DNA of 64,000 nucleotides from assembly GCA_016192075.1 (NCBI GenBank), contig JACPUU010000006.1, positions 1 through 64,000 of the forward strand, written 5' to 3'. The notes beneath the pieces were generated by a model. That model saw only the letters and a program-made list of their open reading frames with translations. It was not told the DNA's origin and made no database searches. The stretch is from Bacteroidota bacterium. Lineage in GTDB: Bacteria; Bacteroidota; Bacteroidia; Flavobacteriales_D; Crocinitomicaceae. Shown in pieces: positions 1 to 64,000 of the stretch. The first letter of the stretch is position 1. Each line of letters begins with the position of its first letter. The position numbers and the translations under genes were made by a program.

Positions 1-95
1 TGGATCTTTGTGTCTTCTTCGTGCTACTTTGTGGAACAGCGCTTTGCTTAAATTATTCCACAAAGGCTCACAAAGGAAAAGAAGTTTCACAAAGG
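1..95 (-). repeat. Dispersed intergenic repeat, copy A (cut by window edge)
   Basis: Read on the minus strand this matches the repeats at 17158-17306 and 17549-17705: CTTTGTGAAACTTC, CTTTGTGAGCCTTTGTGG, then TTCCACAAAG. It contains the inverted arms CTTTGTGGAA and TTCCACAAAG and may act as a hairpin downstream of the last polysaccharide gene. Confidence 0.8.
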
Positions 96-142
96 AAATC
101 TACACCACCTGGGTTAACTAAGGACTTATTTTTAAACCGCGT

Positions 143-1255
143 CTAGGTGTTTTTTGTCTGGATGGCGCCTTGGTAAAGTTGTCGCACCTCCCGCGCATTC
201 TCCAGCCACGAAAATTGTTTTGCATGCGCTTTTCTTTTTTCTGAAAGATCATCTTCCCGGACCGCTTTTCGAATACCCTCTTCAATTGAATCTACCGAAA
301 GCGGATCAACAAGTTCAGCGAGCCCACCACTGATCTCAGCAGTAGCACCGTAGTCGGTGGTCACCACTTTTTTTCCAAATGAAAATGCCTCCAGAATGGG
401 AAAACCAAATCCTTCAAACAAAGACGGAAAAAGAAACGCCTCACACCCGGTATAGAGCGCCTTTAGCTCACGGTTACTCACTTTTTCAATGTGCAGAATG
501 TTTTTTTCTGAAAGATTTTCGTGCAGGTAGTTATGTCCTACCAATACCAGCTTATATTCTGAAAATGCGGTGTTGAATTTTTTAAACGCGGTAATCAGGC
601 GTTTGATGTTTTTGTGTTCCCTGATCTGGCCGACATAAAGCAGGTACTGCCCTGACACCTTCAATTTCTGTAACAAACGACTGGCCTCGTTGCGATCCAA
701 TTGATTAAAGTCTGCCTCAAGTCCGTTATAAATACGGTGAAAACGATTTTTATCCGGTGCCAGTTTGTATTGCTCCAGCACCTCTTTCTGAATGCTGTCT
801 GAAACAAAGATTACTTTTTTTGCATGCTTCAATGTAAGCGCAAGTGATCGTTTAAAATAGAACGATTTTAACCCAAAACGGTCATCAAATTTTTTGACGG
901 TTTTATTTGAGTTGGTATCGTGAATGGTAGCAACTACCGGAATTTTACCCGTAAAAATGGGGGCATCCAGGTGTGGATAATGGTACACATCCGGTTTGTA
1001 TTTTTTAATGATCCGGCCCATTACCAGGTAATTTTTTGGACCCATGTGCGCTGTATGCACCGTTTCTATTTTAACATTCTCAAATTTTTTAAGCGCCTTA
1101 AAAATGGCATTGTCTGATTTAATGGTTGGGTTGATCAGCACAATCATTTCATCATCGGTAAACTGCTGCAGGTATGCATCCAGCAAACAAATTATGTAAC
1201 GGCTGATACCGCTGAAATAATTCAAATGAACCCGTGCATCAAATACTATTTTCAT
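143..1255 (-). CDS. Glycosyltransferase family 4
   Basis: Transfers a sugar from a nucleotide-sugar donor onto a growing surface glycan at the cytoplasmic face of the membrane. The 370-residue protein has the two-Rossmann GT-B layout. The C-terminal donor domain begins near residue 200 (YLLYVGQIREHKN) and carries the E-x7-E motif of GT4 retaining enzymes at E281 and E289 (FEGFGFPILEA). It is the last gene of the polysaccharide cluster inside the window and its start overlaps the end of the FkbM gene by 4 nt, so the two are probably translationally coupled. Donor and acceptor cannot be read from the sequence. Confidence 0.9.
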   Translation of the reverse strand: MKIVFDARVHLNYFSGISRYIICLLDAYLQQFTDDEMIVLINPTIKSDNAIFKALKKFENVKIETVHTAHMGPKNYLVMGRIIKKYKPDVYHYPHLDAPIFTGKIPVVATIHDTNSNKTVKKFDDRFGLKSFYFKRSLALTLKHAKKVIFVSDSIQKEVLEQYKLAPDKNRFHRIYNGLEADFNQLDRNEASRLLQKLKVSGQYLLYVGQIREHKNIKRLITAFKKFNTAFSEYKLVLVGHNYLHENLSEKNILHIEKVSNRELKALYTGCEAFLFPSLFEGFGFPILEAFSFGKKVVTTDYGATAEISGGLAELVDPLSVDSIEEGIRKAVREDDLSEKRKAHAKQFSWLENAREVRQLYQGAIQTKNT

Positions 1256-2040
1256 GACCCGATGATTGCTTTAAACCGGTTCATTTTTGAACCTGGAATC
1301 AAAAAATAATAGCCATCTGCCGGATCTTTTTCCGCAACCGGTATAAGCTTGTTCTCTTTTTTCTGCATAAACCGGTACCCCAGTTGCTGCATCAGATAAG
1401 CCGAAAAAAAAGCGGGTTCAAAACCTGCCCGTTTCAGGCACGGATGTGAAAATTCAATCAGTATAACAGGCTCATGCTGCCTGATCAGTTTTTCCATGCC
1501 TTTAAAAGCAACAGGCTCATGCCCTTCAATGTCTATTTTTATAAAATCAACCGATCCGGAAACCGGTACTTCATCCAATGCAATGGTATCAACGGCAACA
1601 GTGACTGCATTCTCAGACGATGAATCAGAAATATGCGCAACACCGGTATTGGGTGCTCCAAAATCAAGCAGCGGAATGGTTATGGTAACACTGCCTGCCC
1701 GATCACTCACGGCTTTGTGAAAAAGTTTAACGCGGTCAAGGTTAAAATGAGAAACAACCCGCTTCAGTACCCCAAACGTAAACGGCACCGGCTCAAATGA
1801 ACAAACCAGCCCCTTTGCAGCCAGCTTTGCCATTAATACCGTATAATGCCCGTAATTGGCGCCAATGTCAAAAACGGTAGATTCAGGCTGAATAAAATGT
1901 TTCAGCAATTGCGCCTCCTGCTCGAGGTTATTTCCAGACCGGATGTCTTTGATTTTACCGCGCGCATAAGCCCTTTGGTATACTTTTTCACCAAAGAACC
2001 GGTAAATAAATTTTTTGACAGTGCTGCGCGATTTAGTCAT
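1252..2040 (-). CDS. FkbM family SAM-dependent methyltransferase
   Basis: Probably O-methylates a sugar of the surface polysaccharide using S-adenosylmethionine. Motif I (VFDIGANYG) is at residues 56-64, the acidic ribose contact is in SFEP near residue 83, and the FkbM hallmark IKIDIEGHE is around 168-175. The length (262) suits the family. The gene overlaps both neighbours (4 nt with the downstream glycosyltransferase, 8 nt with the upstream one), as expected for one operon. Members of this family methylate many different acceptors, so the substrate is inferred only from context. Confidence 0.88.
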   Translation of the reverse strand: MTKSRSTVKKFIYRFFGEKVYQRAYARGKIKDIRSGNNLEQEAQLLKHFIQPESTVFDIGANYGHYTVLMAKLAAKGLVCSFEPVPFTFGVLKRVVSHFNLDRVKLFHKAVSDRAGSVTITIPLLDFGAPNTGVAHISDSSSENAVTVAVDTIALDEVPVSGSVDFIKIDIEGHEPVAFKGMEKLIRQHEPVILIEFSHPCLKRAGFEPAFFSAYLMQQLGYRFMQKKENKLIPVAEKDPADGYYFLIPGSKMNRFKAIIGS

Positions 2041-3127
2041 GCGTGCTTAAAATTTGATTTTCCAGCTGCAGGTATGAATCTGCCATTTTCTGCAGCGAAC
2101 AATTGGTCACCGCAAAGTTATATGCATTTTCAGATAAAGCACGACGCTTCTTTTCATTACCCCATAATTCTGAAATGGCGCTGCTGAGTTGCGCAACATT
2201 TTTAGGCGGAACCAGAACTGCCGTTTCTTCATTGATAAAATCGTGAATGCCGGGTACGTCTGAAGCCACAACCGGCAGCCCCTGTGCCAACGCCTCCATG
2301 AGTGCTATGCTGCTTGTCTCCCCAAACGTGGCGTGAACATAAATGGTTAATTGACCCAGCCAGGTGATCAGTTCCTTTTTAGAAAGCATGCCTTCGAAAC
2401 AAACCCGGTCAGCCAAATCAAGTTCTTTAACCAGGTTCACCAGCCGCTGTTTTTCAACCCCGTCACCCGCAATCCGCAGCTCAGCCCCCGGAAATTCAGA
2501 CAGAATAAGGCAAAACGCACGAATTAAGGTATCATGATCTTTAATGGGTACCAGGCGTGACTGCATGCCAATCACCAATTGTTTTGATTGCTGCTGAACC
2601 GGTGCATTAAAATAAACTGCCGGAATGCCGGTTTGAATAACCACCGATTTTTTTTTGCTGAAACGCTCTTTTAATCCTGTCCGGGCTTCATCACAATGCG
2701 CCTGCGTCAGAAATACAACCCGGTCAAACCGCTTTTGTGCAAACCGGGTGCGCTTATGATCTTTGGCGGTTTTTAGCTGATTGTTGTGATGTTCAATAAG
2801 CACCAGCTTTGCACCCCTGAAAATTTTATGCAGCCATGCCGGAACAACAGCCGCATTGGAATGTACATAAATCAAACCGGGGTTCTGCTTTTTCAAAACC
2901 CGCAAAATCTGCCAGGCGGCCTTTACCCCGTAACCGCGTTTTAAAATCGCGTCTGTTACAATTCCGGTTTCGCTGCATTTCTTCAGATAATCAGCCGGAA
3001 CGGGTTCTACTCCAAAAAAGAGAATACTGGTTTCAGTTGCCGCATTCATGGCACTGATCAGGTTGAAAACATAATCAAAATGTCCGCCTAAACCGGAGTA
3101 AATAATATGAATTGATTTTTGTTTCAC
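2033..3127 (-). CDS. Glycosyltransferase family 4
   Basis: A GT-B fold glycosyltransferase of 364 residues. The N-terminal glycine-rich loop reads SGLGGHFDY (residues 11-19). The C-terminal donor domain starts near residue 184, and the E-x7-E pair is E270/E278 in FGETSSIALMEA, followed by GLPVVASDVPG. It sits between a GT2 enzyme and the FkbM methyltransferase with short overlaps on both sides. It presumably adds one sugar of the repeat unit; its specificity is not visible. Confidence 0.9.
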   Translation of the reverse strand: MKQKSIHIIYSGLGGHFDYVFNLISAMNAATETSILFFGVEPVPADYLKKCSETGIVTDAILKRGYGVKAAWQILRVLKKQNPGLIYVHSNAAVVPAWLHKIFRGAKLVLIEHHNNQLKTAKDHKRTRFAQKRFDRVVFLTQAHCDEARTGLKERFSKKKSVVIQTGIPAVYFNAPVQQQSKQLVIGMQSRLVPIKDHDTLIRAFCLILSEFPGAELRIAGDGVEKQRLVNLVKELDLADRVCFEGMLSKKELITWLGQLTIYVHATFGETSSIALMEALAQGLPVVASDVPGIHDFINEETAVLVPPKNVAQLSSAISELWGNEKKRRALSENAYNFAVTNCSLQKMADSYLQLENQILSTHD

Positions 3128-3990
3128 GATCCGACCAGTACTTTTTTCAGTATAACAAAATTACGGTAGCGCATCAACCGGAACGGTTTAAACTGAATGG
3201 ACTTCAATAGCAGTTTACAGGCTGTTTTCTTTTTTTTCTGAATAGCCGCATGCAGCGCCGCCAGGTTGGTCAGCTCATGCCGCACATTTCTCAAAACCAA
3301 ATCCGGATCAGGCAAATGTTGTAACAGTTCAGCCTCAAAAATTGCCAGTGACTGAAGTACTGTTTCAAAAGGTGCTTCCACCATACTTCTGTTCGTATGC
3401 TGCACAATCAGTCCTAAACGTTCCGTTGCTATTTCAAATTTATAGGCGCTCAGCAGCAGCAAAATAAAATACCAGTCTTCACCTATTTTAAAATTGCGGT
3501 TTTCAGAAAACTGAAACGCATTCATACAGGAACGGTGAATAATTACCTGGCAGGCAAAACGGTTTTGGATACGCTCATATCTGGCAGGATTCCCTGAAAC
3601 AGAAGGTCCTTTTTTTTCCTGTTCGCCAATACGGTAATTGTAAGGTATGTGCAGGCATTTGGTATTTGTGGCTGCTATCAGTTCTGATGCACAAGCCAGG
3701 TAACCCGGTTTAATAAGGTCATCTGAATCCAGAAAAAAAAGATACTCGCCGGTTGCCTGCTGCGCTCCAAAATTGCGGGCAGCTCCACGCTCTCCATTTG
3801 TTTTATAAAAGTAGCGGATGCGTGAATCAGTCCATGATTTTACCAGCTCAGCTGTATTGTCTGTACTTCCGTCATCTACCAGCACCAATTCCCAGTTCTC
3901 ATACGTCTGCTCAATAACCGACTGAATGGTGTTGGCTATACAATGAGCGCGGTTATAGGTAGGAATGACAACAGAAAAAAACGGCTTCAT
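3124..3990 (-). CDS. Glycosyltransferase family 2
   Basis: An inverting GT-A glycosyltransferase of 288 residues. The N-terminus FFSVVIPTYNRA is classic for GT2. The nucleotide-binding acidic pair is in VLVDDGSTD (D39, D40) and the metal-binding DxD-like motif is FLDSDD (D88-D90). The C-terminal ~100 residues are basic and helical and probably bind acceptor or membrane. Both ends overlap neighbouring genes by 4 nt. It probably adds one sugar of the polysaccharide repeat. Confidence 0.92.
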   Translation of the reverse strand: MKPFFSVVIPTYNRAHCIANTIQSVIEQTYENWELVLVDDGSTDNTAELVKSWTDSRIRYFYKTNGERGAARNFGAQQATGEYLFFLDSDDLIKPGYLACASELIAATNTKCLHIPYNYRIGEQEKKGPSVSGNPARYERIQNRFACQVIIHRSCMNAFQFSENRNFKIGEDWYFILLLLSAYKFEIATERLGLIVQHTNRSMVEAPFETVLQSLAIFEAELLQHLPDPDLVLRNVRHELTNLAALHAAIQKKKKTACKLLLKSIQFKPFRLMRYRNFVILKKVLVGS

Positions 3991-5093
3991 GCAAGCAATT
4001 TACCAAGAATTTCATGGATTTTGATACGATAGTGATGATCTGCCGCAAATTTTTTGCGAAACTGCATCTTGTCCGCAGCATTCCATTTGTCCAGGCTGGA
4101 TGCAATTTCTTTAAACCGCTGTGGAATTTGCGCTTGTTCTGTTTGAACCACCAGATCTTCGGGTACATGCCGGTAAGCTGACATGGGATTTGCCAGAATC
4201 ACTTTTCCACTGGCCAGGTAAGCCATTAGTTTGTGTGGTGCGTGGTGAACAACTTCAAATTCTTTTTTGAAAAGCACCAGGCAAATATCGGCTGCATTGA
4301 GGTATTTGTGTAAGTCATCACCGGGTACGCTGCCCACCATAAATACATTGCTGCATGCTTTCAAACGGGCCAGGTCTGCCTGATTTAAGGAGTCTGTAGA
4401 AATATTACTTGGAGTCGTTGGCCCGATTAAAATAAAATCACACTGCCCGTTTTCCTGCGCCAGTTGAACCAGCAGGTTATAATCCACGTGCCGGTGAAAA
4501 TTGCCAGTATAAACTACCTTTAGGGTATTTCTGCCTGGCAGCGCAATTTGTTCTTTATTGGTAACATCTACATGACAGCCATGACTGGTTTGAAACGGAT
4601 CAGCCCCCTTTTTCCGGAGATCAGTACAAATCAAATCAGAAAGGCCAACTACCATTTTGGATGTTTGAATCAGTTGCTGTTCATCTGATGCGGGGTGAAT
4701 GTCTACTGAATGATACAGGGTGTATTTTGTTTGCCACACCTGTTGATTCTGAAACCTGCGCGGATCAAACGACCATACCACATCTGGCTTGCAGCCGAGA
4801 AATCGGGCAATTCTTTTTGCCTGAATTTTATAGGCATACTGCCGTATAAACCGCGGCCAGTGATTCAGCCTCGGCAGCACATTTTTATAGGTAATTACAT
4901 TCAGGTTTTGCTGTACCACCTGCTTTTCAATCTTCATGTTTCCAAACGGGAGTATACTGAAACCAACTGCAGGATTCAGAAAAAAGACCGTGTTATTTTC
5001 AGCCAGAAATTTGGCATAATGGTGTTTGGAAAGCAAATTTTTGCCCCAGGATTCGGGTGAAATCAATACGATATGGTGCCCGGTTGTTTCCAT
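3987..5093 (-). CDS. Glycosyltransferase, GT-B fold (GT4/TuaH-like)
   Basis: A 368-residue protein starting with HIVLISPESWGKN, a pattern seen in GT4-type enzymes that act on exopolysaccharides (TuaH-like). Residues ~195-345 form the donor-binding half (LKVVYTGNFHRHVDY, then a segment ending HKLMAYLASGKVILA). A typical E-x7-E motif is not obvious, because the region before HKLMAYLASGK reads EVVHHAP, so the catalytic arrangement may differ from the two other GT4 genes here. It abuts the fusion gene upstream (1-nt overlap) and overlaps the GT2 gene downstream by 4 nt. Confidence 0.78.
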   Translation of the reverse strand: METTGHHIVLISPESWGKNLLSKHHYAKFLAENNTVFFLNPAVGFSILPFGNMKIEKQVVQQNLNVITYKNVLPRLNHWPRFIRQYAYKIQAKRIARFLGCKPDVVWSFDPRRFQNQQVWQTKYTLYHSVDIHPASDEQQLIQTSKMVVGLSDLICTDLRKKGADPFQTSHGCHVDVTNKEQIALPGRNTLKVVYTGNFHRHVDYNLLVQLAQENGQCDFILIGPTTPSNISTDSLNQADLARLKACSNVFMVGSVPGDDLHKYLNAADICLVLFKKEFEVVHHAPHKLMAYLASGKVILANPMSAYRHVPEDLVVQTEQAQIPQRFKEIASSLDKWNAADKMQFRKKFAADHHYRIKIHEILGKLLA

Positions 5094-7330
5094 TATTTTT
5101 TACGTCTGAAGTATTGAATTCCCAGGTAATGACTCCAGGGTTTTTCAATGCCATATTCTTCATGCGGTACAATGGGCAATGTCATCAGGTTTTCAAACTC
5201 AGTTTCAGACCATCCGAATTTATTCAGCACAAATTGTTTATCAATCTCCAGCTGCGCCGGGTCGTAGGCCGGTTTGAGCAGTTCTGCTTCAGCCTGCGCT
5301 TTGGTAATCTGTCCTGAACAAATCAGTGTTGCCAGGTGTGCTTTGCGTTTGTCTATTCCAAACCTGCGCGGCAAAATATAGCCCTGGTAAAAACGGGTAA
5401 AAATATTCTCATAGTGTTTGGCCCCGTAATCTTTCCAGCCCAATTTTTCAATAATTTCTTTTTTTGCGGCATCCTTGTTATAATCAATCCAGTTAAGCGG
5501 ACGAATGGAAATCAGTTTATGAATGCGTGATACGAGGTATTTTTCTTTTTGCCTGAAAAGCGGAAATGTCTTGATGGGCACCTTACCAAATTTTGCATGA
5601 ATGTTGATCAGGTTCTGCGCATCGCCTTTATCAAAATTAAAATTTGCCGGTAATATGGCTTCTGTTACGTAATTGTGACCGCTCAGAATATACTTGATTT
5701 TATGTTTGATTGCCTGATCATACAGGCAGGCCAGCATGGCATGATCGGTTGGTACATCAAGGTCGAGCACCCCGGCTTTAAAATACGCTTTTTGAATATC
5801 TTTAAATTCCTCCCAGTCTACCACATACGTAAAAAGATCTATTTCCAGTTTGCGGATAATGTTCTTGATGTTTGAAGATGCTTCTTTCGAATTCCAGCCG
5901 TTATCAAGGTGCACGCAAAGTACACGCAGGCCGCTTTCTTTGGCTTTAAGGGCCAGATAAGTACTGTCCGTTCCACCGCTGATTCCCAAAATACAGTCGT
6001 ACTTTTTTCCCTGGCCGCGGCGTTTTAGTTCTGCCACTTTTGCCTGCCATCGCTGCATTCCTTTTTCACCGCTGAGTACAACTTCGGGCAATTCCTTATC
6101 ATACCGGCGGCAATGACTGCACACACCGGCCTGATCAAATGTTATAGCCGGATCATCAAAATTTGAAAGGACACAACGGGTACATTCCACTTCACCGGTA
6201 TCACCGGTAAGTATTTTGTATTGCTGATTCAGGCGGTCCATCATGTCTGAACGGCTGCCTTCTTTGCGCACCCGTTCTCTGCCTTTTTCAAGATCAGGAA
6301 TATTTTTTCCGTTCAGGCAGGCGGTTATAACCTCAGCCAGTTCCTGTTCACTGTAAGCATTCAGCCGCATTGTTACACCATCAAACAACCCGGGATCATA
6401 AGGTAGTGGGGGCAGCACCAGCGGGCATTTTGCACTCATAGCTTCCAACGCCGTGTTGGGTGTTCCATCACTCAGTGGTGTCATCACACACATGGCTGCC
6501 TTGTAAAATTCAGTCCACATTTCGCGCTGACTCATTTCTTGTTTCAACTCAACCGTGCAGCCAAGCGAATTTGCAAATTCCATGGTTCTGGTAAAATAAA
6601 CACGATCTATTTTAATGGGTGAAAGAAGAACAAGGGTAAGCTGTTTTCTAACCTCTGCCGGTAAAAGCTGAATGGCTTTTAAAATAAGTTCGTTGTTATA
6701 ATTTGGCGCCACGTAGCGGGCCAGCAGTATCCGGTTCGCATCACGTTTAACCTGAATCTGGGTTTCAAGTGCAATAATATCCTCTACATTCACCCCGGTG
6801 CGGATCACATGAATTTTTTCTTTCGGGAAATCGGGAAAAAGTTTCTGGATACGCTCAGCCTGTTGTGCACTGGTAGAGGTAATAAAGGCGAGCTTTTTGA
6901 CAATTCGGGTATAAATACGCTCCCACAGCGGACCATTGTATCCGCCAAAAAAGCGCGGCAGATCAATCAGCACATCAGACCCACGGGTGGTGAGAACGAG
7001 TGGTTTTGAAAGCCGGTATCCCCAGGGAATATTGGTGCCGTACATAATGTGTACAAAATCAATTTTATTGTCCGCAATGATTTTATCAAGCCGTTTTAAT
7101 GCACGATTTGTGCGCATAAAACGCTTCACTGAAAATTCAGGAAGGGGCTCTTCAAAAACACGGATGTTATTGTCGTGAATAATTTTTTCAGTATGTTCTG
7201 TTTTGTTTGAGTAATCCGTAACAGCACCAATAATGAGGCAACGGTTTTGCAATGAAAAATAGGTGATCCATTTCAAATTGTGAATACAATACGGATCACC
7301 GATAAACAATATATTTTTATGACTGATCAT
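5093..7330 (-). CDS. Fusion: glycosyltransferase family 4 + N-acetyl sugar amidotransferase (WbpG/PseA-like)
   Basis: One uninterrupted 745-residue frame joins two enzymes. Residues 1-~375 are a GT4 glycosyltransferase (TTRGSDV near 114-120, donor motif in TPNTALEAMSAKCPLVLPP near 290-308). Residues ~382-745 are a PP-loop amidotransferase of the N-acetyl sugar amidotransferase family: a four-cysteine metal site (C383, C386, C404, C407) and the ATP-pyrophosphatase loop SGGTDS at 451-456. WbpG/PseA enzymes turn a sugar N-acetyl group into an acetamidino group using ammonia made by a HisH/HisF-like pair; those two genes lie directly upstream with 4-nt overlaps. These enzymes are normally stand-alone, so the fusion is notable. 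It suggests that amidination and transfer of the same sugar are coupled (inference). Confidence 0.9.
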   Translation of the reverse strand: MISHKNILFIGDPYCIHNLKWITYFSLQNRCLIIGAVTDYSNKTEHTEKIIHDNNIRVFEEPLPEFSVKRFMRTNRALKRLDKIIADNKIDFVHIMYGTNIPWGYRLSKPLVLTTRGSDVLIDLPRFFGGYNGPLWERIYTRIVKKLAFITSTSAQQAERIQKLFPDFPKEKIHVIRTGVNVEDIIALETQIQVKRDANRILLARYVAPNYNNELILKAIQLLPAEVRKQLTLVLLSPIKIDRVYFTRTMEFANSLGCTVELKQEMSQREMWTEFYKAAMCVMTPLSDGTPNTALEAMSAKCPLVLPPLPYDPGLFDGVTMRLNAYSEQELAEVITACLNGKNIPDLEKGRERVRKEGSRSDMMDRLNQQYKILTGDTGEVECTRCVLSNFDDPAITFDQAGVCSHCRRYDKELPEVVLSGEKGMQRWQAKVAELKRRGQGKKYDCILGISGGTDSTYLALKAKESGLRVLCVHLDNGWNSKEASSNIKNIIRKLEIDLFTYVVDWEEFKDIQKAYFKAGVLDLDVPTDHAMLACLYDQAIKHKIKYILSGHNYVTEAILPANFNFDKGDAQNLINIHAKFGKVPIKTFPLFRQKEKYLVSRIHKLISIRPLNWIDYNKDAAKKEIIEKLGWKDYGAKHYENIFTRFYQGYILPRRFGIDKRKAHLATLICSGQITKAQAEAELLKPAYDPAQLEIDKQFVLNKFGWSETEFENLMTLPIVPHEEYGIEKPWSHYLGIQYFRRKK

Positions 7331-8088
7331 TCAAAAACCTCATTTAGTTCATCGGCGTCCGGGTAATTAATCATCACCGAATTGCGGCTGCCTAAAAAAC
7401 AGAAGAGTGACCCTGCTGCGGCAGCAGAGGCACCGCCCCCGGTTATAAGTTCTTTCATTTCTTCAAGGGATGAAACGCCGCCGGCTACAATTAACGGAAC
7501 AGGAATGCGCTCAGAAACTGCTTTCACCATGGTTTGATCAACCCCTTTTCCGGTACCGTCAGTATCTGCAAATTGCAGCAGAATTTCACCGGCACCCAGT
7601 TGAATAACCTGGTCAATAAACTCAAAAACGGGTATTGCTGATTGCGCGGTGCCGCTTTTGTAAATCACGTGATAACCCGTACCGTTTTTTCTCAGATCAA
7701 TACAAGCCAGTACTGCTTGTGAACCAAACCGGGCTGCAATTTCAGAAACCAGTTTCGGGTGGGTGTGCAAAGCTGAACCCAGAATTATTTTTTCGACACC
7801 GGCATGGATGAGTTTAGCGGCATCCTCAATACAGGTTACACCACCGCCATAACTCAATGGCATAAATGCTTCTTCAGCAATGCGCTTGATAAGTTCAAAC
7901 TGAATGGGTTGATTTTTAGATGATGCTTCAATATCCATCAAAACCAATTCATCTGCCATGAAATCATTAAAAATTTTTACCGCATTAATGGGATCACCCA
8001 CATACACCGGATCTGAAAAACGCAGGGTTTTCACCAGGCCTTTTCCGGACAATTGCAAAACAGGTATGACGCGTGGACGAAAACTCAT
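7327..8088 (-). CDS. HisF-like cyclase subunit of the sugar-amidination complex
   Basis: A (beta/alpha)8 barrel of the HisF family, 253 residues from the ATG at 8088. That start is preferred over one 9 nt upstream because it gives a 4-nt ATGA overlap with the HisH-like gene. Phosphate-binding loops PLSYGGGV and PLIVAGGVSS are intact. The catalytic aspartate of true HisF in the first strand (IPCLD) is replaced here by glutamine (IPVLQ, Q12), while the second aspartate is kept (ACIDLR). With no other histidine genes nearby and the amidotransferase next door, this is a HisF2-type protein that channels ammonia to the PP-loop enzyme, not a histidine biosynthesis gene. Confidence 0.88.
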   Translation of the reverse strand: MSFRPRVIPVLQLSGKGLVKTLRFSDPVYVGDPINAVKIFNDFMADELVLMDIEASSKNQPIQFELIKRIAEEAFMPLSYGGGVTCIEDAAKLIHAGVEKIILGSALHTHPKLVSEIAARFGSQAVLACIDLRKNGTGYHVIYKSGTAQSAIPVFEFIDQVIQLGAGEILLQFADTDGTGKGVDQTMVKAVSERIPVPLIVAGGVSSLEEMKELITGGGASAAAAGSLFCFLGSRNSVMINYPDADELNEVFE

Positions 8089-8687
8089 AACCCACAAAAA
8101 TTTTTAAGTACGGTTAATCCCTGGTCAAAACTTTTTTCAGGGTGAAACTGAACGCCAAATACATTTTCTTTCCGGATTGCTGAATAAAAAGCGACATTGC
8201 CATAATCAGTTGTACCTGCACCATAACCAGATGCATTTAATACCCCATAGCTGTGCGTGAAATAAAATTTTTCGGTTTCACCTATCCCGTTAAAAAGCGG
8301 ATTGGATGCACTGTCGTAAACTGAATTCCAGCCAATGTGTGGTATTTTAGCAGGAGGCTGAACCTTCAGCCGTTCCACGTTTACCGGTACCAGGTTGAGC
8401 CCGGCAACATGTCCTTCTTCACTGGCTGAACAAACCAATTGCATGCCCAGACAAATGCCCAGTAAAAATTTTCCGTCGTTCACCTGCTGCTGAATAAATG
8501 CAAAAAGATTTTTCTCGTGCAACTGCTGCACACCAAATTCAAAGTGTCCGACACCGGCTAGTATAAAGCGATCACAGGTTTGCAATTCTGCAGGCAATGA
8601 ACTGATCAGGTAGGGAGAATGGTTGCGCTTTAACGCTTTTTCAAGCGAAAATAAATTCCCCAGCCCGTAGTCGATGATTCCCGTCAT
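8085..8687 (-). CDS. HisH-like glutamine amidotransferase of the sugar-amidination complex
   Basis: A class I glutaminase of 200 residues that releases ammonia from glutamine. The triad is visible: nucleophile C79 in LGICLGMQ, then H182 and E184 in FHPEKS. The start MTGIIDYGLGNLFSL is typical of HisH. It overlaps asnB by 4 nt upstream and the HisF-like gene by 4 nt downstream, so the subunits are probably made in step. By analogy with the HisH2/HisF2/WbpG trio of Pseudomonas O-antigen loci it supplies ammonia for acetamidino-sugar formation. Confidence 0.9.
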   Translation of the reverse strand: MTGIIDYGLGNLFSLEKALKRNHSPYLISSLPAELQTCDRFILAGVGHFEFGVQQLHEKNLFAFIQQQVNDGKFLLGICLGMQLVCSASEEGHVAGLNLVPVNVERLKVQPPAKIPHIGWNSVYDSASNPLFNGIGETEKFYFTHSYGVLNASGYGAGTTDYGNVAFYSAIRKENVFGVQFHPEKSFDQGLTVLKNFCGL

Positions 8688-10540
8688 TGAACCCTGCGCT
8701 TATTCCACAAATAGAATGCATACAAAGTTACCATTTTATCAGTATGATTCTCACCGCCCTGATGACGATTGACGTATTTTTGAAAGAAGGACTTGTTCAA
8801 CCATTCAGGCAGATCTTGTAAACTATTATCCAACTCCGTTTTCATGCGGTTTCTGAACCATTCGCCAATAGGCACACCAAAGCCCATTTTTGTGCGGTGA
8901 ATGTCTTCTTCAGGCAGGTATTTTTGAGCAATTTCTTTGGTAATTGATTTGGGAATTCCCCGGTGAATCAGTTCCTGATCCGGAATTTGAGCCGCAAACC
9001 GTACCAGGTCACGATCGAGAAAAGGAGACCTGACTTCAAGACTGTTCATCATGGAAGCCCGGTCAATTTTAACCAGGTAATCATTTACCAGCCGGGTGTG
9101 TAACGACCCGGTCATCACAGCTCCCAGGATAGAACCGGACTGCTGCCTGGCATCCTGCCAGATACGGCCAAATTCCTGCTCCACAAAACCGGTTGTATCA
9201 CCCATGAGTTCAAACAGCTCAGCGGGATCAAATCCCATGTTATTCCGGTGAAGCAGCATGGGTTCAGGCAAATTAAACCCATACTTAAACAGCTCCGCTG
9301 CAAACTTTGTCCGGGCCGATTTAATGCCACTTTTATGCATTAGCTCCAGCAGTTTCAGAAACCCTTTCTTGGAAGCATATTTGTCCAGCCGCGAGGCGAA
9401 ATAATATTCGTAGTATCCTCCAAAAATTTCATCACCGCCGTCACCGCTCAGGGCCACTTTTTCATGTTTTGAAATGGCCTTGCAGATAATGGCCGATGGT
9501 AAAACGGATGAATCAGCAAAAGGCTCTCCGCATTCTTCAAAAATGTGCTGAATTTCAGATACGCTCAATTCATCCAGTAAAATTTCATGGTGATTGGTAT
9601 TCCATTTCTCCGCTACTTTTTTTGCAAAAACCGATTCATCAAAACGCTGATCAGAATACCCTACGGTATACGTATTAACGGGCTTACTGCTGTTTTTAGC
9701 CATGAGCGCTACTACCAGTGACGAATCAATACCTCCACTCAAAAAAGCTGAAATTCCGACATCAGAAACCATTCTTTTTTTAACTGCCCGTTCCAACAGC
9801 CGCTCTGTTTCTTCGAGAATTTCAGTCCGTGAGATTTTTAGTTTGGCCCGGTAATCCGGTTTAAAATAGGTGACCTTTTTTTCTCCGGCAACCGAAAAGT
9901 GATGGTATGAACCCGGAGCTATTTTATACACATTGTTGTAAATGCTTAAATGCTCTGGTGTGCTGAGTTCACAAAAATACCAGGCCAGGGCATTGTGATT
10001 GAGCGTGAGTTTCAGCGGAAAATTTTCAAATGAGCGGATGTCAGAACTGAATATTATTTTTTTTTCTGAGGCATTCCAATGATAATAAAGCGGCTTTTTG
10101 CCAAACGGATCACGCACCAGGAAAAGCTGTTGTGATTCAAAATCGATCAAAGCAAAGGCAAACATGCCGTCGAGTTTTTCTACCAGTTTTTCAATACCAA
10201 ATTTTTCATACGCGGCCAGAATAACTTCGGTGTCTGACTTTGTGGAAAAGCTACAGCCCAGCAATTCCAGCTCGGTTTTCAATTCAGCGTAGTTGTATAT
10301 TTCACCGTTAAAAACAATTTCAGCTTTTCCGGAACCTGATTTCAACGGTTGGTTTGAACGGGCATCCAGGTCAATAATTGAAAGGCGGTAATGAAACAAT
10401 TTACCGGTAACAAAGCTGCGGTCAACCACGCTGACTCCTGTATGGTCAGGCCCGCGGAATTTGAGCGGGCTGTGAAATGCCAGATCTGTTACTCCCTGAA
10501 AAGGGGTACTAAACGAGAGGTATCCGGCTAGTCCACACAT
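8684..10540 (-). CDS. asnB: Asparagine-synthetase-like glutamine-dependent amidotransferase
   Basis: A 618-residue AsnB-type protein. The ATG at 10540 is chosen because processing then exposes the catalytic N-terminal cysteine (MCGLAGYLSF); an ATG 12 nt upstream would bury it. The class II glutaminase domain covers ~1-200 (FRGPDHTG, FNGEIYN), and the synthetase domain has the PP-loop SGGIDSS at ~268-274 and SGDGGDEIFGG further on. Because it lies in a polysaccharide cluster beside the amidination genes, it may convert a uronic acid carboxylate to an amide, as proposed for WbpS-type proteins, rather than make free asparagine. It overlaps the HisH-like gene by 4 nt. Confidence 0.85.
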   Translation of the reverse strand: MCGLAGYLSFSTPFQGVTDLAFHSPLKFRGPDHTGVSVVDRSFVTGKLFHYRLSIIDLDARSNQPLKSGSGKAEIVFNGEIYNYAELKTELELLGCSFSTKSDTEVILAAYEKFGIEKLVEKLDGMFAFALIDFESQQLFLVRDPFGKKPLYYHWNASEKKIIFSSDIRSFENFPLKLTLNHNALAWYFCELSTPEHLSIYNNVYKIAPGSYHHFSVAGEKKVTYFKPDYRAKLKISRTEILEETERLLERAVKKRMVSDVGISAFLSGGIDSSLVVALMAKNSSKPVNTYTVGYSDQRFDESVFAKKVAEKWNTNHHEILLDELSVSEIQHIFEECGEPFADSSVLPSAIICKAISKHEKVALSGDGGDEIFGGYYEYYFASRLDKYASKKGFLKLLELMHKSGIKSARTKFAAELFKYGFNLPEPMLLHRNNMGFDPAELFELMGDTTGFVEQEFGRIWQDARQQSGSILGAVMTGSLHTRLVNDYLVKIDRASMMNSLEVRSPFLDRDLVRFAAQIPDQELIHRGIPKSITKEIAQKYLPEEDIHRTKMGFGVPIGEWFRNRMKTELDNSLQDLPEWLNKSFFQKYVNRHQGGENHTDKMVTLYAFYLWNKRRVQ

Positions 10541-10566
10541 ATCAATTTTCAAAGGTGACTGATCTG

Positions 10567-11580
10567 TTAACTAAGATTAGTTCGCTTTTTTGAGCGACCT
10601 AATTTTAGTTTAATATAATGCTTAATAATAACCTGCCTTTTTCCATCCGCATAAAATCCTCCAGGCACAACTGAAAGTTTCCGTCTGAACAACACCACAT
10701 CCCTCAATGTACACTTTTTTATCCGGAAAAATTGTTCTACAATACAGTCTCTTAAAAAGGGAATAAGCAGCTCCAGTTCATTTTGTTTACAAACAGTTCT
10801 GAAATCATGGAATAAACTTACAATCGCACCCGGTTCAGCTGAATATATCTTCTCAACCATTTCCCCCGCTTTACTTTCAGAAATTGCGGGTAATAAAAAA
10901 GTAAGATAATCTTTGGCAATACGTTTGGAATTATCAATCTGACGGTCCCTGTTCGTTTTGGTAAAATTGTTTCCGTGATCACGGTATTTCAGAAGTGCGG
11001 ACGGAATATTGGTCACGGACAGATTATGTTGAATAGCTTCAGTCCAGAAGCGATAATCTTCTGATCCGTAAAATTCCTGCCTGTATAAAATTCCACTTGA
11101 AATAATGACTTCCCTTCGCATCATTACAGAAGGGTGAATGAGCCTGTTTTTAAAAATCAACCCCCACTTGATTTCCTGTCCAGACGACAAAGAATGATAT
11201 GGCTTTTCACCAGTCTTGTCATTGAAAATAACAATCCCTGTTCCAACAATTGCAATATGTGAATTTTGCTCTAAAAAATGTACCTGTTTCTCCAAACGAT
11301 CGGGCATGGATATATCGTCCGAATCCATACGCGCAATGTATTTTCCTTTGGATTCAGTAATACCGGCATTGAGCCAATGCAGGTATCCTTTATTCTGATC
11401 AGAATGAATGAGCCTGATTCGCGGATCAGTATATTGTTGCAGTATTGCAAGTGATCCGTCAGTTGAACCGTCATTGAAAATCAGAAATTCAAAATTGGTA
11501 TAGGTTTGATTCAGCATGCTTTCAACTGTTTCCTTCAGAAACTTTTCCGCATTATAAACCGGCATAATAATACTTACCAT
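10567..11580 (-). CDS. Glycosyltransferase family 2
   Basis: A GT-A glycosyltransferase of 337 residues when started at the ATG at 11580 (MVSIIMPVYNAEKF). A longer frame reaches 11673 but would overlap the methyltransferase by 86 nt and add a non-GT2 N-terminus, so it is rejected. Key motifs are FNDGSTDGS (D37, D41) and MDSDDIS (D86-D89). The C-terminal ~100 residues are basic and helical. It lies 7 nt after the methyltransferase gene and 26 nt before asnB. Confidence 0.9.
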   Translation of the reverse strand: MVSIIMPVYNAEKFLKETVESMLNQTYTNFEFLIFNDGSTDGSLAILQQYTDPRIRLIHSDQNKGYLHWLNAGITESKGKYIARMDSDDISMPDRLEKQVHFLEQNSHIAIVGTGIVIFNDKTGEKPYHSLSSGQEIKWGLIFKNRLIHPSVMMRREVIISSGILYRQEFYGSEDYRFWTEAIQHNLSVTNIPSALLKYRDHGNNFTKTNRDRQIDNSKRIAKDYLTFLLPAISESKAGEMVEKIYSAEPGAIVSLFHDFRTVCKQNELELLIPFLRDCIVEQFFRIKKCTLRDVVLFRRKLSVVPGGFYADGKRQVIIKHYIKLKLGRSKKRTNLS

Positions 11581-11587
11581 CCGTATT

Positions 11588-12301
11588 TTATTTTCTGAAT
11601 CCAAGGCGTTTTGCAATTGTTTTCCCAAGAATTGAAAATGCAAGTCTGAAACCTTCCCTTCCCTCAGTGACACTGTTCAATTGTTTCCGGTTTGCCAGAT
11701 AGAGATCAGGATGTACCAGGTTGTATTTTGACGTATCAGATTTTTCCTCTGGGGCGCCCTTTTCAAACAGCAACATATTCTGCCGGTACCACCATTGAAT
11801 ATTCTCATTGCTCCAGATTAAGGGTCTGATGGTGTCCTTTGGTTGAAACCCTCTGCTTTTAAATTTTTCAATCCAATAGGATGGCCACTGTTCATTCACG
11901 TGTCCCTGGCCTCCCTGGAACGGAATTGCTGCACTGAATAATATCAAATCGCTACAGGTAATCAACGAATCAATTAGCTGGTCAGCATTTTCTGCACTTA
12001 TGTGTTCTGCTACTTCCAGGCAAAGTGCCAGGTCATATTTTTTAGGTGACAAATAAGGTGTTGAAAGATCATGACCAACCAGGTATTGACGGTTCACATA
12101 AATTTTGCTTTCGCTGAGAATGTAGCTATTATCGACACCAAGAACTTCACAACCCTGATTTTGAAATACACTGAGCCAGCCTCCCAGACCACAACCAATA
12201 TCAATGACCGACTGAATAGCATAATTCTGACTAAGTATATCTGCAACAATCTTTGCATCCGACTCACGATACGTTTCCAGACTGTACTCGAATTTATTCA
12301 T
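11588..12301 (-). CDS. Class I SAM-dependent methyltransferase
   Basis: A 237-residue Rossmann-fold methyltransferase. Motif I is VIDIGCGLGGW (32-42), the ribose-binding acidic residue is D57 in LGVDNS, and motif IV is LALCLEVAEHI (about 92-102). The general fold resembles UbiE/Coq5-type enzymes found in glycan loci, where they methylate sugars. It is separated from the acyltransferase gene by 70 nt and may be expressed from the same operon. The acceptor is unknown. Confidence 0.85.
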   Translation of the reverse strand: MNKFEYSLETYRESDAKIVADILSQNYAIQSVIDIGCGLGGWLSVFQNQGCEVLGVDNSYILSESKIYVNRQYLVGHDLSTPYLSPKKYDLALCLEVAEHISAENADQLIDSLITCSDLILFSAAIPFQGGQGHVNEQWPSYWIEKFKSRGFQPKDTIRPLIWSNENIQWWYRQNMLLFEKGAPEEKSDTSKYNLVHPDLYLANRKQLNSVTEGREGFRLAFSILGKTIAKRLGFRK

Positions 12302-12371
12302 TTAAGCAGTTTTGAAGCATACGCGAATTTACGCAATTAAACAGGTCAGTTAATAACTTTTTCACGAAAGT

Positions 12372-13373
12372 CTAGTTCGGGGTAACCTGCGATGGTTTTT
12401 TCAGCCATTTTCTGCGGAGATAATCCATTGCCGGCTTCTCAATAAAATAATGCATTCCGGTGGCTGTGATCAGTGAAAGTACAAAAGCGATCAAAAATTC
12501 TGACCATAGTGTCAGACTGAGTACATTCATTACAATAAAACCAAGGCAGGTATGAACGAGGTACAACGGATATGAAACCGCGCCGATGAACAGCAGAATA
12601 CGTACCTTAAGAAAGGTCAGTCTATTTAACACTAACAGAAAAAACAAACCGTAAAATAACGTAATAATCAGCGCAGATACGGTATTGTAGGAGTACCAAA
12701 CGAAGACAACGGACAACAACAGCGTTATCTGAAAAAGAGTAAAAGCCGTTCCTGTTTCGCGAGCTTTTTTCCATCGGTAGAACTGTATTCCGGCAATAAA
12801 AAACACACCGTATCTCAGGTTAAACAGCTCCTGAAATGGTAGCGGAATATCCAGAAACGGGCAGACAAAAATAAATCCCATCCAAAATAAAAAAACCGCA
12901 TCAAAATATTCTCTTTTGTTAACGGCAAGCACCATGGCAATTAAGAGATAAAAAGAAAGTTCGGGAAATAAACTCCAATATGCCGGATCAACATTTGGAA
13001 TATCAAAGAGTTCCTGAGTCATCGTAAAATTGAACAACATTGCTTTCCAGGATACTTCGAGGCCGGGGAGACCAAAAACGGTTACAATGACGGATGTAAA
13101 AATGATAGCAAACCAGTATCCCGGAAAAAGCCTGGTCAACCGCAAAAGAAGAAATGTCTTTGCTGATCTGGTTCTTTCAATCGTCATAAAAATTACAAAA
13201 CCGCTGATCATAAAAAACAGCTCTACTCCCAGGCGGCCATAGCGGAAATTAAACGCGGGAATTGGACTGCCCGAATATTCATAATACCGATATGTATAAT
13301 GGAACAGAACAACCAAAAGCACCCCAATGCCCCGAAGCGCATCAAGTTCACTAATCCTTTGATTTGTTGTCAT
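12372..13373 (-). CDS. Acyltransferase family 3 (integral membrane, OafA-like)
   Basis: A 333-residue multi-pass membrane protein starting ISELDALRGIGVLLVVLFHY, the hallmark of acyltransferase-3 proteins, including the conserved histidine in the first helix (H25). About ten hydrophobic segments follow (for example FYLLIAMVLAV and LFYGLFFLLVLN). Such enzymes O-acetylate polysaccharide or lipid-linked sugars at the inner membrane. Its start overlaps the end of the flippase gene by 23 nt, so it follows wzx in one transcript. Confidence 0.9.
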   Translation of the reverse strand: MTTNQRISELDALRGIGVLLVVLFHYTYRYYEYSGSPIPAFNFRYGRLGVELFFMISGFVIFMTIERTRSAKTFLLLRLTRLFPGYWFAIIFTSVIVTVFGLPGLEVSWKAMLFNFTMTQELFDIPNVDPAYWSLFPELSFYLLIAMVLAVNKREYFDAVFLFWMGFIFVCPFLDIPLPFQELFNLRYGVFFIAGIQFYRWKKARETGTAFTLFQITLLLSVVFVWYSYNTVSALIITLFYGLFFLLVLNRLTFLKVRILLFIGAVSYPLYLVHTCLGFIVMNVLSLTLWSEFLIAFVLSLITATGMHYFIEKPAMDYLRRKWLKKPSQVTPN

Positions 13374-14814
13374 TAATCACCAGCGTTTTTAGTTTTTTAA
13401 TATCGGTCAAATCAAATAAACCCATTTTGACTAAAATAACGGCATAAACAAGCACCAATAAAACCTTAATAAAAAAGGTCTGCCAAAAATCAGGGAAAAC
13501 CAATGGAACAATATAACCACCCAAGCAAACCAATACCAGGAACAAAATCATCCCAACTGCAATTCTGCCATACGGCAGCTCAATTTTAAAATACCGGTTA
13601 GAGATTACAAAAAGAACTATGTTGTTGAAAGCAACACTGATCAATGTTGAAAGGGCAGATCCCAACATTCCGGATTCCTGGATAAAAAGATAATTAAGTC
13701 CTATATTCAGGAGTGATGAACAAACAACAACCAGTGCAATGGTGATAGTGCGGTTATTGAGGTTAAGTCCCGGAGCAAACATCATAATTCCACTAAACAA
13801 TACAGATACATAAAGTACAGGCATAATTAACGCTGCACCGTAATACTGCTCATTCGTAAAAACAACCAGTGTTTCGTATGAAAAAGCACTGATAATCAAG
13901 ACGCCAAACGTACCCAATGAGAAATACAATTTGGCAATTCGGGCTAACCCTACACGACTCGATTCCAGGTGATGTTTTTCATACAAAATAGGACCAATAG
14001 CCATTGAAAAACCGGTGATAATTAAGGTCACCACCGAAGAAAATTTTGCACCCGTTCCGTAAATTCCCAGCTGCGCAGAATCGAGATATTCATTGATAAA
14101 AATCCGGTCGGTATAATTGAGCAGCCAGTAAGATAACCCTGCAGGAACCAATGGAATTGAGAAGCGAAGTAACAACTGTAATTGTCTTTTTCCGATCAGC
14201 GGTTTTATTTCATTCCTGAGCAGGAACATTTGAATAAAAAGTAAAATAGGGGCGACAATGATAGCGGCGTAATAGACACCTATAAGTCCATAATCAAGCC
14301 CTATCACAAACAAAAGTGTCAGCAAAATATTGGACAAAGCATGAATAAACGAGAGCAGTGTAAACTGTTTGGTTTTCCGGATGGACCGGAAATACAAACC
14401 CTGAATATAAAAGATCCCGTTAAGCACTACTGTAAGTATTGCAAGATCAAATAAGTTCTCTGGAATTTTTACATCCGATGAAATGATATTAATAAAAAAA
14501 GTATCTGCAAAAAAAACGAGTGTTCCAAAAAGCAGGTAAATGATAACCGTAAAACTGATTGCGGTTGATGCAAAAATTTTCTTTTCGGTCAAATCAATAG
14601 TACCATCACTGACATAGCGGGTAAGGCCCTGCCCGAGTTGAAGCGAAACAAATGCGGTAAAAAAACCTCCGTAAACGGCAATGATATCCAGAATTCCAAA
14701 CTCTGAGGGAGAAAAATAGGCGGTATATAAGGGGATTAATAAAAGACTTAACGCACTTGTCAATACACTTGCCAGTGTATATAATCCGCCTTCTTTGAGT
14801 AAATCCCTGAGCAT
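13351..14814 (-). CDS. Polysaccharide flippase (Wzx/MATE-like oligosaccharide transporter)
   Basis: A 487-residue membrane protein with about 12-14 hydrophobic segments and the N-terminal pattern GGLYTLASVLTSALSLLLIP typical of polysaccharide_synt exporters. It would flip the undecaprenyl-linked repeat unit across the inner membrane. It is the first gene of the minus-strand polysaccharide operon and is divergent from rdgB with 105 nt between the two starts, so the operon promoter probably lies at 14815-14919. No Wzy-type polymerase was recognised in the window. Confidence 0.9.
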   Translation of the reverse strand: MLRDLLKEGGLYTLASVLTSALSLLLIPLYTAYFSPSEFGILDIIAVYGGFFTAFVSLQLGQGLTRYVSDGTIDLTEKKIFASTAISFTVIIYLLFGTLVFFADTFFINIISSDVKIPENLFDLAILTVVLNGIFYIQGLYFRSIRKTKQFTLLSFIHALSNILLTLLFVIGLDYGLIGVYYAAIIVAPILLFIQMFLLRNEIKPLIGKRQLQLLLRFSIPLVPAGLSYWLLNYTDRIFINEYLDSAQLGIYGTGAKFSSVVTLIITGFSMAIGPILYEKHHLESSRVGLARIAKLYFSLGTFGVLIISAFSYETLVVFTNEQYYGAALIMPVLYVSVLFSGIMMFAPGLNLNNRTITIALVVVCSSLLNIGLNYLFIQESGMLGSALSTLISVAFNNIVLFVISNRYFKIELPYGRIAVGMILFLVLVCLGGYIVPLVFPDFWQTFFIKVLLVLVYAVILVKMGLFDLTDIKKLKTLVINDNKSKD

Positions 14815-14897
14815 GTAGTAAACCGGAAATTTAGCGAATTATCTTTACCGTCAAGCCAATCTGCTCAGCAATTTTCACGCATGTAATCAGAAAGAAG

Positions 14898-14905
14898 TAG
14901 TTTTG
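14898..14905 (+). promoter_or_regulatory. Candidate -7 promoter box for rdgB
   Basis: TAGTTTTG fits the Bacteroidota -7 consensus TAnnTTTG and lies 14 nt before the rdgB start. A clear -33 TTG at the usual spacing was not seen. Confidence 0.45.
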
Positions 14906-14919
14906 CACAAATACACGCC

Positions 14920-15507
14920 ATGAACCTAGTCTTTGCTACACAAAACAGAAACAAAGCCGCTGAAATTCAAAAAATGGTACCCGCCGGTATTACGGTTCAA
15001 ACCCTTCAGGATATTCAGTGTAACGATGATATTGCTGAAACAGGTTCTACACTTGAAGAAAATGCGTTGCTCAAAGCGCGTTATATCTACAATAAATTCG
15101 GCGTTAACTGCTTTGCAGATGATACCGGACTTGAGGTTGAAGCACTGCAGGGGCGGCCCGGTGTATTATCAGCCCGCTATGCCGGTGAATCCAAAGACGC
15201 CGGTGACAACATGAACCTGGTACTGGAACAATTACTGCATGAATCTAACCGGAAAGCGCGGTTCAGAACCGTTATTGCGCTTATTCTGGATGGCAAAGAA
15301 CACCTTTTTGAAGGCATTGTCAATGGGTACATTACAGTATCTATGTCAGGTACAGGAGGTTTTGGCTACGATCCGATTTTTAAACCCGAAGGCTTTGAGG
15401 GCACGTTTGCCGAAATGACCGCAGATGAAAAAAATAAAATCTCTCACCGCGGGCTGGCGGTTAATGCCTTGATCGGTTTTTTGAAAACACATACAAATCA
15501 CCCCTGA
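14920..15507 (+). CDS. rdgB: XTP/dITP diphosphatase (RdgB/HAM1 family)
   Basis: Cleaves non-canonical purine nucleoside triphosphates (ITP, dITP, XTP) to monophosphates so that they are kept out of DNA and RNA. The 195-residue protein has the N-terminal substrate loop FATQNRNKAAEI, the metal-binding stretch CFADDTGLEVEAL, RPGVLSARYAGE, the C-terminal signature GFGYDPIF, and SHR near residue 176. Length and motifs are complete. It is divergent from the polysaccharide operon and is probably a one-gene unit. Confidence 0.95.
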   Translation: MNLVFATQNRNKAAEIQKMVPAGITVQTLQDIQCNDDIAETGSTLEENALLKARYIYNKFGVNCFADDTGLEVEALQGRPGVLSARYAGESKDAGDNMNLVLEQLLHESNRKARFRTVIALILDGKEHLFEGIVNGYITVSMSGTGGFGYDPIFKPEGFEGTFAEMTADEKNKISHRGLAVNALIGFLKTHTNHP

Positions 15508-15562
15508 AACAAGCCTATTTAGTGCTGATTAAGTCCCGATAAAAAAATTAACGACTAAAAAA

Positions 15563-15578
15563 TATACCAATCGGTATA
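15563..15578. promoter_or_regulatory. TetR-family operator upstream of tetR gene
   Basis: TATACCAATCGGTATA is an inverted repeat (TATACC-N4-GGTATA). It ends 6 nt before the -7 box at 15585 and 34 nt before the regulator ATG. The same half sites recur at 16227-16242 before the hydrolase gene, so the regulator probably controls both itself and the hydrolase. Confidence 0.8.
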
Positions 15579-15584
15579 ATTCCA

Positions 15585-15592
15585 TACCTTTG
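15585..15592 (+). promoter_or_regulatory. -7 promoter box of tetR gene
   Basis: TACCTTTG matches TAnnTTTG exactly. Transcription would begin around 15598-15600, which favours the ATG at 15613 over the in-frame TTG at 15601. The operator lies inside the -33/-7 spacer region. Confidence 0.65.
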
Positions 15593-15612
15593 TACCGGAT
15601 TTGATTTTAGAC

Positions 15613-16209
15613 ATGCGTTCAAAAGCACAACAAACATCCGAATACATTATCCAGAAAGTCGCCCCGATTTTCAATAAGCACGGCTATTACGGAACATCCA
15701 TGGCCGACCTGGTGGAAGCAACGGGTTTGACCAAGGGAGCCATTTATGGTAATTTCAAGAACAAAGAAGAACTGGCTTTTATCGCTTTCCGGTATAACGT
15801 AGAGCGGGTGGTATTAAAGATCCGCGAAGAGCTTTCAGGAATTACCTCACCGCTGCAGCAGCTTTACGGACTCACTAATTTTTACCGCACATACAAAACA
15901 TACACCTTTGAGTATGGCGGATGCCCCATTCTGAACATTGGAGTAGATTCCAAAGACCAGAACCCTGAGTTGCTGGAACGCGTGCAGGAAGTAATACTGC
16001 GGCTGCAGGGATACATTACCAAAATGATTCAGAACGGTATTGATGCCGGCGAAATACGACGCGAAATAAACCCCAAAACATACGCCCGAAAATTTTTTAC
16101 GCTGATTGAAGGCGCTGTATTTATGACTGCTACCATGAATGACGATTCTTACATCCAGGAAATGATGGCACACATTGACGGCATTATCGGGCGCGAACTG
16201 GCAGTATAA
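15613..16209 (+). CDS. TetR family transcriptional regulator
   Basis: A 198-residue repressor. An in-frame TTG at 15601 would add four residues, but the ATG at 15613 fits the promoter better. The N-terminal helix-turn-helix covers roughly residues 7-54 (FNKHGYYGTSMADLVEATGL, then KGAIYGNFKNKEELA), matching the TetR_N domain. The C-terminal ligand domain resembles the AcrR/YcdC-like group. Matching palindromes before this gene and before the adjacent hydrolase gene point to autorepression and control of the hydrolase. The inducer is unknown. Confidence 0.9.
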   Translation: MRSKAQQTSEYIIQKVAPIFNKHGYYGTSMADLVEATGLTKGAIYGNFKNKEELAFIAFRYNVERVVLKIREELSGITSPLQQLYGLTNFYRTYKTYTFEYGGCPILNIGVDSKDQNPELLERVQEVILRLQGYITKMIQNGIDAGEIRREINPKTYARKFFTLIEGAVFMTATMNDDSYIQEMMAHIDGIIGRELAV

Positions 16210-16223
16210 AATTTTTTGAACAC

Positions 16224-16245
16224 AAATATACCGAACGGTATATTT
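16224..16245. promoter_or_regulatory. TetR-family operator overlapping the hydrolase promoter
   Basis: The core TATACCGAACGGTATA (16227-16242) extends by three more paired bases on each side. The right half doubles as a -7-like TATATTTT, with TTTG at 16215-16218 about 20 nt upstream as a -33 candidate. Repressor binding would directly block polymerase. Confidence 0.8.
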
Positions 16246-16267
16246 TTCTAACCCTAAAACAAAAACA

Positions 16268-17122
16268 ATGAATGCAGATCTGATTTTTTTAAAAACGTAC
16301 TTCGGCTGGACTTCTTTTGTAAATCCGGAGAAAGCAGCAACGAAGAGTTTCCGGCTTTTTCAGAAAGTGCGCCGGAAAGGAATCCGTGAACGGGAAGAAC
16401 ATTTTTTTGCCTTGTCACGCTCATTCCAGGTTCAGACAACAAAAGAACCGGTTGATTGTTTTGAACTGGGAAACCCTACAGGCGAAATAGTATTGCTCGT
16501 TCACGGGTGGGACTCTAACGCAGGCAGCATGTCTATGATTGCTCATGCCCTGGCCAAACAAAACAAACGGGTGATCAGCTTTAATTTACCGGGACATGCA
16601 TTTTCCAAATCAAGTTACACCAACCTGGTTGAGTGTAAAGATGCTTTTCTGGCGGTGCTGGATTATCTGAATCTGAAAGTGCCTTTCTCGGTTGTTGCAC
16701 ATTCATTTGGTTCAGCCGTTTCAACCTATGCCCTTTCAAAGTCAGATTATGAAATAGATAAATTGATTCTGCTGACGAATCCAAACAAAATTGAAACCAT
16801 TTTCAAAGATTTCAAAAATGTGATTGGCCTTGGAAACCGGGCTTATACAAGACTTCTGAAAATGTCACACGAACGGCTGGGTGAACCGCTTTCAAACCTG
16901 AGTGTGCAGGAAAATCTGAAAAAAATCAGGTACCGCAGCCTGCTGCTTATTCACGATAAATACGACAAGGTTCTGCCCTATTCACATTCTGCTGAAATCA
17001 ACAATGAAATTGAAAATGCACGATTAGTGACAATTGAAAACGTGGGGCACTATAAAATGTTATGGAATCCTGAAGTTATTGAACGCACCGTTGGTTTTGT
17101 AAACGGGAAAGAGGTGCATTGA
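16268..17122 (+). CDS. Alpha/beta hydrolase
   Basis: A 284-residue alpha/beta-hydrolase with oxyanion loop LLVHGWDSN (77-84), nucleophile elbow AHSFG (S146), acid D233 in HDKYDKVLPY and H261 in NVGHYKMLW: a full Ser-Asp-His triad. No signal peptide is seen, so it is probably cytoplasmic. The TetR gene lies 58 nt upstream and the promoter carries the same operator, so it is probably induced when the repressor binds its ligand. It could be an esterase or lactonase for that ligand; the substrate is not known. Confidence 0.88.
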   Translation: MNADLIFLKTYFGWTSFVNPEKAATKSFRLFQKVRRKGIREREEHFFALSRSFQVQTTKEPVDCFELGNPTGEIVLLVHGWDSNAGSMSMIAHALAKQNKRVISFNLPGHAFSKSSYTNLVECKDAFLAVLDYLNLKVPFSVVAHSFGSAVSTYALSKSDYEIDKLILLTNPNKIETIFKDFKNVIGLGNRAYTRLLKMSHERLGEPLSNLSVQENLKKIRYRSLLLIHDKYDKVLPYSHSAEINNEIENARLVTIENVGHYKMLWNPEVIERTVGFVNGKEVH

Positions 17123-17157
17123 GGTGTATAAAGTCCGTGTTTTGAACAATCTATAAA

Positions 17158-17306
17158 CCCTTTGTGAAACTTCTTTTGCTTTGTGAGCCTTTGTGGAATA
17201 ATTTAAGCAAAGAGTCCTTCCACAAAGCGCCACGAAGAAGGCACAAAAATCCACAAAGAACAATCCCCAAAACAAAGACCGGATCAATTTCATCGTCCGG
17301 TTTTTG
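17158..17306 (+). repeat. Dispersed intergenic repeat, copy B, ending in a hairpin terminator
   Basis: Starts CCCTTTGTGAAACTTC and includes the inverted arms CTTTGTGGAA and TTCCACAAAG. It ends with the hairpin CCGGA/TCCGG followed by TTTTT at 17279-17305, which can terminate the hydrolase transcript. It is about 90% identical by eye to copy C. Confidence 0.9.
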
Positions 17307-17331
17307 AAATAATTTGATATATTCGATTTGT

Positions 17332-17457
17332 ATGAAAACGATGTCCAATATTCTGAAGTGGGTTTTGATCATCTGCTTTTTTCCACTCTCAATGCTCTTT
17401 GTTGCGTATTTCAAACAAAGGAAAGCGTTGAAAGAATACTATCAAAAAGGGGAATAA
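17332..17457 (+). CDS. Small single-pass membrane protein (candidate)
   Basis: A 41-codon frame from ATG at 17332 to TAA. It begins MKTMSNILKWVLIICFF, has one hydrophobic helix (about residues 7-26) and a basic tail (KQRKALKEYYQKGE), the usual look of a small inner-membrane protein. It sits between two copies of the intergenic repeat with no clear promoter. Real expression is uncertain; the alternative is chance coding in an AT-rich spacer. Confidence 0.35.
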   Translation: MKTMSNILKWVLIICFFPLSMLFVAYFKQRKALKEYYQKGE

Positions 17458-17459
17458 TT

Positions 17460-17548
17460 TTTCCCGCTGATTTCCGCAGATCGGTTCCGCAGATTCCCGC
17501 AGATATCTGGTAACGCCTTACTTTCTATGCACATCTGCCGGAAACTGC
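17460..17548. repeat. GCAGAT-rich spacer between repeat copies
   Basis: The stretch at about 17463-17510 repeats CCGCAGAT-like units (CCGCTGATTTCCGCAGAT, TTCCGCAGATTCCCGCAGAT). It is degenerate, non-coding sequence between the small ORF and repeat copy C. Confidence 0.5.
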
Positions 17549-17705
17549 AAACCCTCTGTGAAACTTCGTTTGCTTTGTGAACCTTTGTGGAATAATTTAG
17601 ACAAAGAGCTGTTCCACAAAGTGGCACGAAGGAGGCACAAAGATCCACAAAGAACAATCCCCAAAACAAAAAAAACCGGATCAATTTTCATCGTCCGGTT
17701 TTTGA
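17549..17705 (+). repeat. Dispersed intergenic repeat, copy C, ending in a hairpin terminator
   Basis: Same order of elements as copy B: CTCTGTGAAACTTC, CTTTGTGGAA, TTCCACAAAG, CCACAAAGAACAATCCCC, then the CCGGA/TCCGG hairpin at 17676-17702 with A/T tracts on both sides. On the minus strand this hairpin lies just after the GatB/YqeY stop and can terminate that gene. Confidence 0.9.
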
Positions 17706-17721
17706 AGAGGTTTGATTGAAC

Positions 17722-18168
17722 TTATTTATTCAGTTCCTGCTTTACAATTTCAGAAATTACTTTTCCATCTGCCTTGCCGTTGAGTTGTCCCATAATAGGG
17801 CCCATTACTTTTGGCAAATCCTGCGGACCAGCTGCACCCACGGCTGCAATTTTTTCACGAACCGCCTGGCGAATCTCATCTTCACTCATCATTTTTGGCA
17901 AATAGGCCTCAATGACTTTGGATTGAAACAATTCCGCTTCTGCCAAATCATTACGCCCCTGCTGTTTGAAAATTTCGTAGGATTCCATGCGCTGTTTATG
18001 CAGTTTCAATACAATTTTATTTTCAGCGGCTTCGGTTACACCATCAGCACCACTGGTAGCTTCCAGCAACAGTTTTGCTTTGATGTCACGCAATGCTTCG
18101 AGTTTTTCTTTTTCACGGGCTTTCATAGCCTCTTTGATGTCGTTGTTGATTCGTTCAGTAAGACTCAT
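17722..18168 (-). CDS. GatB/YqeY domain-containing protein
   Basis: A 148-residue YqeY-type protein (SLTERINNDIKEAMKAREK at the N-terminus, KSKVIEAYLPKMMSEDEIR in the middle, KVMGPIMGQLNGKADGKVIS near the end). The fold is related to the tail domain of the GatB subunit that binds tRNA, but the role of the stand-alone form is not settled. It lies downstream of ftsZ on the same strand, separated by a 299-nt gap containing the ftsZ terminator, so it is probably a separate unit. Confidence 0.9.
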   Translation of the reverse strand: MSLTERINNDIKEAMKAREKEKLEALRDIKAKLLLEATSGADGVTEAAENKIVLKLHKQRMESYEIFKQQGRNDLAEAELFQSKVIEAYLPKMMSEDEIRQAVREKIAAVGAAGPQDLPKVMGPIMGQLNGKADGKVISEIVKQELNK

Positions 18169-18404
18169 ATCTTTTTGTTTTTAATGCTGTTTCTGTTTAA
18201 ATACAGGTGATTTCAGATTCATTCAATCAAGGAACCATAACAAAGATAGGGAAAGAAAGGAATATTGAAAATCTCTTTGGAACCGGGTCATTTCGACCGA
18301 AGGGAGAAATCTGTTCGTTTTTGTGATACGCATTTCTGCCATCGACCGACAATTAAGCTTTTGGCTGAGTACATTTGAACCAACGGTTTTTCAGAAGTAT
18401 CTCA

Positions 18405-18446
18405 TGAATAAAAACAAAAAATGCCTGTCATACGACAGGCATTTTC
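18405..18446 (-). terminator. Intrinsic terminator after ftsZ
   Basis: The stem AAAATGCCTGTC / GACAGGCATTTT (18418-18429 and 18434-18445, 4-nt loop) is followed on the minus strand by a T-rich tract. It ends the dcw transcript 22 nt after the ftsZ stop. The rest of 18169-18404 shows no gene. Confidence 0.8.
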
Positions 18447-18467
18447 CGGATATAAAAAAACCGTTTC

Positions 18468-20135
18468 CTAATCAACATTATCATGAAGGAACGAGTTATT
18501 TTCTTTCAGGCCGAATTTACGTTTACCGTCTTCGGTTTCCTCTGAAAGCGTGAACTTGCTCATTTGTTCTTCAGAAGAATGCGGAATATCGTTGATAGCG
18601 ATATTTTTGCGTTTGTATGCAGGCTCTTTTTCCAGGTCTGTCAGTCCTGACGATGTTTTTAGTTTAGACGTATACGACTGAATGCGCTCCATCCGCTCTT
18701 TGGTACGTTTTTGCTGCTCGTCCAGTGAAAGCGGTGTTTTGGTTTGCAGACCGTCATTTGAATCAACGCGCTCATCCAGATCATCTGTCAGCATGTGACG
18801 GATTACCGATTCTTTTTTCTCTCCTTCTACTTCTTTTTTAGATTCAAACGATTCTGTTTTTGACTCAAACAAATTGGTTTGTGACTCAAAACTGATTTCA
18901 TCTTCAGAAGATTTTACTGAATCAGATGAAAAGCTCCAGTTGATTTCTGTTTGTGTTTCAGAATCATCTTTTATTTTCAGATACGGTTGCTCCTCTTCTT
19001 CTTTGCTGATGGTGGTTTCAGAAGTAAACGTTTCAACCGTTGTTTCTACAAATGAATTGGAAGTAACACTTACCGGGGCTTCAATAGGCTGTGTAATCAT
19101 GGTTGGAACATTCTCATCTTCCAGATTCATGATTGTTTTTTCAGCTGCTTTTTCCATTCCGGTAATCAGGGATGAATTAAACCCGGTAGCAATCAATGTC
19201 AGGTTAATGGAATCACCCAGGGTTTCATCAAATCCGTGACCCCAGATCACATCAGCGGTTGAACCGGCTTCATCCTGGATATAATCTGTGATAATTCCGA
19301 TTTCGTCCATCAGAATTTCTTTGTTTCCGTAAGTGATGTTCAGGAGTACATATTTTGCACCGCGAATGTCATTGTCATTCAGCAGCGGTGAAGACAGCGC
19401 ACTTTTCACTGCTTCAATAGCGCGGAATTCACCTTCAGCAGTAGCTGATCCCATGATAGCGGCACCGCTGTTTTTCATAACGGTGTTCACGTCATTGAAA
19501 TCCACGTTAATTAAACCGGTAACAGAAATTACTTCAGCAATTCCTTTGGCCGCAATAGCCAATACATTATCCGCCTGAGAGAAAGCAGAACCCAGTGAAA
19601 GGTTACCATACATTTCACGCAAACGATCGTTATTGATGATGAGCAGCGTATCTACATTTTTACGCATTTCTTCAAGACCGTCTTCAGCCTGTTGTTTCCG
19701 TTTTTTACCTTCAAACGCAAACGGAATGGTAACAATACCAACTGTCAGAATGTCCATTTCCTTAGCCACTTTTGCAATTACAGGCGCAGCACCGGTTCCG
19801 GTTCCACCACCCATACCGGCGGTGATAAATACCATTTTAGTGCCTTTAGCCAGAAAAGTGCGGATATCTTCAATATTCTCAATAGCGGCATTTTTTCCAA
19901 TTTCAGGAATTGCACCTGCGCCACGGCCTTCGGTAAGACTTGCACCTAATTGAATTTTCAGTGGTACAGGACTCATATCAAGGGCCTGCTGATCGGTATT
20001 GCAAACAACAAAGTCAACACCTTTAATACCTTGATTAAACATGTGATTTACGGCATTACTACCTCCTCCTCCAACACCAACTACTTTGATAATTGAAGAT
20101 TGATCTTTTGGCAAATCAAATTCCATAATTTTCAT
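18468..20135 (-). CDS. ftsZ: Cell division protein FtsZ
   Basis: The tubulin-like GTPase that forms the division ring. The GTP-binding signature GGGTGTG is at 109-115 and the N-terminal loop GVGGGGSNAV at 20-29. The core ends near residue 330, followed by a long acidic, low-complexity linker (~335-490). The Bacteroidota C-terminal peptide region ends NNSFLHDNVD. At 555 residues it is longer than enterobacterial FtsZ because of this linker. An alternative ATG three codons in (20126) is possible. It is the last gene of the dcw cluster, 99 nt after ftsA. Confidence 0.97.
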   Translation of the reverse strand: MKIMEFDLPKDQSSIIKVVGVGGGGSNAVNHMFNQGIKGVDFVVCNTDQQALDMSPVPLKIQLGASLTEGRGAGAIPEIGKNAAIENIEDIRTFLAKGTKMVFITAGMGGGTGTGAAPVIAKVAKEMDILTVGIVTIPFAFEGKKRKQQAEDGLEEMRKNVDTLLIINNDRLREMYGNLSLGSAFSQADNVLAIAAKGIAEVISVTGLINVDFNDVNTVMKNSGAAIMGSATAEGEFRAIEAVKSALSSPLLNDNDIRGAKYVLLNITYGNKEILMDEIGIITDYIQDEAGSTADVIWGHGFDETLGDSINLTLIATGFNSSLITGMEKAAEKTIMNLEDENVPTMITQPIEAPVSVTSNSFVETTVETFTSETTISKEEEEQPYLKIKDDSETQTEINWSFSSDSVKSSEDEISFESQTNLFESKTESFESKKEVEGEKKESVIRHMLTDDLDERVDSNDGLQTKTPLSLDEQQKRTKERMERIQSYTSKLKTSSGLTDLEKEPAYKRKNIAINDIPHSSEEQMSKFTLSEETEDGKRKFGLKENNSFLHDNVD

Positions 20136-20173
20136 TTTTGGTGGACCTGTTGGTCCGGTTATTATCTTTCTTG

Positions 20174-20236
20174 AGGATTTTAGGAGTTAGCTCTTAGGAA
20201 TTAGAATATTCCACTAACTCCTAAATCCTTACTCCT
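20174..20236. repeat. Palindromic repeat between ftsA and ftsZ
   Basis: Inverted arms AGGATTTTAGGAGTTAG (20174-20190) and CTAACTCCTAAATCCT (20214-20229) enclose a small GGAAT/ATTCC palindrome. The arms are related to the repeat at 32887-32991. It fills most of the ftsA-ftsZ gap and could form an mRNA hairpin just upstream of ftsZ. Confidence 0.8.
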
Positions 20237-21542
20237 AGTCTTCTTCTTCAAACCAGGTACGGCTCTTTGAAAGAATTTTATCAAAAAATCCGCCTTTGGT
20301 TTTGGTTGAATGATTTTTTACAGTTGCAGACGCAGTTGTTTTTTCTGTTTCGTGTTTTTCCTCCACCACTGTTTCAGTTGCACGAAGCGTTCCGGCAAAA
20401 CCTTTTACCACCAGCCCTATTCCGGTTGCATACATGGGGCTCGTTACATTTTCTACCGTTGTGGTTGCAGCCAGGTGTTCGTTTGGATACCCGATGCGCG
20501 CATCCATGCCGGTAATGTATTCAAACAACTGGGTAATGTGTTTCAACTGAGCACCGCCACCGGTTACAACAATCCCTCCAATGAGTTTTTTCTCAAAGCC
20601 AGAGTTTTTAATTTCGTAGTAAACGTGCTCAATGATCTCTTCCATGCGGGCTTGAATAATCGAAGCCAGGTTTCTCACAGAAATTTCTTTGGGTTCGCGG
20701 CCGCGTAATCCGGGAATACAAACTACTTCATTCTCCTGGCACTCACTTGCCAGGGCCGATCCAAATTTTACTTTCAGCAATTCAGCGTGCCGTTTCATAA
20801 TGGTGCATCCCTCTTTAATATCTTCAGAGATCACATTTCCACCAAACGGAATAACGGCTGTATGACGGATAATACCATCCTGGAAAATAGCGACATCCGT
20901 TGTTCCACCGCCAATATCAACCAGCACCACGCCTGCTTCTTTTTCTTCGTCACTTAAAACCGCCTCAGAAGAAGCCAATGGTTCCAGAATCATTTCATCT
21001 ACTTCAAGACCTGCTTTGTCAACACATTTTTTAATGTTTTTGGCAGCAGCAATGTGACCGGTAATGATGTGGAAATTTGCTTCCAGTCTCATGCCGGACA
21101 TTCCGATCGGGTCTTTAATTCCCTGCTCCTGGTCCACAATATATTCCTGCGGCAGCACGTGAATAATTTCTTCACCGGGCTGAACTACCAGTTTATACAT
21201 GTCTTCAACCAGGGCATCAATATCATTCTGTGAAATTTCAGTATCAAGACTTCTGCGGGTAAGCATTCCACGGTGCTGCAAACTGCTGATGTGCTGGCCG
21301 GCAATACCCACATTCACCACACGCACAACAAGCTCTCCCTTTACTTTAGACTGAGCTTCCTGAACGGCAGTGCGAATAGACTGTACTGTCTTTTCAATGT
21401 TAGACACAACACCCCGTGTTACACCCACACTTTCAGCTTTACCAATGGAAAGTATTTCTATTTTTCCATGCTCGGTTCTGCGACCTACAATGCATGCAAT
21501 TTTAGTGGTTCCGATATCTAATCCTACAACAATTTCAGACAT
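20235..21542 (-). CDS. ftsA: Cell division protein FtsA
   Basis: An actin-like ATPase that tethers FtsZ to the membrane. The 435-residue protein starts IVVGLDIGTTKIACIVG (phosphate-1 motif). The 1C (SHS2-like) domain follows near 80-160, VVLVDIGGGTTDVAIF is the phosphate-2 loop (~205-220) and IGGIVVTGGGAQL the adenosine loop (~317-329). The C-terminus GFFDKILSKSRTWFEEED is the probable amphipathic membrane helix. It lies between the tandem repeat upstream and ftsZ downstream. Confidence 0.97.
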   Translation of the reverse strand: MSEIVVGLDIGTTKIACIVGRRTEHGKIEILSIGKAESVGVTRGVVSNIEKTVQSIRTAVQEAQSKVKGELVVRVVNVGIAGQHISSLQHRGMLTRRSLDTEISQNDIDALVEDMYKLVVQPGEEIIHVLPQEYIVDQEQGIKDPIGMSGMRLEANFHIITGHIAAAKNIKKCVDKAGLEVDEMILEPLASSEAVLSDEEKEAGVVLVDIGGGTTDVAIFQDGIIRHTAVIPFGGNVISEDIKEGCTIMKRHAELLKVKFGSALASECQENEVVCIPGLRGREPKEISVRNLASIIQARMEEIIEHVYYEIKNSGFEKKLIGGIVVTGGGAQLKHITQLFEYITGMDARIGYPNEHLAATTTVENVTSPMYATGIGLVVKGFAGTLRATETVVEEKHETEKTTASATVKNHSTKTKGGFFDKILSKSRTWFEEED

Positions 21543-21560
21543 ATCTTTTTCTTTTTTTAT

Positions 21561-21738
21561 CCTTCGAAGCTTCAGCGAAGAAGGATTATTTTTTTACCCT
21601 CCATAGCACCAGCGAAGAAGGATTATTTTTTTACCCTCCGAAGCTTCAGCGAAGAAGGATTATTTTTTTTACCCTCCATAGCACCAGCGAAGAAGGATTA
21701 TTTTTTTTACCCTCCGCAGCTTCAGCGAAGAAGGATTA
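21561..21738. repeat. Tandem hairpin repeat (five units, ~37-38 bp) between ftsQ and ftsA
   Basis: Units start at about 21561, 21597, 21634, 21672 and 21710. Two variants alternate: one with GAAGCTTCAGCG (or GCAGCTTCAGCG) and one with ATAGCACCAGCG, each ending CGAAGAAGGATTA plus a T tract. Each unit can fold through CTTCG/CGAAG arms. The array takes up nearly all of the 230-nt ftsQ-ftsA gap. Confidence 0.9.
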
Positions 21739-21772
21739 CCCTTTTTCATTCTCCTCTTATCAGCGAAGGATG

Positions 21773-22558
21773 CTATCTTCTGGAGCAAACAACCTGGCTC
21801 CGGTACATTACATTAATTGTGTCAAAATTCTCCCAACCCGCCCTGCTGATACCTTCACTGTAGAAGTATTCCAGTTTTTTAAACTTACCCTTTACATTGC
21901 GGGCATCCCCAAAAAGAATACGCTGATCACCCACCCGTGGAATCAATTCAAATTCGTGATATTGATTCACAAATACATGGGTGATCTGGGCTGAAAAGAA
22001 CTCATCTGAACAAACATATTGCGAAATAGCGTACAAATCATCGAGGATTTCAATAGTTTTCAAACTGTCATTGTTCATTATTTCAACTGCATTTTTACCC
22101 ATGTCGGTTTCATTGATGAATCCGTTCACAGTCATGACGCGGGCGGTATATGAATCTGAAAGCGGCATCAGTGTGCCGTCTTCATCCAGGTAACAGCTGC
22201 TGCTGTCACTGTTAAAAATGCGCGCAATGGGTTTTCTCAATTCAATTTCAATGGCCCACTTACCCGAAACCCAGGTGTATACATTTACATTTCGTACCTC
22301 GGGCATGCCTTCAATTTCTGCCTCAATGGCGGCCACATCGTTTTCATTGTACTGCTTGTTTTCAGCAACCATATTCCGGTCGGTCAGCCTTTGCATTACC
22401 TCATCTTTGGTAAGAAAAAGCATGTGATCTGTCACTTCAATTTCGATATCAGGCAACCCTACCACCTTATTCTCCTGCCGGGTATTGGCAAAGGCCATTA
22501 ACACACAAACTCCTACAAAGAAGGTTATCCAAAAGATATTTCGAATCCACTTTTTCAT
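21773..22558 (-). CDS. ftsQ: Cell division protein FtsQ/DivIB
   Basis: A bitopic inner-membrane division protein of 261 residues. One N-terminal transmembrane helix (IRNIFWITFFVGVCVLMAFA, ~5-24) is followed by a periplasmic POTRA-like domain (~40-110, DHMLFLTKDEVMQRL) and a beta domain (ISQYVCSDEFFSAQITHVFV). FtsQ sequences vary widely, so the call rests on topology, length and the murC-ftsQ-ftsA order. It starts one base after the murC stop. Confidence 0.9.
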   Translation of the reverse strand: MKKWIRNIFWITFFVGVCVLMAFANTRQENKVVGLPDIEIEVTDHMLFLTKDEVMQRLTDRNMVAENKQYNENDVAAIEAEIEGMPEVRNVNVYTWVSGKWAIEIELRKPIARIFNSDSSSCYLDEDGTLMPLSDSYTARVMTVNGFINETDMGKNAVEIMNNDSLKTIEILDDLYAISQYVCSDEFFSAQITHVFVNQYHEFELIPRVGDQRILFGDARNVKGKFKKLEYFYSEGISRAGWENFDTINVMYRSQVVCSRR

Positions 22559-22559
22559 C

Positions 22560-23930
22560 TTACCGGTAGGCCTCGGTTATAGGTTTAACACAGGTATCGA
22601 TATCACCCGCACCAATAATTAAAATCACTTCGCGTTTTTCTTTTTTCAGATCAGCTACAATGGTTGCTTTTGAACTCATCCATTTGTTTTTCAGTGTCAC
22701 TTTGTCCAGCAAAACCTGGCTGGTAATTCCGGGAATCGGGAGTTCACGCGCCGGGTAAATATCCAGCAAAAAAAGTTCGTCACAAAGCGCTAACGAACGG
22801 GCAAAACCGTCCATAAAATCACGGGTACGGCTAAACAAATGCGGTTGAAAAACAGCGGTGATTTTTTTATTGGGATACAGCTTTTTAACCGATGATAAAA
22901 AGGCTTCAATCTCAGTTGGGTGATGGGCATAATCATCAATCACCACTTTATCATCCCGCCGGATCTGGAAATCAAAACGGCGTTGCACTCCTTTGAACGA
23001 AGCTAGGGCATTGCGCAATACATTTTCGTCAAAACCCAGTTCAGAACAAAGGGCAAAAACTGCCAGCGCATTTTCACAGTTGTGAGAACCCGGAATACCT
23101 AATTCTACCTGTTTGTATTCCTTTTTGCGGGACGTAATATCAAACAGAAATTTTCCATTTTCATAACGCAGACCGGTGGCTTTCCAGTCGGCCCCGGCAT
23201 TTAGGCCATAGGTTACCTTTTTCAGCGCGTGATCAAACCGGAAGGTTGAAATATCCAGGCTGGCGTTAATAACCAAAAGCCCCTGTGGATGAATGCGGTT
23301 TATAAAATCATTGAATGATTGCAGCAGGTGATTTCCGTCTCCGTAAATATCCAAATGATCTGCATCCATGTTGGTTACAATGGCATAGTCAGGGTCCAGC
23401 TGAAGGAATGAACGGTCAAATTCATCGGCCTCAACAACCACTCTATCCGAGTTTGGTTCAATCAGCGTATTGGAATGAAAATTAGACGAAATGCCCCCCA
23501 CAAATGCATTGCATTTTTCAGGAGTTGTACTGAGCACATAGGCCAATAAGGTACTGGTTGTGGTTTTGCCATGCGTACCGGCAACAGCAAAGGTTTCCTG
23601 CTCACTTGAAATAATGCCGAGTGCTTTGGCGCGTTTAATCAAGGTGTATTCTTCCCGGATAAACGCGTTTAATTCCTGGTGGTCTTTTGGAATAGCAGGT
23701 GTAAAAATAACAAGGGTTGATTCTTTGTCAAGCCCTTTTAAAACGGCTGCGCCAAGATCTTCGTAATGTACGGCAATGCCTTCTTTTTCGAGTTGTTTTG
23801 TAAGATCTGTACTGGTTTTATCATAACCGCTGACAACTTTGCCCTGCGACTTAAAATACCGTGCCAGGGCACTCATACCAATGCCCCCAATACCAACAAA
23901 ATATACCGTATGAATGTCGTTGAATTTCAT
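22560..23930 (-). CDS. murC: UDP-N-acetylmuramate--L-alanine ligase
   Basis: Adds L-alanine to UDP-MurNAc in peptidoglycan synthesis. The 456-residue Mur ligase has the N-terminal Rossmann loop FVGIGGIGMSALA (11-23), the ATP loop GTHGKTTTST (118-127), the central motif VVEADEFDRSFL and the C-terminal VIDDYAHHPTEI. All family motifs are present. It lies between murG and ftsQ on the dcw transcript, and a 44-bp palindrome fills the spacer to murG. Confidence 0.97.
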   Translation of the reverse strand: MKFNDIHTVYFVGIGGIGMSALARYFKSQGKVVSGYDKTSTDLTKQLEKEGIAVHYEDLGAAVLKGLDKESTLVIFTPAIPKDHQELNAFIREEYTLIKRAKALGIISSEQETFAVAGTHGKTTTSTLLAYVLSTTPEKCNAFVGGISSNFHSNTLIEPNSDRVVVEADEFDRSFLQLDPDYAIVTNMDADHLDIYGDGNHLLQSFNDFINRIHPQGLLVINASLDISTFRFDHALKKVTYGLNAGADWKATGLRYENGKFLFDITSRKKEYKQVELGIPGSHNCENALAVFALCSELGFDENVLRNALASFKGVQRRFDFQIRRDDKVVIDDYAHHPTEIEAFLSSVKKLYPNKKITAVFQPHLFSRTRDFMDGFARSLALCDELFLLDIYPARELPIPGITSQVLLDKVTLKNKWMSSKATIVADLKKEKREVILIIGAGDIDTCVKPITEAYR

Positions 23931-23942
23931 TTTTTATCGTGT

Positions 23943-23986
23943 ATTGTTCTGTAGGGGATGGTCGCGACCATCCCCTATAGAACAAT
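23943..23986. repeat. 44-bp near-perfect palindrome at the murG-murC junction
   Basis: Arms ATTGTTCT-TAGGGGATGGTC mirror each other around GTCGCGAC with one G/T mismatch (a GU wobble in RNA). It covers the last 12 bases of murG, including its TAG stop, and the spacer before murC. It looks like a dispersed palindromic element and could act as an mRNA hairpin within the operon. Confidence 0.9.
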
Positions 23987-25102
23987 TAATTTTTCAATTT
24001 CTTTTAATATTCTGTCCGGCGCATCTGCAATGGCCAGTTTTTTTATGTTGCCTGAAAGATCACTGCACGTTTTGGAATCTTGCAGCAACGCAATGGTTTT
24101 ATCAACCAGCTGATTTTTTGCATCCACATCTTTTACCAGTATAGCCGCATTTTTCTGCACCAACGCCATGGCATTTTTGGTCTGATGATCTTCTGCCACA
24201 TTGGGAGACGGAACCAGGATAACGGGCTTACCCACCAGGCAAACTTCTGAAACAGAAATAGCGCCGGCACGTGATACAATGATATCTGCCGCAGCGTATG
24301 CGAGATCCATTTCATAAACAAAATCAGAAAGGTAAACCTGTTTGCAAGGGGCGGAAAATCTTCCGCCCCTTGCAAACACATCCACATCATTTTTTAATTG
24401 ATCAAAATAAATTTTGCCACATTGCCAGATCAGCTGAATGCCGGCATCCATTAATTTCTGAAGGTCTTTTTTGAAACTCTCATTCAACGTGCGTGCGCCC
24501 AGGCTGCCGCCAATAATAAGTACGGTTTTTTTGGAAGGATCGAGGTTAAAATGTGCCAGGGCTTTTTCTCGTTTCCCTTCAATATCCACCATTTCCATAC
24601 GCACCGGGTTACCGGTCATCACAATTTTTTCTTTGGGGAAAAACCGGTCGAGGTTTTCATAGGCCACACAAATGGTTTTAGCACGTGATGCCAGCCATTT
24701 ATTGGTAATTCCGGGATACGAATTCTGCTCCTGTATTAACGTTGAAACCCCCATGCGTGAAGCCACACGCAAAGTAGCAGCACTGGCGTAACCGCCAACA
24801 CCAATGGCAATCTGCGGTTTAACCTCTTTGATAATTTTTCGGGCTTTGCGCAAACTTTTCCAGAGCTTAAACGGAAACGATAAATTCTCAAGTGTAAGTT
24901 TGCGCTGTAATCCGCGAATGGGTAAACCCACAATTTTATAACCGGCCTTTGGAACTTTTTCCATTTCCATTTTTCCCTCGGCCCCTACAAAAAGTATTTC
25001 GCAGGCAGGGTACACTTCTTTTATTTTGTTGGCAATGGCTACCGCCGGAAAGATGTGTCCTCCCGTACCGCCGCCGCTTATAATAACGCTATTCAATGAC
25101 AT
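23975..25102 (-). CDS. murG: UDP-GlcNAc:undecaprenyl-P-P-MurNAc-pentapeptide GlcNAc transferase
   Basis: Makes lipid II from lipid I at the cytoplasmic membrane face. The 375-residue GT-B enzyme has the lipid-binding loop SGGGTGGHIFPA (9-20), GVGGYASAATL near 105-115, and the donor-site region AAADIIVSRAGAISVSEV. A perfect 18-bp-arm palindrome lies inside the frame and encodes part of residues 242-255 (FARGGRFSAPCK), a stretch not expected in the family. The frame is intact, so the enzyme is probably functional. The stop lies in a second palindrome. The gene overlaps ftsW by 14 nt. Confidence 0.95.
   Translation of the reverse strand: MSLNSVIISGGGTGGHIFPAVAIANKIKEVYPACEILFVGAEGKMEMEKVPKAGYKIVGLPIRGLQRKLTLENLSFPFKLWKSLRKARKIIKEVKPQIAIGVGGYASAATLRVASRMGVSTLIQEQNSYPGITNKWLASRAKTICVAYENLDRFFPKEKIVMTGNPVRMEMVDIEGKREKALAHFNLDPSKKTVLIIGGSLGARTLNESFKKDLQKLMDAGIQLIWQCGKIYFDQLKNDVDVFARGGRFSAPCKQVYLSDFVYEMDLAYAAADIIVSRAGAISVSEVCLVGKPVILVPSPNVAEDHQTKNAMALVQKNAAILVKDVDAKNQLVDKTIALLQDSKTCSDLSGNIKKLAIADAPDRILKEIEKLIVL
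24339..24378. repeat. Perfect palindrome inside murG
   Basis: Left arm 24339-24356 (TGTTTGCAAGGGGCGGAA), loop AATC, right arm 24361-24378 (TTCCGCCCCTTGCAAACA). All 18 base pairs are Watson-Crick. It adds an in-frame peptide between two conserved MurG blocks. Confidence 0.95.
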
Positions 25103-26261
25103 TGGGTTCGGTTTCAGTGTTGGTTTTAAACTGGTTTCTGCTGATGCTCAAAACAATTCCAAAAGCAATACAGGTAAACCACGATGACGTTCCGCCCATA
25201 CTCAGCAAGGGCATATTTTGCCCGGTTACCGGCATGAGTTTGGTGCTCACCATCATATTTACGAGTGCCTGTGACAAGAGCATAACAGCAATGCCTAACG
25301 CCACATACGTGGCAAACATATCTTCAGCACCTAACCCGGCTTTGATAAAACGGTAGAACATGGCCAGGTATAAAACAATAACAACAACCGCCATGGGTAA
25401 ACCGCCTTCTTCAATCAAGGCTGCGAAGTAGAAATCTGCATACGCTTCGGGTATATAATCTTTGAAAACCCCGTTTCCGGGGCCCTCAGGTAATGGATCT
25501 TTCCAGGTAATAGCTCCGTTTTTAATTGCCGCCAGGGCATTGTTCACCTGCCCCTGTTCTTTTGGATCCACATCATCACCCATACGCACAATACGCATGC
25601 GCCAGGTTTCTACACGGGGCAGAATTTCAGGTTGCAGTTTTGCCAATACCAATAACAGCAAAAAAACGCCTGCCATACTGCCAACGGATAAACCAATCCA
25701 TTTCCACGGAAATTTTGCCAGAATCAGCATAACCAATGCCAGCATACCAACCAGCCCTGCCGTTGATAAATTGGATGGCAGAATCAGAAAAACAACAACA
25801 CCGATGGGCAACAAAATATACTTAAACGCTGTATTAAAATCATTGAATTCTTCTTTCCGTTTTACCAGCTGACGCGACAGGTAAAAAATCAACGCCAGTT
25901 TTGCAAAATCTGATGTCTGAAATGAAAACGGTACAAACGGAATTTTAAGCCAGCGGTCAGCCCCGTTGACGCTTTCACCAATGAGCATGGTTAACACCAG
26001 CAAAATGACAGCCAGGTACAACAGGAATTTGGACAATTTGGAAAATGCCTTTACCGGAATTTTGTGAATGACATACATAATCACAAAACCCAGGGCAAGC
26101 AGAAAAAAATGTTTGAAAAAGAGGTACGAATAGCTCAACCCTTTCACCTTTACCAGGATGGGGATGAAACTAAAAACCGATACAACCGAAATCAGGCCCA
26201 GCGTTATTGCCAGCACCCAAATGTTGCGGTCGCCTCCTAAATATTTAAACAGTTCTTTCAA
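25089..26261 (-). CDS. ftsW: Peptidoglycan glycosyltransferase FtsW (SEDS family)
   Basis: A polytopic SEDS glycosyltransferase that polymerises lipid II at the septum together with FtsI. The 390-residue protein has about ten transmembrane helices. Recognisable SEDS blocks are GADRWLKIPFVPFSFQTSDF (105-124), LPEGPGNGVFKDYIPEAYAD with the periplasmic loop, and LMPVTGQNMPLLSMGGTSSW near the C-terminus. It lies between murD and murG, as is usual in the dcw cluster. Confidence 0.96.
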   Translation of the reverse strand: MKELFKYLGGDRNIWVLAITLGLISVVSVFSFIPILVKVKGLSYSYLFFKHFFLLALGFVIMYVIHKIPVKAFSKLSKFLLYLAVILLVLTMLIGESVNGADRWLKIPFVPFSFQTSDFAKLALIFYLSRQLVKRKEEFNDFNTAFKYILLPIGVVVFLILPSNLSTAGLVGMLALVMLILAKFPWKWIGLSVGSMAGVFLLLLVLAKLQPEILPRVETWRMRIVRMGDDVDPKEQGQVNNALAAIKNGAITWKDPLPEGPGNGVFKDYIPEAYADFYFAALIEEGGLPMAVVVIVLYLAMFYRFIKAGLGAEDMFATYVALGIAVMLLSQALVNMMVSTKLMPVTGQNMPLLSMGGTSSWFTCIAFGIVLSISRNQFKTNTETEPNVIE

Positions 26262-26275
26262 GCTGAAACGGTTTA

Positions 26276-27640
26276 TTACAATGCTCTTACAGCTGCTTTA
26301 AATTGTCTGCCGCGATCCTCGTAATTTTCAAACAAATCAAAACTGGCACAGGCAGGTGAAAGCAATACGGTGTCGTCTTTTTTAGCAAACCGGTAAGACA
26401 ATGCCACGGCTTCATAAGCAGAACCTGCTTCAGCAATTACATCTACCGTACCGCTGAATGCTTCTTTAATTTTTGCATTGTCTTTGCCCAGGCAAACGAT
26501 GGCTTTTACTTTATCTTTAACCAATGGCAGCAGTGATTCATAGTCGTTGCCTTTATCAACCCCACCCACAATCCATACGGTTGGCTTGTCCATACTTTCC
26601 AGGGCATACCAAACTGAATTTACATTTGTTGCCTTGGAGTCATTGATGAATTCAATGCCATTTACTTTAGCCACAAACTCAAGCCGGTGTTCGACGTTTT
26701 TAAAGTCCGATAAACTTTCGCGGATTGACTCTTTGCGGATTTCCAAAATTTTCGCTGCAATACCTGATGCTAACGAATTTTGTGTGTTGTGTTTCCCTTT
26801 CAGGGACAAATCGTGGATCGACATACTAAATTCAGGTTTAAGGTTTATATTTATTTGGTTGTTGTTTACGTATCCTACCATTCCTTCTGTTTTTTCAATA
26901 GAGAATGGCACCAGGTGAGCGGCTATTTTTCCTGCCGGGTGCCCGGCAGACAAGCGTTTTTCAATTTCACTGAGAATGATCGGATCATCTGCATTGTAGA
27001 TGAACCAGTCATTTGCTGTCATGTTTTGAATTACACGGAATTTAGAGTCTACATAATTCTGCATTTCATAATTGTAGCGGTCCATGTGATCAGGCGTGAT
27101 GTTTGTCAGAATAGCAATATCTGCCTTGAAATCATACATGTCATCCAGCTGAAAAGAGCTTAGTTCAATCACATAAATTTCTGCTTCATCATCAATTACC
27201 AGGCGCGCCAGTGATTTGCCAACATTACCGGCCAGCTCTGCCTTTTTACCGGCATTTTTGAGAATGTGGTGAATCCACAGTGTAGTAGTTGTTTTACCAT
27301 TTGACCCGGTTATACAAACCATTTTTTTGGAGGTGTAACGACCGGCAAATTCTATTTCACTGATGATTGGAACTTTTTTCTCACGCAGTTTTTTAATGAT
27401 GGGTGCTTTATCAGGAATGCCCGGACTTTTAATCACCAGGTCAGCTGCCAGAATACGCTCTTCGGTATGCTTTCCTTCTTCATATTCCAGCGCATTTTCT
27501 TCGAGTTCTTTTTTGTAAGAAGGTTTTATTTTTCCGGAATCAGACAAGAAAACAGCATGTCCTTTTGCTTTTGCCAAAAGCGCGGCACCCACTCCGCTTT
27601 CGCCGGCGCCCAGAATCACAATGGTTTGTTTTGTACTCAT
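26276..27640 (-). CDS. murD: UDP-N-acetylmuramoyl-L-alanine--D-glutamate ligase
   Basis: Adds D-glutamate to UDP-MurNAc-L-Ala. The 454-residue Mur ligase shows the N-terminal loop ILGAGESGVGAALLA (9-23), ATP loop GSNGKTTTT (112-120), NITPDHMDRY and the C-terminal INDSKATN block. Residues ~231-237 (GHPAG region) are encoded by an 18-bp palindrome that could be a small in-frame insertion. It lies 18 nt after mraY and 14 nt before ftsW. Confidence 0.96.
   Translation of the reverse strand: MSTKQTIVILGAGESGVGAALLAKAKGHAVFLSDSGKIKPSYKKELEENALEYEEGKHTEERILAADLVIKSPGIPDKAPIIKKLREKKVPIISEIEFAGRYTSKKMVCITGSNGKTTTTLWIHHILKNAGKKAELAGNVGKSLARLVIDDEAEIYVIELSSFQLDDMYDFKADIAILTNITPDHMDRYNYEMQNYVDSKFRVIQNMTANDWFIYNADDPIILSEIEKRLSAGHPAGKIAAHLVPFSIEKTEGMVGYVNNNQININLKPEFSMSIHDLSLKGKHNTQNSLASGIAAKILEIRKESIRESLSDFKNVEHRLEFVAKVNGIEFINDSKATNVNSVWYALESMDKPTVWIVGGVDKGNDYESLLPLVKDKVKAIVCLGKDNAKIKEAFSGTVDVIAEAGSAYEAVALSYRFAKKDDTVLLSPACASFDLFENYEDRGRQFKAAVRAL
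26932..26949. repeat. Short palindrome inside murD
   Basis: CTGCCGGG-TG-CCCGGCAG, a perfect 8-bp-arm palindrome in the frame. It encodes part of LSAGHPAGKIA, a low-conservation stretch between conserved MurD blocks. Possibly a REP-like insertion. Confidence 0.75.
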
Positions 27641-27658
27641 GCTATAATTAAAATGCGT

Positions 27659-28897
27659 TTAACGAAGTTTCAGTGTTACAATGGTCATTACTGCCAGTAT
27701 CAATCCGACAATCCAGAATCGCGCAACAATTTTTGCTTCATGAATTCCCAGTTTCTGAAAGTGATGGTGCAGCGGTGCCATTTTGAAAATGCGGCGGCCT
27801 TCACCAAATTTTCGTTTGGTGTATTTGAACCAGCCTACCTGCATAATCACGGATAGATTTTCAGCTAAAAAAACACCGCATAAAACCGGCAGCAACAATT
27901 CTTTGCGGATGAGAATAGCAAATACTGCAATAATACCCCCAATGGCCAGACTGCCGGTGTCACCCATAAACACTTGTGCCGGATACGAATTGTACCACAA
28001 AAATCCAATGCAGGCACCCATAAAAGCAGAGATAAAAATTACCAGTTCTGCCGAGTCAGGAATGTACATGACATTCAGGTAATCGGCAAACTCCATGTGA
28101 CCTGAAACGTAGGCCAGAATAGCCAATGCAATGGCAATGATGCCTGATGTACCGGTAGCCAGCCCATCCAGTCCATCGGTCATGTTGGCGCCGTTTGAAA
28201 TTGCGACAATGATGAAAATAACTACCGGAATAAACAACAGCCAGCCGTAACTTTTTGCGGTATCACCAATCAGCCAGTTGTAATTAAATTCATTGTCTTT
28301 TACAAACGGAATGGTAGTCGTCATGTCTTTGGTCATTACCCATTTGGTGCCCGGATCTGCCTCTTTGTGTTTGTCCGTTACATCTATACTGTTGGGTACA
28401 TTTTGTGTAGCCGGAACGTTGTCATGCACCTGCACATTGGGGCTGAAATAAAGCATAGACCCAACGATAACCCCCACAATAATCTGCCCTATAATTTTAA
28501 AGCGTCCGGCCAGGCCTTCTTTGTTCTTTTTAAATACTTTGATGTAATCGTCAATGAACCCGATCAGCCCCAACAGAACGGTTGCTATGATCATGATGAT
28601 CACATAAATATTTTCAAGTTTGGCAAATAACAAGGTTGGTATTAATACAGCAGCCAGAATAATTAAACCACCCATGGTAGGTGTGCCTTCTTTTGCTTTT
28701 TGCCCGTCAAGGCCCAGGTCACGAACGGTTTCTCCAATCTGTTGTTTTTTCAGCAGCGCAATAATCCGTTTTCCAAAAACCATGGAAATAAGCAGCGAGG
28801 TAATAATGGCCATAGCTGCTCTGAACGAGATGTAATCGAAGACTCCGGCTCCCGGAACGCCTAACGAATCTAAGTAGTGAAAGAGGTAATACAACAT
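27659..28897 (-). CDS. mraY: Phospho-N-acetylmuramoyl-pentapeptide transferase
   Basis: Transfers phospho-MurNAc-pentapeptide to undecaprenyl phosphate to form lipid I. The 412-residue polytopic protein has the catalytic region TPTMGGL and [17 protein letters not shown] (conserved acidic pair), [10 protein letters not shown] (third aspartate) and [12 protein letters not shown]. It carries the longer periplasmic/cytoplasmic insert (about 155-205) common in Bacteroidota MraY, which explains the length above the usual 360. It shares 1 nt with murE. Confidence 0.97.
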
Positions 28898-30360
28898 TAT
28901 TTATTCAGGGTTTTAAGGATTTCTTTTACAGTTTCAAAATCATCAAACGGATATTTTACACCGTTGATTTCCTGGTATTTTTCATGACCTTTTCCGGCAA
29001 TCAGTAAAATATCACCGGGCTGCGCCAGGGCACAGGCTACTTTAATTGCTTCAGCCCGATTGGTCACTGAAAGCGCACGGGCACTTTTTTCAACCGGCAC
29101 CCCTTTTTGCATTTCACGAATGATGTCATCGGGATTTTCAGAACGCGGATTATCGGATGTCAAAATAACCTTGTCACTCAGCTCTGCAGCAATTTCTGCC
29201 ATTACCGGGCGTTTGGTGCGGTCACGGTCTCCGCCACAACCAACAACCGTAATTACCTGCTCATTGCGGGTGCGAACAGTTTGAATGGTACCCAATACAT
29301 TTTTCAATGCATCAGGTGTGTGCGCATAATCTACAATAGCGGTAATTTTAGAAGGCGAGGTAAAATATTCAAAGCGGCCTTCGACCGATTTCAATTTGCT
29401 GATACCTGTTAACACCTCAATCGGGTCACGGCCTAATTCAACCGCAATGGCATAAACACTCAGCAAATTGTACGCATTAAATCCACCAATCAGGTTGGTA
29501 TAAACTTCGTGACCGTTGATGGTGAGAATTAAACCGGCAAAGGTGTTTTCCATAATTTTGGCTTTGTAATCAGCCAGCGTCTGCAATGCCAGTGTGCGGA
29601 TTTTTGCCCTGGTATTCTGCACCATCACCATGCCGTTTGCATCATCAATATTGACAATAGCAACTGCATTTGGTCCCAGGTTATCAAAGAATGCTTTTTT
29701 AGCATTGATATACTCACGAAACGTTTTGTGATAATCCAAATGGTCGTGTGTAATGTTGGTGAACAATGCCACTTTAAAATCCAGCCCGGTAATACGGTGC
29801 TGATGCACTGCGTGTGAACTCACTTCCATAAAACAGTATGCACAGCCGGCATCCACCATCTCACGCAGTAATCTGTTCAACTCAACCGGATCAGGAGTTG
29901 TATGCGTAGAAGGAATTTCCAGTTCACCAATTTTATTCACTACTGTGGAAAGCAATCCAACTTTAAAACCGAAGTCCGTAAACAATTTATGGAGTAACGT
30001 TGTTGTTGTTGTTTTTCCGTTTGTTCCCGTAATACCCACCAACGTTAATTGCTGCGATGCATTGTCGTAAAAATTAGCTGCCATGTAGGCAAGCGCAACG
30101 GATGAATCTTTTACCTGCACGTACGTTACCTGCGGTACCATTTTTACCGGCAGGTCTTCACAAACCACCACGGTGGCTCCTGTCAGAATGGCCTTTTCAA
30201 TGAACTGGTGCCCATCTGCCTGAACGCCTTTCACCGCAACAAAAACAGCATTTTCAACCATTTTGCGCGAATCAAAAACAATACCTGCAATGCGTTTATC
30301 CATTGATCCATGCACGGAAACCAGGTTGACTTTATACAATATGTCCTGCAAATTTTTCAC
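28897..30360 (-). CDS. murE: UDP-MurNAc-L-Ala-D-Glu:2,6-diaminopimelate ligase
   Basis: Adds the third residue of the stem peptide. The 487-residue Mur ligase has the ATP loop [10 protein letters not shown] (112-121), [17 protein letters not shown], and the [12 protein letters not shown] block. The DNPR signature is associated with meso-diaminopimelate rather than lysine, so the wall is predicted to be of the DAP type. It shares one base with both mraY and ftsI, so the genes are tightly coupled. Confidence 0.96.
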
Positions 30361-32444
30361 TACCTCAGTTCAAGTTTGATTGTTTGACCTTTTACAAATA
30401 CATCACCGGCTGTGAGTGATTGTGCAACCACTCTTCCACTGCCTGAAACCACCACATGCAAGCCTGCATTTTCACACAAAAAAACAGCATCATTCAGTGG
30501 CATGCCGGTTAAATTTGGCACATGTGTTTTATCGACATACCGGGGTTCAAGCGTTACATATTCGCCTTCCAGACCGGCAATGGCCCAGTTTTGATTCTGG
30601 CTTAAATCTTTGTATTTAACCCCCAGTTTTTCAAGCACGGTAACAGCGTCATTGGCATAACCTGCTTTAACACGCGGGTGTGTGGCAATGCGATTCAACC
30701 CGTTGTAATTGGGATGATATTCCATCGAAGATGAAAACACCTTGTTGGCAATAGCCGCAAAAACGGTTCCTGAAACCTCAGCTCCATAAATTTGTTTGGT
30801 AGGACCTGAAATGGAAACTATACACGAGTATTTTGGTTTGTCTGCCGGAAAGTAACCCACAAAAGAAGCCAGGTAACCACCGCCATATCCCTGATTGGTA
30901 TTCACCAATTGAGCGGTTCCGGTTTTACCGGCAATTTTAAAGTTGGCGCTTTTCAATCCGCTTCCGGTTCCGCGTTCAACAACTCCTTCCAGACAGATTT
31001 TTAATTTTTCGAGCGTTTCATCCGAGCAGATTTTTTCTTTGAGAACTATTTTTTCAAACGTTTTCAGCGTATGTCCTTCTTTGCGGATTTCTTTCACAAA
31101 CTGGGGTTTTACCAATTCTGCGTTATTGGCGACAGCATTGTAAAAAGCCAGAATCTGCATGGGGGTTAATTCCACTTCATAACCAATAGCCATCTGTGGC
31201 AGTGTATAACCAGACCATCCCGGTTGTCCTTCATTTTTAACCAGGGGCATAGGTTCTCCTGAAATGTCAAGACCTAATGTGTCTGCAATTCCAAACGTTT
31301 TGATACGGTCAATAAACTGCTGCGGATCTTTGCTGTAAGCGTCATTCACAATTTTGGAGAATACATTGGATGATTTTTCAAAGGCGCGCTGAATGGTTAT
31401 TTTTCCATACCCTTCTTCGTCGTGATCTTTTACCGTAAGGTCATAGAACTGATACTTTCCATAGGCTCCCACTGAATCTGTGATACTGACTTTGTGGTCT
31501 TCAAGCAAAGCCATCAGCGATATCAGTTTAAATGTTGAACCCGGGTCAGAACGCGTTGCTACAGCATGGTTGAAACTCTCATAGTATTTTCCATCTTCAC
31601 CGCGGGTAAGGTTGGCAATGGCTTTTACAAAACCAGTTTCCACTTCCATCAGAACTACGCTGCCGTATTTTGCATTTTGATTTTCGAGCTGTTTGCGCAA
31701 TTCATTTTCAGCCACATCCTGAATATCTATGTTAATCGATGTGACAATGTCGGCCCCATCTACCGGATCTTTCAGGTATTCGCTGCCAACCGGTTTCCAG
31801 CTGTTATTCACCCACTGTTTGTTTACCAGGCCATATTCACCGGTGAGGTAATAGTCAAAACCACCTTCCAGCCCAACGGGTTTAATGCCTTCCCGTTTGT
31901 AGCCCAATGTACGCTGTGCCAGTTCACCGTAAGGCATTTCACGCTTCATGTATTTTTCTTCAATGTAACCGCCTTTGTATTTTTTTTCACGCAGAATGTG
32001 AAAAGTTCTCACTTGTTGAACCACGTCGTATTTTACTTTTTTGGCAAGGGGGTAATACCGGTTTTTATGCTGGCGTTCCATGCGGAGTTCAGTCTCCCAA
32101 TCGGCTTTTGTTTTTTCAGGAAAAATGGTTGACAGTTCGTACGCCAGTGAATCAATTTCCTGGTACAATTCATCGTTCATCACTGTCAGATCAATATACA
32201 GATTGAATAGCGGAACAGAGGTGACCAGGTCGCTGTAATCGTCTGCCAAAATACGTCCCCGGCTGGGTTCAATGGAATCAATTTTAGTGCTCACTTCATT
32301 GCCTGAAGCATCCACAATGGTAACATCGGGAACCACATTGCCATACTGGATGTAGCAAATACGCACAACAATCACCACCATGGTGATTACTGCCATAATG
32401 TACAGGAAGTACGATTTAATATAGAGTTCCTTTTTTTCGTCCAT
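30360..32444 (-). CDS. ftsI: Division-specific transpeptidase FtsI/PBP3-like with one PASTA domain
   Basis: A class B penicillin-binding protein that cross-links septal peptidoglycan. One N-terminal transmembrane helix (~12-30) is followed by a pedestal domain (PSRGRILADD near 60-69) and a transpeptidase domain with the active-site motifs STFK (303-306), SSN (358-360) and KTG (507-509). A C-terminal PASTA domain covers ~629-694 (VPNLTGMPLNDAVFLCENAG). A PASTA tail is common in Bacteroidota FtsI but absent in enterobacteria. It shares single bases with murE and ftsL. Confidence 0.95.
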   Translation of the reverse strand: MDEKKELYIKSYFLYIMAVITMVVIVVRICYIQYGNVVPDVTIVDASGNEVSTKIDSIEPSRGRILADDYSDLVTSVPLFNLYIDLTVMNDELYQEIDSLAYELSTIFPEKTKADWETELRMERQHKNRYYPLAKKVKYDVVQQVRTFHILREKKYKGGYIEEKYMKREMPYGELAQRTLGYKREGIKPVGLEGGFDYYLTGEYGLVNKQWVNNSWKPVGSEYLKDPVDGADIVTSINIDIQDVAENELRKQLENQNAKYGSVVLMEVETGFVKAIANLTRGEDGKYYESFNHAVATRSDPGSTFKLISLMALLEDHKVSITDSVGAYGKYQFYDLTVKDHDEEGYGKITIQRAFEKSSNVFSKIVNDAYSKDPQQFIDRIKTFGIADTLGLDISGEPMPLVKNEGQPGWSGYTLPQMAIGYEVELTPMQILAFYNAVANNAELVKPQFVKEIRKEGHTLKTFEKIVLKEKICSDETLEKLKICLEGVVERGTGSGLKSANFKIAGKTGTAQLVNTNQGYGGGYLASFVGYFPADKPKYSCIVSISGPTKQIYGAEVSGTVFAAIANKVFSSSMEYHPNYNGLNRIATHPRVKAGYANDAVTVLEKLGVKYKDLSQNQNWAIAGLEGEYVTLEPRYVDKTHVPNLTGMPLNDAVFLCENAGLHVVVSGSGRVVAQSLTAGDVFVKGQTIKLELR

Positions 32445-32875
32445 TATTCAAACACGTATTTGCGTACGCGGATTTTTTTGGGTGAGCTGGTGCTTTCTTT
32501 CACCCCTGTTGGTTCCAATCGTAAGGCAATTTGTCTTCTGCCCCGCTGGGTATTGTAATCGGTTGTCAGCGTGTAAAATTCTGAGTTCAGTTCACCCAGT
32601 TCTTTTTCAAGCTGCACTTCATGTTTGGTAACTGTTTCACCGTAATAGCCCCAGGCAATCACAAAAACCAGTAAAAAGCCGACAAAAAAAGTAAAGGGCA
32701 GGTTGCGGAGAAATGTATCACGGGTTAAAAACTCCCCGTTCATGATCTGCACAAACGTTCTACCTGAAAAAAGTTTATTCTTTTTTTCTGGTTGCTCCGT
32801 TTCCGGTGATGCGTTTTCCACAACGGGTTCTTCTGCGTTCGCCTCTTCTTCTGTTATGTATTTGTTTTTACTCAT
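32444..32875 (-). CDS. ftsL: FtsL-like cell division protein
   Basis: A 143-residue bitopic protein: an acidic, charged N-terminal tail (~1-50), one transmembrane helix (FTFFVGFLLVFVIAWGYYG, ~62-80) and a short periplasmic segment with a coiled-coil tendency (VQLEKELGELNSEFYTLTTD). Position between rsmH and ftsI, topology and length match the Bacteroidota FtsL family, which has little sequence identity to E. coli FtsL. It probably bridges FtsI/FtsW with FtsQ. Confidence 0.85.
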   Translation of the reverse strand: MSKNKYITEEEANAEEPVVENASPETEQPEKKNKLFSGRTFVQIMNGEFLTRDTFLRNLPFTFFVGFLLVFVIAWGYYGETVTKHEVQLEKELGELNSEFYTLTTDYNTQRGRRQIALRLEPTGVKESTSSPKKIRVRKYVFE

Positions 32876-32886
32876 TTTTCTTTTTC

Positions 32887-32991
32887 AGGAGTTAGGATAT
32901 TGGATTTAGGAGTTCGTGGTTTTTATTCTTTATTCGTATTCCGTTTTCTGTTTATTCATACTAAATCCTAACTCCTTAATCCCTGATCCTC
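32887..32991. repeat. Palindromic repeat between rsmH and ftsL
   Basis: Arms AGGAGTTAGGATA / ATTTAGGAGTT on one side and CTAAATCCTAACTCCT on the other flank an AT-rich middle. The sequence is related to the ftsA-ftsZ repeat at 20174-20236. It fills the 120-nt gap in an otherwise tightly packed operon. Confidence 0.8.
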
Positions 32992-32995
32992 TTTT

Positions 32996-33904
32996 CTAAA
33001 TCTTCTCAGCAATGCGCAATTTGGCGCTGCGTGACCGCGGATTCCGTTCCAACTCTTCATCAGTTGGTATCAGCGGTTTATTGTTTATGGCTTCAAACGG
33101 TTTGGTCACTTTTCCAAACATGTCTTTGTCAAATTCACCATCAAAACTGCCGCTTCGAATAAAATTTTTCACCAGCCGGTCCTCAATGCTGTGGTAGGAT
33201 ATCACCACCAGCCTTCCGCCTTTTTTCAACACTTTGGCGCTTTGTTCCAGCATGTCCATCAGGGCACCCATTTCATCGTTCACTTCAATGCGGATAGCCT
33301 GAAAAACCTGTGCTAAAAACTGGTGCCGTTTTTGCGGCGGAACTAACGGACTCAGCAAATCAACCAGTTCTTTGGTGGTATCAATTTTGTGTTTGCTGCG
33401 TGCCTGCAGAATAATGGAAACCACTTTTTTGGTGTTTTGCAAATCAGCGTACGCATTGAAAATGCGAAACAGTTCCGGTTCAGAATATTGATTGATGACT
33501 TTGTGTGCGCTGAGTGCTGCATTTTTGTTCATGCGCATATCCAGTTTGCCTTCTTCACGAATGGAAAAGCCGCGGTCACCGGTATCAAACTGGTGTGATG
33601 AAACACCCAGATCGGCCAGAATTGCATCGGCCTCCATCAAATCGTAAAACTTCATGAAGTTGATCAGGAACCGGAAGTTGGCGTTGACTAAAACAAAGCG
33701 GGAATCGTCAATTCTGTTTTCGAGTGCGTCGTCGTCCTGGTCAAATGAAATAAGGATACCTTTTTTACCAAGCCGGTTGAGAATTTCGCGCGAATGACCA
33801 CCGCCACCAAACGTGACATCAACCACTATGCCTGATTTTGGAATATTCAGGGCATCGATTGATTCTTTAAAAAGTACAGGTACGTGATATACGCTATTCG
33901 TCAT
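32996..33904 (-). CDS. rsmH: 16S rRNA (cytosine(1402)-N(4))-methyltransferase RsmH
   Basis: N4-methylates C1402 of 16S rRNA. The 302-residue protein has SAM motif I VVDVTFGGGGHSREIL (27-42), ILADLGVSSHQFD, DRGFSIREEGKLDMRM and VISYHSIEDRLVKNF. It overlaps mraZ by 11 nt at its start and is followed by a repeat-filled gap before ftsL. This is the standard second gene of the dcw cluster. Confidence 0.97.
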   Translation of the reverse strand: MTNSVYHVPVLFKESIDALNIPKSGIVVDVTFGGGGHSREILNRLGKKGILISFDQDDDALENRIDDSRFVLVNANFRFLINFMKFYDLMEADAILADLGVSSHQFDTGDRGFSIREEGKLDMRMNKNAALSAHKVINQYSEPELFRIFNAYADLQNTKKVVSIILQARSKHKIDTTKELVDLLSPLVPPQKRHQFLAQVFQAIRIEVNDEMGALMDMLEQSAKVLKKGGRLVVISYHSIEDRLVKNFIRSGSFDGEFDKDMFGKVTKPFEAINNKPLIPTDEELERNPRSRSAKLRIAEKI

Positions 33905-34358
33905 TTTCGGAGTCAGTTTCTCCCATCACCTCATCAGCCAGGTCAGCGAAATCTGCGAAATTGTCCTTCATCAATTTGAAGTATTCTTTCTTATCCCAGA
34001 TCTCAATCCTGTCATTGTACGCCGTTAACATTATTTCCTTCTTCAATCCAATGCGCTCTGTCAGGGTGGTTGGAATCAGCAGTCGGCCGGCATTGTCCAG
34101 CGTCAGTTGTTTCGCTCCCTGATGAAAGAGGCGGTAAAACATCCGGTTTTTTGGTTTGAACAAATTCAGTTTTGCCAACTTGTTGCTCACCTTGTCCCAT
34201 TCATTCATCGGGTACAGGGTTAAACAGTTTTCAAAGCCCTTGTTCATCATAAAAAGTTCGTTGGCAGCAGGGTCCAATTGCTTTCTCAATCCGGCAGGGA
34301 AGAGAAACCTCCCTTTGGAATCAAGTGCACATTCGAATTCGCCTACCAAACCGGCCAT
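33894..34358 (-). CDS. mraZ: Transcriptional regulator MraZ
   Basis: First gene of the dcw cluster; MraZ binds repeated TGGGA-like boxes in its own promoter and represses the operon. The 154-residue protein has two SpoVT/AbrB-like swapped-hairpin domains: ECALDSKGRFLFPAGLRK (~8-25) and LTLDNAGRLLIPTTLTER (~84-101). The C-terminal acidic tail (DEVMGETDSENDE) is longer than in E. coli. Candidate operator boxes lie at 34395-34409 and 34518-34543. Confidence 0.96.
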   Translation of the reverse strand: MAGLVGEFECALDSKGRFLFPAGLRKQLDPAANELFMMNKGFENCLTLYPMNEWDKVSNKLAKLNLFKPKNRMFYRLFHQGAKQLTLDNAGRLLIPTTLTERIGLKKEIMLTAYNDRIEIWDKKEYFKLMKDNFADFADLADEVMGETDSENDE

Positions 34359-34394
34359 TTTACATGGATTAGAGTGTAAAAATAAATATTAAGT

Positions 34395-34409
34395 TCCCAC
34401 AAATTACCA
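34395..34409 (-). promoter_or_regulatory. Candidate MraZ operator (sense to mraZ)
   Basis: On the minus strand this reads TGGTA-N5-TGGGA, two MraZ-like boxes with a 10-bp period, 37 nt before the mraZ start. Spacing and motif match the known MraZ-binding direct repeats. Confidence 0.65.
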
Positions 34410-34517
34410 CTAAACGTTTGTTTGTTGATAACTTTTGACTCTTGATGGTAATACTATACGCGATAAAATGCATTTGGTTACAGTATTTATAGGGATTTTT
34501 AAGCGTCAGGTATCGGG

Positions 34518-34543
34518 TGGTAAATTGTGGGATATTTTTGGGA
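34518..34543 (+). promoter_or_regulatory. Second MraZ-like box cluster, inverted
   Basis: On the plus strand: TGGTA (34518), TGGGA (34528) and TGGGA (34539). Its first 15 bases nearly repeat the sense copy at 34395-34409 but in opposite orientation, 160 nt from mraZ. Together they could frame the dcw promoter. Confidence 0.5.
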
Positions 34544-34710
34544 TATGTTGACAAATGGCTTCCTCTCCACTCTTTCTCCTCTCCGAGGGATAAGTGCTCA
34601 TATCTAACTAAAAATAACCAATTCATTATAAACCTCACTAAACACAGGGATTCCAGCCCTTTTTAGTTGCTCGTTCATTTAGACCTCTTTTGGTTCCTTT
34701 TGGTAGTTTT

Positions 34711-34729
34711 TGTTACCCATTTGTTACCC
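34711..34729 (+). other. Candidate left attachment/integrase-binding repeat
   Basis: TGTTACCCATTTGTTACCC, 121 nt before the integrase start. It recurs with two mismatches at 46892-46910. It contains two GTTACCC half sites 11 bp apart. Proposed as the left end of the integrated element. Confidence 0.45.
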
Positions 34730-34849
34730 GCATTTTTCACTGGATTTCTTGAAGGTTCAAGAACCCTTCAAACCCTTTCGGGCTTTCGGATATTTACAGA
34801 AATATCCACGGAGCGAAGGGAAGTTTTAACATTTAAAACAGTAGAGAGT

Positions 34850-35986
34850 ATGGGAATCCATTTAAGAGAAAAAAAACTGGGAAACGGTCAGGTATCATTA
34901 TACCTCGATATTTATCACAACAAACACCGCTGGTATGAGTTTTTAGATATTCATATCAGCAAAGGTAAACCAAGTGCAGAGGACAAAGAAAAGAGGCAGT
35001 TAGCACAGCAGATCAAAATCAAACGTGAAAACGAGCTGATTGTACAGGACAACGGGTTAATTAATAGAGGACATCAGAAAGCGGATTTTGTTCGGTGGTT
35101 TGAAACATACGCACTTGAAAAACCGGCTAAATCTCATTACAGATTAGTGTTGCGCTATATTAAAGACTATATAGGACATCGCTCCTTGACCTTTCAGGCC
35201 ATTACGCCAGAATGGATTAAAGGATTTATAATGTTCCTGTTAACCAAAGTGAGCAACAATACTGCAAGGGATTATGTAAAATCCATGAGAACGGCTTTAG
35301 GTGATGCAGAACGCACGGACATCATTCGTAAAAGTCCATTCAGATTGTTGGAGAAAAAGGACATGCTCAGGTATCAGGACTCTTTCAGAAAAGCATATTC
35401 AGTTGAGGAACTGCAACGGCTGATTGCAACACCCTTTGACATTCCGTTACAAATGAAAGAGGTTTATTTGTTCAGTTGCTTTTCGGGATTGCGTTGGAGT
35501 GATGTTAATGGTTTGCGCTGGTCGCAAATCATCGTAAAACAAATAGCGGATGAAGAACACTATTTTATCAATTTCCAGCAGGAGAAAACAGAAGGAATCG
35601 AATATCAGCCACTTTCAGCACAGGCCGTTGAAATTCTTCAACGAAGAAAAATCAGGCGCATGGAAGAATCCCTGAGTGCTTATGTGTTTCCTGATATTCG
35701 AGAACTTAAGAATAACCGCTCCATGAACCGAAGGATAAACTACTGTCTCAAAGCATGGGCAGAAGCAGCGGGGTTAAACCCTAAGCAAATGCACTTTCAT
35801 ACCTCAAGACACACCTTCGCAACAAACCTGCTTGAACATTCACCTGACGGGGATTTGTGGACGGTATCCAAGTTGTTAGGTCATAAATCAATTCAGACAA
35901 CCATGATTTATGCAAAGGTGCGTGATAAGCGAAAAGCAGCAGCAGTCAAATCGTTGCCAATGCTGAATTTACAGGCTGCGATTTAA
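34850..35986 (+). CDS. Tyrosine-type site-specific recombinase/integrase
   Basis: Catalyses integration and excision of the surrounding element. Started at the ATG at 34850 (MGIHLREKKLGNGQVSLYLD) it has 378 residues; the frame is open 183 nt further upstream but that part covers repeat-rich, non-family sequence. Domains are an arm-binding N-terminus (~1-90), a SAM-like core-binding domain (~95-200) and the catalytic domain with R in FSGLRWSDVNGL, HTSRHTF, GHKSIQTT and the nucleophile Y in TMIYAKV. The R-H-R-H-Y set is complete, so it is probably active. A strong terminator follows. Confidence 0.93.
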   Translation: MGIHLREKKLGNGQVSLYLDIYHNKHRWYEFLDIHISKGKPSAEDKEKRQLAQQIKIKRENELIVQDNGLINRGHQKADFVRWFETYALEKPAKSHYRLVLRYIKDYIGHRSLTFQAITPEWIKGFIMFLLTKVSNNTARDYVKSMRTALGDAERTDIIRKSPFRLLEKKDMLRYQDSFRKAYSVEELQRLIATPFDIPLQMKEVYLFSCFSGLRWSDVNGLRWSQIIVKQIADEEHYFINFQQEKTEGIEYQPLSAQAVEILQRRKIRRMEESLSAYVFPDIRELKNNRSMNRRINYCLKAWAEAAGLNPKQMHFHTSRHTFATNLLEHSPDGDLWTVSKLLGHKSIQTTMIYAKVRDKRKAAAVKSLPMLNLQAAI

Positions 35987-36005
35987 TCCATGTAAATCAA
36001 AAAAT

Positions 36006-36037
36006 CAAAGAGCCGGGTCATTGAGCCCGGCTTTTTT
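36006..36037 (+). terminator. Intrinsic terminator after the integrase gene
   Basis: AGCCGGG (36011-36017) pairs with CCCGGCT (36026-36032) and is followed by a T run, 20 nt after the integrase stop. Confidence 0.88.
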
Positions 36038-36080
36038 AGTTTTCAGTAGTGAAAAATAATACTCCTATCCAGCATTCAAT

Positions 36081-36320
36081 TTAAGAAAAATCTGACCCTG
36101 TTTCGATTGGATAATTTTGATATGTACAATTCAGGATTTTGAATGAATTTCCACCTGCGGCCTGATCCAGTTTTTCCCGGATACGACTATTCACGTTCTT
36201 TTCATCCACGAAAATACCTTCCCGGATAAAAATCAATTCAAGCTCCTTTAGTTCACTCGTATGGTCAATTTGTATTTCAAATTTATAACACTCCAGTTGC
36301 ATTTCTTTTCTGATTGCCAT
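36081..36320 (-). CDS. Hypothetical small protein
   Basis: A 79-codon frame beginning MAIRKEMQLECYKFEIQI with no recognised domain. It overlaps the end of the LuxR-like frame by 38 nt, as co-transcribed genes in mobile elements often do. It could be a small accessory protein of that regulator or a chance frame; the second half (LDQAAGGNSFKILNCTYQNY) has ordinary composition. Confidence 0.4.
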   Translation of the reverse strand: MAIRKEMQLECYKFEIQIDHTSELKELELIFIREGIFVDEKNVNSRIREKLDQAAGGNSFKILNCTYQNYPIETGSDFS

Positions 36321-36602
36321 CTATTAATTGCCAAAGCCATTGGTAACGATCGGGTTCATAGCTTATGATCTCGCGTTCCAGGGTAATTGCGGCAAGTTCA
36401 ATGGAATTATGAACCTTAAAGGTACGAATCAATTTGGCTCTGTCTTTTTCAATCGCTCTTTCCCTGATATTGAGCATAGAAGCAATTTGCCGGTTTGCGA
36501 ACCCATGTACGATTAATTTTAATACGGCGTACTGACGCTCGGTAAGTATGATCGTACCGCCTTCATGAACAAAATTGATATGCCTTCTTGTAGTTTTCAG
36601 AT
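36283..36602 (-). pseudogene. LuxR/GerE-type helix-turn-helix frame without a usual start codon
   Basis: An open frame preceded by a TAA encodes a clear LuxR-family DNA-binding domain: ILTERQYAVLKLIVHGF, then ANRQIASMLNIRERAIEKDR. The only ATG is at 36477, in the middle of the recognition helix region, so a start there would destroy the domain. Upstream the frame has no ATG, GTG or TTG. Either it uses a rare start (CTG near 36599), or it is the decayed 3' part of a longer regulator. It lies just downstream of the integrase, on the opposite strand. Confidence 0.55.
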
Positions 36603-36632
36603 ATTATTAAATTACAATCTGACCGAATATAA

Positions 36633-36664
36633 TACCACTAATATAAGGTTTTATACTAATGGTA
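36633..36664. promoter_or_regulatory. Palindromic operator candidate before the XRE gene
   Basis: TACCA (36633) pairs with TGGTA (36660), and TATAA (36642) with TTATA (36651), about one centre. It lies 34 nt before the XRE start and fits a site for a dimeric repressor, probably that XRE protein. A CATCTTTG at 36687-36694 is a near-consensus -7 box. Confidence 0.5.
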
Positions 36665-36697
36665 ACACAAACAATGTAACTGTTTCATCTTTGTTTC

Positions 36698-36958
36698 ATG
36701 GGAAAGCCAGAAAAAACGAAGATTAAGACCATAAAAAAAGTCCCTACCGAAGACTTGGTAAAGCTAGGCCAGCGGATCAAAGAACTAAGAATTAAAAAGG
36801 GCTATACTAACTATGAGTACTTTGCTTATGAGCATAATATTCCGCGCTCTCAATTTGGCCGATATGAAAAGGGTGAAGATTTAAGATACAGTAGCCTAAT
36901 ACGCGTAATAAGAGCGCTTGGCATGACACCGGAAGAGTTTTTCAAGGGAATTGTCTAG
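36698..36958 (+). CDS. XRE family helix-turn-helix regulator
   Basis: An 86-residue protein with a basic N-terminal tail (~1-20) and one Cro/CI-type HTH domain (~22-80): KLGQRIKELRIKKGYTNYEY, then HNIPRSQFGRYEKGED and ALGMTPEEFFKGI. It has no other domain. Such proteins commonly repress genes of integrative elements. It is the only intact Cro/CI-like gene in the element; a decayed relative follows at 37166-37353. Confidence 0.85.
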   Translation: MGKPEKTKIKTIKKVPTEDLVKLGQRIKELRIKKGYTNYEYFAYEHNIPRSQFGRYEKGEDLRYSSLIRVIRALGMTPEEFFKGIV

Positions 36959-37165
36959 TTCAATTTTTCTCGCACTTTTCAAGTTGATAGAATTTAACTC
37001 AAATCTCAATAATTTTTTTCATATCAATTTATACGGGTCAGAGCAGCCCTAAGAAGGCTTGGTATAGGCGTAGACTAAAAAAATTCTTCAAAATTTGTTC
37101 CATAAGATCAATTTCCCTTTTCCATAAACTTTATTGTGGGGCCACTTTGTCCAATATAATTTTCC

Positions 37166-37353
37166 ATGATGAAGGAAGCAACGACACGTTTGAAATCCAA
37201 AACTGGGCAGGAACTCCGACAGAATATCAGTAAAATTGACCGATATTGTAAGCCAAGACTATAATTTTTATCAATACAATGCTGATGAGCATTTTTGCAA
37301 TTTCAAAAGCTCTTGGAGTTCCCACTAAAGAATTATTTGATGATCTTGATTAA
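37166..37353 (+). pseudogene. Decayed XRE-type regulator
   Basis: Pieces of a Cro/CI-like gene remain in two frames. The first piece starts MMKEATTRLKSKTGQELRQN, runs on as ISKIDRYCK and then stops. The second (37279-37353) reads ISKALGVPTKELFDDLD and ends in TAA, the typical end of these proteins. The HTH core between them is deleted or frameshifted. The remaining part of 36959-37404 shows nothing else recognisable. Confidence 0.65.
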
Positions 37354-37404
37354 TTTCTGGACGTGAAACAATATTTTCGGATTACAAAAAACATGGCCTT
37401 ACTG

Positions 37405-37614
37405 TCACTCTAGTTCGCAGCTTAAATTTCCACCCGTATTATTTTCGTAACTATTACAAGTACTCTCGGCAGAGGTGTAATTCTCACTCCGATATTTATA
37501 TCTTTTCACCTTTTTTAGGCCTTCGTAGCCATCGCATGCGCAGGTGTATTTTTTCATACACGATGAACAGAAGATCAACAAGCAAATTGTTATAAATACC
37601 TTTCCTTTTTTCAT
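37405..37614 (-). CDS. Small predicted lipoprotein
   Basis: A 69-residue protein. The N-terminal hydrophobic signal ends in a lipobox (LIFCSSC, with C19 as the probable lipidated residue), followed by MKKYTCACDGYEG. Four more cysteines (two in CAC, two near the end) suggest disulfides. No family was recognised. It lies 62 nt after the large T9SS gene on the same strand and may be co-transcribed, unless the hairpin at 37631-37667 stops transcription. Confidence 0.6.
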   Translation of the reverse strand: MKKGKVFITICLLIFCSSCMKKYTCACDGYEGLKKVKRYKYRSENYTSAESTCNSYENNTGGNLSCELE

Positions 37615-37630
37615 GGTTTCCAGTAAATGA

Positions 37631-37667
37631 ATGGGAGCAATTGAAATTTACGTTCAACCGCTCCCAT
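37631..37667 (-). terminator. Hairpin after the large T9SS gene
   Basis: ATGGGAGC (37631-37638) pairs with GCTCCCAT (37660-37667), with an inner TTGAA/TTCAA stem. It starts 9 nt after the stop codon at 37677. The T tract is weak, so it may be a partial terminator or an RNA stabiliser. Confidence 0.55.
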
Positions 37668-37676
37668 AAAACTTAG

Positions 37677-40600
37677 CTACTCAATAATTAATTTTCCACT
37701 CTGAACAACGGCGCCATCAATCAAGTAAGAATAATAGTAAATACCTGAACTGACATTTGATATATCTACCACTTCATAATTCGGACCGCTCTGACATTTG
37801 AATGTTTTAATTTCCTTTCCATCAATACCATAGACTTTTACAAAGCCCTCGCTGCCTTCCGGAAGGTCGTAGGTAATGTTACAGATTCCATTGGATGGAT
37901 TAGGATAAATGGAGAATTCAAATTCTTCCAAAGCCCCGTCTGAAACCTGGCCTCTTGGTGCTGAACAGCTGTAGAACTGAATGGTTGCCGGGTCTATTAT
38001 CTGTGAACCAAAATTGCCAAAACTTCTATGAACAGGTATGAGGTAATTTGTAGTGTCAGCCCAGGCAGTATCCAACATTTCAGCCTGTGGCCCATAAGTA
38101 GTTTTGGCATATTCGGTTTCCAATTCAAATTTCCAATGGTTCAAGTGTTTTTGCTCTACGGAATCCAAACCGCATGATTCAAGATTATACAAAATCATCA
38201 ATGCCATATCATATTTACCTAATTGGTGAAATAGGTGGACTTTGTCCATTTCCAAGTAAAACATCTGTTGATAATTACTTGATGTAACTGAGCCCGTGGT
38301 CAGGTGGTTCAGCACATTTACGTAACTCTGAACCCCTGAATGAAAACTTACCATATTATCTGCACGGGAAATTCGACCGGTTCGGAATGTGTGTTGCACG
38401 GTATACTTCATATATTGATATGCATAATCAGTTAACCACGTGTTGGCAGAATTGCTGGCCACGTTATAGGTTAGGACTTCTTCAAACAATGAGAGTGCTG
38501 TAAGATCATTTTTTGAGGGATTATAACGTTCAGATTCCGAAATAGTATAATTGATTGCCGTTGCAAAGTTAGCTCCGCTGAAATGGGGAGTTGTGATTAT
38601 TTGTTTGCTATAATCATCTGTGGGCGCAAGAGAAACCACATCGTTACCTATAACGTCAGTTATTGGACAACTGGCTGATTGTGGCTCTGAAGTGATGGCT
38701 GTAATAGCGCCACCTGTAATATAACTGGTCAGGCTTATATCAGATGTCGGCGGAGCGGTGTTTGCGGCATTCCAACGATTACGTTTAGCTTGAATGTATT
38801 GTTTCCACAGCGGCGGATAACCTATCGCTAGAGTTCCCTGAATAATTGGCAAAGAACCTTGCTCATCAAAATAATTATAGCCATAACCCAGATAGATGTA
38901 TTGCGCATTCCACAATGCGACATTTGGTCCAGTGGCAGCACTGTTTTTCTGAAACGTGTTATAACCTCCATGACTTAAAGAAGACATGTCCAGGAGGCAA
39001 TTTCCCTGAGCAACTGCACCGGCATACTTGAAATTGATAAAATTATTGCATTTGAGATTTGCCCTGCCATTTAGCTTGTGTACTCCGGCATAAAGCGTAT
39101 TAAAATCACATTTGCGAATTTCTATTTCAGCGGCTGAATTGTCAATTATCCCAACAGTTGATAAGTCTCCATTAAAAGTTGAACTCAATATGGTTGAGTA
39201 TTGAGTTGTGTTTTGACCGTCTACAATGTAATAAGCCGAGCAATTAAATGAGGTTTCAGAAATATTATATCCCATTCCTTTTATTCTGATTACTGAATTT
39301 GCAGTTGTATTATTAACCACTGAGTTACTCAGGTTAAATGTGCCGGAGGCTTTATAAAATAACGGTGCATAAATGGGAACTTCATCAAAAATGGCATTTG
39401 CTATGACGCTGTGATCGAAGGTCTCCAAGCCACGATTTAATGAAAGACCGTCATAATGAACATGATTCGAATTAAAATCCTGAATGCTGACAAGCCTTGC
39501 ATTTTCATGAAATATTACTTTACCGGTATGGATACCAATCCAGTTGAGACCGGTTGAATTACTCCAGAAATCGGCATCTTTATCAAGAACAAGAATAGAA
39601 TCAGTTTCATCATTTCCCTGAAGCAGAATACTGGTATTGTCTTCTGCAATTATATGTGGCCCCCATTGTGAAAATCGAAGCTGACCACTTGCGGCACCAC
39701 TAATGTCAAATGTAAAATCAGCATTCTCGCGAATAACTAAATCTCCACCGTCAAAATGCACTTCAGATTCATTATTGTTCATTCTAAGCGTGGCGCCATC
39801 TTCATATTCAAGGCTGGCACCTGCTTGCAATTGTATATACCCCTGATTGTTCAATACTCCACCATTCTTAATCACAATCTTAGCACCTTCTTTAACAATC
39901 ACTTTGGTTCCAGGGGCAATATTTACGTCCCCTTGTATGATGAGCTGTGCAGTTGGGTTTATTCTTATTTCTCCTTCGTCAAGATTGATAATACCTCCAT
40001 TTTCGACAGTCAATACTTTTCCTTCGCAAATGACCAGTCTGCTGTCAATATTCAATACACCTAAATTCTTAATGGTAAAATGATTGGTTTGGTATTCATT
40101 CAGAGCAATTCCCAAATCATGATATTCAGGAAAGAATTGTCCAAGATTGTAAGTAGTTGTAAGTTGGGCCCCGGTAAAATCCTGAAACGTATTTTCCATG
40201 CAAAACTCCAAAAATGAAAGTTTGAATTTTGTAGCATTAAGTAGGCCATTACCGCCACTGACAAAATTCTCAAAATCACCGCTGTATGCTGGAATGTCCG
40301 TTACAATTGGTAAATTTTCCACAGCGTCACCTACACCTGAACAAATACAGCCATGGTCTTCGTCGTAGTCAGGTAAGACATTCTCAAATACCAGATAATA
40401 AAGATTATGAAAGTACATATAGTCTAATGGCGAAAATTGCCCTTCAAAGCCATTTGCATTATAAGCTTCTCCAAAGTGAGTCCATTTATACTCCCCTCCC
40501 CAGCCTCCTGGCCATAAGAGCTGTTTGTCACTTAAGGGGTCTTCCCAATTCTCTGTTCCTGAAAATTTAAAACCTCCGTAAATGGGCATGGAGTTCAAAA

Positions 40601-42008
40601 AATTTTGAAAGAAGGGCTTGCCACCAAAAGCAGGTGTTTGATTCTTTAACAACGCATCAATTAGAACCAACTGATAGTTATGGGTAGTTGTACCCCATTC
40701 AAATACTTGCGAGTTGGAAAATAATCCACTTGCTACCCCAAGGTTAAACATTATTGTATTATTATAATCGGACACGTTTAATGAGTCAAATTCAATTGCG
40801 CTTATTGGTGCTGGCATAGTCTCATTAAACTTATAATCATCCTGCCAATCATTATACATAGCTGGCCAATTCTCTGGCAAAACATCTTCCCAAAAAACCT
40901 GCAACAAGTCCGTTGAAATTTCTTCTGCTCCATCAGAAGACTGAAACGCTTCAAAATTGCTGAGTCCGTCAATGTTTAAAGGCCATGGATTATAATCTGA
41001 ATAATCATTAACCTGAGCTTTCTGAATAAGATTAAGTGTTTCCCAGTAGGCATCCTTTTCTTCTTGTGTTGGTAAACAATGATAATGCTGTGCAGCTTTA
41101 TACTTCTTTTTATGACGTTTCATAACCGAGGAATAGTCGTTGCCAACAATATTTTGACCAATCACTGTAATTGGATAGGAGGTAAGCAACAATTCACCAC
41201 CTCCATTATTAACCGGCCAACCCCATTCATCCAATAAAAACCAGTTATGATTATAAGCATACGAAATTATTCTATTAGTAATTTGTTTCACTTCGTTTCG
41301 CAAATCCATGACCGGATCAGAAGGAGTTGGCTGAACATAAATTCCATCTTCGAGCAGTTTATTACAAACAGAAAGTCCAACAAGTAAAGAAGTCATCTGG
41401 TCCAGACTTGGGATTGACCATGCACTGGTTTTTGAATGTGCATAGTACCCACCAAAGTTTGACTTTGCCGCGTTGTTATTTTCATAGATAGAACCCTCAG
41501 TGCAACGGCATTTTATTGGGGAGTTTTGCCAATTCTGATAAAAATTTTCGGGCACGTCATCGCGCAAGTAAAAACCGTTTAAATTTTGTGGTTTATCGAC
41601 TAATGCGTCGTTTAATGTTGTAATTATTTGTTCAGCATTGCCATCTACTCGATTTATAGCACTCAGCGCGTAATAGAGTTCGTTCAAAACCGCGGTGACA
41701 TCCTGTCCGTGATTTTTGAGTAACCGGTATTCAGTAGCTAAAAAGCCAATATAGTGGCCTTGCCTAATCATGCCATCTCCCCATGACATCCAACCCTTAT
41801 TGCTTGCAAAATCTATATTGTCAACACAGGCCCCTGGGTTGCGTCTACCAGCAGGAAGACCTTCTCCAGAAAGAGGTCCGATTTTAACAAAATTCTCTCG
41901 GAAACTATTCCTGAATTTCCAGTACTTTTTCAGATTAAGCTCATCAGTCTGAGCAAAATTGACTCCTACAACTAAAATGCAGACCAAGAATTTAAGCCAT
42001 TTTTTCAT
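37677..42008 (-). CDS. Large secreted protein with type IX (Por) C-terminal sorting domain
   Basis: A 1443-residue exported protein. An N-terminal signal peptide (KWLKFLVCILVVGVNFA) is followed by a large, mostly non-repetitive N-terminal part (~20-620, with many Trp/Tyr) of unknown function. Residues ~660-1130 form a repetitive, Asn/Gly/Ile-rich stretch resembling a right-handed parallel beta-helix (INLDEGEIRINPTAQLIIQG is typical). The C-terminal ~80 residues are a type A T9SS sorting domain (FSIYPNPSNGICNITYDL near its start, SSGIYYYSYLIDG, SGKLIIE at the end). It should be secreted and possibly surface anchored through the type IX system. The enzyme or adhesin activity is unknown. It appears to be cargo of the element. 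Confidence 0.85.
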   Translation of the reverse strand: MKKWLKFLVCILVVGVNFAQTDELNLKKYWKFRNSFRENFVKIGPLSGEGLPAGRRNPGACVDNIDFASNKGWMSWGDGMIRQGHYIGFLATEYRLLKNHGQDVTAVLNELYYALSAINRVDGNAEQIITTLNDALVDKPQNLNGFYLRDDVPENFYQNWQNSPIKCRCTEGSIYENNNAAKSNFGGYYAHSKTSAWSIPSLDQMTSLLVGLSVCNKLLEDGIYVQPTPSDPVMDLRNEVKQITNRIISYAYNHNWFLLDEWGWPVNNGGGELLLTSYPITVIGQNIVGNDYSSVMKRHKKKYKAAQHYHCLPTQEEKDAYWETLNLIQKAQVNDYSDYNPWPLNIDGLSNFEAFQSSDGAEEISTDLLQVFWEDVLPENWPAMYNDWQDDYKFNETMPAPISAIEFDSLNVSDYNNTIMFNLGVASGLFSNSQVFEWGTTTHNYQLVLIDALLKNQTPAFGGKPFFQNFLNSMPIYGGFKFSGTENWEDPLSDKQLLWPGGWGGEYKWTHFGEAYNANGFEGQFSPLDYMYFHNLYYLVFENVLPDYDEDHGCICSGVGDAVENLPIVTDIPAYSGDFENFVSGGNGLLNATKFKLSFLEFCMENTFQDFTGAQLTTTYNLGQFFPEYHDLGIALNEYQTNHFTIKNLGVLNIDSRLVICEGKVLTVENGGIINLDEGEIRINPTAQLIIQGDVNIAPGTKVIVKEGAKIVIKNGGVLNNQGYIQLQAGASLEYEDGATLRMNNNESEVHFDGGDLVIRENADFTFDISGAASGQLRFSQWGPHIIAEDNTSILLQGNDETDSILVLDKDADFWSNSTGLNWIGIHTGKVIFHENARLVSIQDFNSNHVHYDGLSLNRGLETFDHSVIANAIFDEVPIYAPLFYKASGTFNLSNSVVNNTTANSVIRIKGMGYNISETSFNCSAYYIVDGQNTTQYSTILSSTFNGDLSTVGIIDNSAAEIEIRKCDFNTLYAGVHKLNGRANLKCNNFINFKYAGAVAQGNCLLDMSSLSHGGYNTFQKNSAATGPNVALWNAQYIYLGYGYNYFDEQGSLPIIQGTLAIGYPPLWKQYIQAKRNRWNAANTAPPTSDISLTSYITGGAITAITSEPQSASCPITDVIGNDVVSLAPTDDYSKQIITTPHFSGANFATAINYTISESERYNPSKNDLTALSLFEEVLTYNVASNSANTWLTDYAYQYMKYTVQHTFRTGRISRADNMVSFHSGVQSYVNVLNHLTTGSVTSSNYQQMFYLEMDKVHLFHQLGKYDMALMILYNLESCGLDSVEQKHLNHWKFELETEYAKTTYGPQAEMLDTAWADTTNYLIPVHRSFGNFGSQIIDPATIQFYSCSAPRGQVSDGALEEFEFSIYPNPSNGICNITYDLPEGSEGFVKVYGIDGKEIKTFKCQSGPNYEVVDISNVSSGIYYYSYLIDGAVVQSGKLIIE

Positions 42009-42022
42009 AATTATTTTTTTAT

Positions 42023-42694
42023 TTAATTTTCAATATGGTAGTTTATAAGATTCCAGATTTGATTACTATCCAATAGTTCTTTCCTGACAAGCCCAATTCC
42101 TTTTGAATAATAATGGAAAGTAGGCTGAGCTTCTTCACTAGCGGTATGCTCCTCACTCATTTTTATTACACTTTCAAAGTCTTTCACTCCAACTAGAATA
42201 GTAGGATAAATATTATCTACTTTTAAAACATTATTATAGTTATACTGAAGACCATAGGAGTACATCCAATCTCCAACGCCGGCGTACGTAAAAAAGCAGT
42301 ATGATTCTGAAACAAAATCACCAGGTTTACCTTTAGATTTTTTGATAATAACACAATGTCTATCCATTTCAATTAAACCACAGGATGGGCAACCTCCGGC
42401 TGCTAATATTGACCAGAAATGATAATCATAGGAGTCATAGTCACTGTGCATCACCACGTCAAAACCATAACAATCAGGCCCGGTATATGATTCTGTTACG
42501 TATACGGAATCAATCATACCTGAATTTTCTTCTTCATAAACCCAATAGCTGCCCACGCCAAAAAGAAAGTAATCTTTGGGTTCACTTACCTCACGGCATT
42601 GATCCGGATGCAATTCACAAACCGGAATTTTTTTATCCTCACGGCATGAGATAAGTGCTGATAATGCCAGGGAAAATAAAATGAATTTTTTCAT
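42023..42694 (-). CDS. Predicted lipoprotein, unknown function
   Basis: A 223-residue protein with a lipoprotein signal (FILFSLALSALISC, lipid on C17). The mature part has paired cysteines (PVCELHPDQC; AAGGCPSCGL) and beta-rich stretches (FGVGSYWVYEEENSG). No known family. The large T9SS gene follows after 14 nt on the same strand, so the two are probably one operon. A frameshifted remnant of a paralogue lies directly upstream. Confidence 0.7.
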   Translation of the reverse strand: MKKFILFSLALSALISCREDKKIPVCELHPDQCREVSEPKDYFLFGVGSYWVYEEENSGMIDSVYVTESYTGPDCYGFDVVMHSDYDSYDYHFWSILAAGGCPSCGLIEMDRHCVIIKKSKGKPGDFVSESYCFFTYAGVGDWMYSYGLQYNYNNVLKVDNIYPTILVGVKDFESVIKMSEEHTASEEAQPTFHYYSKGIGLVRKELLDSNQIWNLINYHIEN

Positions 42695-42698
42695 AGTA

Positions 42699-42793
42699 CT
42701 AATTTTCGATACGGTAATTTACAAGATTCATGTTTGGTTGCTATCCATCAGTTCTTTCTTCAAAGAATAAGTTCATTTTTTATAATACCGAAA
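42699..42793 (-). pseudogene. 3' remnant of a paralogue of the adjacent lipoprotein gene
   Basis: Read with two frameshifts on the minus strand this gives FRYYKK, then KKELMDSNQ, then NLVNYRIEN and a stop. The intact gene ends FHYYSKGIGLVRKELLDSNQ followed by IWNLINYHIEN. It marks a former tandem duplication of the lipoprotein gene. The sequence further upstream to ~43056 shows no gene. Confidence 0.75.
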
Positions 42794-43056
42794 GTTAAGA
42801 AACCAAAGCTTTCATATCACAAATTTAGGTTCAAATATTTCGGCTTGGTTTAGATGCCTATAATATTACGTTGAATAAATGCAAAAGGGCTAATAGACTT
42901 TATCTACGAAATACATACGCCAAACGTATCAGTATATTGTGTCAATAGCAAGCGTAAAACCCGCGATAATTCAAAATATTATAGCTGTCTGATTGGTCAA
43001 ACAGTTAACGAATGAGCTTTAATTTTCGATTCGGCGCTCTTGTTTCATTTTAAACA

Positions 43057-43121
43057 GGGTATTTTCCACCCCTTGCTTTGCGGGTTTCCACATGACAACA
43101 GCGGGATTCCACGTGACAAAA
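43057..43121 (+). repeat. Iteron-like direct repeats (three, 21-22 bp apart)
   Basis: GCGGGTTTCCACATGACAA (43080) and GCGGGATTCCACGTGACAA (43101) repeat with a 21-bp period. A weaker copy (GGGTATTTTCCAC) begins at 43057. The two-helical-turn period would place protein sites on one DNA face, as in replication iterons or integrase/excisionase arm sites. Confidence 0.65.
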
Positions 43122-43253
43122 TTTCAGGGACTGAAAATTAGTATGAAATTTGTGTTTCTAGGTAAGATTATTTTTCCTGTAATTTATTCTCATTATTTCA
43201 CCCCGTTTCTTTTCATAGTATATATTATCAAAGGCAGTCCCAGACTGGCTTTT

Positions 43254-43291
43254 GACGTCTAAACAGACGTCTGATACGTCTGTTACCTTTG
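43254..43291 (+). promoter_or_regulatory. ACGTCT palindromic operator with -7 promoter box
   Basis: GACGTCTAAA (43254) is followed by the palindrome AACAGACGT-N5-ACGTCTGTT (43262-43284), then TACCTTTG (43284-43291), an exact TAnnTTTG -7 box. The operator would cover the -33 region. A near copy lies at 45181-45214, and a third half site with GTTAC follows at 43519. Confidence 0.7.
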
Positions 43292-43297
43292 CCGGAA

Positions 43298-43491
43298 AAC
43301 ATTGTATTGTCCTAAAATTTCAGACATGTAGTTTTATTGCCAAAAACAGCCGCTGTCTCTTTGATAATTCAGAAAAATAATGTAACTTCAATACACTCGC
43401 TCGAATTATCAATGTTAGTGATTGATGATTCGGTTTCTTTCATAATCCGATCACTAAAGCACTGCCGGGGAAACCCGGGCAGTGCTTTTTT
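43298..43491 (+). ncRNA. Candidate structured small RNA or leader
   Basis: A promoter at 43284-43291 and an intrinsic terminator at 43456-43491 delimit a ~195-nt transcript without a convincing coding frame. It contains a 12-bp stem with a 7-nt loop (43402-43413 CGAATTATCAAT with 43421-43432 ATTGATGATTCG, one GU pair). It could be a small regulatory RNA of the element or an attenuated leader of the downstream gene. Confidence 0.45.
43456..43491 (+). terminator. Strong intrinsic terminator
   Basis: AAAGCACTGCC pairs with GGCAGTGCTTT around a G/C-rich GGGGAAACCCG apex, followed by a T run. It lies 114 nt before the 43605 gene, so that gene needs readthrough or its own promoter. Confidence 0.88.
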
Positions 43492-43604
43492 ATGGGAGCT
43501 CATTTCTTTTGAAAACATTTGATACGTCTTGTTACTTATACCAGAAAATACGTTTTTTATCAACCCCGCGTTTAAAGAAAAAAGCCACATTAAAAACTCA
43601 TCTT

Positions 43605-44447
43605 ATGGAACGATCACCTTTTGAAATAAATCTTCATTACCTCTCGATGGCTGAACTTTACGCTTTTAAAGATGACTATCCCGGGTATGAAGATACAGTA
43701 TTAAAAATGTTTGCCCTGAAAGATGAATTTGTCTTTGAAGATGAAATTCTAAAGAATCACGGCAAGCAAACCATGCAGGAGGTAGAGGAAGAAAATGACG
43801 TTCGGTATGTAGAGGTCGGGGAAAGAGAGCGTGAGGGCAAACCCGTAAGAGTATGGATTGATACCTGGGCAGATCAGATCATTATGCCCGGTGAACTAGC
43901 GCACGGCATTTTCTTTACTTACAAAATCCGTCACCTTGACCTGACCGACCTCGATGCGTTTTTGGATTTTCATTTGGAAAAATACTACGCGGACGACTTT
44001 ACCAAATTCTCCCGATTTTTGACCCTGACCATTCGCAAACATGCCCGGCGGCTCTTGCAGGGGGAACATGTGTTGACTATACAGGAATGGATCAAACAAA
44101 AGCAGGATGAGCAAAGTTCAGAGCAACAAGAGAAAACAGTTAGACTAAAAGGGCGTCCACAACGAAATGGAGATGATAAAATAACGGTACTCAATCAGGA
44201 GCAAACCGTTTTACTGATCCATTATTTGAAAAAAGCAAAAGTCTTTTTTCAGGACGATTATCTGACCAACAAACAGGCCGGTCAGGCATTTCATATTCTG
44301 ACCGGGTACAGTGCTGATTCCCTTCGGCAAAAACTCGCAAATCATGAATTAAACCAGATCAACTCCAAGAAAAATCTGGTTGATCTGAAGAATCTCTTTG
44401 TGAATATTATGAATTTGATTTCCAATGATCTGAATGAAAAAAAGTAA
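43605..44447 (+). CDS. Conserved-looking mobile-element protein of unknown function
   Basis: A 280-residue cytoplasmic protein, started at ATG 43605 (MERSPFEINLHYLSMAEL); the frame is open further upstream but that part runs through the terminator. The N-terminal part (~1-165) is acidic and aromatic. A Lys/Gln-rich linker (~170-200) is followed by a helical C-terminal domain (~205-280) with ILTGYSADSLRQKLANHELN, a pattern like C-terminal domains seen in small regulators of Bacteroidota mobile elements. It stands before an excisionase-like gene. It could be a regulator or initiator; the function is unknown. Confidence 0.65.
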   Translation: MERSPFEINLHYLSMAELYAFKDDYPGYEDTVLKMFALKDEFVFEDEILKNHGKQTMQEVEEENDVRYVEVGEREREGKPVRVWIDTWADQIIMPGELAHGIFFTYKIRHLDLTDLDAFLDFHLEKYYADDFTKFSRFLTLTIRKHARRLLQGEHVLTIQEWIKQKQDEQSSEQQEKTVRLKGRPQRNGDDKITVLNQEQTVLLIHYLKKAKVFFQDDYLTNKQAGQAFHILTGYSADSLRQKLANHELNQINSKKNLVDLKNLFVNIMNLISNDLNEKK

Positions 44448-44508
44448 CCTTCACGTACCTACTTGAACCTTCAGGAACCCGGCAAATGAGTAGTAATATG
44501 CCGACCTT

Positions 44509-44540
44509 TGTAGTAAAAATTCATTTAAATATTTACTACA
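44509..44540 (+). promoter_or_regulatory. Inverted repeat directly before the excisionase-like start
   Basis: TGTAGTAAA (44509-44517) and TTTACTACA (44532-44540) are perfect 9-bp arms; the ATG follows immediately. A -7-like GACCTTTG overlaps the left arm (44503-44510). This could be an operator or an mRNA hairpin controlling translation. Confidence 0.6.
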
Positions 44541-44882
44541 ATGACAGTATCATTTTTGACCAATCTGGATGAAAAAGAGTTCAAGGAATTCTTAAAACAG
44601 GCACTACGGGAAGTACTAAACGAAGGGATTACAAAACCAGCAGAATCGCTGCCGGAAATTCTCGACATTAAACAGGCCGCCAAATACCTTCGGCTTAAAC
44701 TCACAACGCTTTACGAAAAAACATCACGTAAACTCATTCCCCATTTCAAAAAGGGGAACCGGTTGTATTTTCAGTTAGCCGATCTTCAATCGTGGATCAG
44801 AGAGGGAAAAGTAAAAACAGCTGAGCAGATCAGTGGTGATGCCGCCACGTACGCCCTCACGGCAAAGAAGAATCAGTACTAA
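44541..44882 (+). CDS. Excisionase-like helix-turn-helix protein
   Basis: A 113-residue protein with an N-terminal helical segment (LDEKEFKEFLKQALREVLNE) and a MerR-like winged helix of the HTH_17/excisionase type (~43-95): ILDIKQAAKYLRLKLTTLYE, then KLIPHFKKGNRLYFQLADL and SWIREGK. In Bacteroidota mobile elements such proteins bind att or oriT-type DNA and assist excision. The integrase of the same element lies at the other end. Its start is fixed by the inverted repeat that ends just before the ATG. Confidence 0.85.
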   Translation: MTVSFLTNLDEKEFKEFLKQALREVLNEGITKPAESLPEILDIKQAAKYLRLKLTTLYEKTSRKLIPHFKKGNRLYFQLADLQSWIREGKVKTAEQISGDAATYALTAKKNQY

Positions 44883-44904
44883 TCAAATCAAAAATCAATC
44901 ATTT

Positions 44905-45129
44905 ATGAGAAACGCGCAGTTTTATGTGCCCAAAGAGGCCATGCCCGCATTTGCTTTGGAACTAAGCAACCGGGAAATGGATAATACCATCGAGGGTATT
45001 ACCGAAGAAGCAGAAATCATTGTTTCAGTCGAATACGAACGTGACGAAGAAGAGGAAATCAACGAACTGGAAGATTTCCTTCAGGGGCTGCTTGAGCAAA
45101 TGCAGCAACGCAATGAGGAAGAAGAATAA
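44905..45129 (+). CDS. Small acidic protein of unknown function
   Basis: A 74-residue protein started at the ATG at 44905 (MRNAQFYVPKEAMPAFALEL); the open frame extends upstream into the excisionase gene but without family support. It is strongly acidic, ending EQMQQRNEEEE, with a helical, coiled-coil-like C-terminal half. It lies 22 nt after the excisionase-like gene and right before a terminator, so it is the last gene of that transcript. It might be a DNA-mimic or antitoxin-like protein, but there is no direct evidence. Confidence 0.6.
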   Translation: MRNAQFYVPKEAMPAFALELSNREMDNTIEGITEEAEIIVSVEYERDEEEEINELEDFLQGLLEQMQQRNEEEE

Positions 45130-45137
45130 GTAAAAAA

Positions 45138-45173
45138 GAGCCGGGTTCCGTGCGAGCATGGAACCCGCTTTTT
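45138..45173 (+). terminator. Intrinsic terminator after the small acidic protein gene
   Basis: CGGGTTCC (45142-45149) pairs with GGAACCCG (45160-45167); three further pairs and a GU wobble lead to a 4-nt loop. A CTTTTT tract follows. Confidence 0.88.
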
Positions 45174-45180
45174 GCCGAAA

Positions 45181-45214
45181 AACAGACGTCTCAGACGTCT
45201 GTCTGACGTCTAAA
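45181..45214 (+). promoter_or_regulatory. Second ACGTCT palindromic operator, before the ATPase gene
   Basis: AACAGACGT-N5-ACGTCTGTC (45181-45203) is followed by GACGTCTAAA (45205-45214). These are the same elements as at 43254-43284 but in a different order. It ends 23 nt before the ATPase start. The two transcription units are probably controlled by one DNA-binding protein. Confidence 0.7.
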
Positions 45215-45237
45215 GTGCAATTTAAAATCTGAAAAGG

Positions 45238-46674
45238 ATGAGAGCGTGTTTGCAATGCAGCGGGGAAATTCCGAAGGACAAGAGGGCAGATTCTAAATTT
45301 TGTTCGAGTTCCTGTAAGGCCCGTTATTGGGAAGATCGGAAAACAGAACCAAATGGAACAGTGGAAAAAACAAAGCCGGAAAGTTCGCTTTCCAATGGGC
45401 TTAGGGGCGTTGTTGACCCCCAAAAAAAAGAGGAACCCCAATTCCCTCAAAAGACAGTCGTAGACTGGATAACCAAAGAAGAGCAGGTAGAAACTGAGAG
45501 CTATAAATCCGTTAAAAAACAGTTGGATTTTTTTAAATCAGAAATAAAGCGGTTTACTCAAGCCGTGCAGGGGTGTGACCAAAATCTCAAAAATATCCGG
45601 GAGGGAAATCCGCTGCTGATTACCGGTACTACCCTTACCGGGGGAATTATTGCCAGCAACAAATCAGAAGGTGATCCGTGGGTAACTGCCGGTGGGGTGG
45701 TGCTTGGTCTTGGTTTGGGGGCGGCCTTTGATGCGTTGTTTTTGAAAGAAGCGCGAAAACTGGAAAATGAAAAGATCAGGGCGCAGCTTGAAAAACAAAA
45801 GGATGATTTCAGCAGGGCAATTTTGCACTATCGCACCCAAATACAACTGGCAGAAGCATCCATGCGTACTATGCAAAAATTTGAAGTAAAAACAAGACGG
45901 GTTCCCGTGATCCGAAAAGCACCATCGCTGCCTTTACCGTCCATTGATACGATTTTTTCAGATGCAAACAAACAAACCGAACGCACCCAAAGCAATCAAA
46001 ACAAATCTGAAATTGATGCAAACGCCGACATTGAAACCAATGATAAACTCATCAGCAGCCGCCAGCTCCGGGAGATGAATTACAAATGCCTGGACTTTGC
46101 CGGGCGCTGGCTGGAAATTTTTGGCCAGCCGGCTACGGTTTTTCATTTGGCCTTGCATGGCAAACCCGGTGAAGGAAAATCAACCTTTTGTTTCCAGTTT
46201 GCGCATTACCTTGCTGAAAACTTCGGGCGCGTGGTTTACATAAGTGGTGAAGAAGGGTTTGGCAAAACACTGCGGGATAAAATGATTAGTACACACGCAG
46301 AAAGCGACTATTTGTATTTTGCCGATTGCAGTTCTTTTGAACATATCAAAGAATGGGTTGAACAAAATAAATTTCACTTCATTGTTATTGACAGTCTCGA
46401 TACCCTCAAAATTGACCCGGCTAAACTCCGCGAGTTAAAGAGTTGGTATCCGCAGTCTGCTTTTATTACTATTTCACAATCTACCAAAGATGGAAAAATG
46501 CGCGGCTCACAGGAAATTATCCACGATGCTGATATAACTGTAAGGGTGGACAATGGAACAGCTACCACGACCAAAAACAGGTTCAAGCAGCGCGAGATGA
46601 CCTTTGATGTGTTTTCGGCTTTAAAAGTCGTGAAAACACCTCCCAAATTTGGCGGGAATATGGGAGTGGTCTAA
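45238..46674 (+). CDS. RadA-like RecA-fold ATPase with N-terminal zinc finger and glycine-rich hydrophobic segment
   Basis: A 478-residue protein with an unusual layout. Residues 1-30 hold a four-cysteine finger (C4, C7, C22, C26; SKFCSSSCKARYW). Residues ~85-122 are a helical, charged stretch, and ~125-168 a glycine-rich hydrophobic segment (GGIIAS, AGGVVLGLGLGAAFDALF). A second charged helix (~170-215) follows. The C-terminal half is a RecA-fold ATPase: Walker A GKPGEGKST (308-316), YISGEEGFGKT, Walker B FIVIDSLD (381-388), SQSTKDGKMRG, and KNRF (446-449) as in RadA/Sms. It may process recombination or replication intermediates of the element. The hydrophobic segment raises the possibility of membrane association. 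Confidence 0.8.
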   Translation: MRACLQCSGEIPKDKRADSKFCSSSCKARYWEDRKTEPNGTVEKTKPESSLSNGLRGVVDPQKKEEPQFPQKTVVDWITKEEQVETESYKSVKKQLDFFKSEIKRFTQAVQGCDQNLKNIREGNPLLITGTTLTGGIIASNKSEGDPWVTAGGVVLGLGLGAAFDALFLKEARKLENEKIRAQLEKQKDDFSRAILHYRTQIQLAEASMRTMQKFEVKTRRVPVIRKAPSLPLPSIDTIFSDANKQTERTQSNQNKSEIDANADIETNDKLISSRQLREMNYKCLDFAGRWLEIFGQPATVFHLALHGKPGEGKSTFCFQFAHYLAENFGRVVYISGEEGFGKTLRDKMISTHAESDYLYFADCSSFEHIKEWVEQNKFHFIVIDSLDTLKIDPAKLRELKSWYPQSAFITISQSTKDGKMRGSQEIIHDADITVRVDNGTATTTKNRFKQREMTFDVFSALKVVKTPPKFGGNMGVV

Positions 46675-46891
46675 GGGGAGGCTGACCGAGTCGAAATCAG
46701 GTAATCAGGATTGCCTAAAACGCCCTGTTTGTAAGGGATTTGGAAGGGATAGCGGTTATTTGCCTTTATTTGCTATCTTTATCCTGAGTTCATTGAAATA
46801 TTGCCGGGTTTTCAACTGGAAAACTTAAAGCCAAATTAAAGAACCAACCTGTATTTGCTTACAGTTCTTTAAGTAACAATTAGGGATAACA

Positions 46892-46910
46892 TGTTACCCC
46901 TTTGTTACTC
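46892..46910 (+). other. Candidate right attachment/integrase-binding repeat
   Basis: TGTTACCCCTTTGTTACTC matches 34711-34729 at 17 of 19 positions. It is the right half of a larger imperfect palindrome starting with GTAACAATTAGGG near 46873. Proposed as the right end of the element. Confidence 0.45.
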
Positions 46911-46965
46911 TGGTTTTCCCAAAACCTTCTGAATGACCCGTTCTACGGGCGATTAGAGCAATATT

Positions 46966-47098
46966 ATCCCATCACCGAGGGAGAGGAGAAGTCGCTTCGT
47001 AGGGAGATTTGGAGGCAAAGTCGCTTTGCTCTTTGTGGGTGATGGTTTTCCTCCCTCGACCGCGTGTCGCTAAAGCTTTAGCGGAGGCGCAGGGAGGA
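46966..47098. repeat. Nested palindromes in a 700-nt gene-free gap
   Basis: CCCATCACC (about 46969) pairs with GGGTGATGG (about 47037). TCCTCCCT (47049-47056) pairs with AGGGAGGA (47091-47098) around a perfect CGCTAAAGCTTTAGCG (47068-47083). The gap 46675-47374 otherwise holds the att-like repeat and a diverged repeat at 47219-47300. Confidence 0.7.
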
Positions 47099-47218
47099 TT
47101 GAGGAGCCTGCCTGTTTGACAACAGTCAGACAGGGGTGACTGCAAAATATCAGGTATGTGTAATCAGGCAGAGAGGTGGAATGTTTTGGAATTGTAACTC
47201 AGGTTCCTGAGTGAGTCT

Positions 47219-47300
47219 TGTCGCATGGCAATTGACCTAAAATCGCCAATCACCTCTTTATTTTTTTCTCCAAATTATAGTACCGGTATCTAACTGAATC
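47219..47300 (+). repeat. Diverged intergenic repeat, copy 1
   Basis: TGTCGCATGGCAATTGACC, AAATCGCCAATCA, AATTATAGTAC, TATCTAACTGAATCC aligns over ~80 bp with 49744-49822. It lies upstream of a secreted-protein gene. Confidence 0.6.
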
Positions 47301-47374
47301 CTTTTGATGCAATTACCAGGTACCAGCGAAAAATTCTTACTTTTAACCCTGCCTCTCCACGAAAAAAAATTACT

Positions 47375-47881
47375 ATGAAATCAATCCTCTCTATCTTAAG
47401 TCTCCTTTGTTCTGCGACCATTTGCCTGGCGCAGTCGAATGATCTTCCCAAACGCGATGCCTTTGACCTGGTTATTCCGGTAAGCGATTCTGCATTTTAC
47501 AATGCACATATTGATGCCTCTTCATATGTGCTTCCGGATAATACCATTCAACTGTATCCAGGTGAGACCATTTACGTGGAAATTGAATTGAAAAAGAAGA
47601 AAATTCTGAGCATGAAAACGGTTAAAGAAAATATTCATCCTGAAAAGACCATTAAAATTTCTTTTTCTCAAACTACCGAAGGTAAAGTTCACCAATTGAT
47701 GATGTTGCACATTGAAAACCCTTTTGACCTGACGCTCGATTATAAGGCAACCATCTTTCTGATGGCTTACGGTAAATGGGCACCTACAACCGTTGTACCG
47801 GTTTGGCCAAAAAAGAGCGCCTATGAAACGTGGCCGGATGTCTTGGTAACTATTGCTTTGTCTGATTGGTCGTTCAAATAG
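47375..47881 (+). CDS. Secreted protein of unknown function
   Basis: A 168-residue protein with a cleavable signal peptide (SILSILSLLCSATICLAQ). The mature part is mostly beta (FDLVIPVSDSAFYNAHIDAS, YPGETIYVEIELKKKKILSM) and may form a single immunoglobulin-like or jelly-roll domain. No family recognised. It has its own upstream region containing the diverged repeat and stands 47 nt before the next lipoprotein gene. Confidence 0.7.
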   Translation: MKSILSILSLLCSATICLAQSNDLPKRDAFDLVIPVSDSAFYNAHIDASSYVLPDNTIQLYPGETIYVEIELKKKKILSMKTVKENIHPEKTIKISFSQTTEGKVHQLMMLHIENPFDLTLDYKATIFLMAYGKWAPTTVVPVWPKKSAYETWPDVLVTIALSDWSFK

Positions 47882-47928
47882 AATGGTCATTCCAGCTATC
47901 CCATGTGTCAAACCAATGTAAGTGATAA

Positions 47929-48507
47929 ATGAAACTAACTCTTACCATCTTTACCGCTTGCTGTTTGTTTTCTTGTTCAAACGGACCAGAGAAACAGACC
48001 ACAACAGTATTGACTGAAGAAAAACCTGATTCAACTCATTCGAAAATCACAATTCCAATCTCTATTGAAGAATCAGAAATAGCAAATATGGACTATGATC
48101 CAGCAACTGATCCGGAAAATAAAAAGCTATACAAAATTTTTGAACCTTATATTTCAACTGAATTTCTCCATGTCGAAAATGTTACCGGAAACCCGGACAG
48201 CGTTGAGTGCTTTATGAATTACCTTGGGACCATATATGATCTCGAAAATAATACAGAGTTTCACGTTGTGTCGCAATTTTGCACCATACAGGCAGCTGAT
48301 GCGAAACACGGCAACAGTAAAGTCGCTTTTCTAAATCGGGAATTAGAATATGCCCGTGTTTATCATCTTGAAGCACCAGAGGAATTACCTATATCGATTG
48401 AACAAAATTCGCTCATATTCGATTTCGCCGGAACAAAAAAAGGAATTCAATTTAATGGCGGGCTTCCAGCTATGCTGTGCATACCAGATAGTGGATGCTA
48501 CGAGTAA
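47929..48507 (+). CDS. Predicted lipoprotein of unknown function
   Basis: A 192-residue protein with a short lipoprotein signal (LTIFTACCLFSCSNGPEK, lipid on the Cys of FSC). The mature part is acidic with several cysteines (VECFMNYLG; FCTIQAAD; AMLCIPDSGCYE at the end). No family recognised. It is 47 nt downstream of the previous secreted protein on the same strand, so the two may be co-expressed. Confidence 0.68.
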   Translation: MKLTLTIFTACCLFSCSNGPEKQTTTVLTEEKPDSTHSKITIPISIEESEIANMDYDPATDPENKKLYKIFEPYISTEFLHVENVTGNPDSVECFMNYLGTIYDLENNTEFHVVSQFCTIQAADAKHGNSKVAFLNRELEYARVYHLEAPEELPISIEQNSLIFDFAGTKKGIQFNGGLPAMLCIPDSGCYE

Positions 48508-48705
48508 AAAATTCATTTTTGTAGACATCCCCAAATGAGCAGGATATTCATCCGGCATCAATAAACCATACCAAAAATTTACAATCCCCAAATTCCTTAT
48601 CCATTTCTTTTCCATTCCTGAACTAAACCAGTTCCTTACTGAATATTAAATTACTGGCTGATTCATTCTGCCTTACTTTGGTTACAACTTAAAAAATAAA
48701 TTTTT

Positions 48706-49413
48706 ATGATGAAGATCAAGAACAGTATCGTTATGGGCATTTCTGCACTGGCGTTTTACGGATGTTCCAAGGAAGAGATTCCGGAACCCGGTATAAATCC
48801 ATTCATGCCTGCTGAGGAGCAGCCCATCTGCGTAACGCATCACTATACCTACCATGCAGAAAGTTACACGCTGACCTATTATTTTAATTCTGAAAATGAA
48901 GTGCTCCGCCGTGAAGGTGACGTATCTATTCATGATGGAATCATGAAATCAAAGTCAGACGAAACTAAAATTTTTAAAGTGGACAAAATAAGTGAAGACG
49001 GAAAAACCTTTGACATCACCCTTGTAGATTCAGAAGAGGAACTTGACCGGTTGTATGAAAACACAGCGACACAAGTAAGCGAATATGATCGCTGCACAGA
49101 TTGGCTGAGTCAACCAGGTACCGCAGCATTTTACTTTTTTAAAGACATCAATTACTCCTGGGAATACGTCGATATTCGGGTTGTAAATGCCTCCTATTTT
49201 CAAGACCAATGGCTGGATGACGCCGACAACAATATTTCGTCTATCTGGTTTAGTTCTTACCCATCTTCTGTCTACCCTTTACGCCTGGACGTGTTTGCCG
49301 GCTCCTGCTTTTCAGGAAGTATTTATTCGTTAACGGCAAGTGTGCCCAATCTGCATTGGCTATCGGTAGATCTTGGAGATAAAATTTCATCCATGAAAGG
49401 CTGGCCTATATAA
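48706..49413 (+). CDS. Predicted lipoprotein of unknown function
   Basis: A 235-residue protein. The N-terminal signal KNSIVMGISALAFYGC ends at the lipidated cysteine, followed by SKEEIPEPGINP. The mature part is rich in Tyr, Ser and Asp and probably beta (HHYTYHAESYTLTYYFNSEN). No family recognised. A hairpin at 49505-49549 could terminate it. Confidence 0.68.
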   Translation: MMKIKNSIVMGISALAFYGCSKEEIPEPGINPFMPAEEQPICVTHHYTYHAESYTLTYYFNSENEVLRREGDVSIHDGIMKSKSDETKIFKVDKISEDGKTFDITLVDSEEELDRLYENTATQVSEYDRCTDWLSQPGTAAFYFFKDINYSWEYVDIRVVNASYFQDQWLDDADNNISSIWFSSYPSSVYPLRLDVFAGSCFSGSIYSLTASVPNLHWLSVDLGDKISSMKGWPI

Positions 49414-49477
49414 TCCCGGTTTATACGTCCTCAGGCTCCCGCGTGAAAACAAAATGCGGCGAAGTCAATCCGTTCGG

Positions 49478-49512
49478 GTGTTAATTGACCCCAAAAGTTT
49501 AATCATTTTTTC
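49478..49512 (+). repeat. Diverged intergenic repeat, partial copy 2
   Basis: GTTAATTGACCCCAAAAG followed by TTTAATCATTTTTT resembles the middle of the repeats at 47219 and 49744. Only about 35 bp are recognisable. Confidence 0.4.
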
Positions 49513-49549
49513 TCGCGCTCGTCTTCCAAAAGGCGAGCGCGAATCTTTT
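49505..49549. terminator. Bidirectional hairpin terminator
   Basis: TCGCGCTCG (49513-49521) pairs with CGAGCGCGA (49534-49542), with T-rich flanks on both sides. It lies about 95 nt after the preceding lipoprotein gene. The rest of 49414-49980 shows only repeats. Confidence 0.7.
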
Positions 49550-49743
49550 ATGGCTTTTGTAACGAAAACCTGATCTGAATAAAAACCGTTCCCTGTAAAT
49601 ACCTATTGCAAATGCTGGTGAAGAAAGGTACTCGTCAGGAATTTACAACCAGGCGACCCAGCTGCGGAGGATATCTATCCTACGCTAATGCAAAGCAACG
49701 AGAATTTGTAATCCGCTAACGTAAATTCCCTTACAAAAATCCT

Positions 49744-49822
49744 GTCGCGTGGCGATTAAACCAAAAGCCCCAATCATTTTTATTTCCTTCTTTGAATTAC
49801 AGTACTTATATCTGGTGGAGTC
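49744..49822 (+). repeat. Diverged intergenic repeat, copy 3
   Basis: TGTCGCGTGGCGATTAAACC, AAAGCCCCAATCA, AATTACAGTAC, TATCTGGTGGAGTCC matches copy 1 at 47219-47300 over about 80 bp with many substitutions. Confidence 0.6.
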
Positions 49823-49980
49823 CACGTGAATCAATGCAAGTACCATTTTTAGTGCTTTGGTGCAGAACAATATGTCCTGAACAACAAGCAACTTATTTTC
49901 ATGCACCCGCTTGCCGCTTTGAATTTAATTTGCACTTTTAAACTTTCGGGCTGTGGCGGATAAAAGAACAAACTTAAATT

Positions 49981-50364
49981 ATGACAGAAGCGAAAAAATC
50001 ATTACCCAAATGGATACTTATTGTATCCGCCTTTTTTGCATTGCTTGAACTTACCGTAAGTTTAGCATTGTGCTTTTCGCCGCAATCGGTTTTGGAGACT
50101 GTTGACCTCAACGCAAAAGGCGTTGACTATGTGATTCACATGTGGGCGGTGCGGCAATTTGCCCTGGGTTTTATTTTTGCTTTTGCGCTGTTTAAAAAAT
50201 CAATTCCCATGCTGACGCTTGCATACATTTTCTTTTTGGTAATGTTTGCCGGTGACTTTTTTATTGGAATTTCACAAAAAGAAAATGCACTCATCATTAG
50301 TGCATTGGTCATGTGCCTTATTTCGGTAGCATTGATTGTCGCAATCAATAAGAGAAACAACTAG
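49981..50364 (+). CDS. Small four-helix membrane protein
   Basis: A 127-residue protein with four predicted transmembrane helices (WILIVSAFFALLELTVSLAL; QFALGFIFAFALF; MLTLAYIFFLVMFAGDFFIG; ALVMCLISVALIVAI). This is the topology of DUF4345/DUF4267-like proteins, but no family-specific residues could be confirmed. It is probably an inner-membrane protein of unknown role. The next gene starts 69 nt downstream. Confidence 0.65.
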   Translation: MTEAKKSLPKWILIVSAFFALLELTVSLALCFSPQSVLETVDLNAKGVDYVIHMWAVRQFALGFIFAFALFKKSIPMLTLAYIFFLVMFAGDFFIGISQKENALIISALVMCLISVALIVAINKRNN

Positions 50365-50433
50365 ATTTTACCAGACCTGAGCCGCTATTATCCGGTACAT
50401 GCCGAATGGAAAAACATTTGAGAATTTTAAACC

Positions 50434-50616
50434 ATGAAAAAAAATTTCTTTGCTGCGGGACTCATAGTTTTGATGGGCTGTGAATCTGACGAAACAGAAA
50501 CTCCCCAATTCAGGAATGATGTATTTAAGCTGGAAACAGGTGAAGGCCGGACACTTATCAATCCATCCAATAAACAGGAACTAATTGACATTTTTAAATC
50601 GCACGCATTTAACTAA
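50434..50616 (+). CDS. Very small predicted lipoprotein
   Basis: A 60-residue protein whose N-terminal signal (NFFAAGLIVLMGC) ends in a lipobox-like LMGC, leaving about 44 acidic residues (ESDETETPQFRNDVFKLETG). No family recognised. The signal and ordinary composition support it being real. Confidence 0.5.
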   Translation: MKKNFFAAGLIVLMGCESDETETPQFRNDVFKLETGEGRTLINPSNKQELIDIFKSHAFN

Positions 50617-50763
50617 TTCAACACATCCTGGGTCTGGAGAGGTGTCGCTACAAAATACCAAGCACTTGACGTGCTTATAGAACTCTCATGTGAAACATGA
50701 CCTAAAAGCTCAATCCAGTTTTATTCATACCTTTAAATCAGAACCCTGAATACCATAAATACA

Positions 50764-51474
50764 ATGTTCTTCTTCAAACCTAAGATTGACTTTTCTGAAC
50801 TTGAACCTTTTTTACAGTTGGAAAATGTGCTCAGAATGTATGCCGAACCTATTTTGCAGGAACATGGATTCAAAATGACCATTGATCACGAATATCCATG
50901 GATTTTTTTTAGAAAAAATTTCGGAAATTTTCAACATGAACTAAGAATTGCTTTATCAGATACCAGCATATCACCCGGTGGAGCTTTATTTAGTTGTGAA
51001 TGGTCCATTTTTTCAGAAGAATACAACACCTGGCATCTTGAGCAATTTGGTGAACCCAGCCTGGTGCCTGAAATTGCTTCCTGGGATGATTATTCCTGCG
51101 AAAAACTGGATAACAGATTTCGGACTGTCGATGGATATATCCGGGAATATGACCTAGGGAAATTTTCGACAAAAAAATTAATGAATCATTTCATTAAACA
51201 AACACTTGAAGTCCGAATTCCGATGTTACAGAACTATTCAGACTGGACTAAATTGATGGAATGGAACATAACACAACTCAAACATCTTGGAATAGATAAA
51301 ATTGTTGATTGCTGTATCTTTGCAAAAGATCTCAAACGTGCAGGAAGTATCTTGAAACAGGCAGAGGACTATCTGACAATAAACGATGAAGAATACGAAT
51401 TCCGTGCTAAGAAAATAGCTGAACGAAAAAATTACCTTCGACGGATTTTAAGAGCTGATTCTACAAAGATATAA
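50764..51474 (+). CDS. Cytoplasmic protein of unknown function
   Basis: A 236-residue protein without signal or membrane segment. An N-terminal region with AEPILQEHGFKMTIDHEYPW and FFRKNFGNFQHELRIALSD looks like the DUF4304-type fold of small immunity-like or defence-associated proteins, and the C-terminal half is helical (~130-236). This is a weak resemblance only. It has its own upstream region with a small inverted repeat (AAGCA/TGCTT near 50681-50697). Confidence 0.55.
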   Translation: MFFFKPKIDFSELEPFLQLENVLRMYAEPILQEHGFKMTIDHEYPWIFFRKNFGNFQHELRIALSDTSISPGGALFSCEWSIFSEEYNTWHLEQFGEPSLVPEIASWDDYSCEKLDNRFRTVDGYIREYDLGKFSTKKLMNHFIKQTLEVRIPMLQNYSDWTKLMEWNITQLKHLGIDKIVDCCIFAKDLKRAGSILKQAEDYLTINDEEYEFRAKKIAERKNYLRRILRADSTKI

Positions 51475-51543
51475 GCACATCCGCCACCATGAAAAACCGA
51501 AATCAAAACACGGGCAAGCAACAAAATCAGCTACCTTTACCTC

Positions 51544-52047
51544 ATGACTACAACGGTTACTGTCAAAACCATTTACCATTGTTCGCTTGAGCGCGCATTC
51601 AAAACGCCCATGCTCTGCGATGTATCCAAGGTTCATACAGGTTATGGTATTATGCCCAAAGTCACACATTGTACCAACGATGAAAACTGGGGAAAACCGG
51701 GTTCCTCTAAAAATGTATTTGTAGCCAGATCATGGACACAAAAAGGCGGCGAAGCTTCCGTTGACAAAGTGATTGAACGCGTCGAAAATCAGTACTGGAA
51801 AATTGAAGTCAGTGACTTTAAATCATGGATGCTGGGTTTTACAAAATTTACCGGCACCTGGAAAACTACCGAACTAAAGCCCAATGAAATTCTGATTGAA
51901 TACACCTACGTTCTGCATGCAAATGTGATGTTGCTTTATCCGCTGAACTGGCTATTCGCCAAACTTTTCTGGCGCAGGTATATGAAACGCGTTTTGGAAA
52001 ATGTGCGGAAAATGGCCTATAACGAAGAGCCTTATCTTTACCAGTGA
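51544..52047 (+). CDS. SRPBCC family protein
   Basis: A 167-residue START/Bet v 1-like fold protein (SRPBCC), a family that binds hydrophobic ligands in a deep cavity. N-terminal TTVTVKTIYHCSLERAFKTP matches the first strand and helix. FTGTWKTTELKPNEILIEYT is the central beta part, and the C-terminal helix (LFAKLFWRRYMKRVLENVRK) closes the cavity. The ligand is unknown. It is an independent gene 69 nt after the preceding one. Confidence 0.78.
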   Translation: MTTTVTVKTIYHCSLERAFKTPMLCDVSKVHTGYGIMPKVTHCTNDENWGKPGSSKNVFVARSWTQKGGEASVDKVIERVENQYWKIEVSDFKSWMLGFTKFTGTWKTTELKPNEILIEYTYVLHANVMLLYPLNWLFAKLFWRRYMKRVLENVRKMAYNEEPYLYQ

Positions 52048-52149
52048 GATTTGAAATAAACATGTGTGGGAATTTGCATTCCTGCATAACTGCTGCGTGA
52101 AATTTACCTACATTTGATTTGATTACATGATTAAATAAACACAACCTTT

Positions 52150-52668
52150 ATGGCCTATCTGATGGTCGATATTGAAAGCGATGGACCTATTCCGGGTGAT
52201 TATTCCATGATTTCATTCGGAGCAGTACTTGTTGATGAGAAGCTCGACAAAACATTTTATGGAAAACTAAAACCCATCTCTGACAAATTTATTCCCGAAG
52301 CACTTGCAGTTTCAGGGTATTCCCGGGAAGAGACAATGGATTTTGATGACCCCGAAAAAGTGATGAGCGAATTTGCCCAATGGACAAGGGAAGTAAGCAA
52401 GGACCGGCCCATTTTTATCAGTGATAATAATGGATTTGACTGGATGTTTATTTGCTGGTATTTTCATCACTTCACCGGATCCAATCCGTTTGGGTTCAGT
52501 TCTCAAAACCTGGGAAGTCTTTATAAAGGCATTGAGCGGGATACCTTTAAAACTTTCAAACATCTGCGAAAAACAGCACACACACATAACCCGGTTGATG
52601 ATGCCAAAGGAAATGCCGAAGCATTGCTGACTATGAAACGTGAATTTGGTCTGAAAATAAAATTTTGA
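52150..52668 (+). CDS. DEDDh 3'-5' exonuclease family protein
   Basis: A 172-residue DnaQ-like exonuclease. Exo I is MVDIESDGPIPGD (D7, E9), Exo II contains FISDNNGFDW, and Exo III is HNPVDDAKGNAEALL (H and D of DEDDh). The residues are complete, so a nuclease is likely. Stand-alone proteins of this kind degrade DNA or RNA ends; there is no polymerase partner here and the true substrate is not clear. Confidence 0.85.
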   Translation: MAYLMVDIESDGPIPGDYSMISFGAVLVDEKLDKTFYGKLKPISDKFIPEALAVSGYSREETMDFDDPEKVMSEFAQWTREVSKDRPIFISDNNGFDWMFICWYFHHFTGSNPFGFSSQNLGSLYKGIERDTFKTFKHLRKTAHTHNPVDDAKGNAEALLTMKREFGLKIKF

Positions 52669-52786
52669 TTGCGAGATGGTACGTTCCAAAAAACATCTAT
52701 GAAATTTGCCACAAATCAAACGAAAAACCAATGCCCGGCAACAACCCGGCACTACACATTCAACCCACCTTTAAAATCAAAAAACG

Positions 52787-53137
52787 ATGATCCCTTTCCA
52801 AACCATTGACTGGACTTCCATTAAAAAAACAGAACACAAGGGCGAAACCGGAGTTGCGCACTGGCAAACCGTGCAATTGGATGGATTGCGGATACGGCTA
52901 GTGGAATATTCAGGCGGTTACCTGGCAGACCATTGGTGTCAGAAAGGTCACATTGTACATTGCCTGGAAGGAGAATTCATCAGTGAACTCAGCAGCGGTG
53001 AAAAATTCAAACTTTCCAAAGGTGAAACATATGTGGTGTCTGACGACCTGAGTTCGCACCGCTCCGTTTCTGAAAAGGGCGTTAAATTGTTAATTGTGGA
53101 TGGTGATTTTTTGAAAAGTTATCAGGGCACACGTTGA
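52787..53137 (+). CDS. Cupin-fold protein of the DHCW type
   Basis: A 116-residue single-domain cupin. The signature YLADHWCQKGHIVHCLEGE (near 45-63) matches the DHCW-type cupin family, with metal-binding His residues in the beta barrel. FKLSKGETYVVSDDLSSHRS forms the second cupin motif. Small cupins like this often bind a metal or small ligand; the function is unknown. Confidence 0.8.
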   Translation: MIPFQTIDWTSIKKTEHKGETGVAHWQTVQLDGLRIRLVEYSGGYLADHWCQKGHIVHCLEGEFISELSSGEKFKLSKGETYVVSDDLSSHRSVSEKGVKLLIVDGDFLKSYQGTR

Positions 53138-53178
53138 TGCGTGGATAAGGAACGGTGAGTGAATATAAAAGCGAAGCG

Positions 53179-54159
53179 CTACACCTGCGCCTCCTTATTG
53201 TACCTCCCTTTATACTCCACCGGCGACATTCCCGTGATTTTACGGAATACTTCACGAAATGCCTTTACGTCAGAATAACCTACTTCATACATTACCTCGT
53301 TGACGGTTTTGCGGCTGGTCTCCAGAGACTTTTTGGCCGATTCAATTTTCACGCGCTGCAAATATTCAACAGGTGTATTTCCGGTTGCTTTGATAAACCT
53401 GCGGTCAAAATTACGCCGGCCAACAGCAAACCTGGAAGACAAATCTTCCACCGAAATTTTTTCCTGCAGGTTGTTTTCAATATAAGTCTGCGCTTTTTTC
53501 ACCAGTTCATCACCGTGTTGTTTCTGCCCGGTAAAAAGTATAAAGGCTGACTGACTCTTCCGGTCTATTTCAATCTGAAAAACTTTGGAACAAAAAATAG
53601 CAGTCTGCCGGTCGTAATATTTCTCTACCAGGTAAAGCATCAGGTTTAGAAATGAATAGGCACCTCCGTTTGTATAAATTCCATGTTCATCGGTAATCAG
53701 CTGATCGGTTTGTAAATTTACCTCGGGAAACATGTTTCTGAAATTTTCGGCTGCAGCCCAATGGGTAGAGCAGGTTTTCCCATTCAGCAAACCCGATGAT
53801 GCCAGCAAAAATGCACCGGTGCAGATACTTGCTATTTCTGCTCCGTCTTTGTATTGGCTCGCTATCCAGTTAATCAGCAGCTTGTTTCCTTTCACCGCTT
53901 TTTCATAATTGTGGTTCAGTGATGGAACAATGATCAGATCGGTTTTTTTGATAGCCGAAACAGGCGTATGCGGTTTCACACTGAATAAACCGTCATAGAA
54001 TTTCACTTCTTTTGAAAGACCTGCCAACTGAATTTTAAACACGTCTTTTCTTCCGGCTTTTTTCCAATGCTCATTGGCCCTGGTAAATAATTTGTAGGCG
54101 CCTACAATACTACTCAGGTTATTCTCTCCCTCGGGAACGAGTATGGTTAAATGTTTCAT
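53179..54159 (-). CDS. GlxA-type transcriptional regulator (DJ-1/PfpI + AraC domains)
   Basis: A 326-residue regulator from ATG 54159 (MKHLTILVPEGENNLSSI); the frame reaches 54204 but the extra residues are not family-like. The N-terminal ~1-190 is a DJ-1/PfpI-like domain with a cysteine in IASICTGAFLLASSG. The C-terminal ~225-326 is an AraC double HTH (SVEDLSSRFAVGRRNFDRRF, and VMYEVGYSDVKAFREVFRK). It is divergent from the SRPBCC gene at 54289; the 129-nt spacer contains ACCTGTC/GACAGGT inverted half sites. It may control that gene. Confidence 0.87.
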   Translation of the reverse strand: MKHLTILVPEGENNLSSIVGAYKLFTRANEHWKKAGRKDVFKIQLAGLSKEVKFYDGLFSVKPHTPVSAIKKTDLIIVPSLNHNYEKAVKGNKLLINWIASQYKDGAEIASICTGAFLLASSGLLNGKTCSTHWAAAENFRNMFPEVNLQTDQLITDEHGIYTNGGAYSFLNLMLYLVEKYYDRQTAIFCSKVFQIEIDRKSQSAFILFTGQKQHGDELVKKAQTYIENNLQEKISVEDLSSRFAVGRRNFDRRFIKATGNTPVEYLQRVKIESAKKSLETSRKTVNEVMYEVGYSDVKAFREVFRKITGMSPVEYKGRYNKEAQV

Positions 54160-54189
54160 GCCGTAAGTTTTGACAAAGATAGCAATTTG

Positions 54190-54260
54190 ACCTGTCCAAA
54201 TCAACCCCCTGAATAGTCCATTTTACACCCCTGACAGGTGTATTCCTGGCCGTACCTTTG
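54190..54260 (+). promoter_or_regulatory. Divergent promoter and inverted half sites between AraC-type and SRPBCC genes
   Basis: ACCTGTC (54190-54196) and GACAGGT (54233-54239) form widely spaced inverted half sites, and ACACC/GGTGT (54225-54241) a shorter one. TACCTTTG at 54253-54260 is an exact -7 box for the rightward SRPBCC gene, 29 nt before its ATG. Confidence 0.55.
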
Positions 54261-54288
54261 CGTTATAAATAACTTAAACATCGTACCT

Positions 54289-54780
54289 ATGACCAAATCT
54301 GATTTTACGACCAGCATCCTGATCGACCAGGCTCCCGAAGCGGCGTTCAACGCCATTAAAAACTTTCGCGCCTGGTGGTCAGAAGAAATTGAAGGCAATA
54401 CAGACCAGCTCAATGAAGTCTTTTTCTATCACTACAAAGACATTCATTTATGTAAGATAAAACTCATTGAAATGGTTCCTGCTAAAAAATTGGTATACCA
54501 GGTTCTTGACAATCAATTTAATTTCATAAAAGACAAAACCGAGTGGATTGATACAAAACTGATTTTTGAACTGACAGGCGAAAACGGCAAAACAAAAGTT
54601 CGGTTTACACACGCAGGCTTAGTTCCGGAGTATGAGTGTTACGATGTTTGCTTTGATGCCTGGACCGGTTACATCCAAAACAGTCTTTACAATCTTATTA
54701 CTACCGGCAAGGGTGCACCTAATCCGCTGGAGGGAGAAGGGTTTAACGCACAGCTTGCTGAAAAATGGAAACTAATATAA
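54289..54780 (+). CDS. SRPBCC/AHSA1-like protein
   Basis: A 163-residue AHSA1-like START-fold protein, started at ATG 54289 (MTKSDFTTSILIDQAPEAAF); an upstream ATG would add residues before the fold and overlap the promoter. The C-terminal part (LVPEYECYDVCFDAWTGY, SLYNLITTGKGAP) is paralogous to the protein at 55380-55829. Two neighbouring SRPBCC genes and a DinB gene form one plus-strand unit. The ligand is unknown. Confidence 0.8.
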   Translation: MTKSDFTTSILIDQAPEAAFNAIKNFRAWWSEEIEGNTDQLNEVFFYHYKDIHLCKIKLIEMVPAKKLVYQVLDNQFNFIKDKTEWIDTKLIFELTGENGKTKVRFTHAGLVPEYECYDVCFDAWTGYIQNSLYNLITTGKGAPNPLEGEGFNAQLAEKWKLI

Positions 54781-54835
54781 CGGTGGCCGTCAAAAGCTGC
54801 GGTGACCAAACAAATTTACGAACCAACCAAAAAAT

Positions 54836-55324
54836 ATGGACACAAAACAAACAATGATTAAAATGGTATTGGACAGATGGTATGCCCAACTAACAAATTT
54901 TGAGACGGCCCTTAATTCTATGACCAATGAACAACTGCAAAAAGAAATTGCACCGGGTAAAAACAGGGGAATTTATTTATTGGGTCACCTGACGGCAGTG
55001 CATGATGATATGCTGGTGCTGTTGGATTTTGGAAATAAATTATACCCTGAACTGGCTGAACCCTTTATCAAATCACCGGATAAATCAGGTATTGAAATTC
55101 CATCTGCCAGTGAATTGAGAGCAACCTGGAACAATTTAAATACTACGCTGAATCAGCATATCAACCGCCTGCAGCCGGATGACTGGTTTCAAAAACACAC
55201 CGCAGTTTCTGAAGAAGATTTCAGCAAAGAACCGCATCGTAATAAATTAAACATCATCATTACGCGAACAAGTCACCTTTCTTACCACCTGGGACAATTT
55301 GCACTGCTAACCAAAATGAATTGA
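54836..55324 (+). CDS. DinB-family four-helix protein
   Basis: A 162-residue DinB-like protein. The three metal-binding histidines can be placed in LLGHLTAVHDDM (near residue 43-51) and SHLSYHLGQF (near the end). This is the DinB_2 fold shared with bacillithiol transferases and many proteins of unknown function. It stands between two SRPBCC genes, 55 nt after the first one. Confidence 0.82.
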   Translation: MDTKQTMIKMVLDRWYAQLTNFETALNSMTNEQLQKEIAPGKNRGIYLLGHLTAVHDDMLVLLDFGNKLYPELAEPFIKSPDKSGIEIPSASELRATWNNLNTTLNQHINRLQPDDWFQKHTAVSEEDFSKEPHRNKLNIIITRTSHLSYHLGQFALLTKMN

Positions 55325-55379
55325 ATTAAAACAATACTTTTTTACCGATACTCACAAAACATAAATCCAACTAAAGAAT

Positions 55380-55829
55380 ATGAAAAAACAAGATTACAGT
55401 ATAAGCATTACCGTAAATGCAACCGCACAGGAAGCATTCAACTGCATTAACAACGTTACCAACTGGTGGACAGAAAACCTGGAAGGAAACTCGCAGAAAC
55501 TGAACGATGAATTTACGGTTCGGTTTGGTGAGGTGCATGTTTCTACCCAAAAACTGGTTGAGGTTATTCCAAATCAGAAAGTAGTCTGGCTGGTTACAGA
55601 CAGCGCGCTTAATTTTGTAAAAAACAAACAGGAGTGGACGGGCACCAAAGTCATTTTTGAAATTTTTGAACACGATCATAAAACGCAGGTCCGGTTCACA
55701 CAGCAGGGTCTCGTTCCGGAACTGGAGTGCTTCAAAGATTGCTCGACCGTTTGGGGAGAATATATTCAGCAAAGTTTGTTGCCCCTGATTAATACCGGAA
55801 AAGGGAAACCTACGCCAAGAGCAAAATAA
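55380..55829 (+). CDS. SRPBCC/AHSA1-like protein
   Basis: A 149-residue START-fold protein. TVNATAQEAFNCINNVTNWW is the standard start of these proteins, and GLVPELECFKDCSTVWGEYI, LLPLINTGKGKP the end. It shares these end motifs with the protein at 54289-54780, so the two are paralogues, probably from a local duplication. The ligand is unknown. Confidence 0.8.
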   Translation: MKKQDYSISITVNATAQEAFNCINNVTNWWTENLEGNSQKLNDEFTVRFGEVHVSTQKLVEVIPNQKVVWLVTDSALNFVKNKQEWTGTKVIFEIFEHDHKTQVRFTQQGLVPELECFKDCSTVWGEYIQQSLLPLINTGKGKPTPRAK

Positions 55830-55869
55830 GACAACAACCTGATCGGCTTTCAAAAATCGAATGCCCTGA

Positions 55870-56466
55870 TTAAATCATTTTTGAAGCCGGCTTTTCTTTC
55901 TTCGCCAACAGGTACGCCGCTCCTTCACGTGCCACAATAATACTGATGCCAAGCACATAATTCACCTGGTCAGCTTTGGCAAAGGCATTGAGCAGAAACA
56001 GAAAAACCAGCATCACACCGAAAATAGCCAGCAGCAGGTAATACGTTCGTTTTTCGACCAATGGAGCAGTTGCGGTTTTGAACGTGCCCGAAAAAAGATA
56101 CCCGAACAAAAACTCAAATGCATACACGCCGCAAAGTGAATAAATGACTTCTTTTTCAAAATGTGCTTCCATGTTTCCGGGGCCGCCGCCGTCAAAAAAA
56201 TTTCCGGCGGCAATAAGAATGACCAGGAACAAAACAGAAAAACCCAGCACAAACCGAAAGAAAACACCAATTCTTGACATGAGCGGTGAGCCCAGAGCGG
56301 CGAATACTTTCAGTACGGTTTCACCGGCCACAAAAAGTAAATCAAAAAAGAAATAGAGAAAAATAGTGCCAATACTCCAGTTCAAAAAAACAATACCAAA
56401 AACCGGCACCAGAATTTTGAGGGTGAGAAGTATTTCTTTTTGATAACGAAACAACTGCATACCCAA
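55870..56466 (-). CDS. Multi-pass membrane protein of unknown function
   Basis: A 198-residue protein with five to six hydrophobic segments (LLTLKILVPVFGIVFLNW; TIFLYFFFDLLFVAGE; FVLGFSVLFLVILIAAGNFF; TYYLLLAIFGVMLVFLFLLN). The ILVPVFGIVFLNWSIGT start is reminiscent of DUF6498-type membrane proteins. It is convergent with the SRPBCC gene. The function is unknown. Confidence 0.65.
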   Translation of the reverse strand: MGMQLFRYQKEILLTLKILVPVFGIVFLNWSIGTIFLYFFFDLLFVAGETVLKVFAALGSPLMSRIGVFFRFVLGFSVLFLVILIAAGNFFDGGGPGNMEAHFEKEVIYSLCGVYAFEFLFGYLFSGTFKTATAPLVEKRTYYLLLAIFGVMLVFLFLLNAFAKADQVNYVLGISIIVAREGAAYLLAKKEKPASKMI

Positions 56467-56575
56467 ATGTAAAAAGAAAACGGGAACATTCCATTTTTGC
56501 CTGTGAGCACCAGCCAGACTGTGTTCAGCTGATCTCTTTTAATCTCAACAGAATTTAGATACGCCGGTTTGGAGG

Positions 56576-57373
56576 TTATGGAATCACAACCGACATTGTA
56601 TCGGTTGAAAACGCACCGAAATAACCGATGGCATTCCCCTCCAGGTTGCTGGTTGGATTAGCCGGTGCTGTTGAATTGCTGGCGTTGCTTGAAAGGGTAT
56701 AGAGGTAGGTGTAATTGGCTTTGTCCAGGGTTATGAGTTCAACAAAAACCGTATCGCCCGAATAGGCGTCTGCACCAAAAAAAGGTGCGTTGTACGATTG
56801 TCCGTTGATGAAATCATCATTGCCAATATAGTAGTAGTCAGTCTGCTCTTCACCGTTGATCCAGATTCGCAAACGATAGTGATTCACTTCATTTACATTG
56901 TCTACAGAATAGTAGTCAATCATGTAAATGGTATCTTCGGCTATGGCAGAAAACGGCGATGGATAATACGCCAGTGAATCAATACCCGGTTTTGCAAATG
57001 AATGGCAGTGTGAGGTAATAATCTCTCCGTTGACGTTTACTGTCAGCGTATAATCATTCTCGGGCAAAACTTCAAAGGTTGGGTTGTGGTAATACCCCGG
57101 AATGTAGGTGTCTTCCGGAAAAAGGTATTCATTGCCGTCTTTATCGGTAACGCGCACATCAGCGCCTGAAATCTTATCAAATGTCTGATCCGTATAAACG
57201 GCTGATGTGTATGAGAGCAAAACGGAATTGTTACCCGGCCCGTCTTTCAACACGGCTTCAACCACAATTTTTGGCGGAGCCTCATTCAATTCAAGTTCAA
57301 TCACTTTTTCACATGAGCTGAAAACAGCCAGGGATGCAGCCGTTAATAAGGTTAACTGAACAGATTTTTTCAT
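56576..57373 (-). CDS. DUF4249 family lipoprotein
   Basis: A 265-residue surface lipoprotein: signal ending in AVFSSC (lipid on Cys20), then EKVIELELNEAPPKIVVEAV, typical of DUF4249. The repeated beta layout has IGNDDFINGQSYNAPFFGAD in the middle and SNLEGNAIGYFGAFSTDTM near the end. It is a close paralogue of the gene at 57376-58182, 2 nt upstream. The pair follows a TonB-dependent receptor and probably forms the outer-membrane partner proteins of that transporter, as these families are commonly found together. Confidence 0.88.
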   Translation of the reverse strand: MKKSVQLTLLTAASLAVFSSCEKVIELELNEAPPKIVVEAVLKDGPGNNSVLLSYTSAVYTDQTFDKISGADVRVTDKDGNEYLFPEDTYIPGYYHNPTFEVLPENDYTLTVNVNGEIITSHCHSFAKPGIDSLAYYPSPFSAIAEDTIYMIDYYSVDNVNEVNHYRLRIWINGEEQTDYYYIGNDDFINGQSYNAPFFGADAYSGDTVFVELITLDKANYTYLYTLSSNASNSTAPANPTSNLEGNAIGYFGAFSTDTMSVVIP

Positions 57374-57375
57374 GG

Positions 57376-58182
57376 TTATTCAGGTATTATGATGGTCATG
57401 GTATCTGTGGTATATGCTCCAAAATAGCCAATTGCGCCCCCGGTAATATTGCTCACCGGGTTAGAAGGTGTTGCCGCAAAAGGACCTTCGGCCTGGTTGC
57501 TTGCAAGGCTATAGAAATAGGTATAATTGGCTTTGTCCATACTTAATAATTCAAGCAGAACCGTATCACCTTTTTCAACCGTGGTGGCATAAATGGGCTG
57601 TGAATAGTTTTGTCCGTTGAACAGCTCATCGTTGGTGACATATAAATTTTCATCTGCAGCACCATTCACCCAGGCATTAATGCGGTAAAAATTTTCGGCG
57701 CTGCCATCATCCATAAAACTGAAAAAAACCAGGTAAGTTGTATCGGTTCCTACACCAAACGAACCAACCTGTTCTGTATACGTCAGTGAATCAAACTGGG
57801 GTTTGTAAAAAGTAGGTGATGATGCTGTAAACGTTTCTGATCCGGCAACCACACTTAAGGTATAGGCATTATTGGTCATAACCTGGAACGAAGCATGGCT
57901 GTATGCACCCGGCATACCTGGTACTTCCGTCAGCAAAAATTCAGTGCCGGCCTGATCGGTAATTTTCACCGCTGCGCCGGATATTTTTTCAAAGTCGCTG
58001 TTATCATAAACACTGCCTGTTTTTGACAGCAACACATAATTGTCTCCCGGATTATCTCTGAATACCGCTTCAACAACAATTTTGCGATCAGCCTCTTCCA
58101 ACGGAACGTCAATTACCTTTTCACAGGCTGTAACCAGTAAACCAACTGTCACTGTACTAAAAAACCAATGGATTGTTTTCAT
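57376..58182 (-). CDS. DUF4249 family lipoprotein
   Basis: A 268-residue paralogue of the downstream gene with the same plan: lipobox LLVTAC, then EKVIDVPLEEADRKIVVEAV, TNDELFNGQNYSQPIYATTV, and SNITGGAIGYFGAYTTDTMT near the end. It starts 5 nt after the TonB-dependent receptor stop, so the three genes are probably one operon. Tandem DUF4249 copies suggest that the receptor works with two accessory lipoproteins or that they divide ligand capture. Confidence 0.88.
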   Translation of the reverse strand: MKTIHWFFSTVTVGLLVTACEKVIDVPLEEADRKIVVEAVFRDNPGDNYVLLSKTGSVYDNSDFEKISGAAVKITDQAGTEFLLTEVPGMPGAYSHASFQVMTNNAYTLSVVAGSETFTASSPTFYKPQFDSLTYTEQVGSFGVGTDTTYLVFFSFMDDGSAENFYRINAWVNGAADENLYVTNDELFNGQNYSQPIYATTVEKGDTVLLELLSMDKANYTYFYSLASNQAEGPFAATPSNPVSNITGGAIGYFGAYTTDTMTIIIPE

Positions 58183-58187
58183 CAGGT

Positions 58188-60569
58188 CTAAAATTTGAAG
58201 TTGTAGGTAATGGATGGAATGATTTTAAAAAGTGCCAGCTGCACGGCTTCTGTCTGACCTGTTTCAGCATTTTCCTTGAATGAAATAGAATAGGCATTTT
58301 CACGTGCATAGGCATTGTAAACAGACAGGTTCCAGCTGCTCTCCCATCTTTTTGCCACTTGTGTTTCAACCCCCGTTTCAGGATCTGTAACCGTTTTATA
58401 CGCTTTGTTATTCAGCGTAATTCCAAGGTCAAGGCGGTGATAATTTGGCATACGGTAACCGTTACGTTCAGTATAATAATTTACAATCTGCCCGTCAATT
58501 TCATATTTACCGCTTGGAAAAGTAACTGCGTTACCGGTATAATAAACCCATGTAGCTGAAAAAGTCAGGCGATCATTTAACGTATAAATTCCGACAATGG
58601 AAATGTCATGCCGGCGATCTTGCCGGGCAGGGTACCAGGTGTTGCTGTTAATTTCATCAAAAAGGCGTTCGGTTTTTGCCAGTGTATACGCAACCCATCC
58701 GGTTAATTTTCCATTCTTTTTACGCAATAAAAATTCGGCTCCATAAGCACGGCCGCGGCCATACAGCAGCTCTCCTTCAACCGTTGGATTCAGTGTAACC
58801 TCGGCTCCATCACGGTAATCGATGGTGTTCTGCATGTCCTTGTAATAGAGTTCTACTGATCCCTCCAGGGCGTTGTTGAAGAAATTGCGGAAATACCCGA
58901 TGGCAAACTGATCAGCAATTTCTGGTTTAATATTGCTGCTTGACGGCAGCCAGATATCTGTTGGCGAAGAAGCTGTTGTATTGGAAATTAAATGCACAAA
59001 CTGGTAAGTGCGGCCATAACTTGCCTTTATTGAACTCACCTCATTCAGAATAAACGTGGTACCCAGCCTTGGAGACAACCCATTGTATGTTTTAACACGC
59101 TCCCAGTCACCGTAAGTGGTTGTGTCAATAACATCACCGGCATCATTGTACGTGTAAAAATCGCCGGGCCCCAGCTGAATAAAATTATCAAACCGCAAAC
59201 CGTAATTCAACACCCAGCGTTTTTTGATTTTTTGTTCGTTCTGAAGGTAAACAGAGGTTTCAGCTGAATATCTTTTCTGAATGTCATTCAGCTCAAAATT
59301 AATGCCTGAACCCGTTTCTATTTCACCCGGTTTAAAGGTGTGGTGAATAAAGTTGGCGCCAAATTTAAGGGTGTTGTTGGAATTGATATACCAGTCAAAA
59401 TCTTCTTTGACATTGATATCCTGAATTTCAGAACCAATCTGAAAGGTTTGGTTTCCGCCGCCGAATTTTATTTTGTAATTGTAGTTACTGAAAATGACGG
59501 AGGTGTTTCCAAAAAGCTTGTCTGAGTAAATGTGATTCCAGCGCAGAGTTCCGGTGGCATTGCCCCAGTCAAAACCAAACTGATCACTGAATCCGAAATT
59601 ATCACGCCCAAAATAACCTGAGAGAAAAATACGGTCTTTTTCACCAAAACGGTAATTTGCTTTCAGGTTGAGATCGTAAAAATAAAGCGTTGATTTGTTG
59701 AGCTGTTCTTTGTTTGAAAGCTTCAGAAACACATCTGCATAGGTTCTGCGGCCTGAAACGATAAACGAACCTTTGTTTTTTACAATGGGCCCTTCAATGG
59801 TGAGGCGTGATGCTATGAGCCCAACACCGCCACTGAAAGAAAATTGTTTGGCATTGCCCTCTTTCATTTTAATATCCATGACAGAAGAAAGGCGTCCGCC
59901 AAATTCAGCGGGAGCACCACCCTTGTATAATTTTACATCTTTCAGTGCATCTGAATTAAATACCGAGAAAAAACCCAACAGGTGTGATGCGTTGTAAACC
60001 GGTGCCCCGTCAAGCAATACCAGGTTCTGGTCTGATCCGCCGCCGCGAACATAAAAGCCTGAGTTTCCTTCACCGGCTGATTTAACACCCGGCAAAAGCT
60101 GCATGGTTTTGAAAATATCTTTTTCACCAAAAATGACGGGAATTGTTTCAATGTCTTTGACACTGATCCGCTCCACACTCATTTCACCCGATGTAACATT
60201 TTCGTCAGCCCTTTCTGTAGTGATTTCAACTACGTCAAAGGTTTTGGCGTCAGGTTTGAGTTCAAGGTTTTTGGTGATATCCTGGTTCAGTTCTATCTTC
60301 ACCTCCATGGGAGTAAAACTGAGTGATTTGTACTGGAGGGTATAGGTTCCCTTAGGCAGTGTCAGTGAATAAAAGCCAAAGGTATTGGTAATGGCACCGG
60401 TGCCCGGCAGTTCAAGTACGGTTATACGCGCACCAATGATATCTTCGCCGGTAGAGCCGTCTTTCAGGGTACCACTGATGGTAAATTTTTCCTGCCCAAA
60501 AGAAAACCCGGCTGTTAGCAGTAATAAAAGAAGAAGTGAATTTGGAAGTAAGCATCTCATTTTTTTCAT
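58188..60569 (-). CDS. TonB-dependent receptor with carboxypeptidase-like regulatory domain
   Basis: A 793-residue outer-membrane transporter. Signal peptide ~1-25 (LLLLLLLTAGFSFG). Residues ~28-112 form a carboxypeptidase-D-like domain (GTLKDGSTGEDIIGARITV). The plug domain is ~130-235 (VERISVKDIETIPVIFGEKD; VRGGGSDQNLVLLDGAPVYN). The rest is a ~22-strand beta barrel ending IIPSITYNFKF. The ligand is unknown; the two DUF4249 genes downstream are probable partners. The gene is divergent from the LytS-type sensor, which may regulate it. Confidence 0.92.
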   Translation of the reverse strand: MKKMRCLLPNSLLLLLLLTAGFSFGQEKFTISGTLKDGSTGEDIIGARITVLELPGTGAITNTFGFYSLTLPKGTYTLQYKSLSFTPMEVKIELNQDITKNLELKPDAKTFDVVEITTERADENVTSGEMSVERISVKDIETIPVIFGEKDIFKTMQLLPGVKSAGEGNSGFYVRGGGSDQNLVLLDGAPVYNASHLLGFFSVFNSDALKDVKLYKGGAPAEFGGRLSSVMDIKMKEGNAKQFSFSGGVGLIASRLTIEGPIVKNKGSFIVSGRRTYADVFLKLSNKEQLNKSTLYFYDLNLKANYRFGEKDRIFLSGYFGRDNFGFSDQFGFDWGNATGTLRWNHIYSDKLFGNTSVIFSNYNYKIKFGGGNQTFQIGSEIQDINVKEDFDWYINSNNTLKFGANFIHHTFKPGEIETGSGINFELNDIQKRYSAETSVYLQNEQKIKKRWVLNYGLRFDNFIQLGPGDFYTYNDAGDVIDTTTYGDWERVKTYNGLSPRLGTTFILNEVSSIKASYGRTYQFVHLISNTTASSPTDIWLPSSSNIKPEIADQFAIGYFRNFFNNALEGSVELYYKDMQNTIDYRDGAEVTLNPTVEGELLYGRGRAYGAEFLLRKKNGKLTGWVAYTLAKTERLFDEINSNTWYPARQDRRHDISIVGIYTLNDRLTFSATWVYYTGNAVTFPSGKYEIDGQIVNYYTERNGYRMPNYHRLDLGITLNNKAYKTVTDPETGVETQVAKRWESSWNLSVYNAYARENAYSISFKENAETGQTEAVQLALFKIIPSITYNFKF

Positions 60570-60769
60570 TTTTCAATAGGTGTGACGTTTGGGCAATTCA
60601 AAATGTTACAGCAAAATTGGTTATTTATTTCTGACTCAACCTTTAAATTCTACCAAAATGCTGAATTCCTCTATAAACCCCAATTCGCTGTTTCAGGCTT
60701 TTTGTTCGTTGAAAAAAATTGTACACCGCTAGATAAAAAAGGCACATAGATTGAAAAAACACCCGGTAA

Positions 60770-61813
60770 ATGCTTGTTATGGCTACATTTGCCGGTATGC
60801 GAAATGTACTGCTATACTCCCTGCTTGCCTGGGTGGCTTATGCCGCTATCTGGGTATGGCTCTTTTCAACCTTTTTAGATCCATTGCCTGCTTTTGTAAG
60901 GGTATTAGGTATAACCATACCGCAAATGGTTATTTTCTACCTGAACCTGATGGTGCTTATTCCCCGCCTTTTAGATGGAAACTCACGTTTGGTTTATTTT
61001 CTCCTGATTCTGGGGGTGATTATTGTTTCAACCACTGCCGGCGGTTTTTTGGATATGTGCCTTGATCAGTACTACCCGTTTCATACATTTAAAGCAATCG
61101 ACAGGCCTTATTATGTCTCTTTTATAGCGCGTTTTTTTATGTCTGTAATGCCCATTATTGTAAGTTCCCTGGTAAGCCGGTCAATGCAGGTGCGCAAACA
61201 GCGGGAAGAAAGCCTTGAGCTAAAAAACAAAATGCTGGAAGCTGAAACAAAAGCACTAAAGGCTCAAATAAATCCACACTTTTTATTCAATTCACTGAAC
61301 AACATTTACGCCCTTTCTCAAATCAAGTCAGATAAAACACCGGATGCCATTTTACATTTGTCAGATATTCTGCGCTACGTGACCTATGAAAGCAATCAGA
61401 ATTTTGTGGACCTGAAAGATGAAATTAAAAGTATTGAAAGTTTTATTCTCTTGCAGGCGCTGAAAGATGACGATCAGTCAAATATTCGCATTGAAATCAG
61501 CACGTCTAACGGACACTATAAAATTCCACCGCTGCTGCTGATTCCATTTATTGAAAACAGTTTCAAGCACAGCAATCACGAAGACAAAACAAAGGGATGG
61601 ATAGAAATAAAGCTGCACGCAGCTGATGGCAAAATAAAACTGAGTACAGCAAACAGCCTGGGGCATTATACTCCGGCTAACGCTAAAACCGGTGGTATTG
61701 GACTTGAAAATGTACGAAAACGCTTAGCTTTGATTTACCCCGACAAACATAAACTGACGATAAAAAGTGATCGGGAAAAATACTGTGTTGAACTTGAAAT
61801 ATGGCTGGAATGA
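60770..61813 (+). CDS. LytS/YehU-type sensor histidine kinase
   Basis: A membrane sensor kinase of up to 347 residues. Four transmembrane helices (~10-150) are followed by a short coiled coil (QREESLELKNKMLEAETKAL) and the His_kinase domain with LKAQINPHFLFNSLNNIY (the conserved phospho-acceptor His) and a HATPase region (IPFIENSFKHSN; GGIGLENVRKRLALIY). The start is uncertain: the ATG at 60770 is the longest frame, but an exact -7 box (TACATTTG, 60784-60791) lies inside it, so a start at 60797 is possible. It overlaps the response regulator gene by an ATGA. Confidence 0.88.
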   Translation: MLVMATFAGMRNVLLYSLLAWVAYAAIWVWLFSTFLDPLPAFVRVLGITIPQMVIFYLNLMVLIPRLLDGNSRLVYFLLILGVIIVSTTAGGFLDMCLDQYYPFHTFKAIDRPYYVSFIARFFMSVMPIIVSSLVSRSMQVRKQREESLELKNKMLEAETKALKAQINPHFLFNSLNNIYALSQIKSDKTPDAILHLSDILRYVTYESNQNFVDLKDEIKSIESFILLQALKDDDQSNIRIEISTSNGHYKIPPLLLIPFIENSFKHSNHEDKTKGWIEIKLHAADGKIKLSTANSLGHYTPANAKTGGIGLENVRKRLALIYPDKHKLTIKSDREKYCVELEIWLE

Positions 61814-62505
61814 TGAACTGTATTATAGTAGAAGATGAACAACCGGCGCGCATTCTGCTGGAAGGTTACCTTGCGCAAATGGAGCATATAAACCTGGTTG
61901 CGGTATGCAAAAATGCCGCCGAGGCGCTTGAGCAAATCAACAGCCATTCCATTGATTTAATTATTACTGATATTCAAATGCCCGGTATGCTGGGTACTGA
62001 TTTTATTAAATCACTGGACAAAATTCCACTGGTCATTTTTTCTACCGCCTATAAAGAATATGCCATGGATGGTTTTGAGCTCGATGCCGTGGATTATTTA
62101 TTGAAGCCTTTTTCGTTTGAGCGTTTTCAAAAGGCCATTCTTAAAGCTCAGTCTTATTTTGAATTAAAAGGAAAACAGGTTCCGTCTGCTGATCTTAAAA
62201 CAACCTACCTGACTGTTAAAGCAGATCACAAATTGTATAAAGTGCAGTACACCGATATCCGTTACATAGAAGGCATGCGCGAATATGTTTCTTTTTATAC
62301 CGCCACCGGACGAATAACGGCATTGATGTCATTGAAATACCTGGAATCAAACCTGCCGAAAGAAATTTTTGTGCGCTGTCACAAGTCGTACATCATCAAT
62401 AAAAACATGGTAGAAGCGCTTGATGGCAGCAACCTGCTGGTGCAGGGAAAACAAATTCCCGTTGGGCAAATGTACAAGGACGATGTGATGCGCGAGGTTT
62501 TTTAA
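61810..62505 (+). CDS. LytTR-family response regulator
   Basis: A 231-residue response regulator from ATG 61810; starts at 61801 and 61813 are also in frame. The receiver domain (~1-115) has the acidic pair in IIVEDEQPA and the phospho-acceptor Asp in LIITDIQMPG, then STAYKEYAMDGFELDAVDYL. The LytTR DNA-binding domain (~130-230) has VRCHKSYIINKNMVEAL. It is the partner of the kinase just upstream. Its targets may include the divergent TonB receptor operon. Confidence 0.93.
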   Translation: MMNCIIVEDEQPARILLEGYLAQMEHINLVAVCKNAAEALEQINSHSIDLIITDIQMPGMLGTDFIKSLDKIPLVIFSTAYKEYAMDGFELDAVDYLLKPFSFERFQKAILKAQSYFELKGKQVPSADLKTTYLTVKADHKLYKVQYTDIRYIEGMREYVSFYTATGRITALMSLKYLESNLPKEIFVRCHKSYIINKNMVEALDGSNLLVQGKQIPVGQMYKDDVMREVF

Positions 62506-62530
62506 CGTCAATCAAAATAACCGGCACCGG

Positions 62531-62944
62531 TTAACGCCCCTCTTCTACCTTCTGTTTCAATGCACGCAGCGCCTTTGCATCAACCAGTAATTTGTTGTAA
62601 TGCAGTTTGCGTTCAAAGTCATCTGTCTTAACGAGAATGTTTCCTTTTTCAAACCGGATATCCTGAAGTCCGGAAATCTTAGCTCTGCGGCGGGGCATTC
62701 CAAATTGATTATTGACCCATATTTCGGTATCCGTTACAACAATGTACGGTAAAAAATACATGGGTACAGAGAGTACCAGCAATCCCACAATCAGAAAATA
62801 GGTTTCACCTGACACCTCCAGTCCGCGGGTACGCGCCACATAAGCCATTGCTGCCAGCAAACCGGCCAGCAGCACTGGTAATGAAACAATCAGCTTGTTA
62901 TAACCAATTTTAATTTTTCCGCCAACGTTGTTCAGGACAGGCAT
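62531..62944 (-). CDS. Small membrane protein with PH-like domain
   Basis: A 137-residue protein with two transmembrane helices (LIVSLPVLLAGLLAAMAYVA; YFLIVGLLVLSVPMYFLPYI) and a beta-rich cytoplasmic tail (VTDTEIWVNNQFGMPRRRAK, then ISGLQDIRFEKGNILVKTD) like bacterial PH-like domains. It is 5 nt downstream of the S9 peptidase gene and on the same strand. Its function is unknown. Confidence 0.65.
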   Translation of the reverse strand: MPVLNNVGGKIKIGYNKLIVSLPVLLAGLLAAMAYVARTRGLEVSGETYFLIVGLLVLSVPMYFLPYIVVTDTEIWVNNQFGMPRRRAKISGLQDIRFEKGNILVKTDDFERKLHYNKLLVDAKALRALKQKVEEGR

Positions 62945-62949
62945 GTTTT

Positions 62950-64000
62950 CTATTTCAGATATTTATCCAGCCAGGCATAAAATTCACGGTGCCAGATAAT
63001 GGCATTTTGCGGCTGCAATACAAAGTGATTTTCATCCGGAAACAAAACCATTTTGCTGTCAATGCCTTTGATTTGCAATGCCTGAAACGCTTCCAGCCCC
63101 TGGTTTAACGGCACACGAAAATCCTGCTCACCATGAAAAATAAGCATGGGCGTATTCCATAAATGCGCTTTGCGGTGTGGTGAAAAATCAATGTAATCCT
63201 GCGGGGGTTGTACACCATAAAAAGGACCGCCTATATCACTGTTGGCAAAAAACAATTCCTCGGTGGTGCCGTACCAGCTTTCCAGGTTATAAAGTCCGCA
63301 ATGTGAAATAAAACATTTGAAACGATTCTCATGCACTCCGGCCAGGTAGTATACTGAATAACCGCCGTAGCTGGCGCCAACTGCACCAATGCGGGTTGAA
63401 TCAATATACGGTTCTTTTTTAATTTCATCTACTGCTGACAGATAGTCTTCAATCGGTTGTCCGCCCCAGTCACTGCGAATAGCATCATTCCACTCCTGAC
63501 CAAAGCCTGGCAAACCGCGTCTGTTAGGTGCTATGATAATGTAATCGTTGGCAGCCATCAACTGAAAATTCCAGCGGTATGAGAAAAACTGTGAAACGGC
63601 GCTTTGTGGTCCACCCTGGCAATACAACAAGGCCGGATATTTTTTGGTTTTATCAAAATCAGGCGGATAAATGACCCACACCAGTTCTTTTTTGCCATCG
63701 CTGGTTGTAACCCATCTTTTTTCAACCGGGCCGGTTTTAACGGTTGCATAAATGTCTTTATTGACATCTGTCAATTGCGTCTGTTCTCCTTTTTTAATAC
63801 TTACTTTAAAAATATCGGTGGGGTGATTCATGTCCTGACGGCCGCCAACCAGGTAATCACCGGCAAACGCCAGGGAGGTATAGTCATGATCACCGCTTGT
63901 AACCTGGTTTAATTTAGCGCTTGCAAAATCATATTCATACAACTGGTAAACGGCTTCTTTGACTGATCTGAAATAAATTTTATCTCCTTTAGGGCTCCAC
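62950..64000 (-). CDS. S9 family peptidase (DPP/acylaminoacyl-peptidase-like), 5' part outside window
   Basis: The 3' part of a prolyl-oligopeptidase family serine peptidase. The visible frame continues to the window edge, where WSPKGDKIYFR looks like a beta-propeller blade, so the start lies upstream. The catalytic domain has the nucleophile in GAVGASYGGYS, the acid in GEQDFRVPLNQ and the histidine in DENHFVLQPQ. Such enzymes cleave peptides from the N-terminus, often periplasmic, but the signal peptide is outside the window. Confidence 0.9.
   Translation of the reverse strand, partial: WSPKGDKIYFRSVKEAVYQLYEYDFASAKLNQVTSGDHDYTSLAFAGDYLVGGRQDMNHPTDIFKVSIKKGEQTQLTDVNKDIYATVKTGPVEKRWVTTSDGKKELVWVIYPPDFDKTKKYPALLYCQGGPQSAVSQFFSYRWNFQLMAANDYIIIAPNRRGLPGFGQEWNDAIRSDWGGQPIEDYLSAVDEIKKEPYIDSTRIGAVGASYGGYSVYYLAGVHENRFKCFISHCGLYNLESWYGTTEELFFANSDIGGPFYGVQPPQDYIDFSPHRKAHLWNTPMLIFHGEQDFRVPLNQGLEAFQALQIKGIDSKMVLFPDENHFVLQPQNAIIWHREFYAWLDKYLK

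Follow-up and report, generated by a model that had tools for sequence, protein, structure and literature searches.

In-frame REPs within genes have been published, and that publication counts the Rickettsia elements RPE-4/6 among such intragenic REPs and classes them with the CGTC REPs (Di Nocera 2013, PMC3733652). In TnpAREP subclass 2.4, in-frame REPs are found both flanking and inside the tnpAREP gene, between its HUH and Y motifs (Quentin 2018, PMC6006769). The mechanism by which REPs spread is described as unresolved in the literature (PMC8266576). Here, we describe a palindrome within murG that very probably belongs to these elements.

The murG gene (UDP-GlcNAc--lipid I GlcNAc transferase; positions 23975–25102, minus strand) lies in the window, the 64-kb stretch of DNA analyzed here, and its 375-aa ORF was matched by the Pfam domains Glyco_transf_28 and Glyco_tran_28_C and by the MurG entries 7d1i, 1f0k, and 3s2u in the PDB. 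A hairpin scan of the window returned five strong inverted repeats, one of which was a palindrome inside murG at 24339–24378 (unstranded, like its parts below), with 18-nt arms (24339–24356 and 24361–24378) that are 100% complementary around a 4-nt loop. The preliminary description had claimed a perfect palindrome with 18-bp arms at this place, encoding residues 242–255, and both statements were confirmed. The core of the palindrome did not occur in dinucleotide shuffles. A second near-perfect palindrome (ATTGTTCTGTAGGGGATGGTCGCGACCATCCCCTATAGAACAAT, 23943–23986) lies between murG and murC and overlaps the stop codon of murG; no further copy of its core was found in the genome within three mismatches, and it therefore lies outside the core family of murG.

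When the MurG protein was aligned with those of 28 relatives in its family and order (the nearest with approximately 75% protein identity), it alone had a net gain of 8 aa (24 bp) exactly at the palindrome, as in LKNDVDV-FA-RGGRFSAP-CKQVYLSDF here versus LKPEVEQ-LN-TDLIYLSDF in a relative. The expectation that other MurG proteins would be shorter was thus borne out, the insert being missing from all 28, and the observation that would have spoken against an insertion, namely conservation of this peptide where the DNA is not palindromic, was not made in this alignment. The MurG sequences of E. coli (1f0k) and 7d1i also differ in length at this place, which therefore tolerates indels. For the protein, the insertion is probably neutral. 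The assignment to a loop rests on the sequence alignments, the single-sequence AlphaFold model being poor (mean pLDDT 43.8). The murG DNA of the relatives was too diverged to tell the ancestral arm, and because even the nearest share only the protein identity given above, we infer the pre-insertion murG DNA.

The unit that recurs is the palindrome's central 24 bp, AGGGGCGGAAAATCTTCCGCCCCT on the plus strand (24347–24370), and not the full 40 bp. It corresponds to MurG residues 245–252 (RGGRFSAP; coding strand, AGGGGCGGAAGATTTTCCGCCCCT), its length is a multiple of three, and it contains no stop codon in any reading frame. The 40-bp palindrome was considered as the mobile unit and rejected because the copies do not share the 8 bp at the outer end of either arm: the left arm TGTTTGCA (24339–24346) is the perfect complement of the right arm TGCAAACA (24371–24378) and is absent from the other copies. 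The 22-bp core GGGGCGGAARATYTTCCGCCCC, framed by (A)…(T), had 11 exact matches in the 4.65-Mb genome, against none for the reversed control pattern. Of these copies, eight lie in intergenic DNA, murG holds one, and the remaining two fall within a single ORF, the RAYT gene on contig C15, where one copy has a C at the R position of the pattern; copies with one or two mismatches are also present, as are degenerate copies such as those at C2:426055 and C6:14159. Outside the RAYT genes, eight of nine exact copies are therefore intergenic, with murG as the exception. In the genome search suggested by the preliminary description, the core thus proved to be dispersed, but murG was the only non-transposase gene among the exact hits. 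As expected of a REP, the core is a short palindrome with several near-identical, mostly intergenic copies in one genome. The foot of the GTAG-REP superfamily was lacking from the murG copy, which reads GCAAGGGG; GTAGGGG was present in only 1 of the 11 copies, the one beside the C15 RAYT, and most copies read AAGGGG. At C12:176627–176837, a related tip, GGCGGATAATTATCCGCC, is present three times at close spacing.

Two RAYT genes in the genome carry the core. The C15 RAYT (C15:21383–22171, 263 aa; also L351:1878–2672) reads FIIMPDHVHGIIEIVGAEHLPPQ...GSIVRGFKIGVTKWVR...VWQRNYYEHII...YIRQNPEKW and contains the core in frame between its HUH and Tyr motifs, together with degenerate copies in tandem, and has a further, perfect copy 58 bp upstream. 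The C2 RAYT (C2:418878–419513) likewise has the core in frame, with another copy 12 bp away. Copies of the core thus flank both Y1/HUH tyrosine transposase genes, as in a REPtron. Both proteins matched NF047646, the REP-associated tyrosine transposase, at E values of approximately 1e−13 (1.8e−13 for C15), with scores below the curated NCBIfam cut-off (approximately 50 of 80 bits). Both matches were split into two stretches because the in-frame insert interrupts the RAYT, and Pfam Y1_Tnp, tried alone as a RAYT detector, failed to pick up the cognate RAYTs because their domain is divided by the in-frame palindrome. An in-frame REP between the HUH and Y motifs, the arrangement of subclass 2.4, was found in the C15 and C2 genes and also in the RAYTs L384, L385, and L396 of Fluviicola. 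The WQ motif of that subclass is present in both (VWQRNYY...YIRQNPEKW in C15 and VWQRNFW...YIESNPKNW in C2), and the Y motif, compared by eye, is near the consensus YIxNNP. The tandem 17-residue repeats of the C15 RAYT (VEHLPPQTPVDTREINE) resemble expanded, degenerate in-frame REP copies. Degenerate tandem peptide repeats (AATKDG) also occur between the HUH and Tyr motifs of a RAYT at C1:80462–81232 (L344), and the RAYT on C20 (L352, C20:42500–45500) is situated among seven copies of a different REP, GCGCGAGCGTCCCGCTCGTGC. Given the published arrangement of subclass 2.4 and the REPs known in unrelated genes, an intragenic REP is the best reading of the murG palindrome, and we consider it very probable that murG acquired a RAYT/TnpAREP-associated REP copy by in-frame insertion in this lineage.

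Across 200 genomes from this bacterium's family, the core was found only here and in eight species of one genus, Fluviicola. Nearly all Fluviicola copies lie approximately 20–40 bp after a stop codon, at terminator positions, with A-rich and T-rich arms, and their foot is mostly GTAGGGG...CCCCTAC. In one genome of the genus (G118), the core stands upstream of a related RAYT and a slightly shorter form of it downstream. The upstream part of a RAYT ORF in another Fluviicola genome (G029; L386, 2111–2156) overlaps a different long palindrome, AACCCTTGTGGTTGCCC...GGGCAACCACAAGGGTT. The core of these terminator-like hairpins, together with the high stability of the murG palindrome when folded as RNA (−41.8 kcal/mol, z = −9.3), would suit a functional element under selection in murG, such as an mRNA hairpin that attenuates or stabilizes the mur operon transcript. 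However, the murG hairpin is not followed by a T-run, lies in the middle of a gene within the mur cluster, and is present in 0 of the 28 aligned relatives, so that selection for such a function is a very unlikely explanation.

Constancy is limited to the inner 24 bp or so. The flanking arms vary from copy to copy, yet within a copy they are perfectly complementary to each other. Across the 11 copies, the same-copy complementarity was 5–13 nt (mean, 9.45), whereas left arms paired with the right arms of other copies gave a mean of 1.75 nt and a maximum of 6, and none of 20,000 random arm pairings reached the observed total. Besides the murG pair, TGTTTGCA/TGCAAACA, examples are GCGTAAGTA/TACTTACGC on C17 and GATATAATAA/TTATTATATC on C2. 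We found no description in the literature of a constant core within copy-specific, mutually complementary arms. In the unrelated REP family GCGCGAGCGTCCCGCTCGTGC around the C20 RAYT, some copies have complementary arms (9, 9, and 11 nt) and others only 1–4 nt; the one distant copy, at C4:71866, has copy-specific complementary arms of 11 nt. In unrelated hosts, such as uncultured Mediterranea, the core mostly has only a GTA/TAC foot and no long arms, and long arms are therefore not an automatic result of the core.

Such arms raise the alternative that a quasi-palindrome in murG was made perfect locally by template switching during replication, with no mobile element. The outermost 8 bp on either side are particular to this locus and perfectly symmetric, which is what template switching would produce, and in the homologous Fluviicola insertions L388 and L396, different arms surround the same tip and are perfect only in L396. 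Against a local origin, the central 22 bp are identical in the eight intergenic and the RAYT-internal copies and cannot have arisen by local events at so many places, and the added length is missing from the relatives. Template switching can explain the arms at most and is refuted for the core by its dispersed copies; as an account of the whole palindrome it is barely credible. Ordinary length variation of a MurG loop, palindromic by chance, has a precedent in the MurG structures that differ in length at the same place, but is refuted by the genome search (11 cores against 0 for the reversed control) and has a negligible probability.

If the murG palindrome is an inserted REP, the candidate HUH/Y1 transposase at C15 or C2, or a lost relative, may have mobilized the hairpin as single-stranded DNA. 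Insertion would have taken place at the center of TGTTTGCA^TGCAAACA, a short inverted repeat, and/or hairpin-templated (template-switch) repair may later have made the flanks perfectly complementary. It is conceivable, though we hold it only tentatively, that the core is inserted, or its tip swapped, specifically at the center of short inverted repeats that were already present, terminator stems among them; with insertion at such centers, each copy would be a constant palindrome nested in a locus-specific one. The Fluviicola RAYT L387, which has no element, reads TATTCA-GT-TGAATA at the place homologous to ATTCAGTCGGGGCGAATAATTATTCGCCCCGACTGAAT of L384 (ATTCAGTCGGGG...CCCCGACTGAAT). Even when empty, this site forms a short inverted repeat, which suggests that existing palindromes receive the insertion at their center. 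From these sequences, the comparison of L387 with L384 would favor pre-existing repeats, and terminator stems would offer ready arms, whereas one tip with perfect arms in L396 but not L388 would favor later template-switch correction. The single empty example in L387 could alternatively be the scar of element loss. Orthologous sites in sister Fluviicola species vary: some have similar outer arms around a different tip, some keep the tip but pair the arms differently, and others have an ordinary terminator; one site has the tips GGAAAATTTTCC, GCGATTAATCGC, and AGAAAATTTTCT, and in a pair with flanks approximately 98% identical, the tip and left arm differ but the right arm does not. A constant 24-bp core within copy-specific complementary arms would be the footprint of an insertion or repair step, and the differing perfect arms may help to show how such elements choose their sites. 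If insertion occurs at existing palindromes, it would represent structure-guided target choice by TnpAREP elements.

The closest known system is TnpAREP subclass 2.4 (Bertels RAYT group 4, PMC6006769), with which this one shares its occurrence in Bacteroidota, a RAYT gene flanked by REPs, long and nearly symmetric “double foot” palindromes, and a patchy distribution. It differs in that most copies (AAGGGG...CCCCTT) lack the GT[AG]G/C[TC]AC foot of the subclass, the outer arms are copy-specific and perfectly complementary, and the copy number (approximately 10) is low compared with REP-rich genomes. The intragenic GTAG and CGTC REPs of Di Nocera 2013 (PMC3733652) are likewise short in-frame palindromes in the coding regions of housekeeping genes and are thought to be tolerated in loops; the host here is murG, whereas the text of that paper stresses genes for DNA repair or replication and RNA modification. 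The Rickettsia palindromic elements (RPE), to which the preliminary description had compared the palindrome, are also in-frame palindromic repeats in protein genes. The likeness is by analogy only, but the comparison holds in kind because RPE-4/6 are counted by Di Nocera 2013 as intragenic REPs; the CGTC REPs, the class of RPE-4/6, are reported to occur without a RAYT, unlike the core here, which has a resident one. The Fluviicola copies share the position and arm composition of Rho-independent terminators, in contrast to the intragenic murG copy without a T-run. The proposal of a class of protein-tolerated mobile palindromes stands as to the in-frame insertion at an indel-tolerant place in MurG and the dispersal of the core, but not as to novelty: REPs in genes and in their own RAYT are already published, and the class is therefore a known one. 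As murG is expected to be essential, the palindrome shows that such a gene can carry an insertion of this kind, and it is a further instance of a known phenomenon, REPs in genes, of which the nested-palindrome structure is the distinctive feature.
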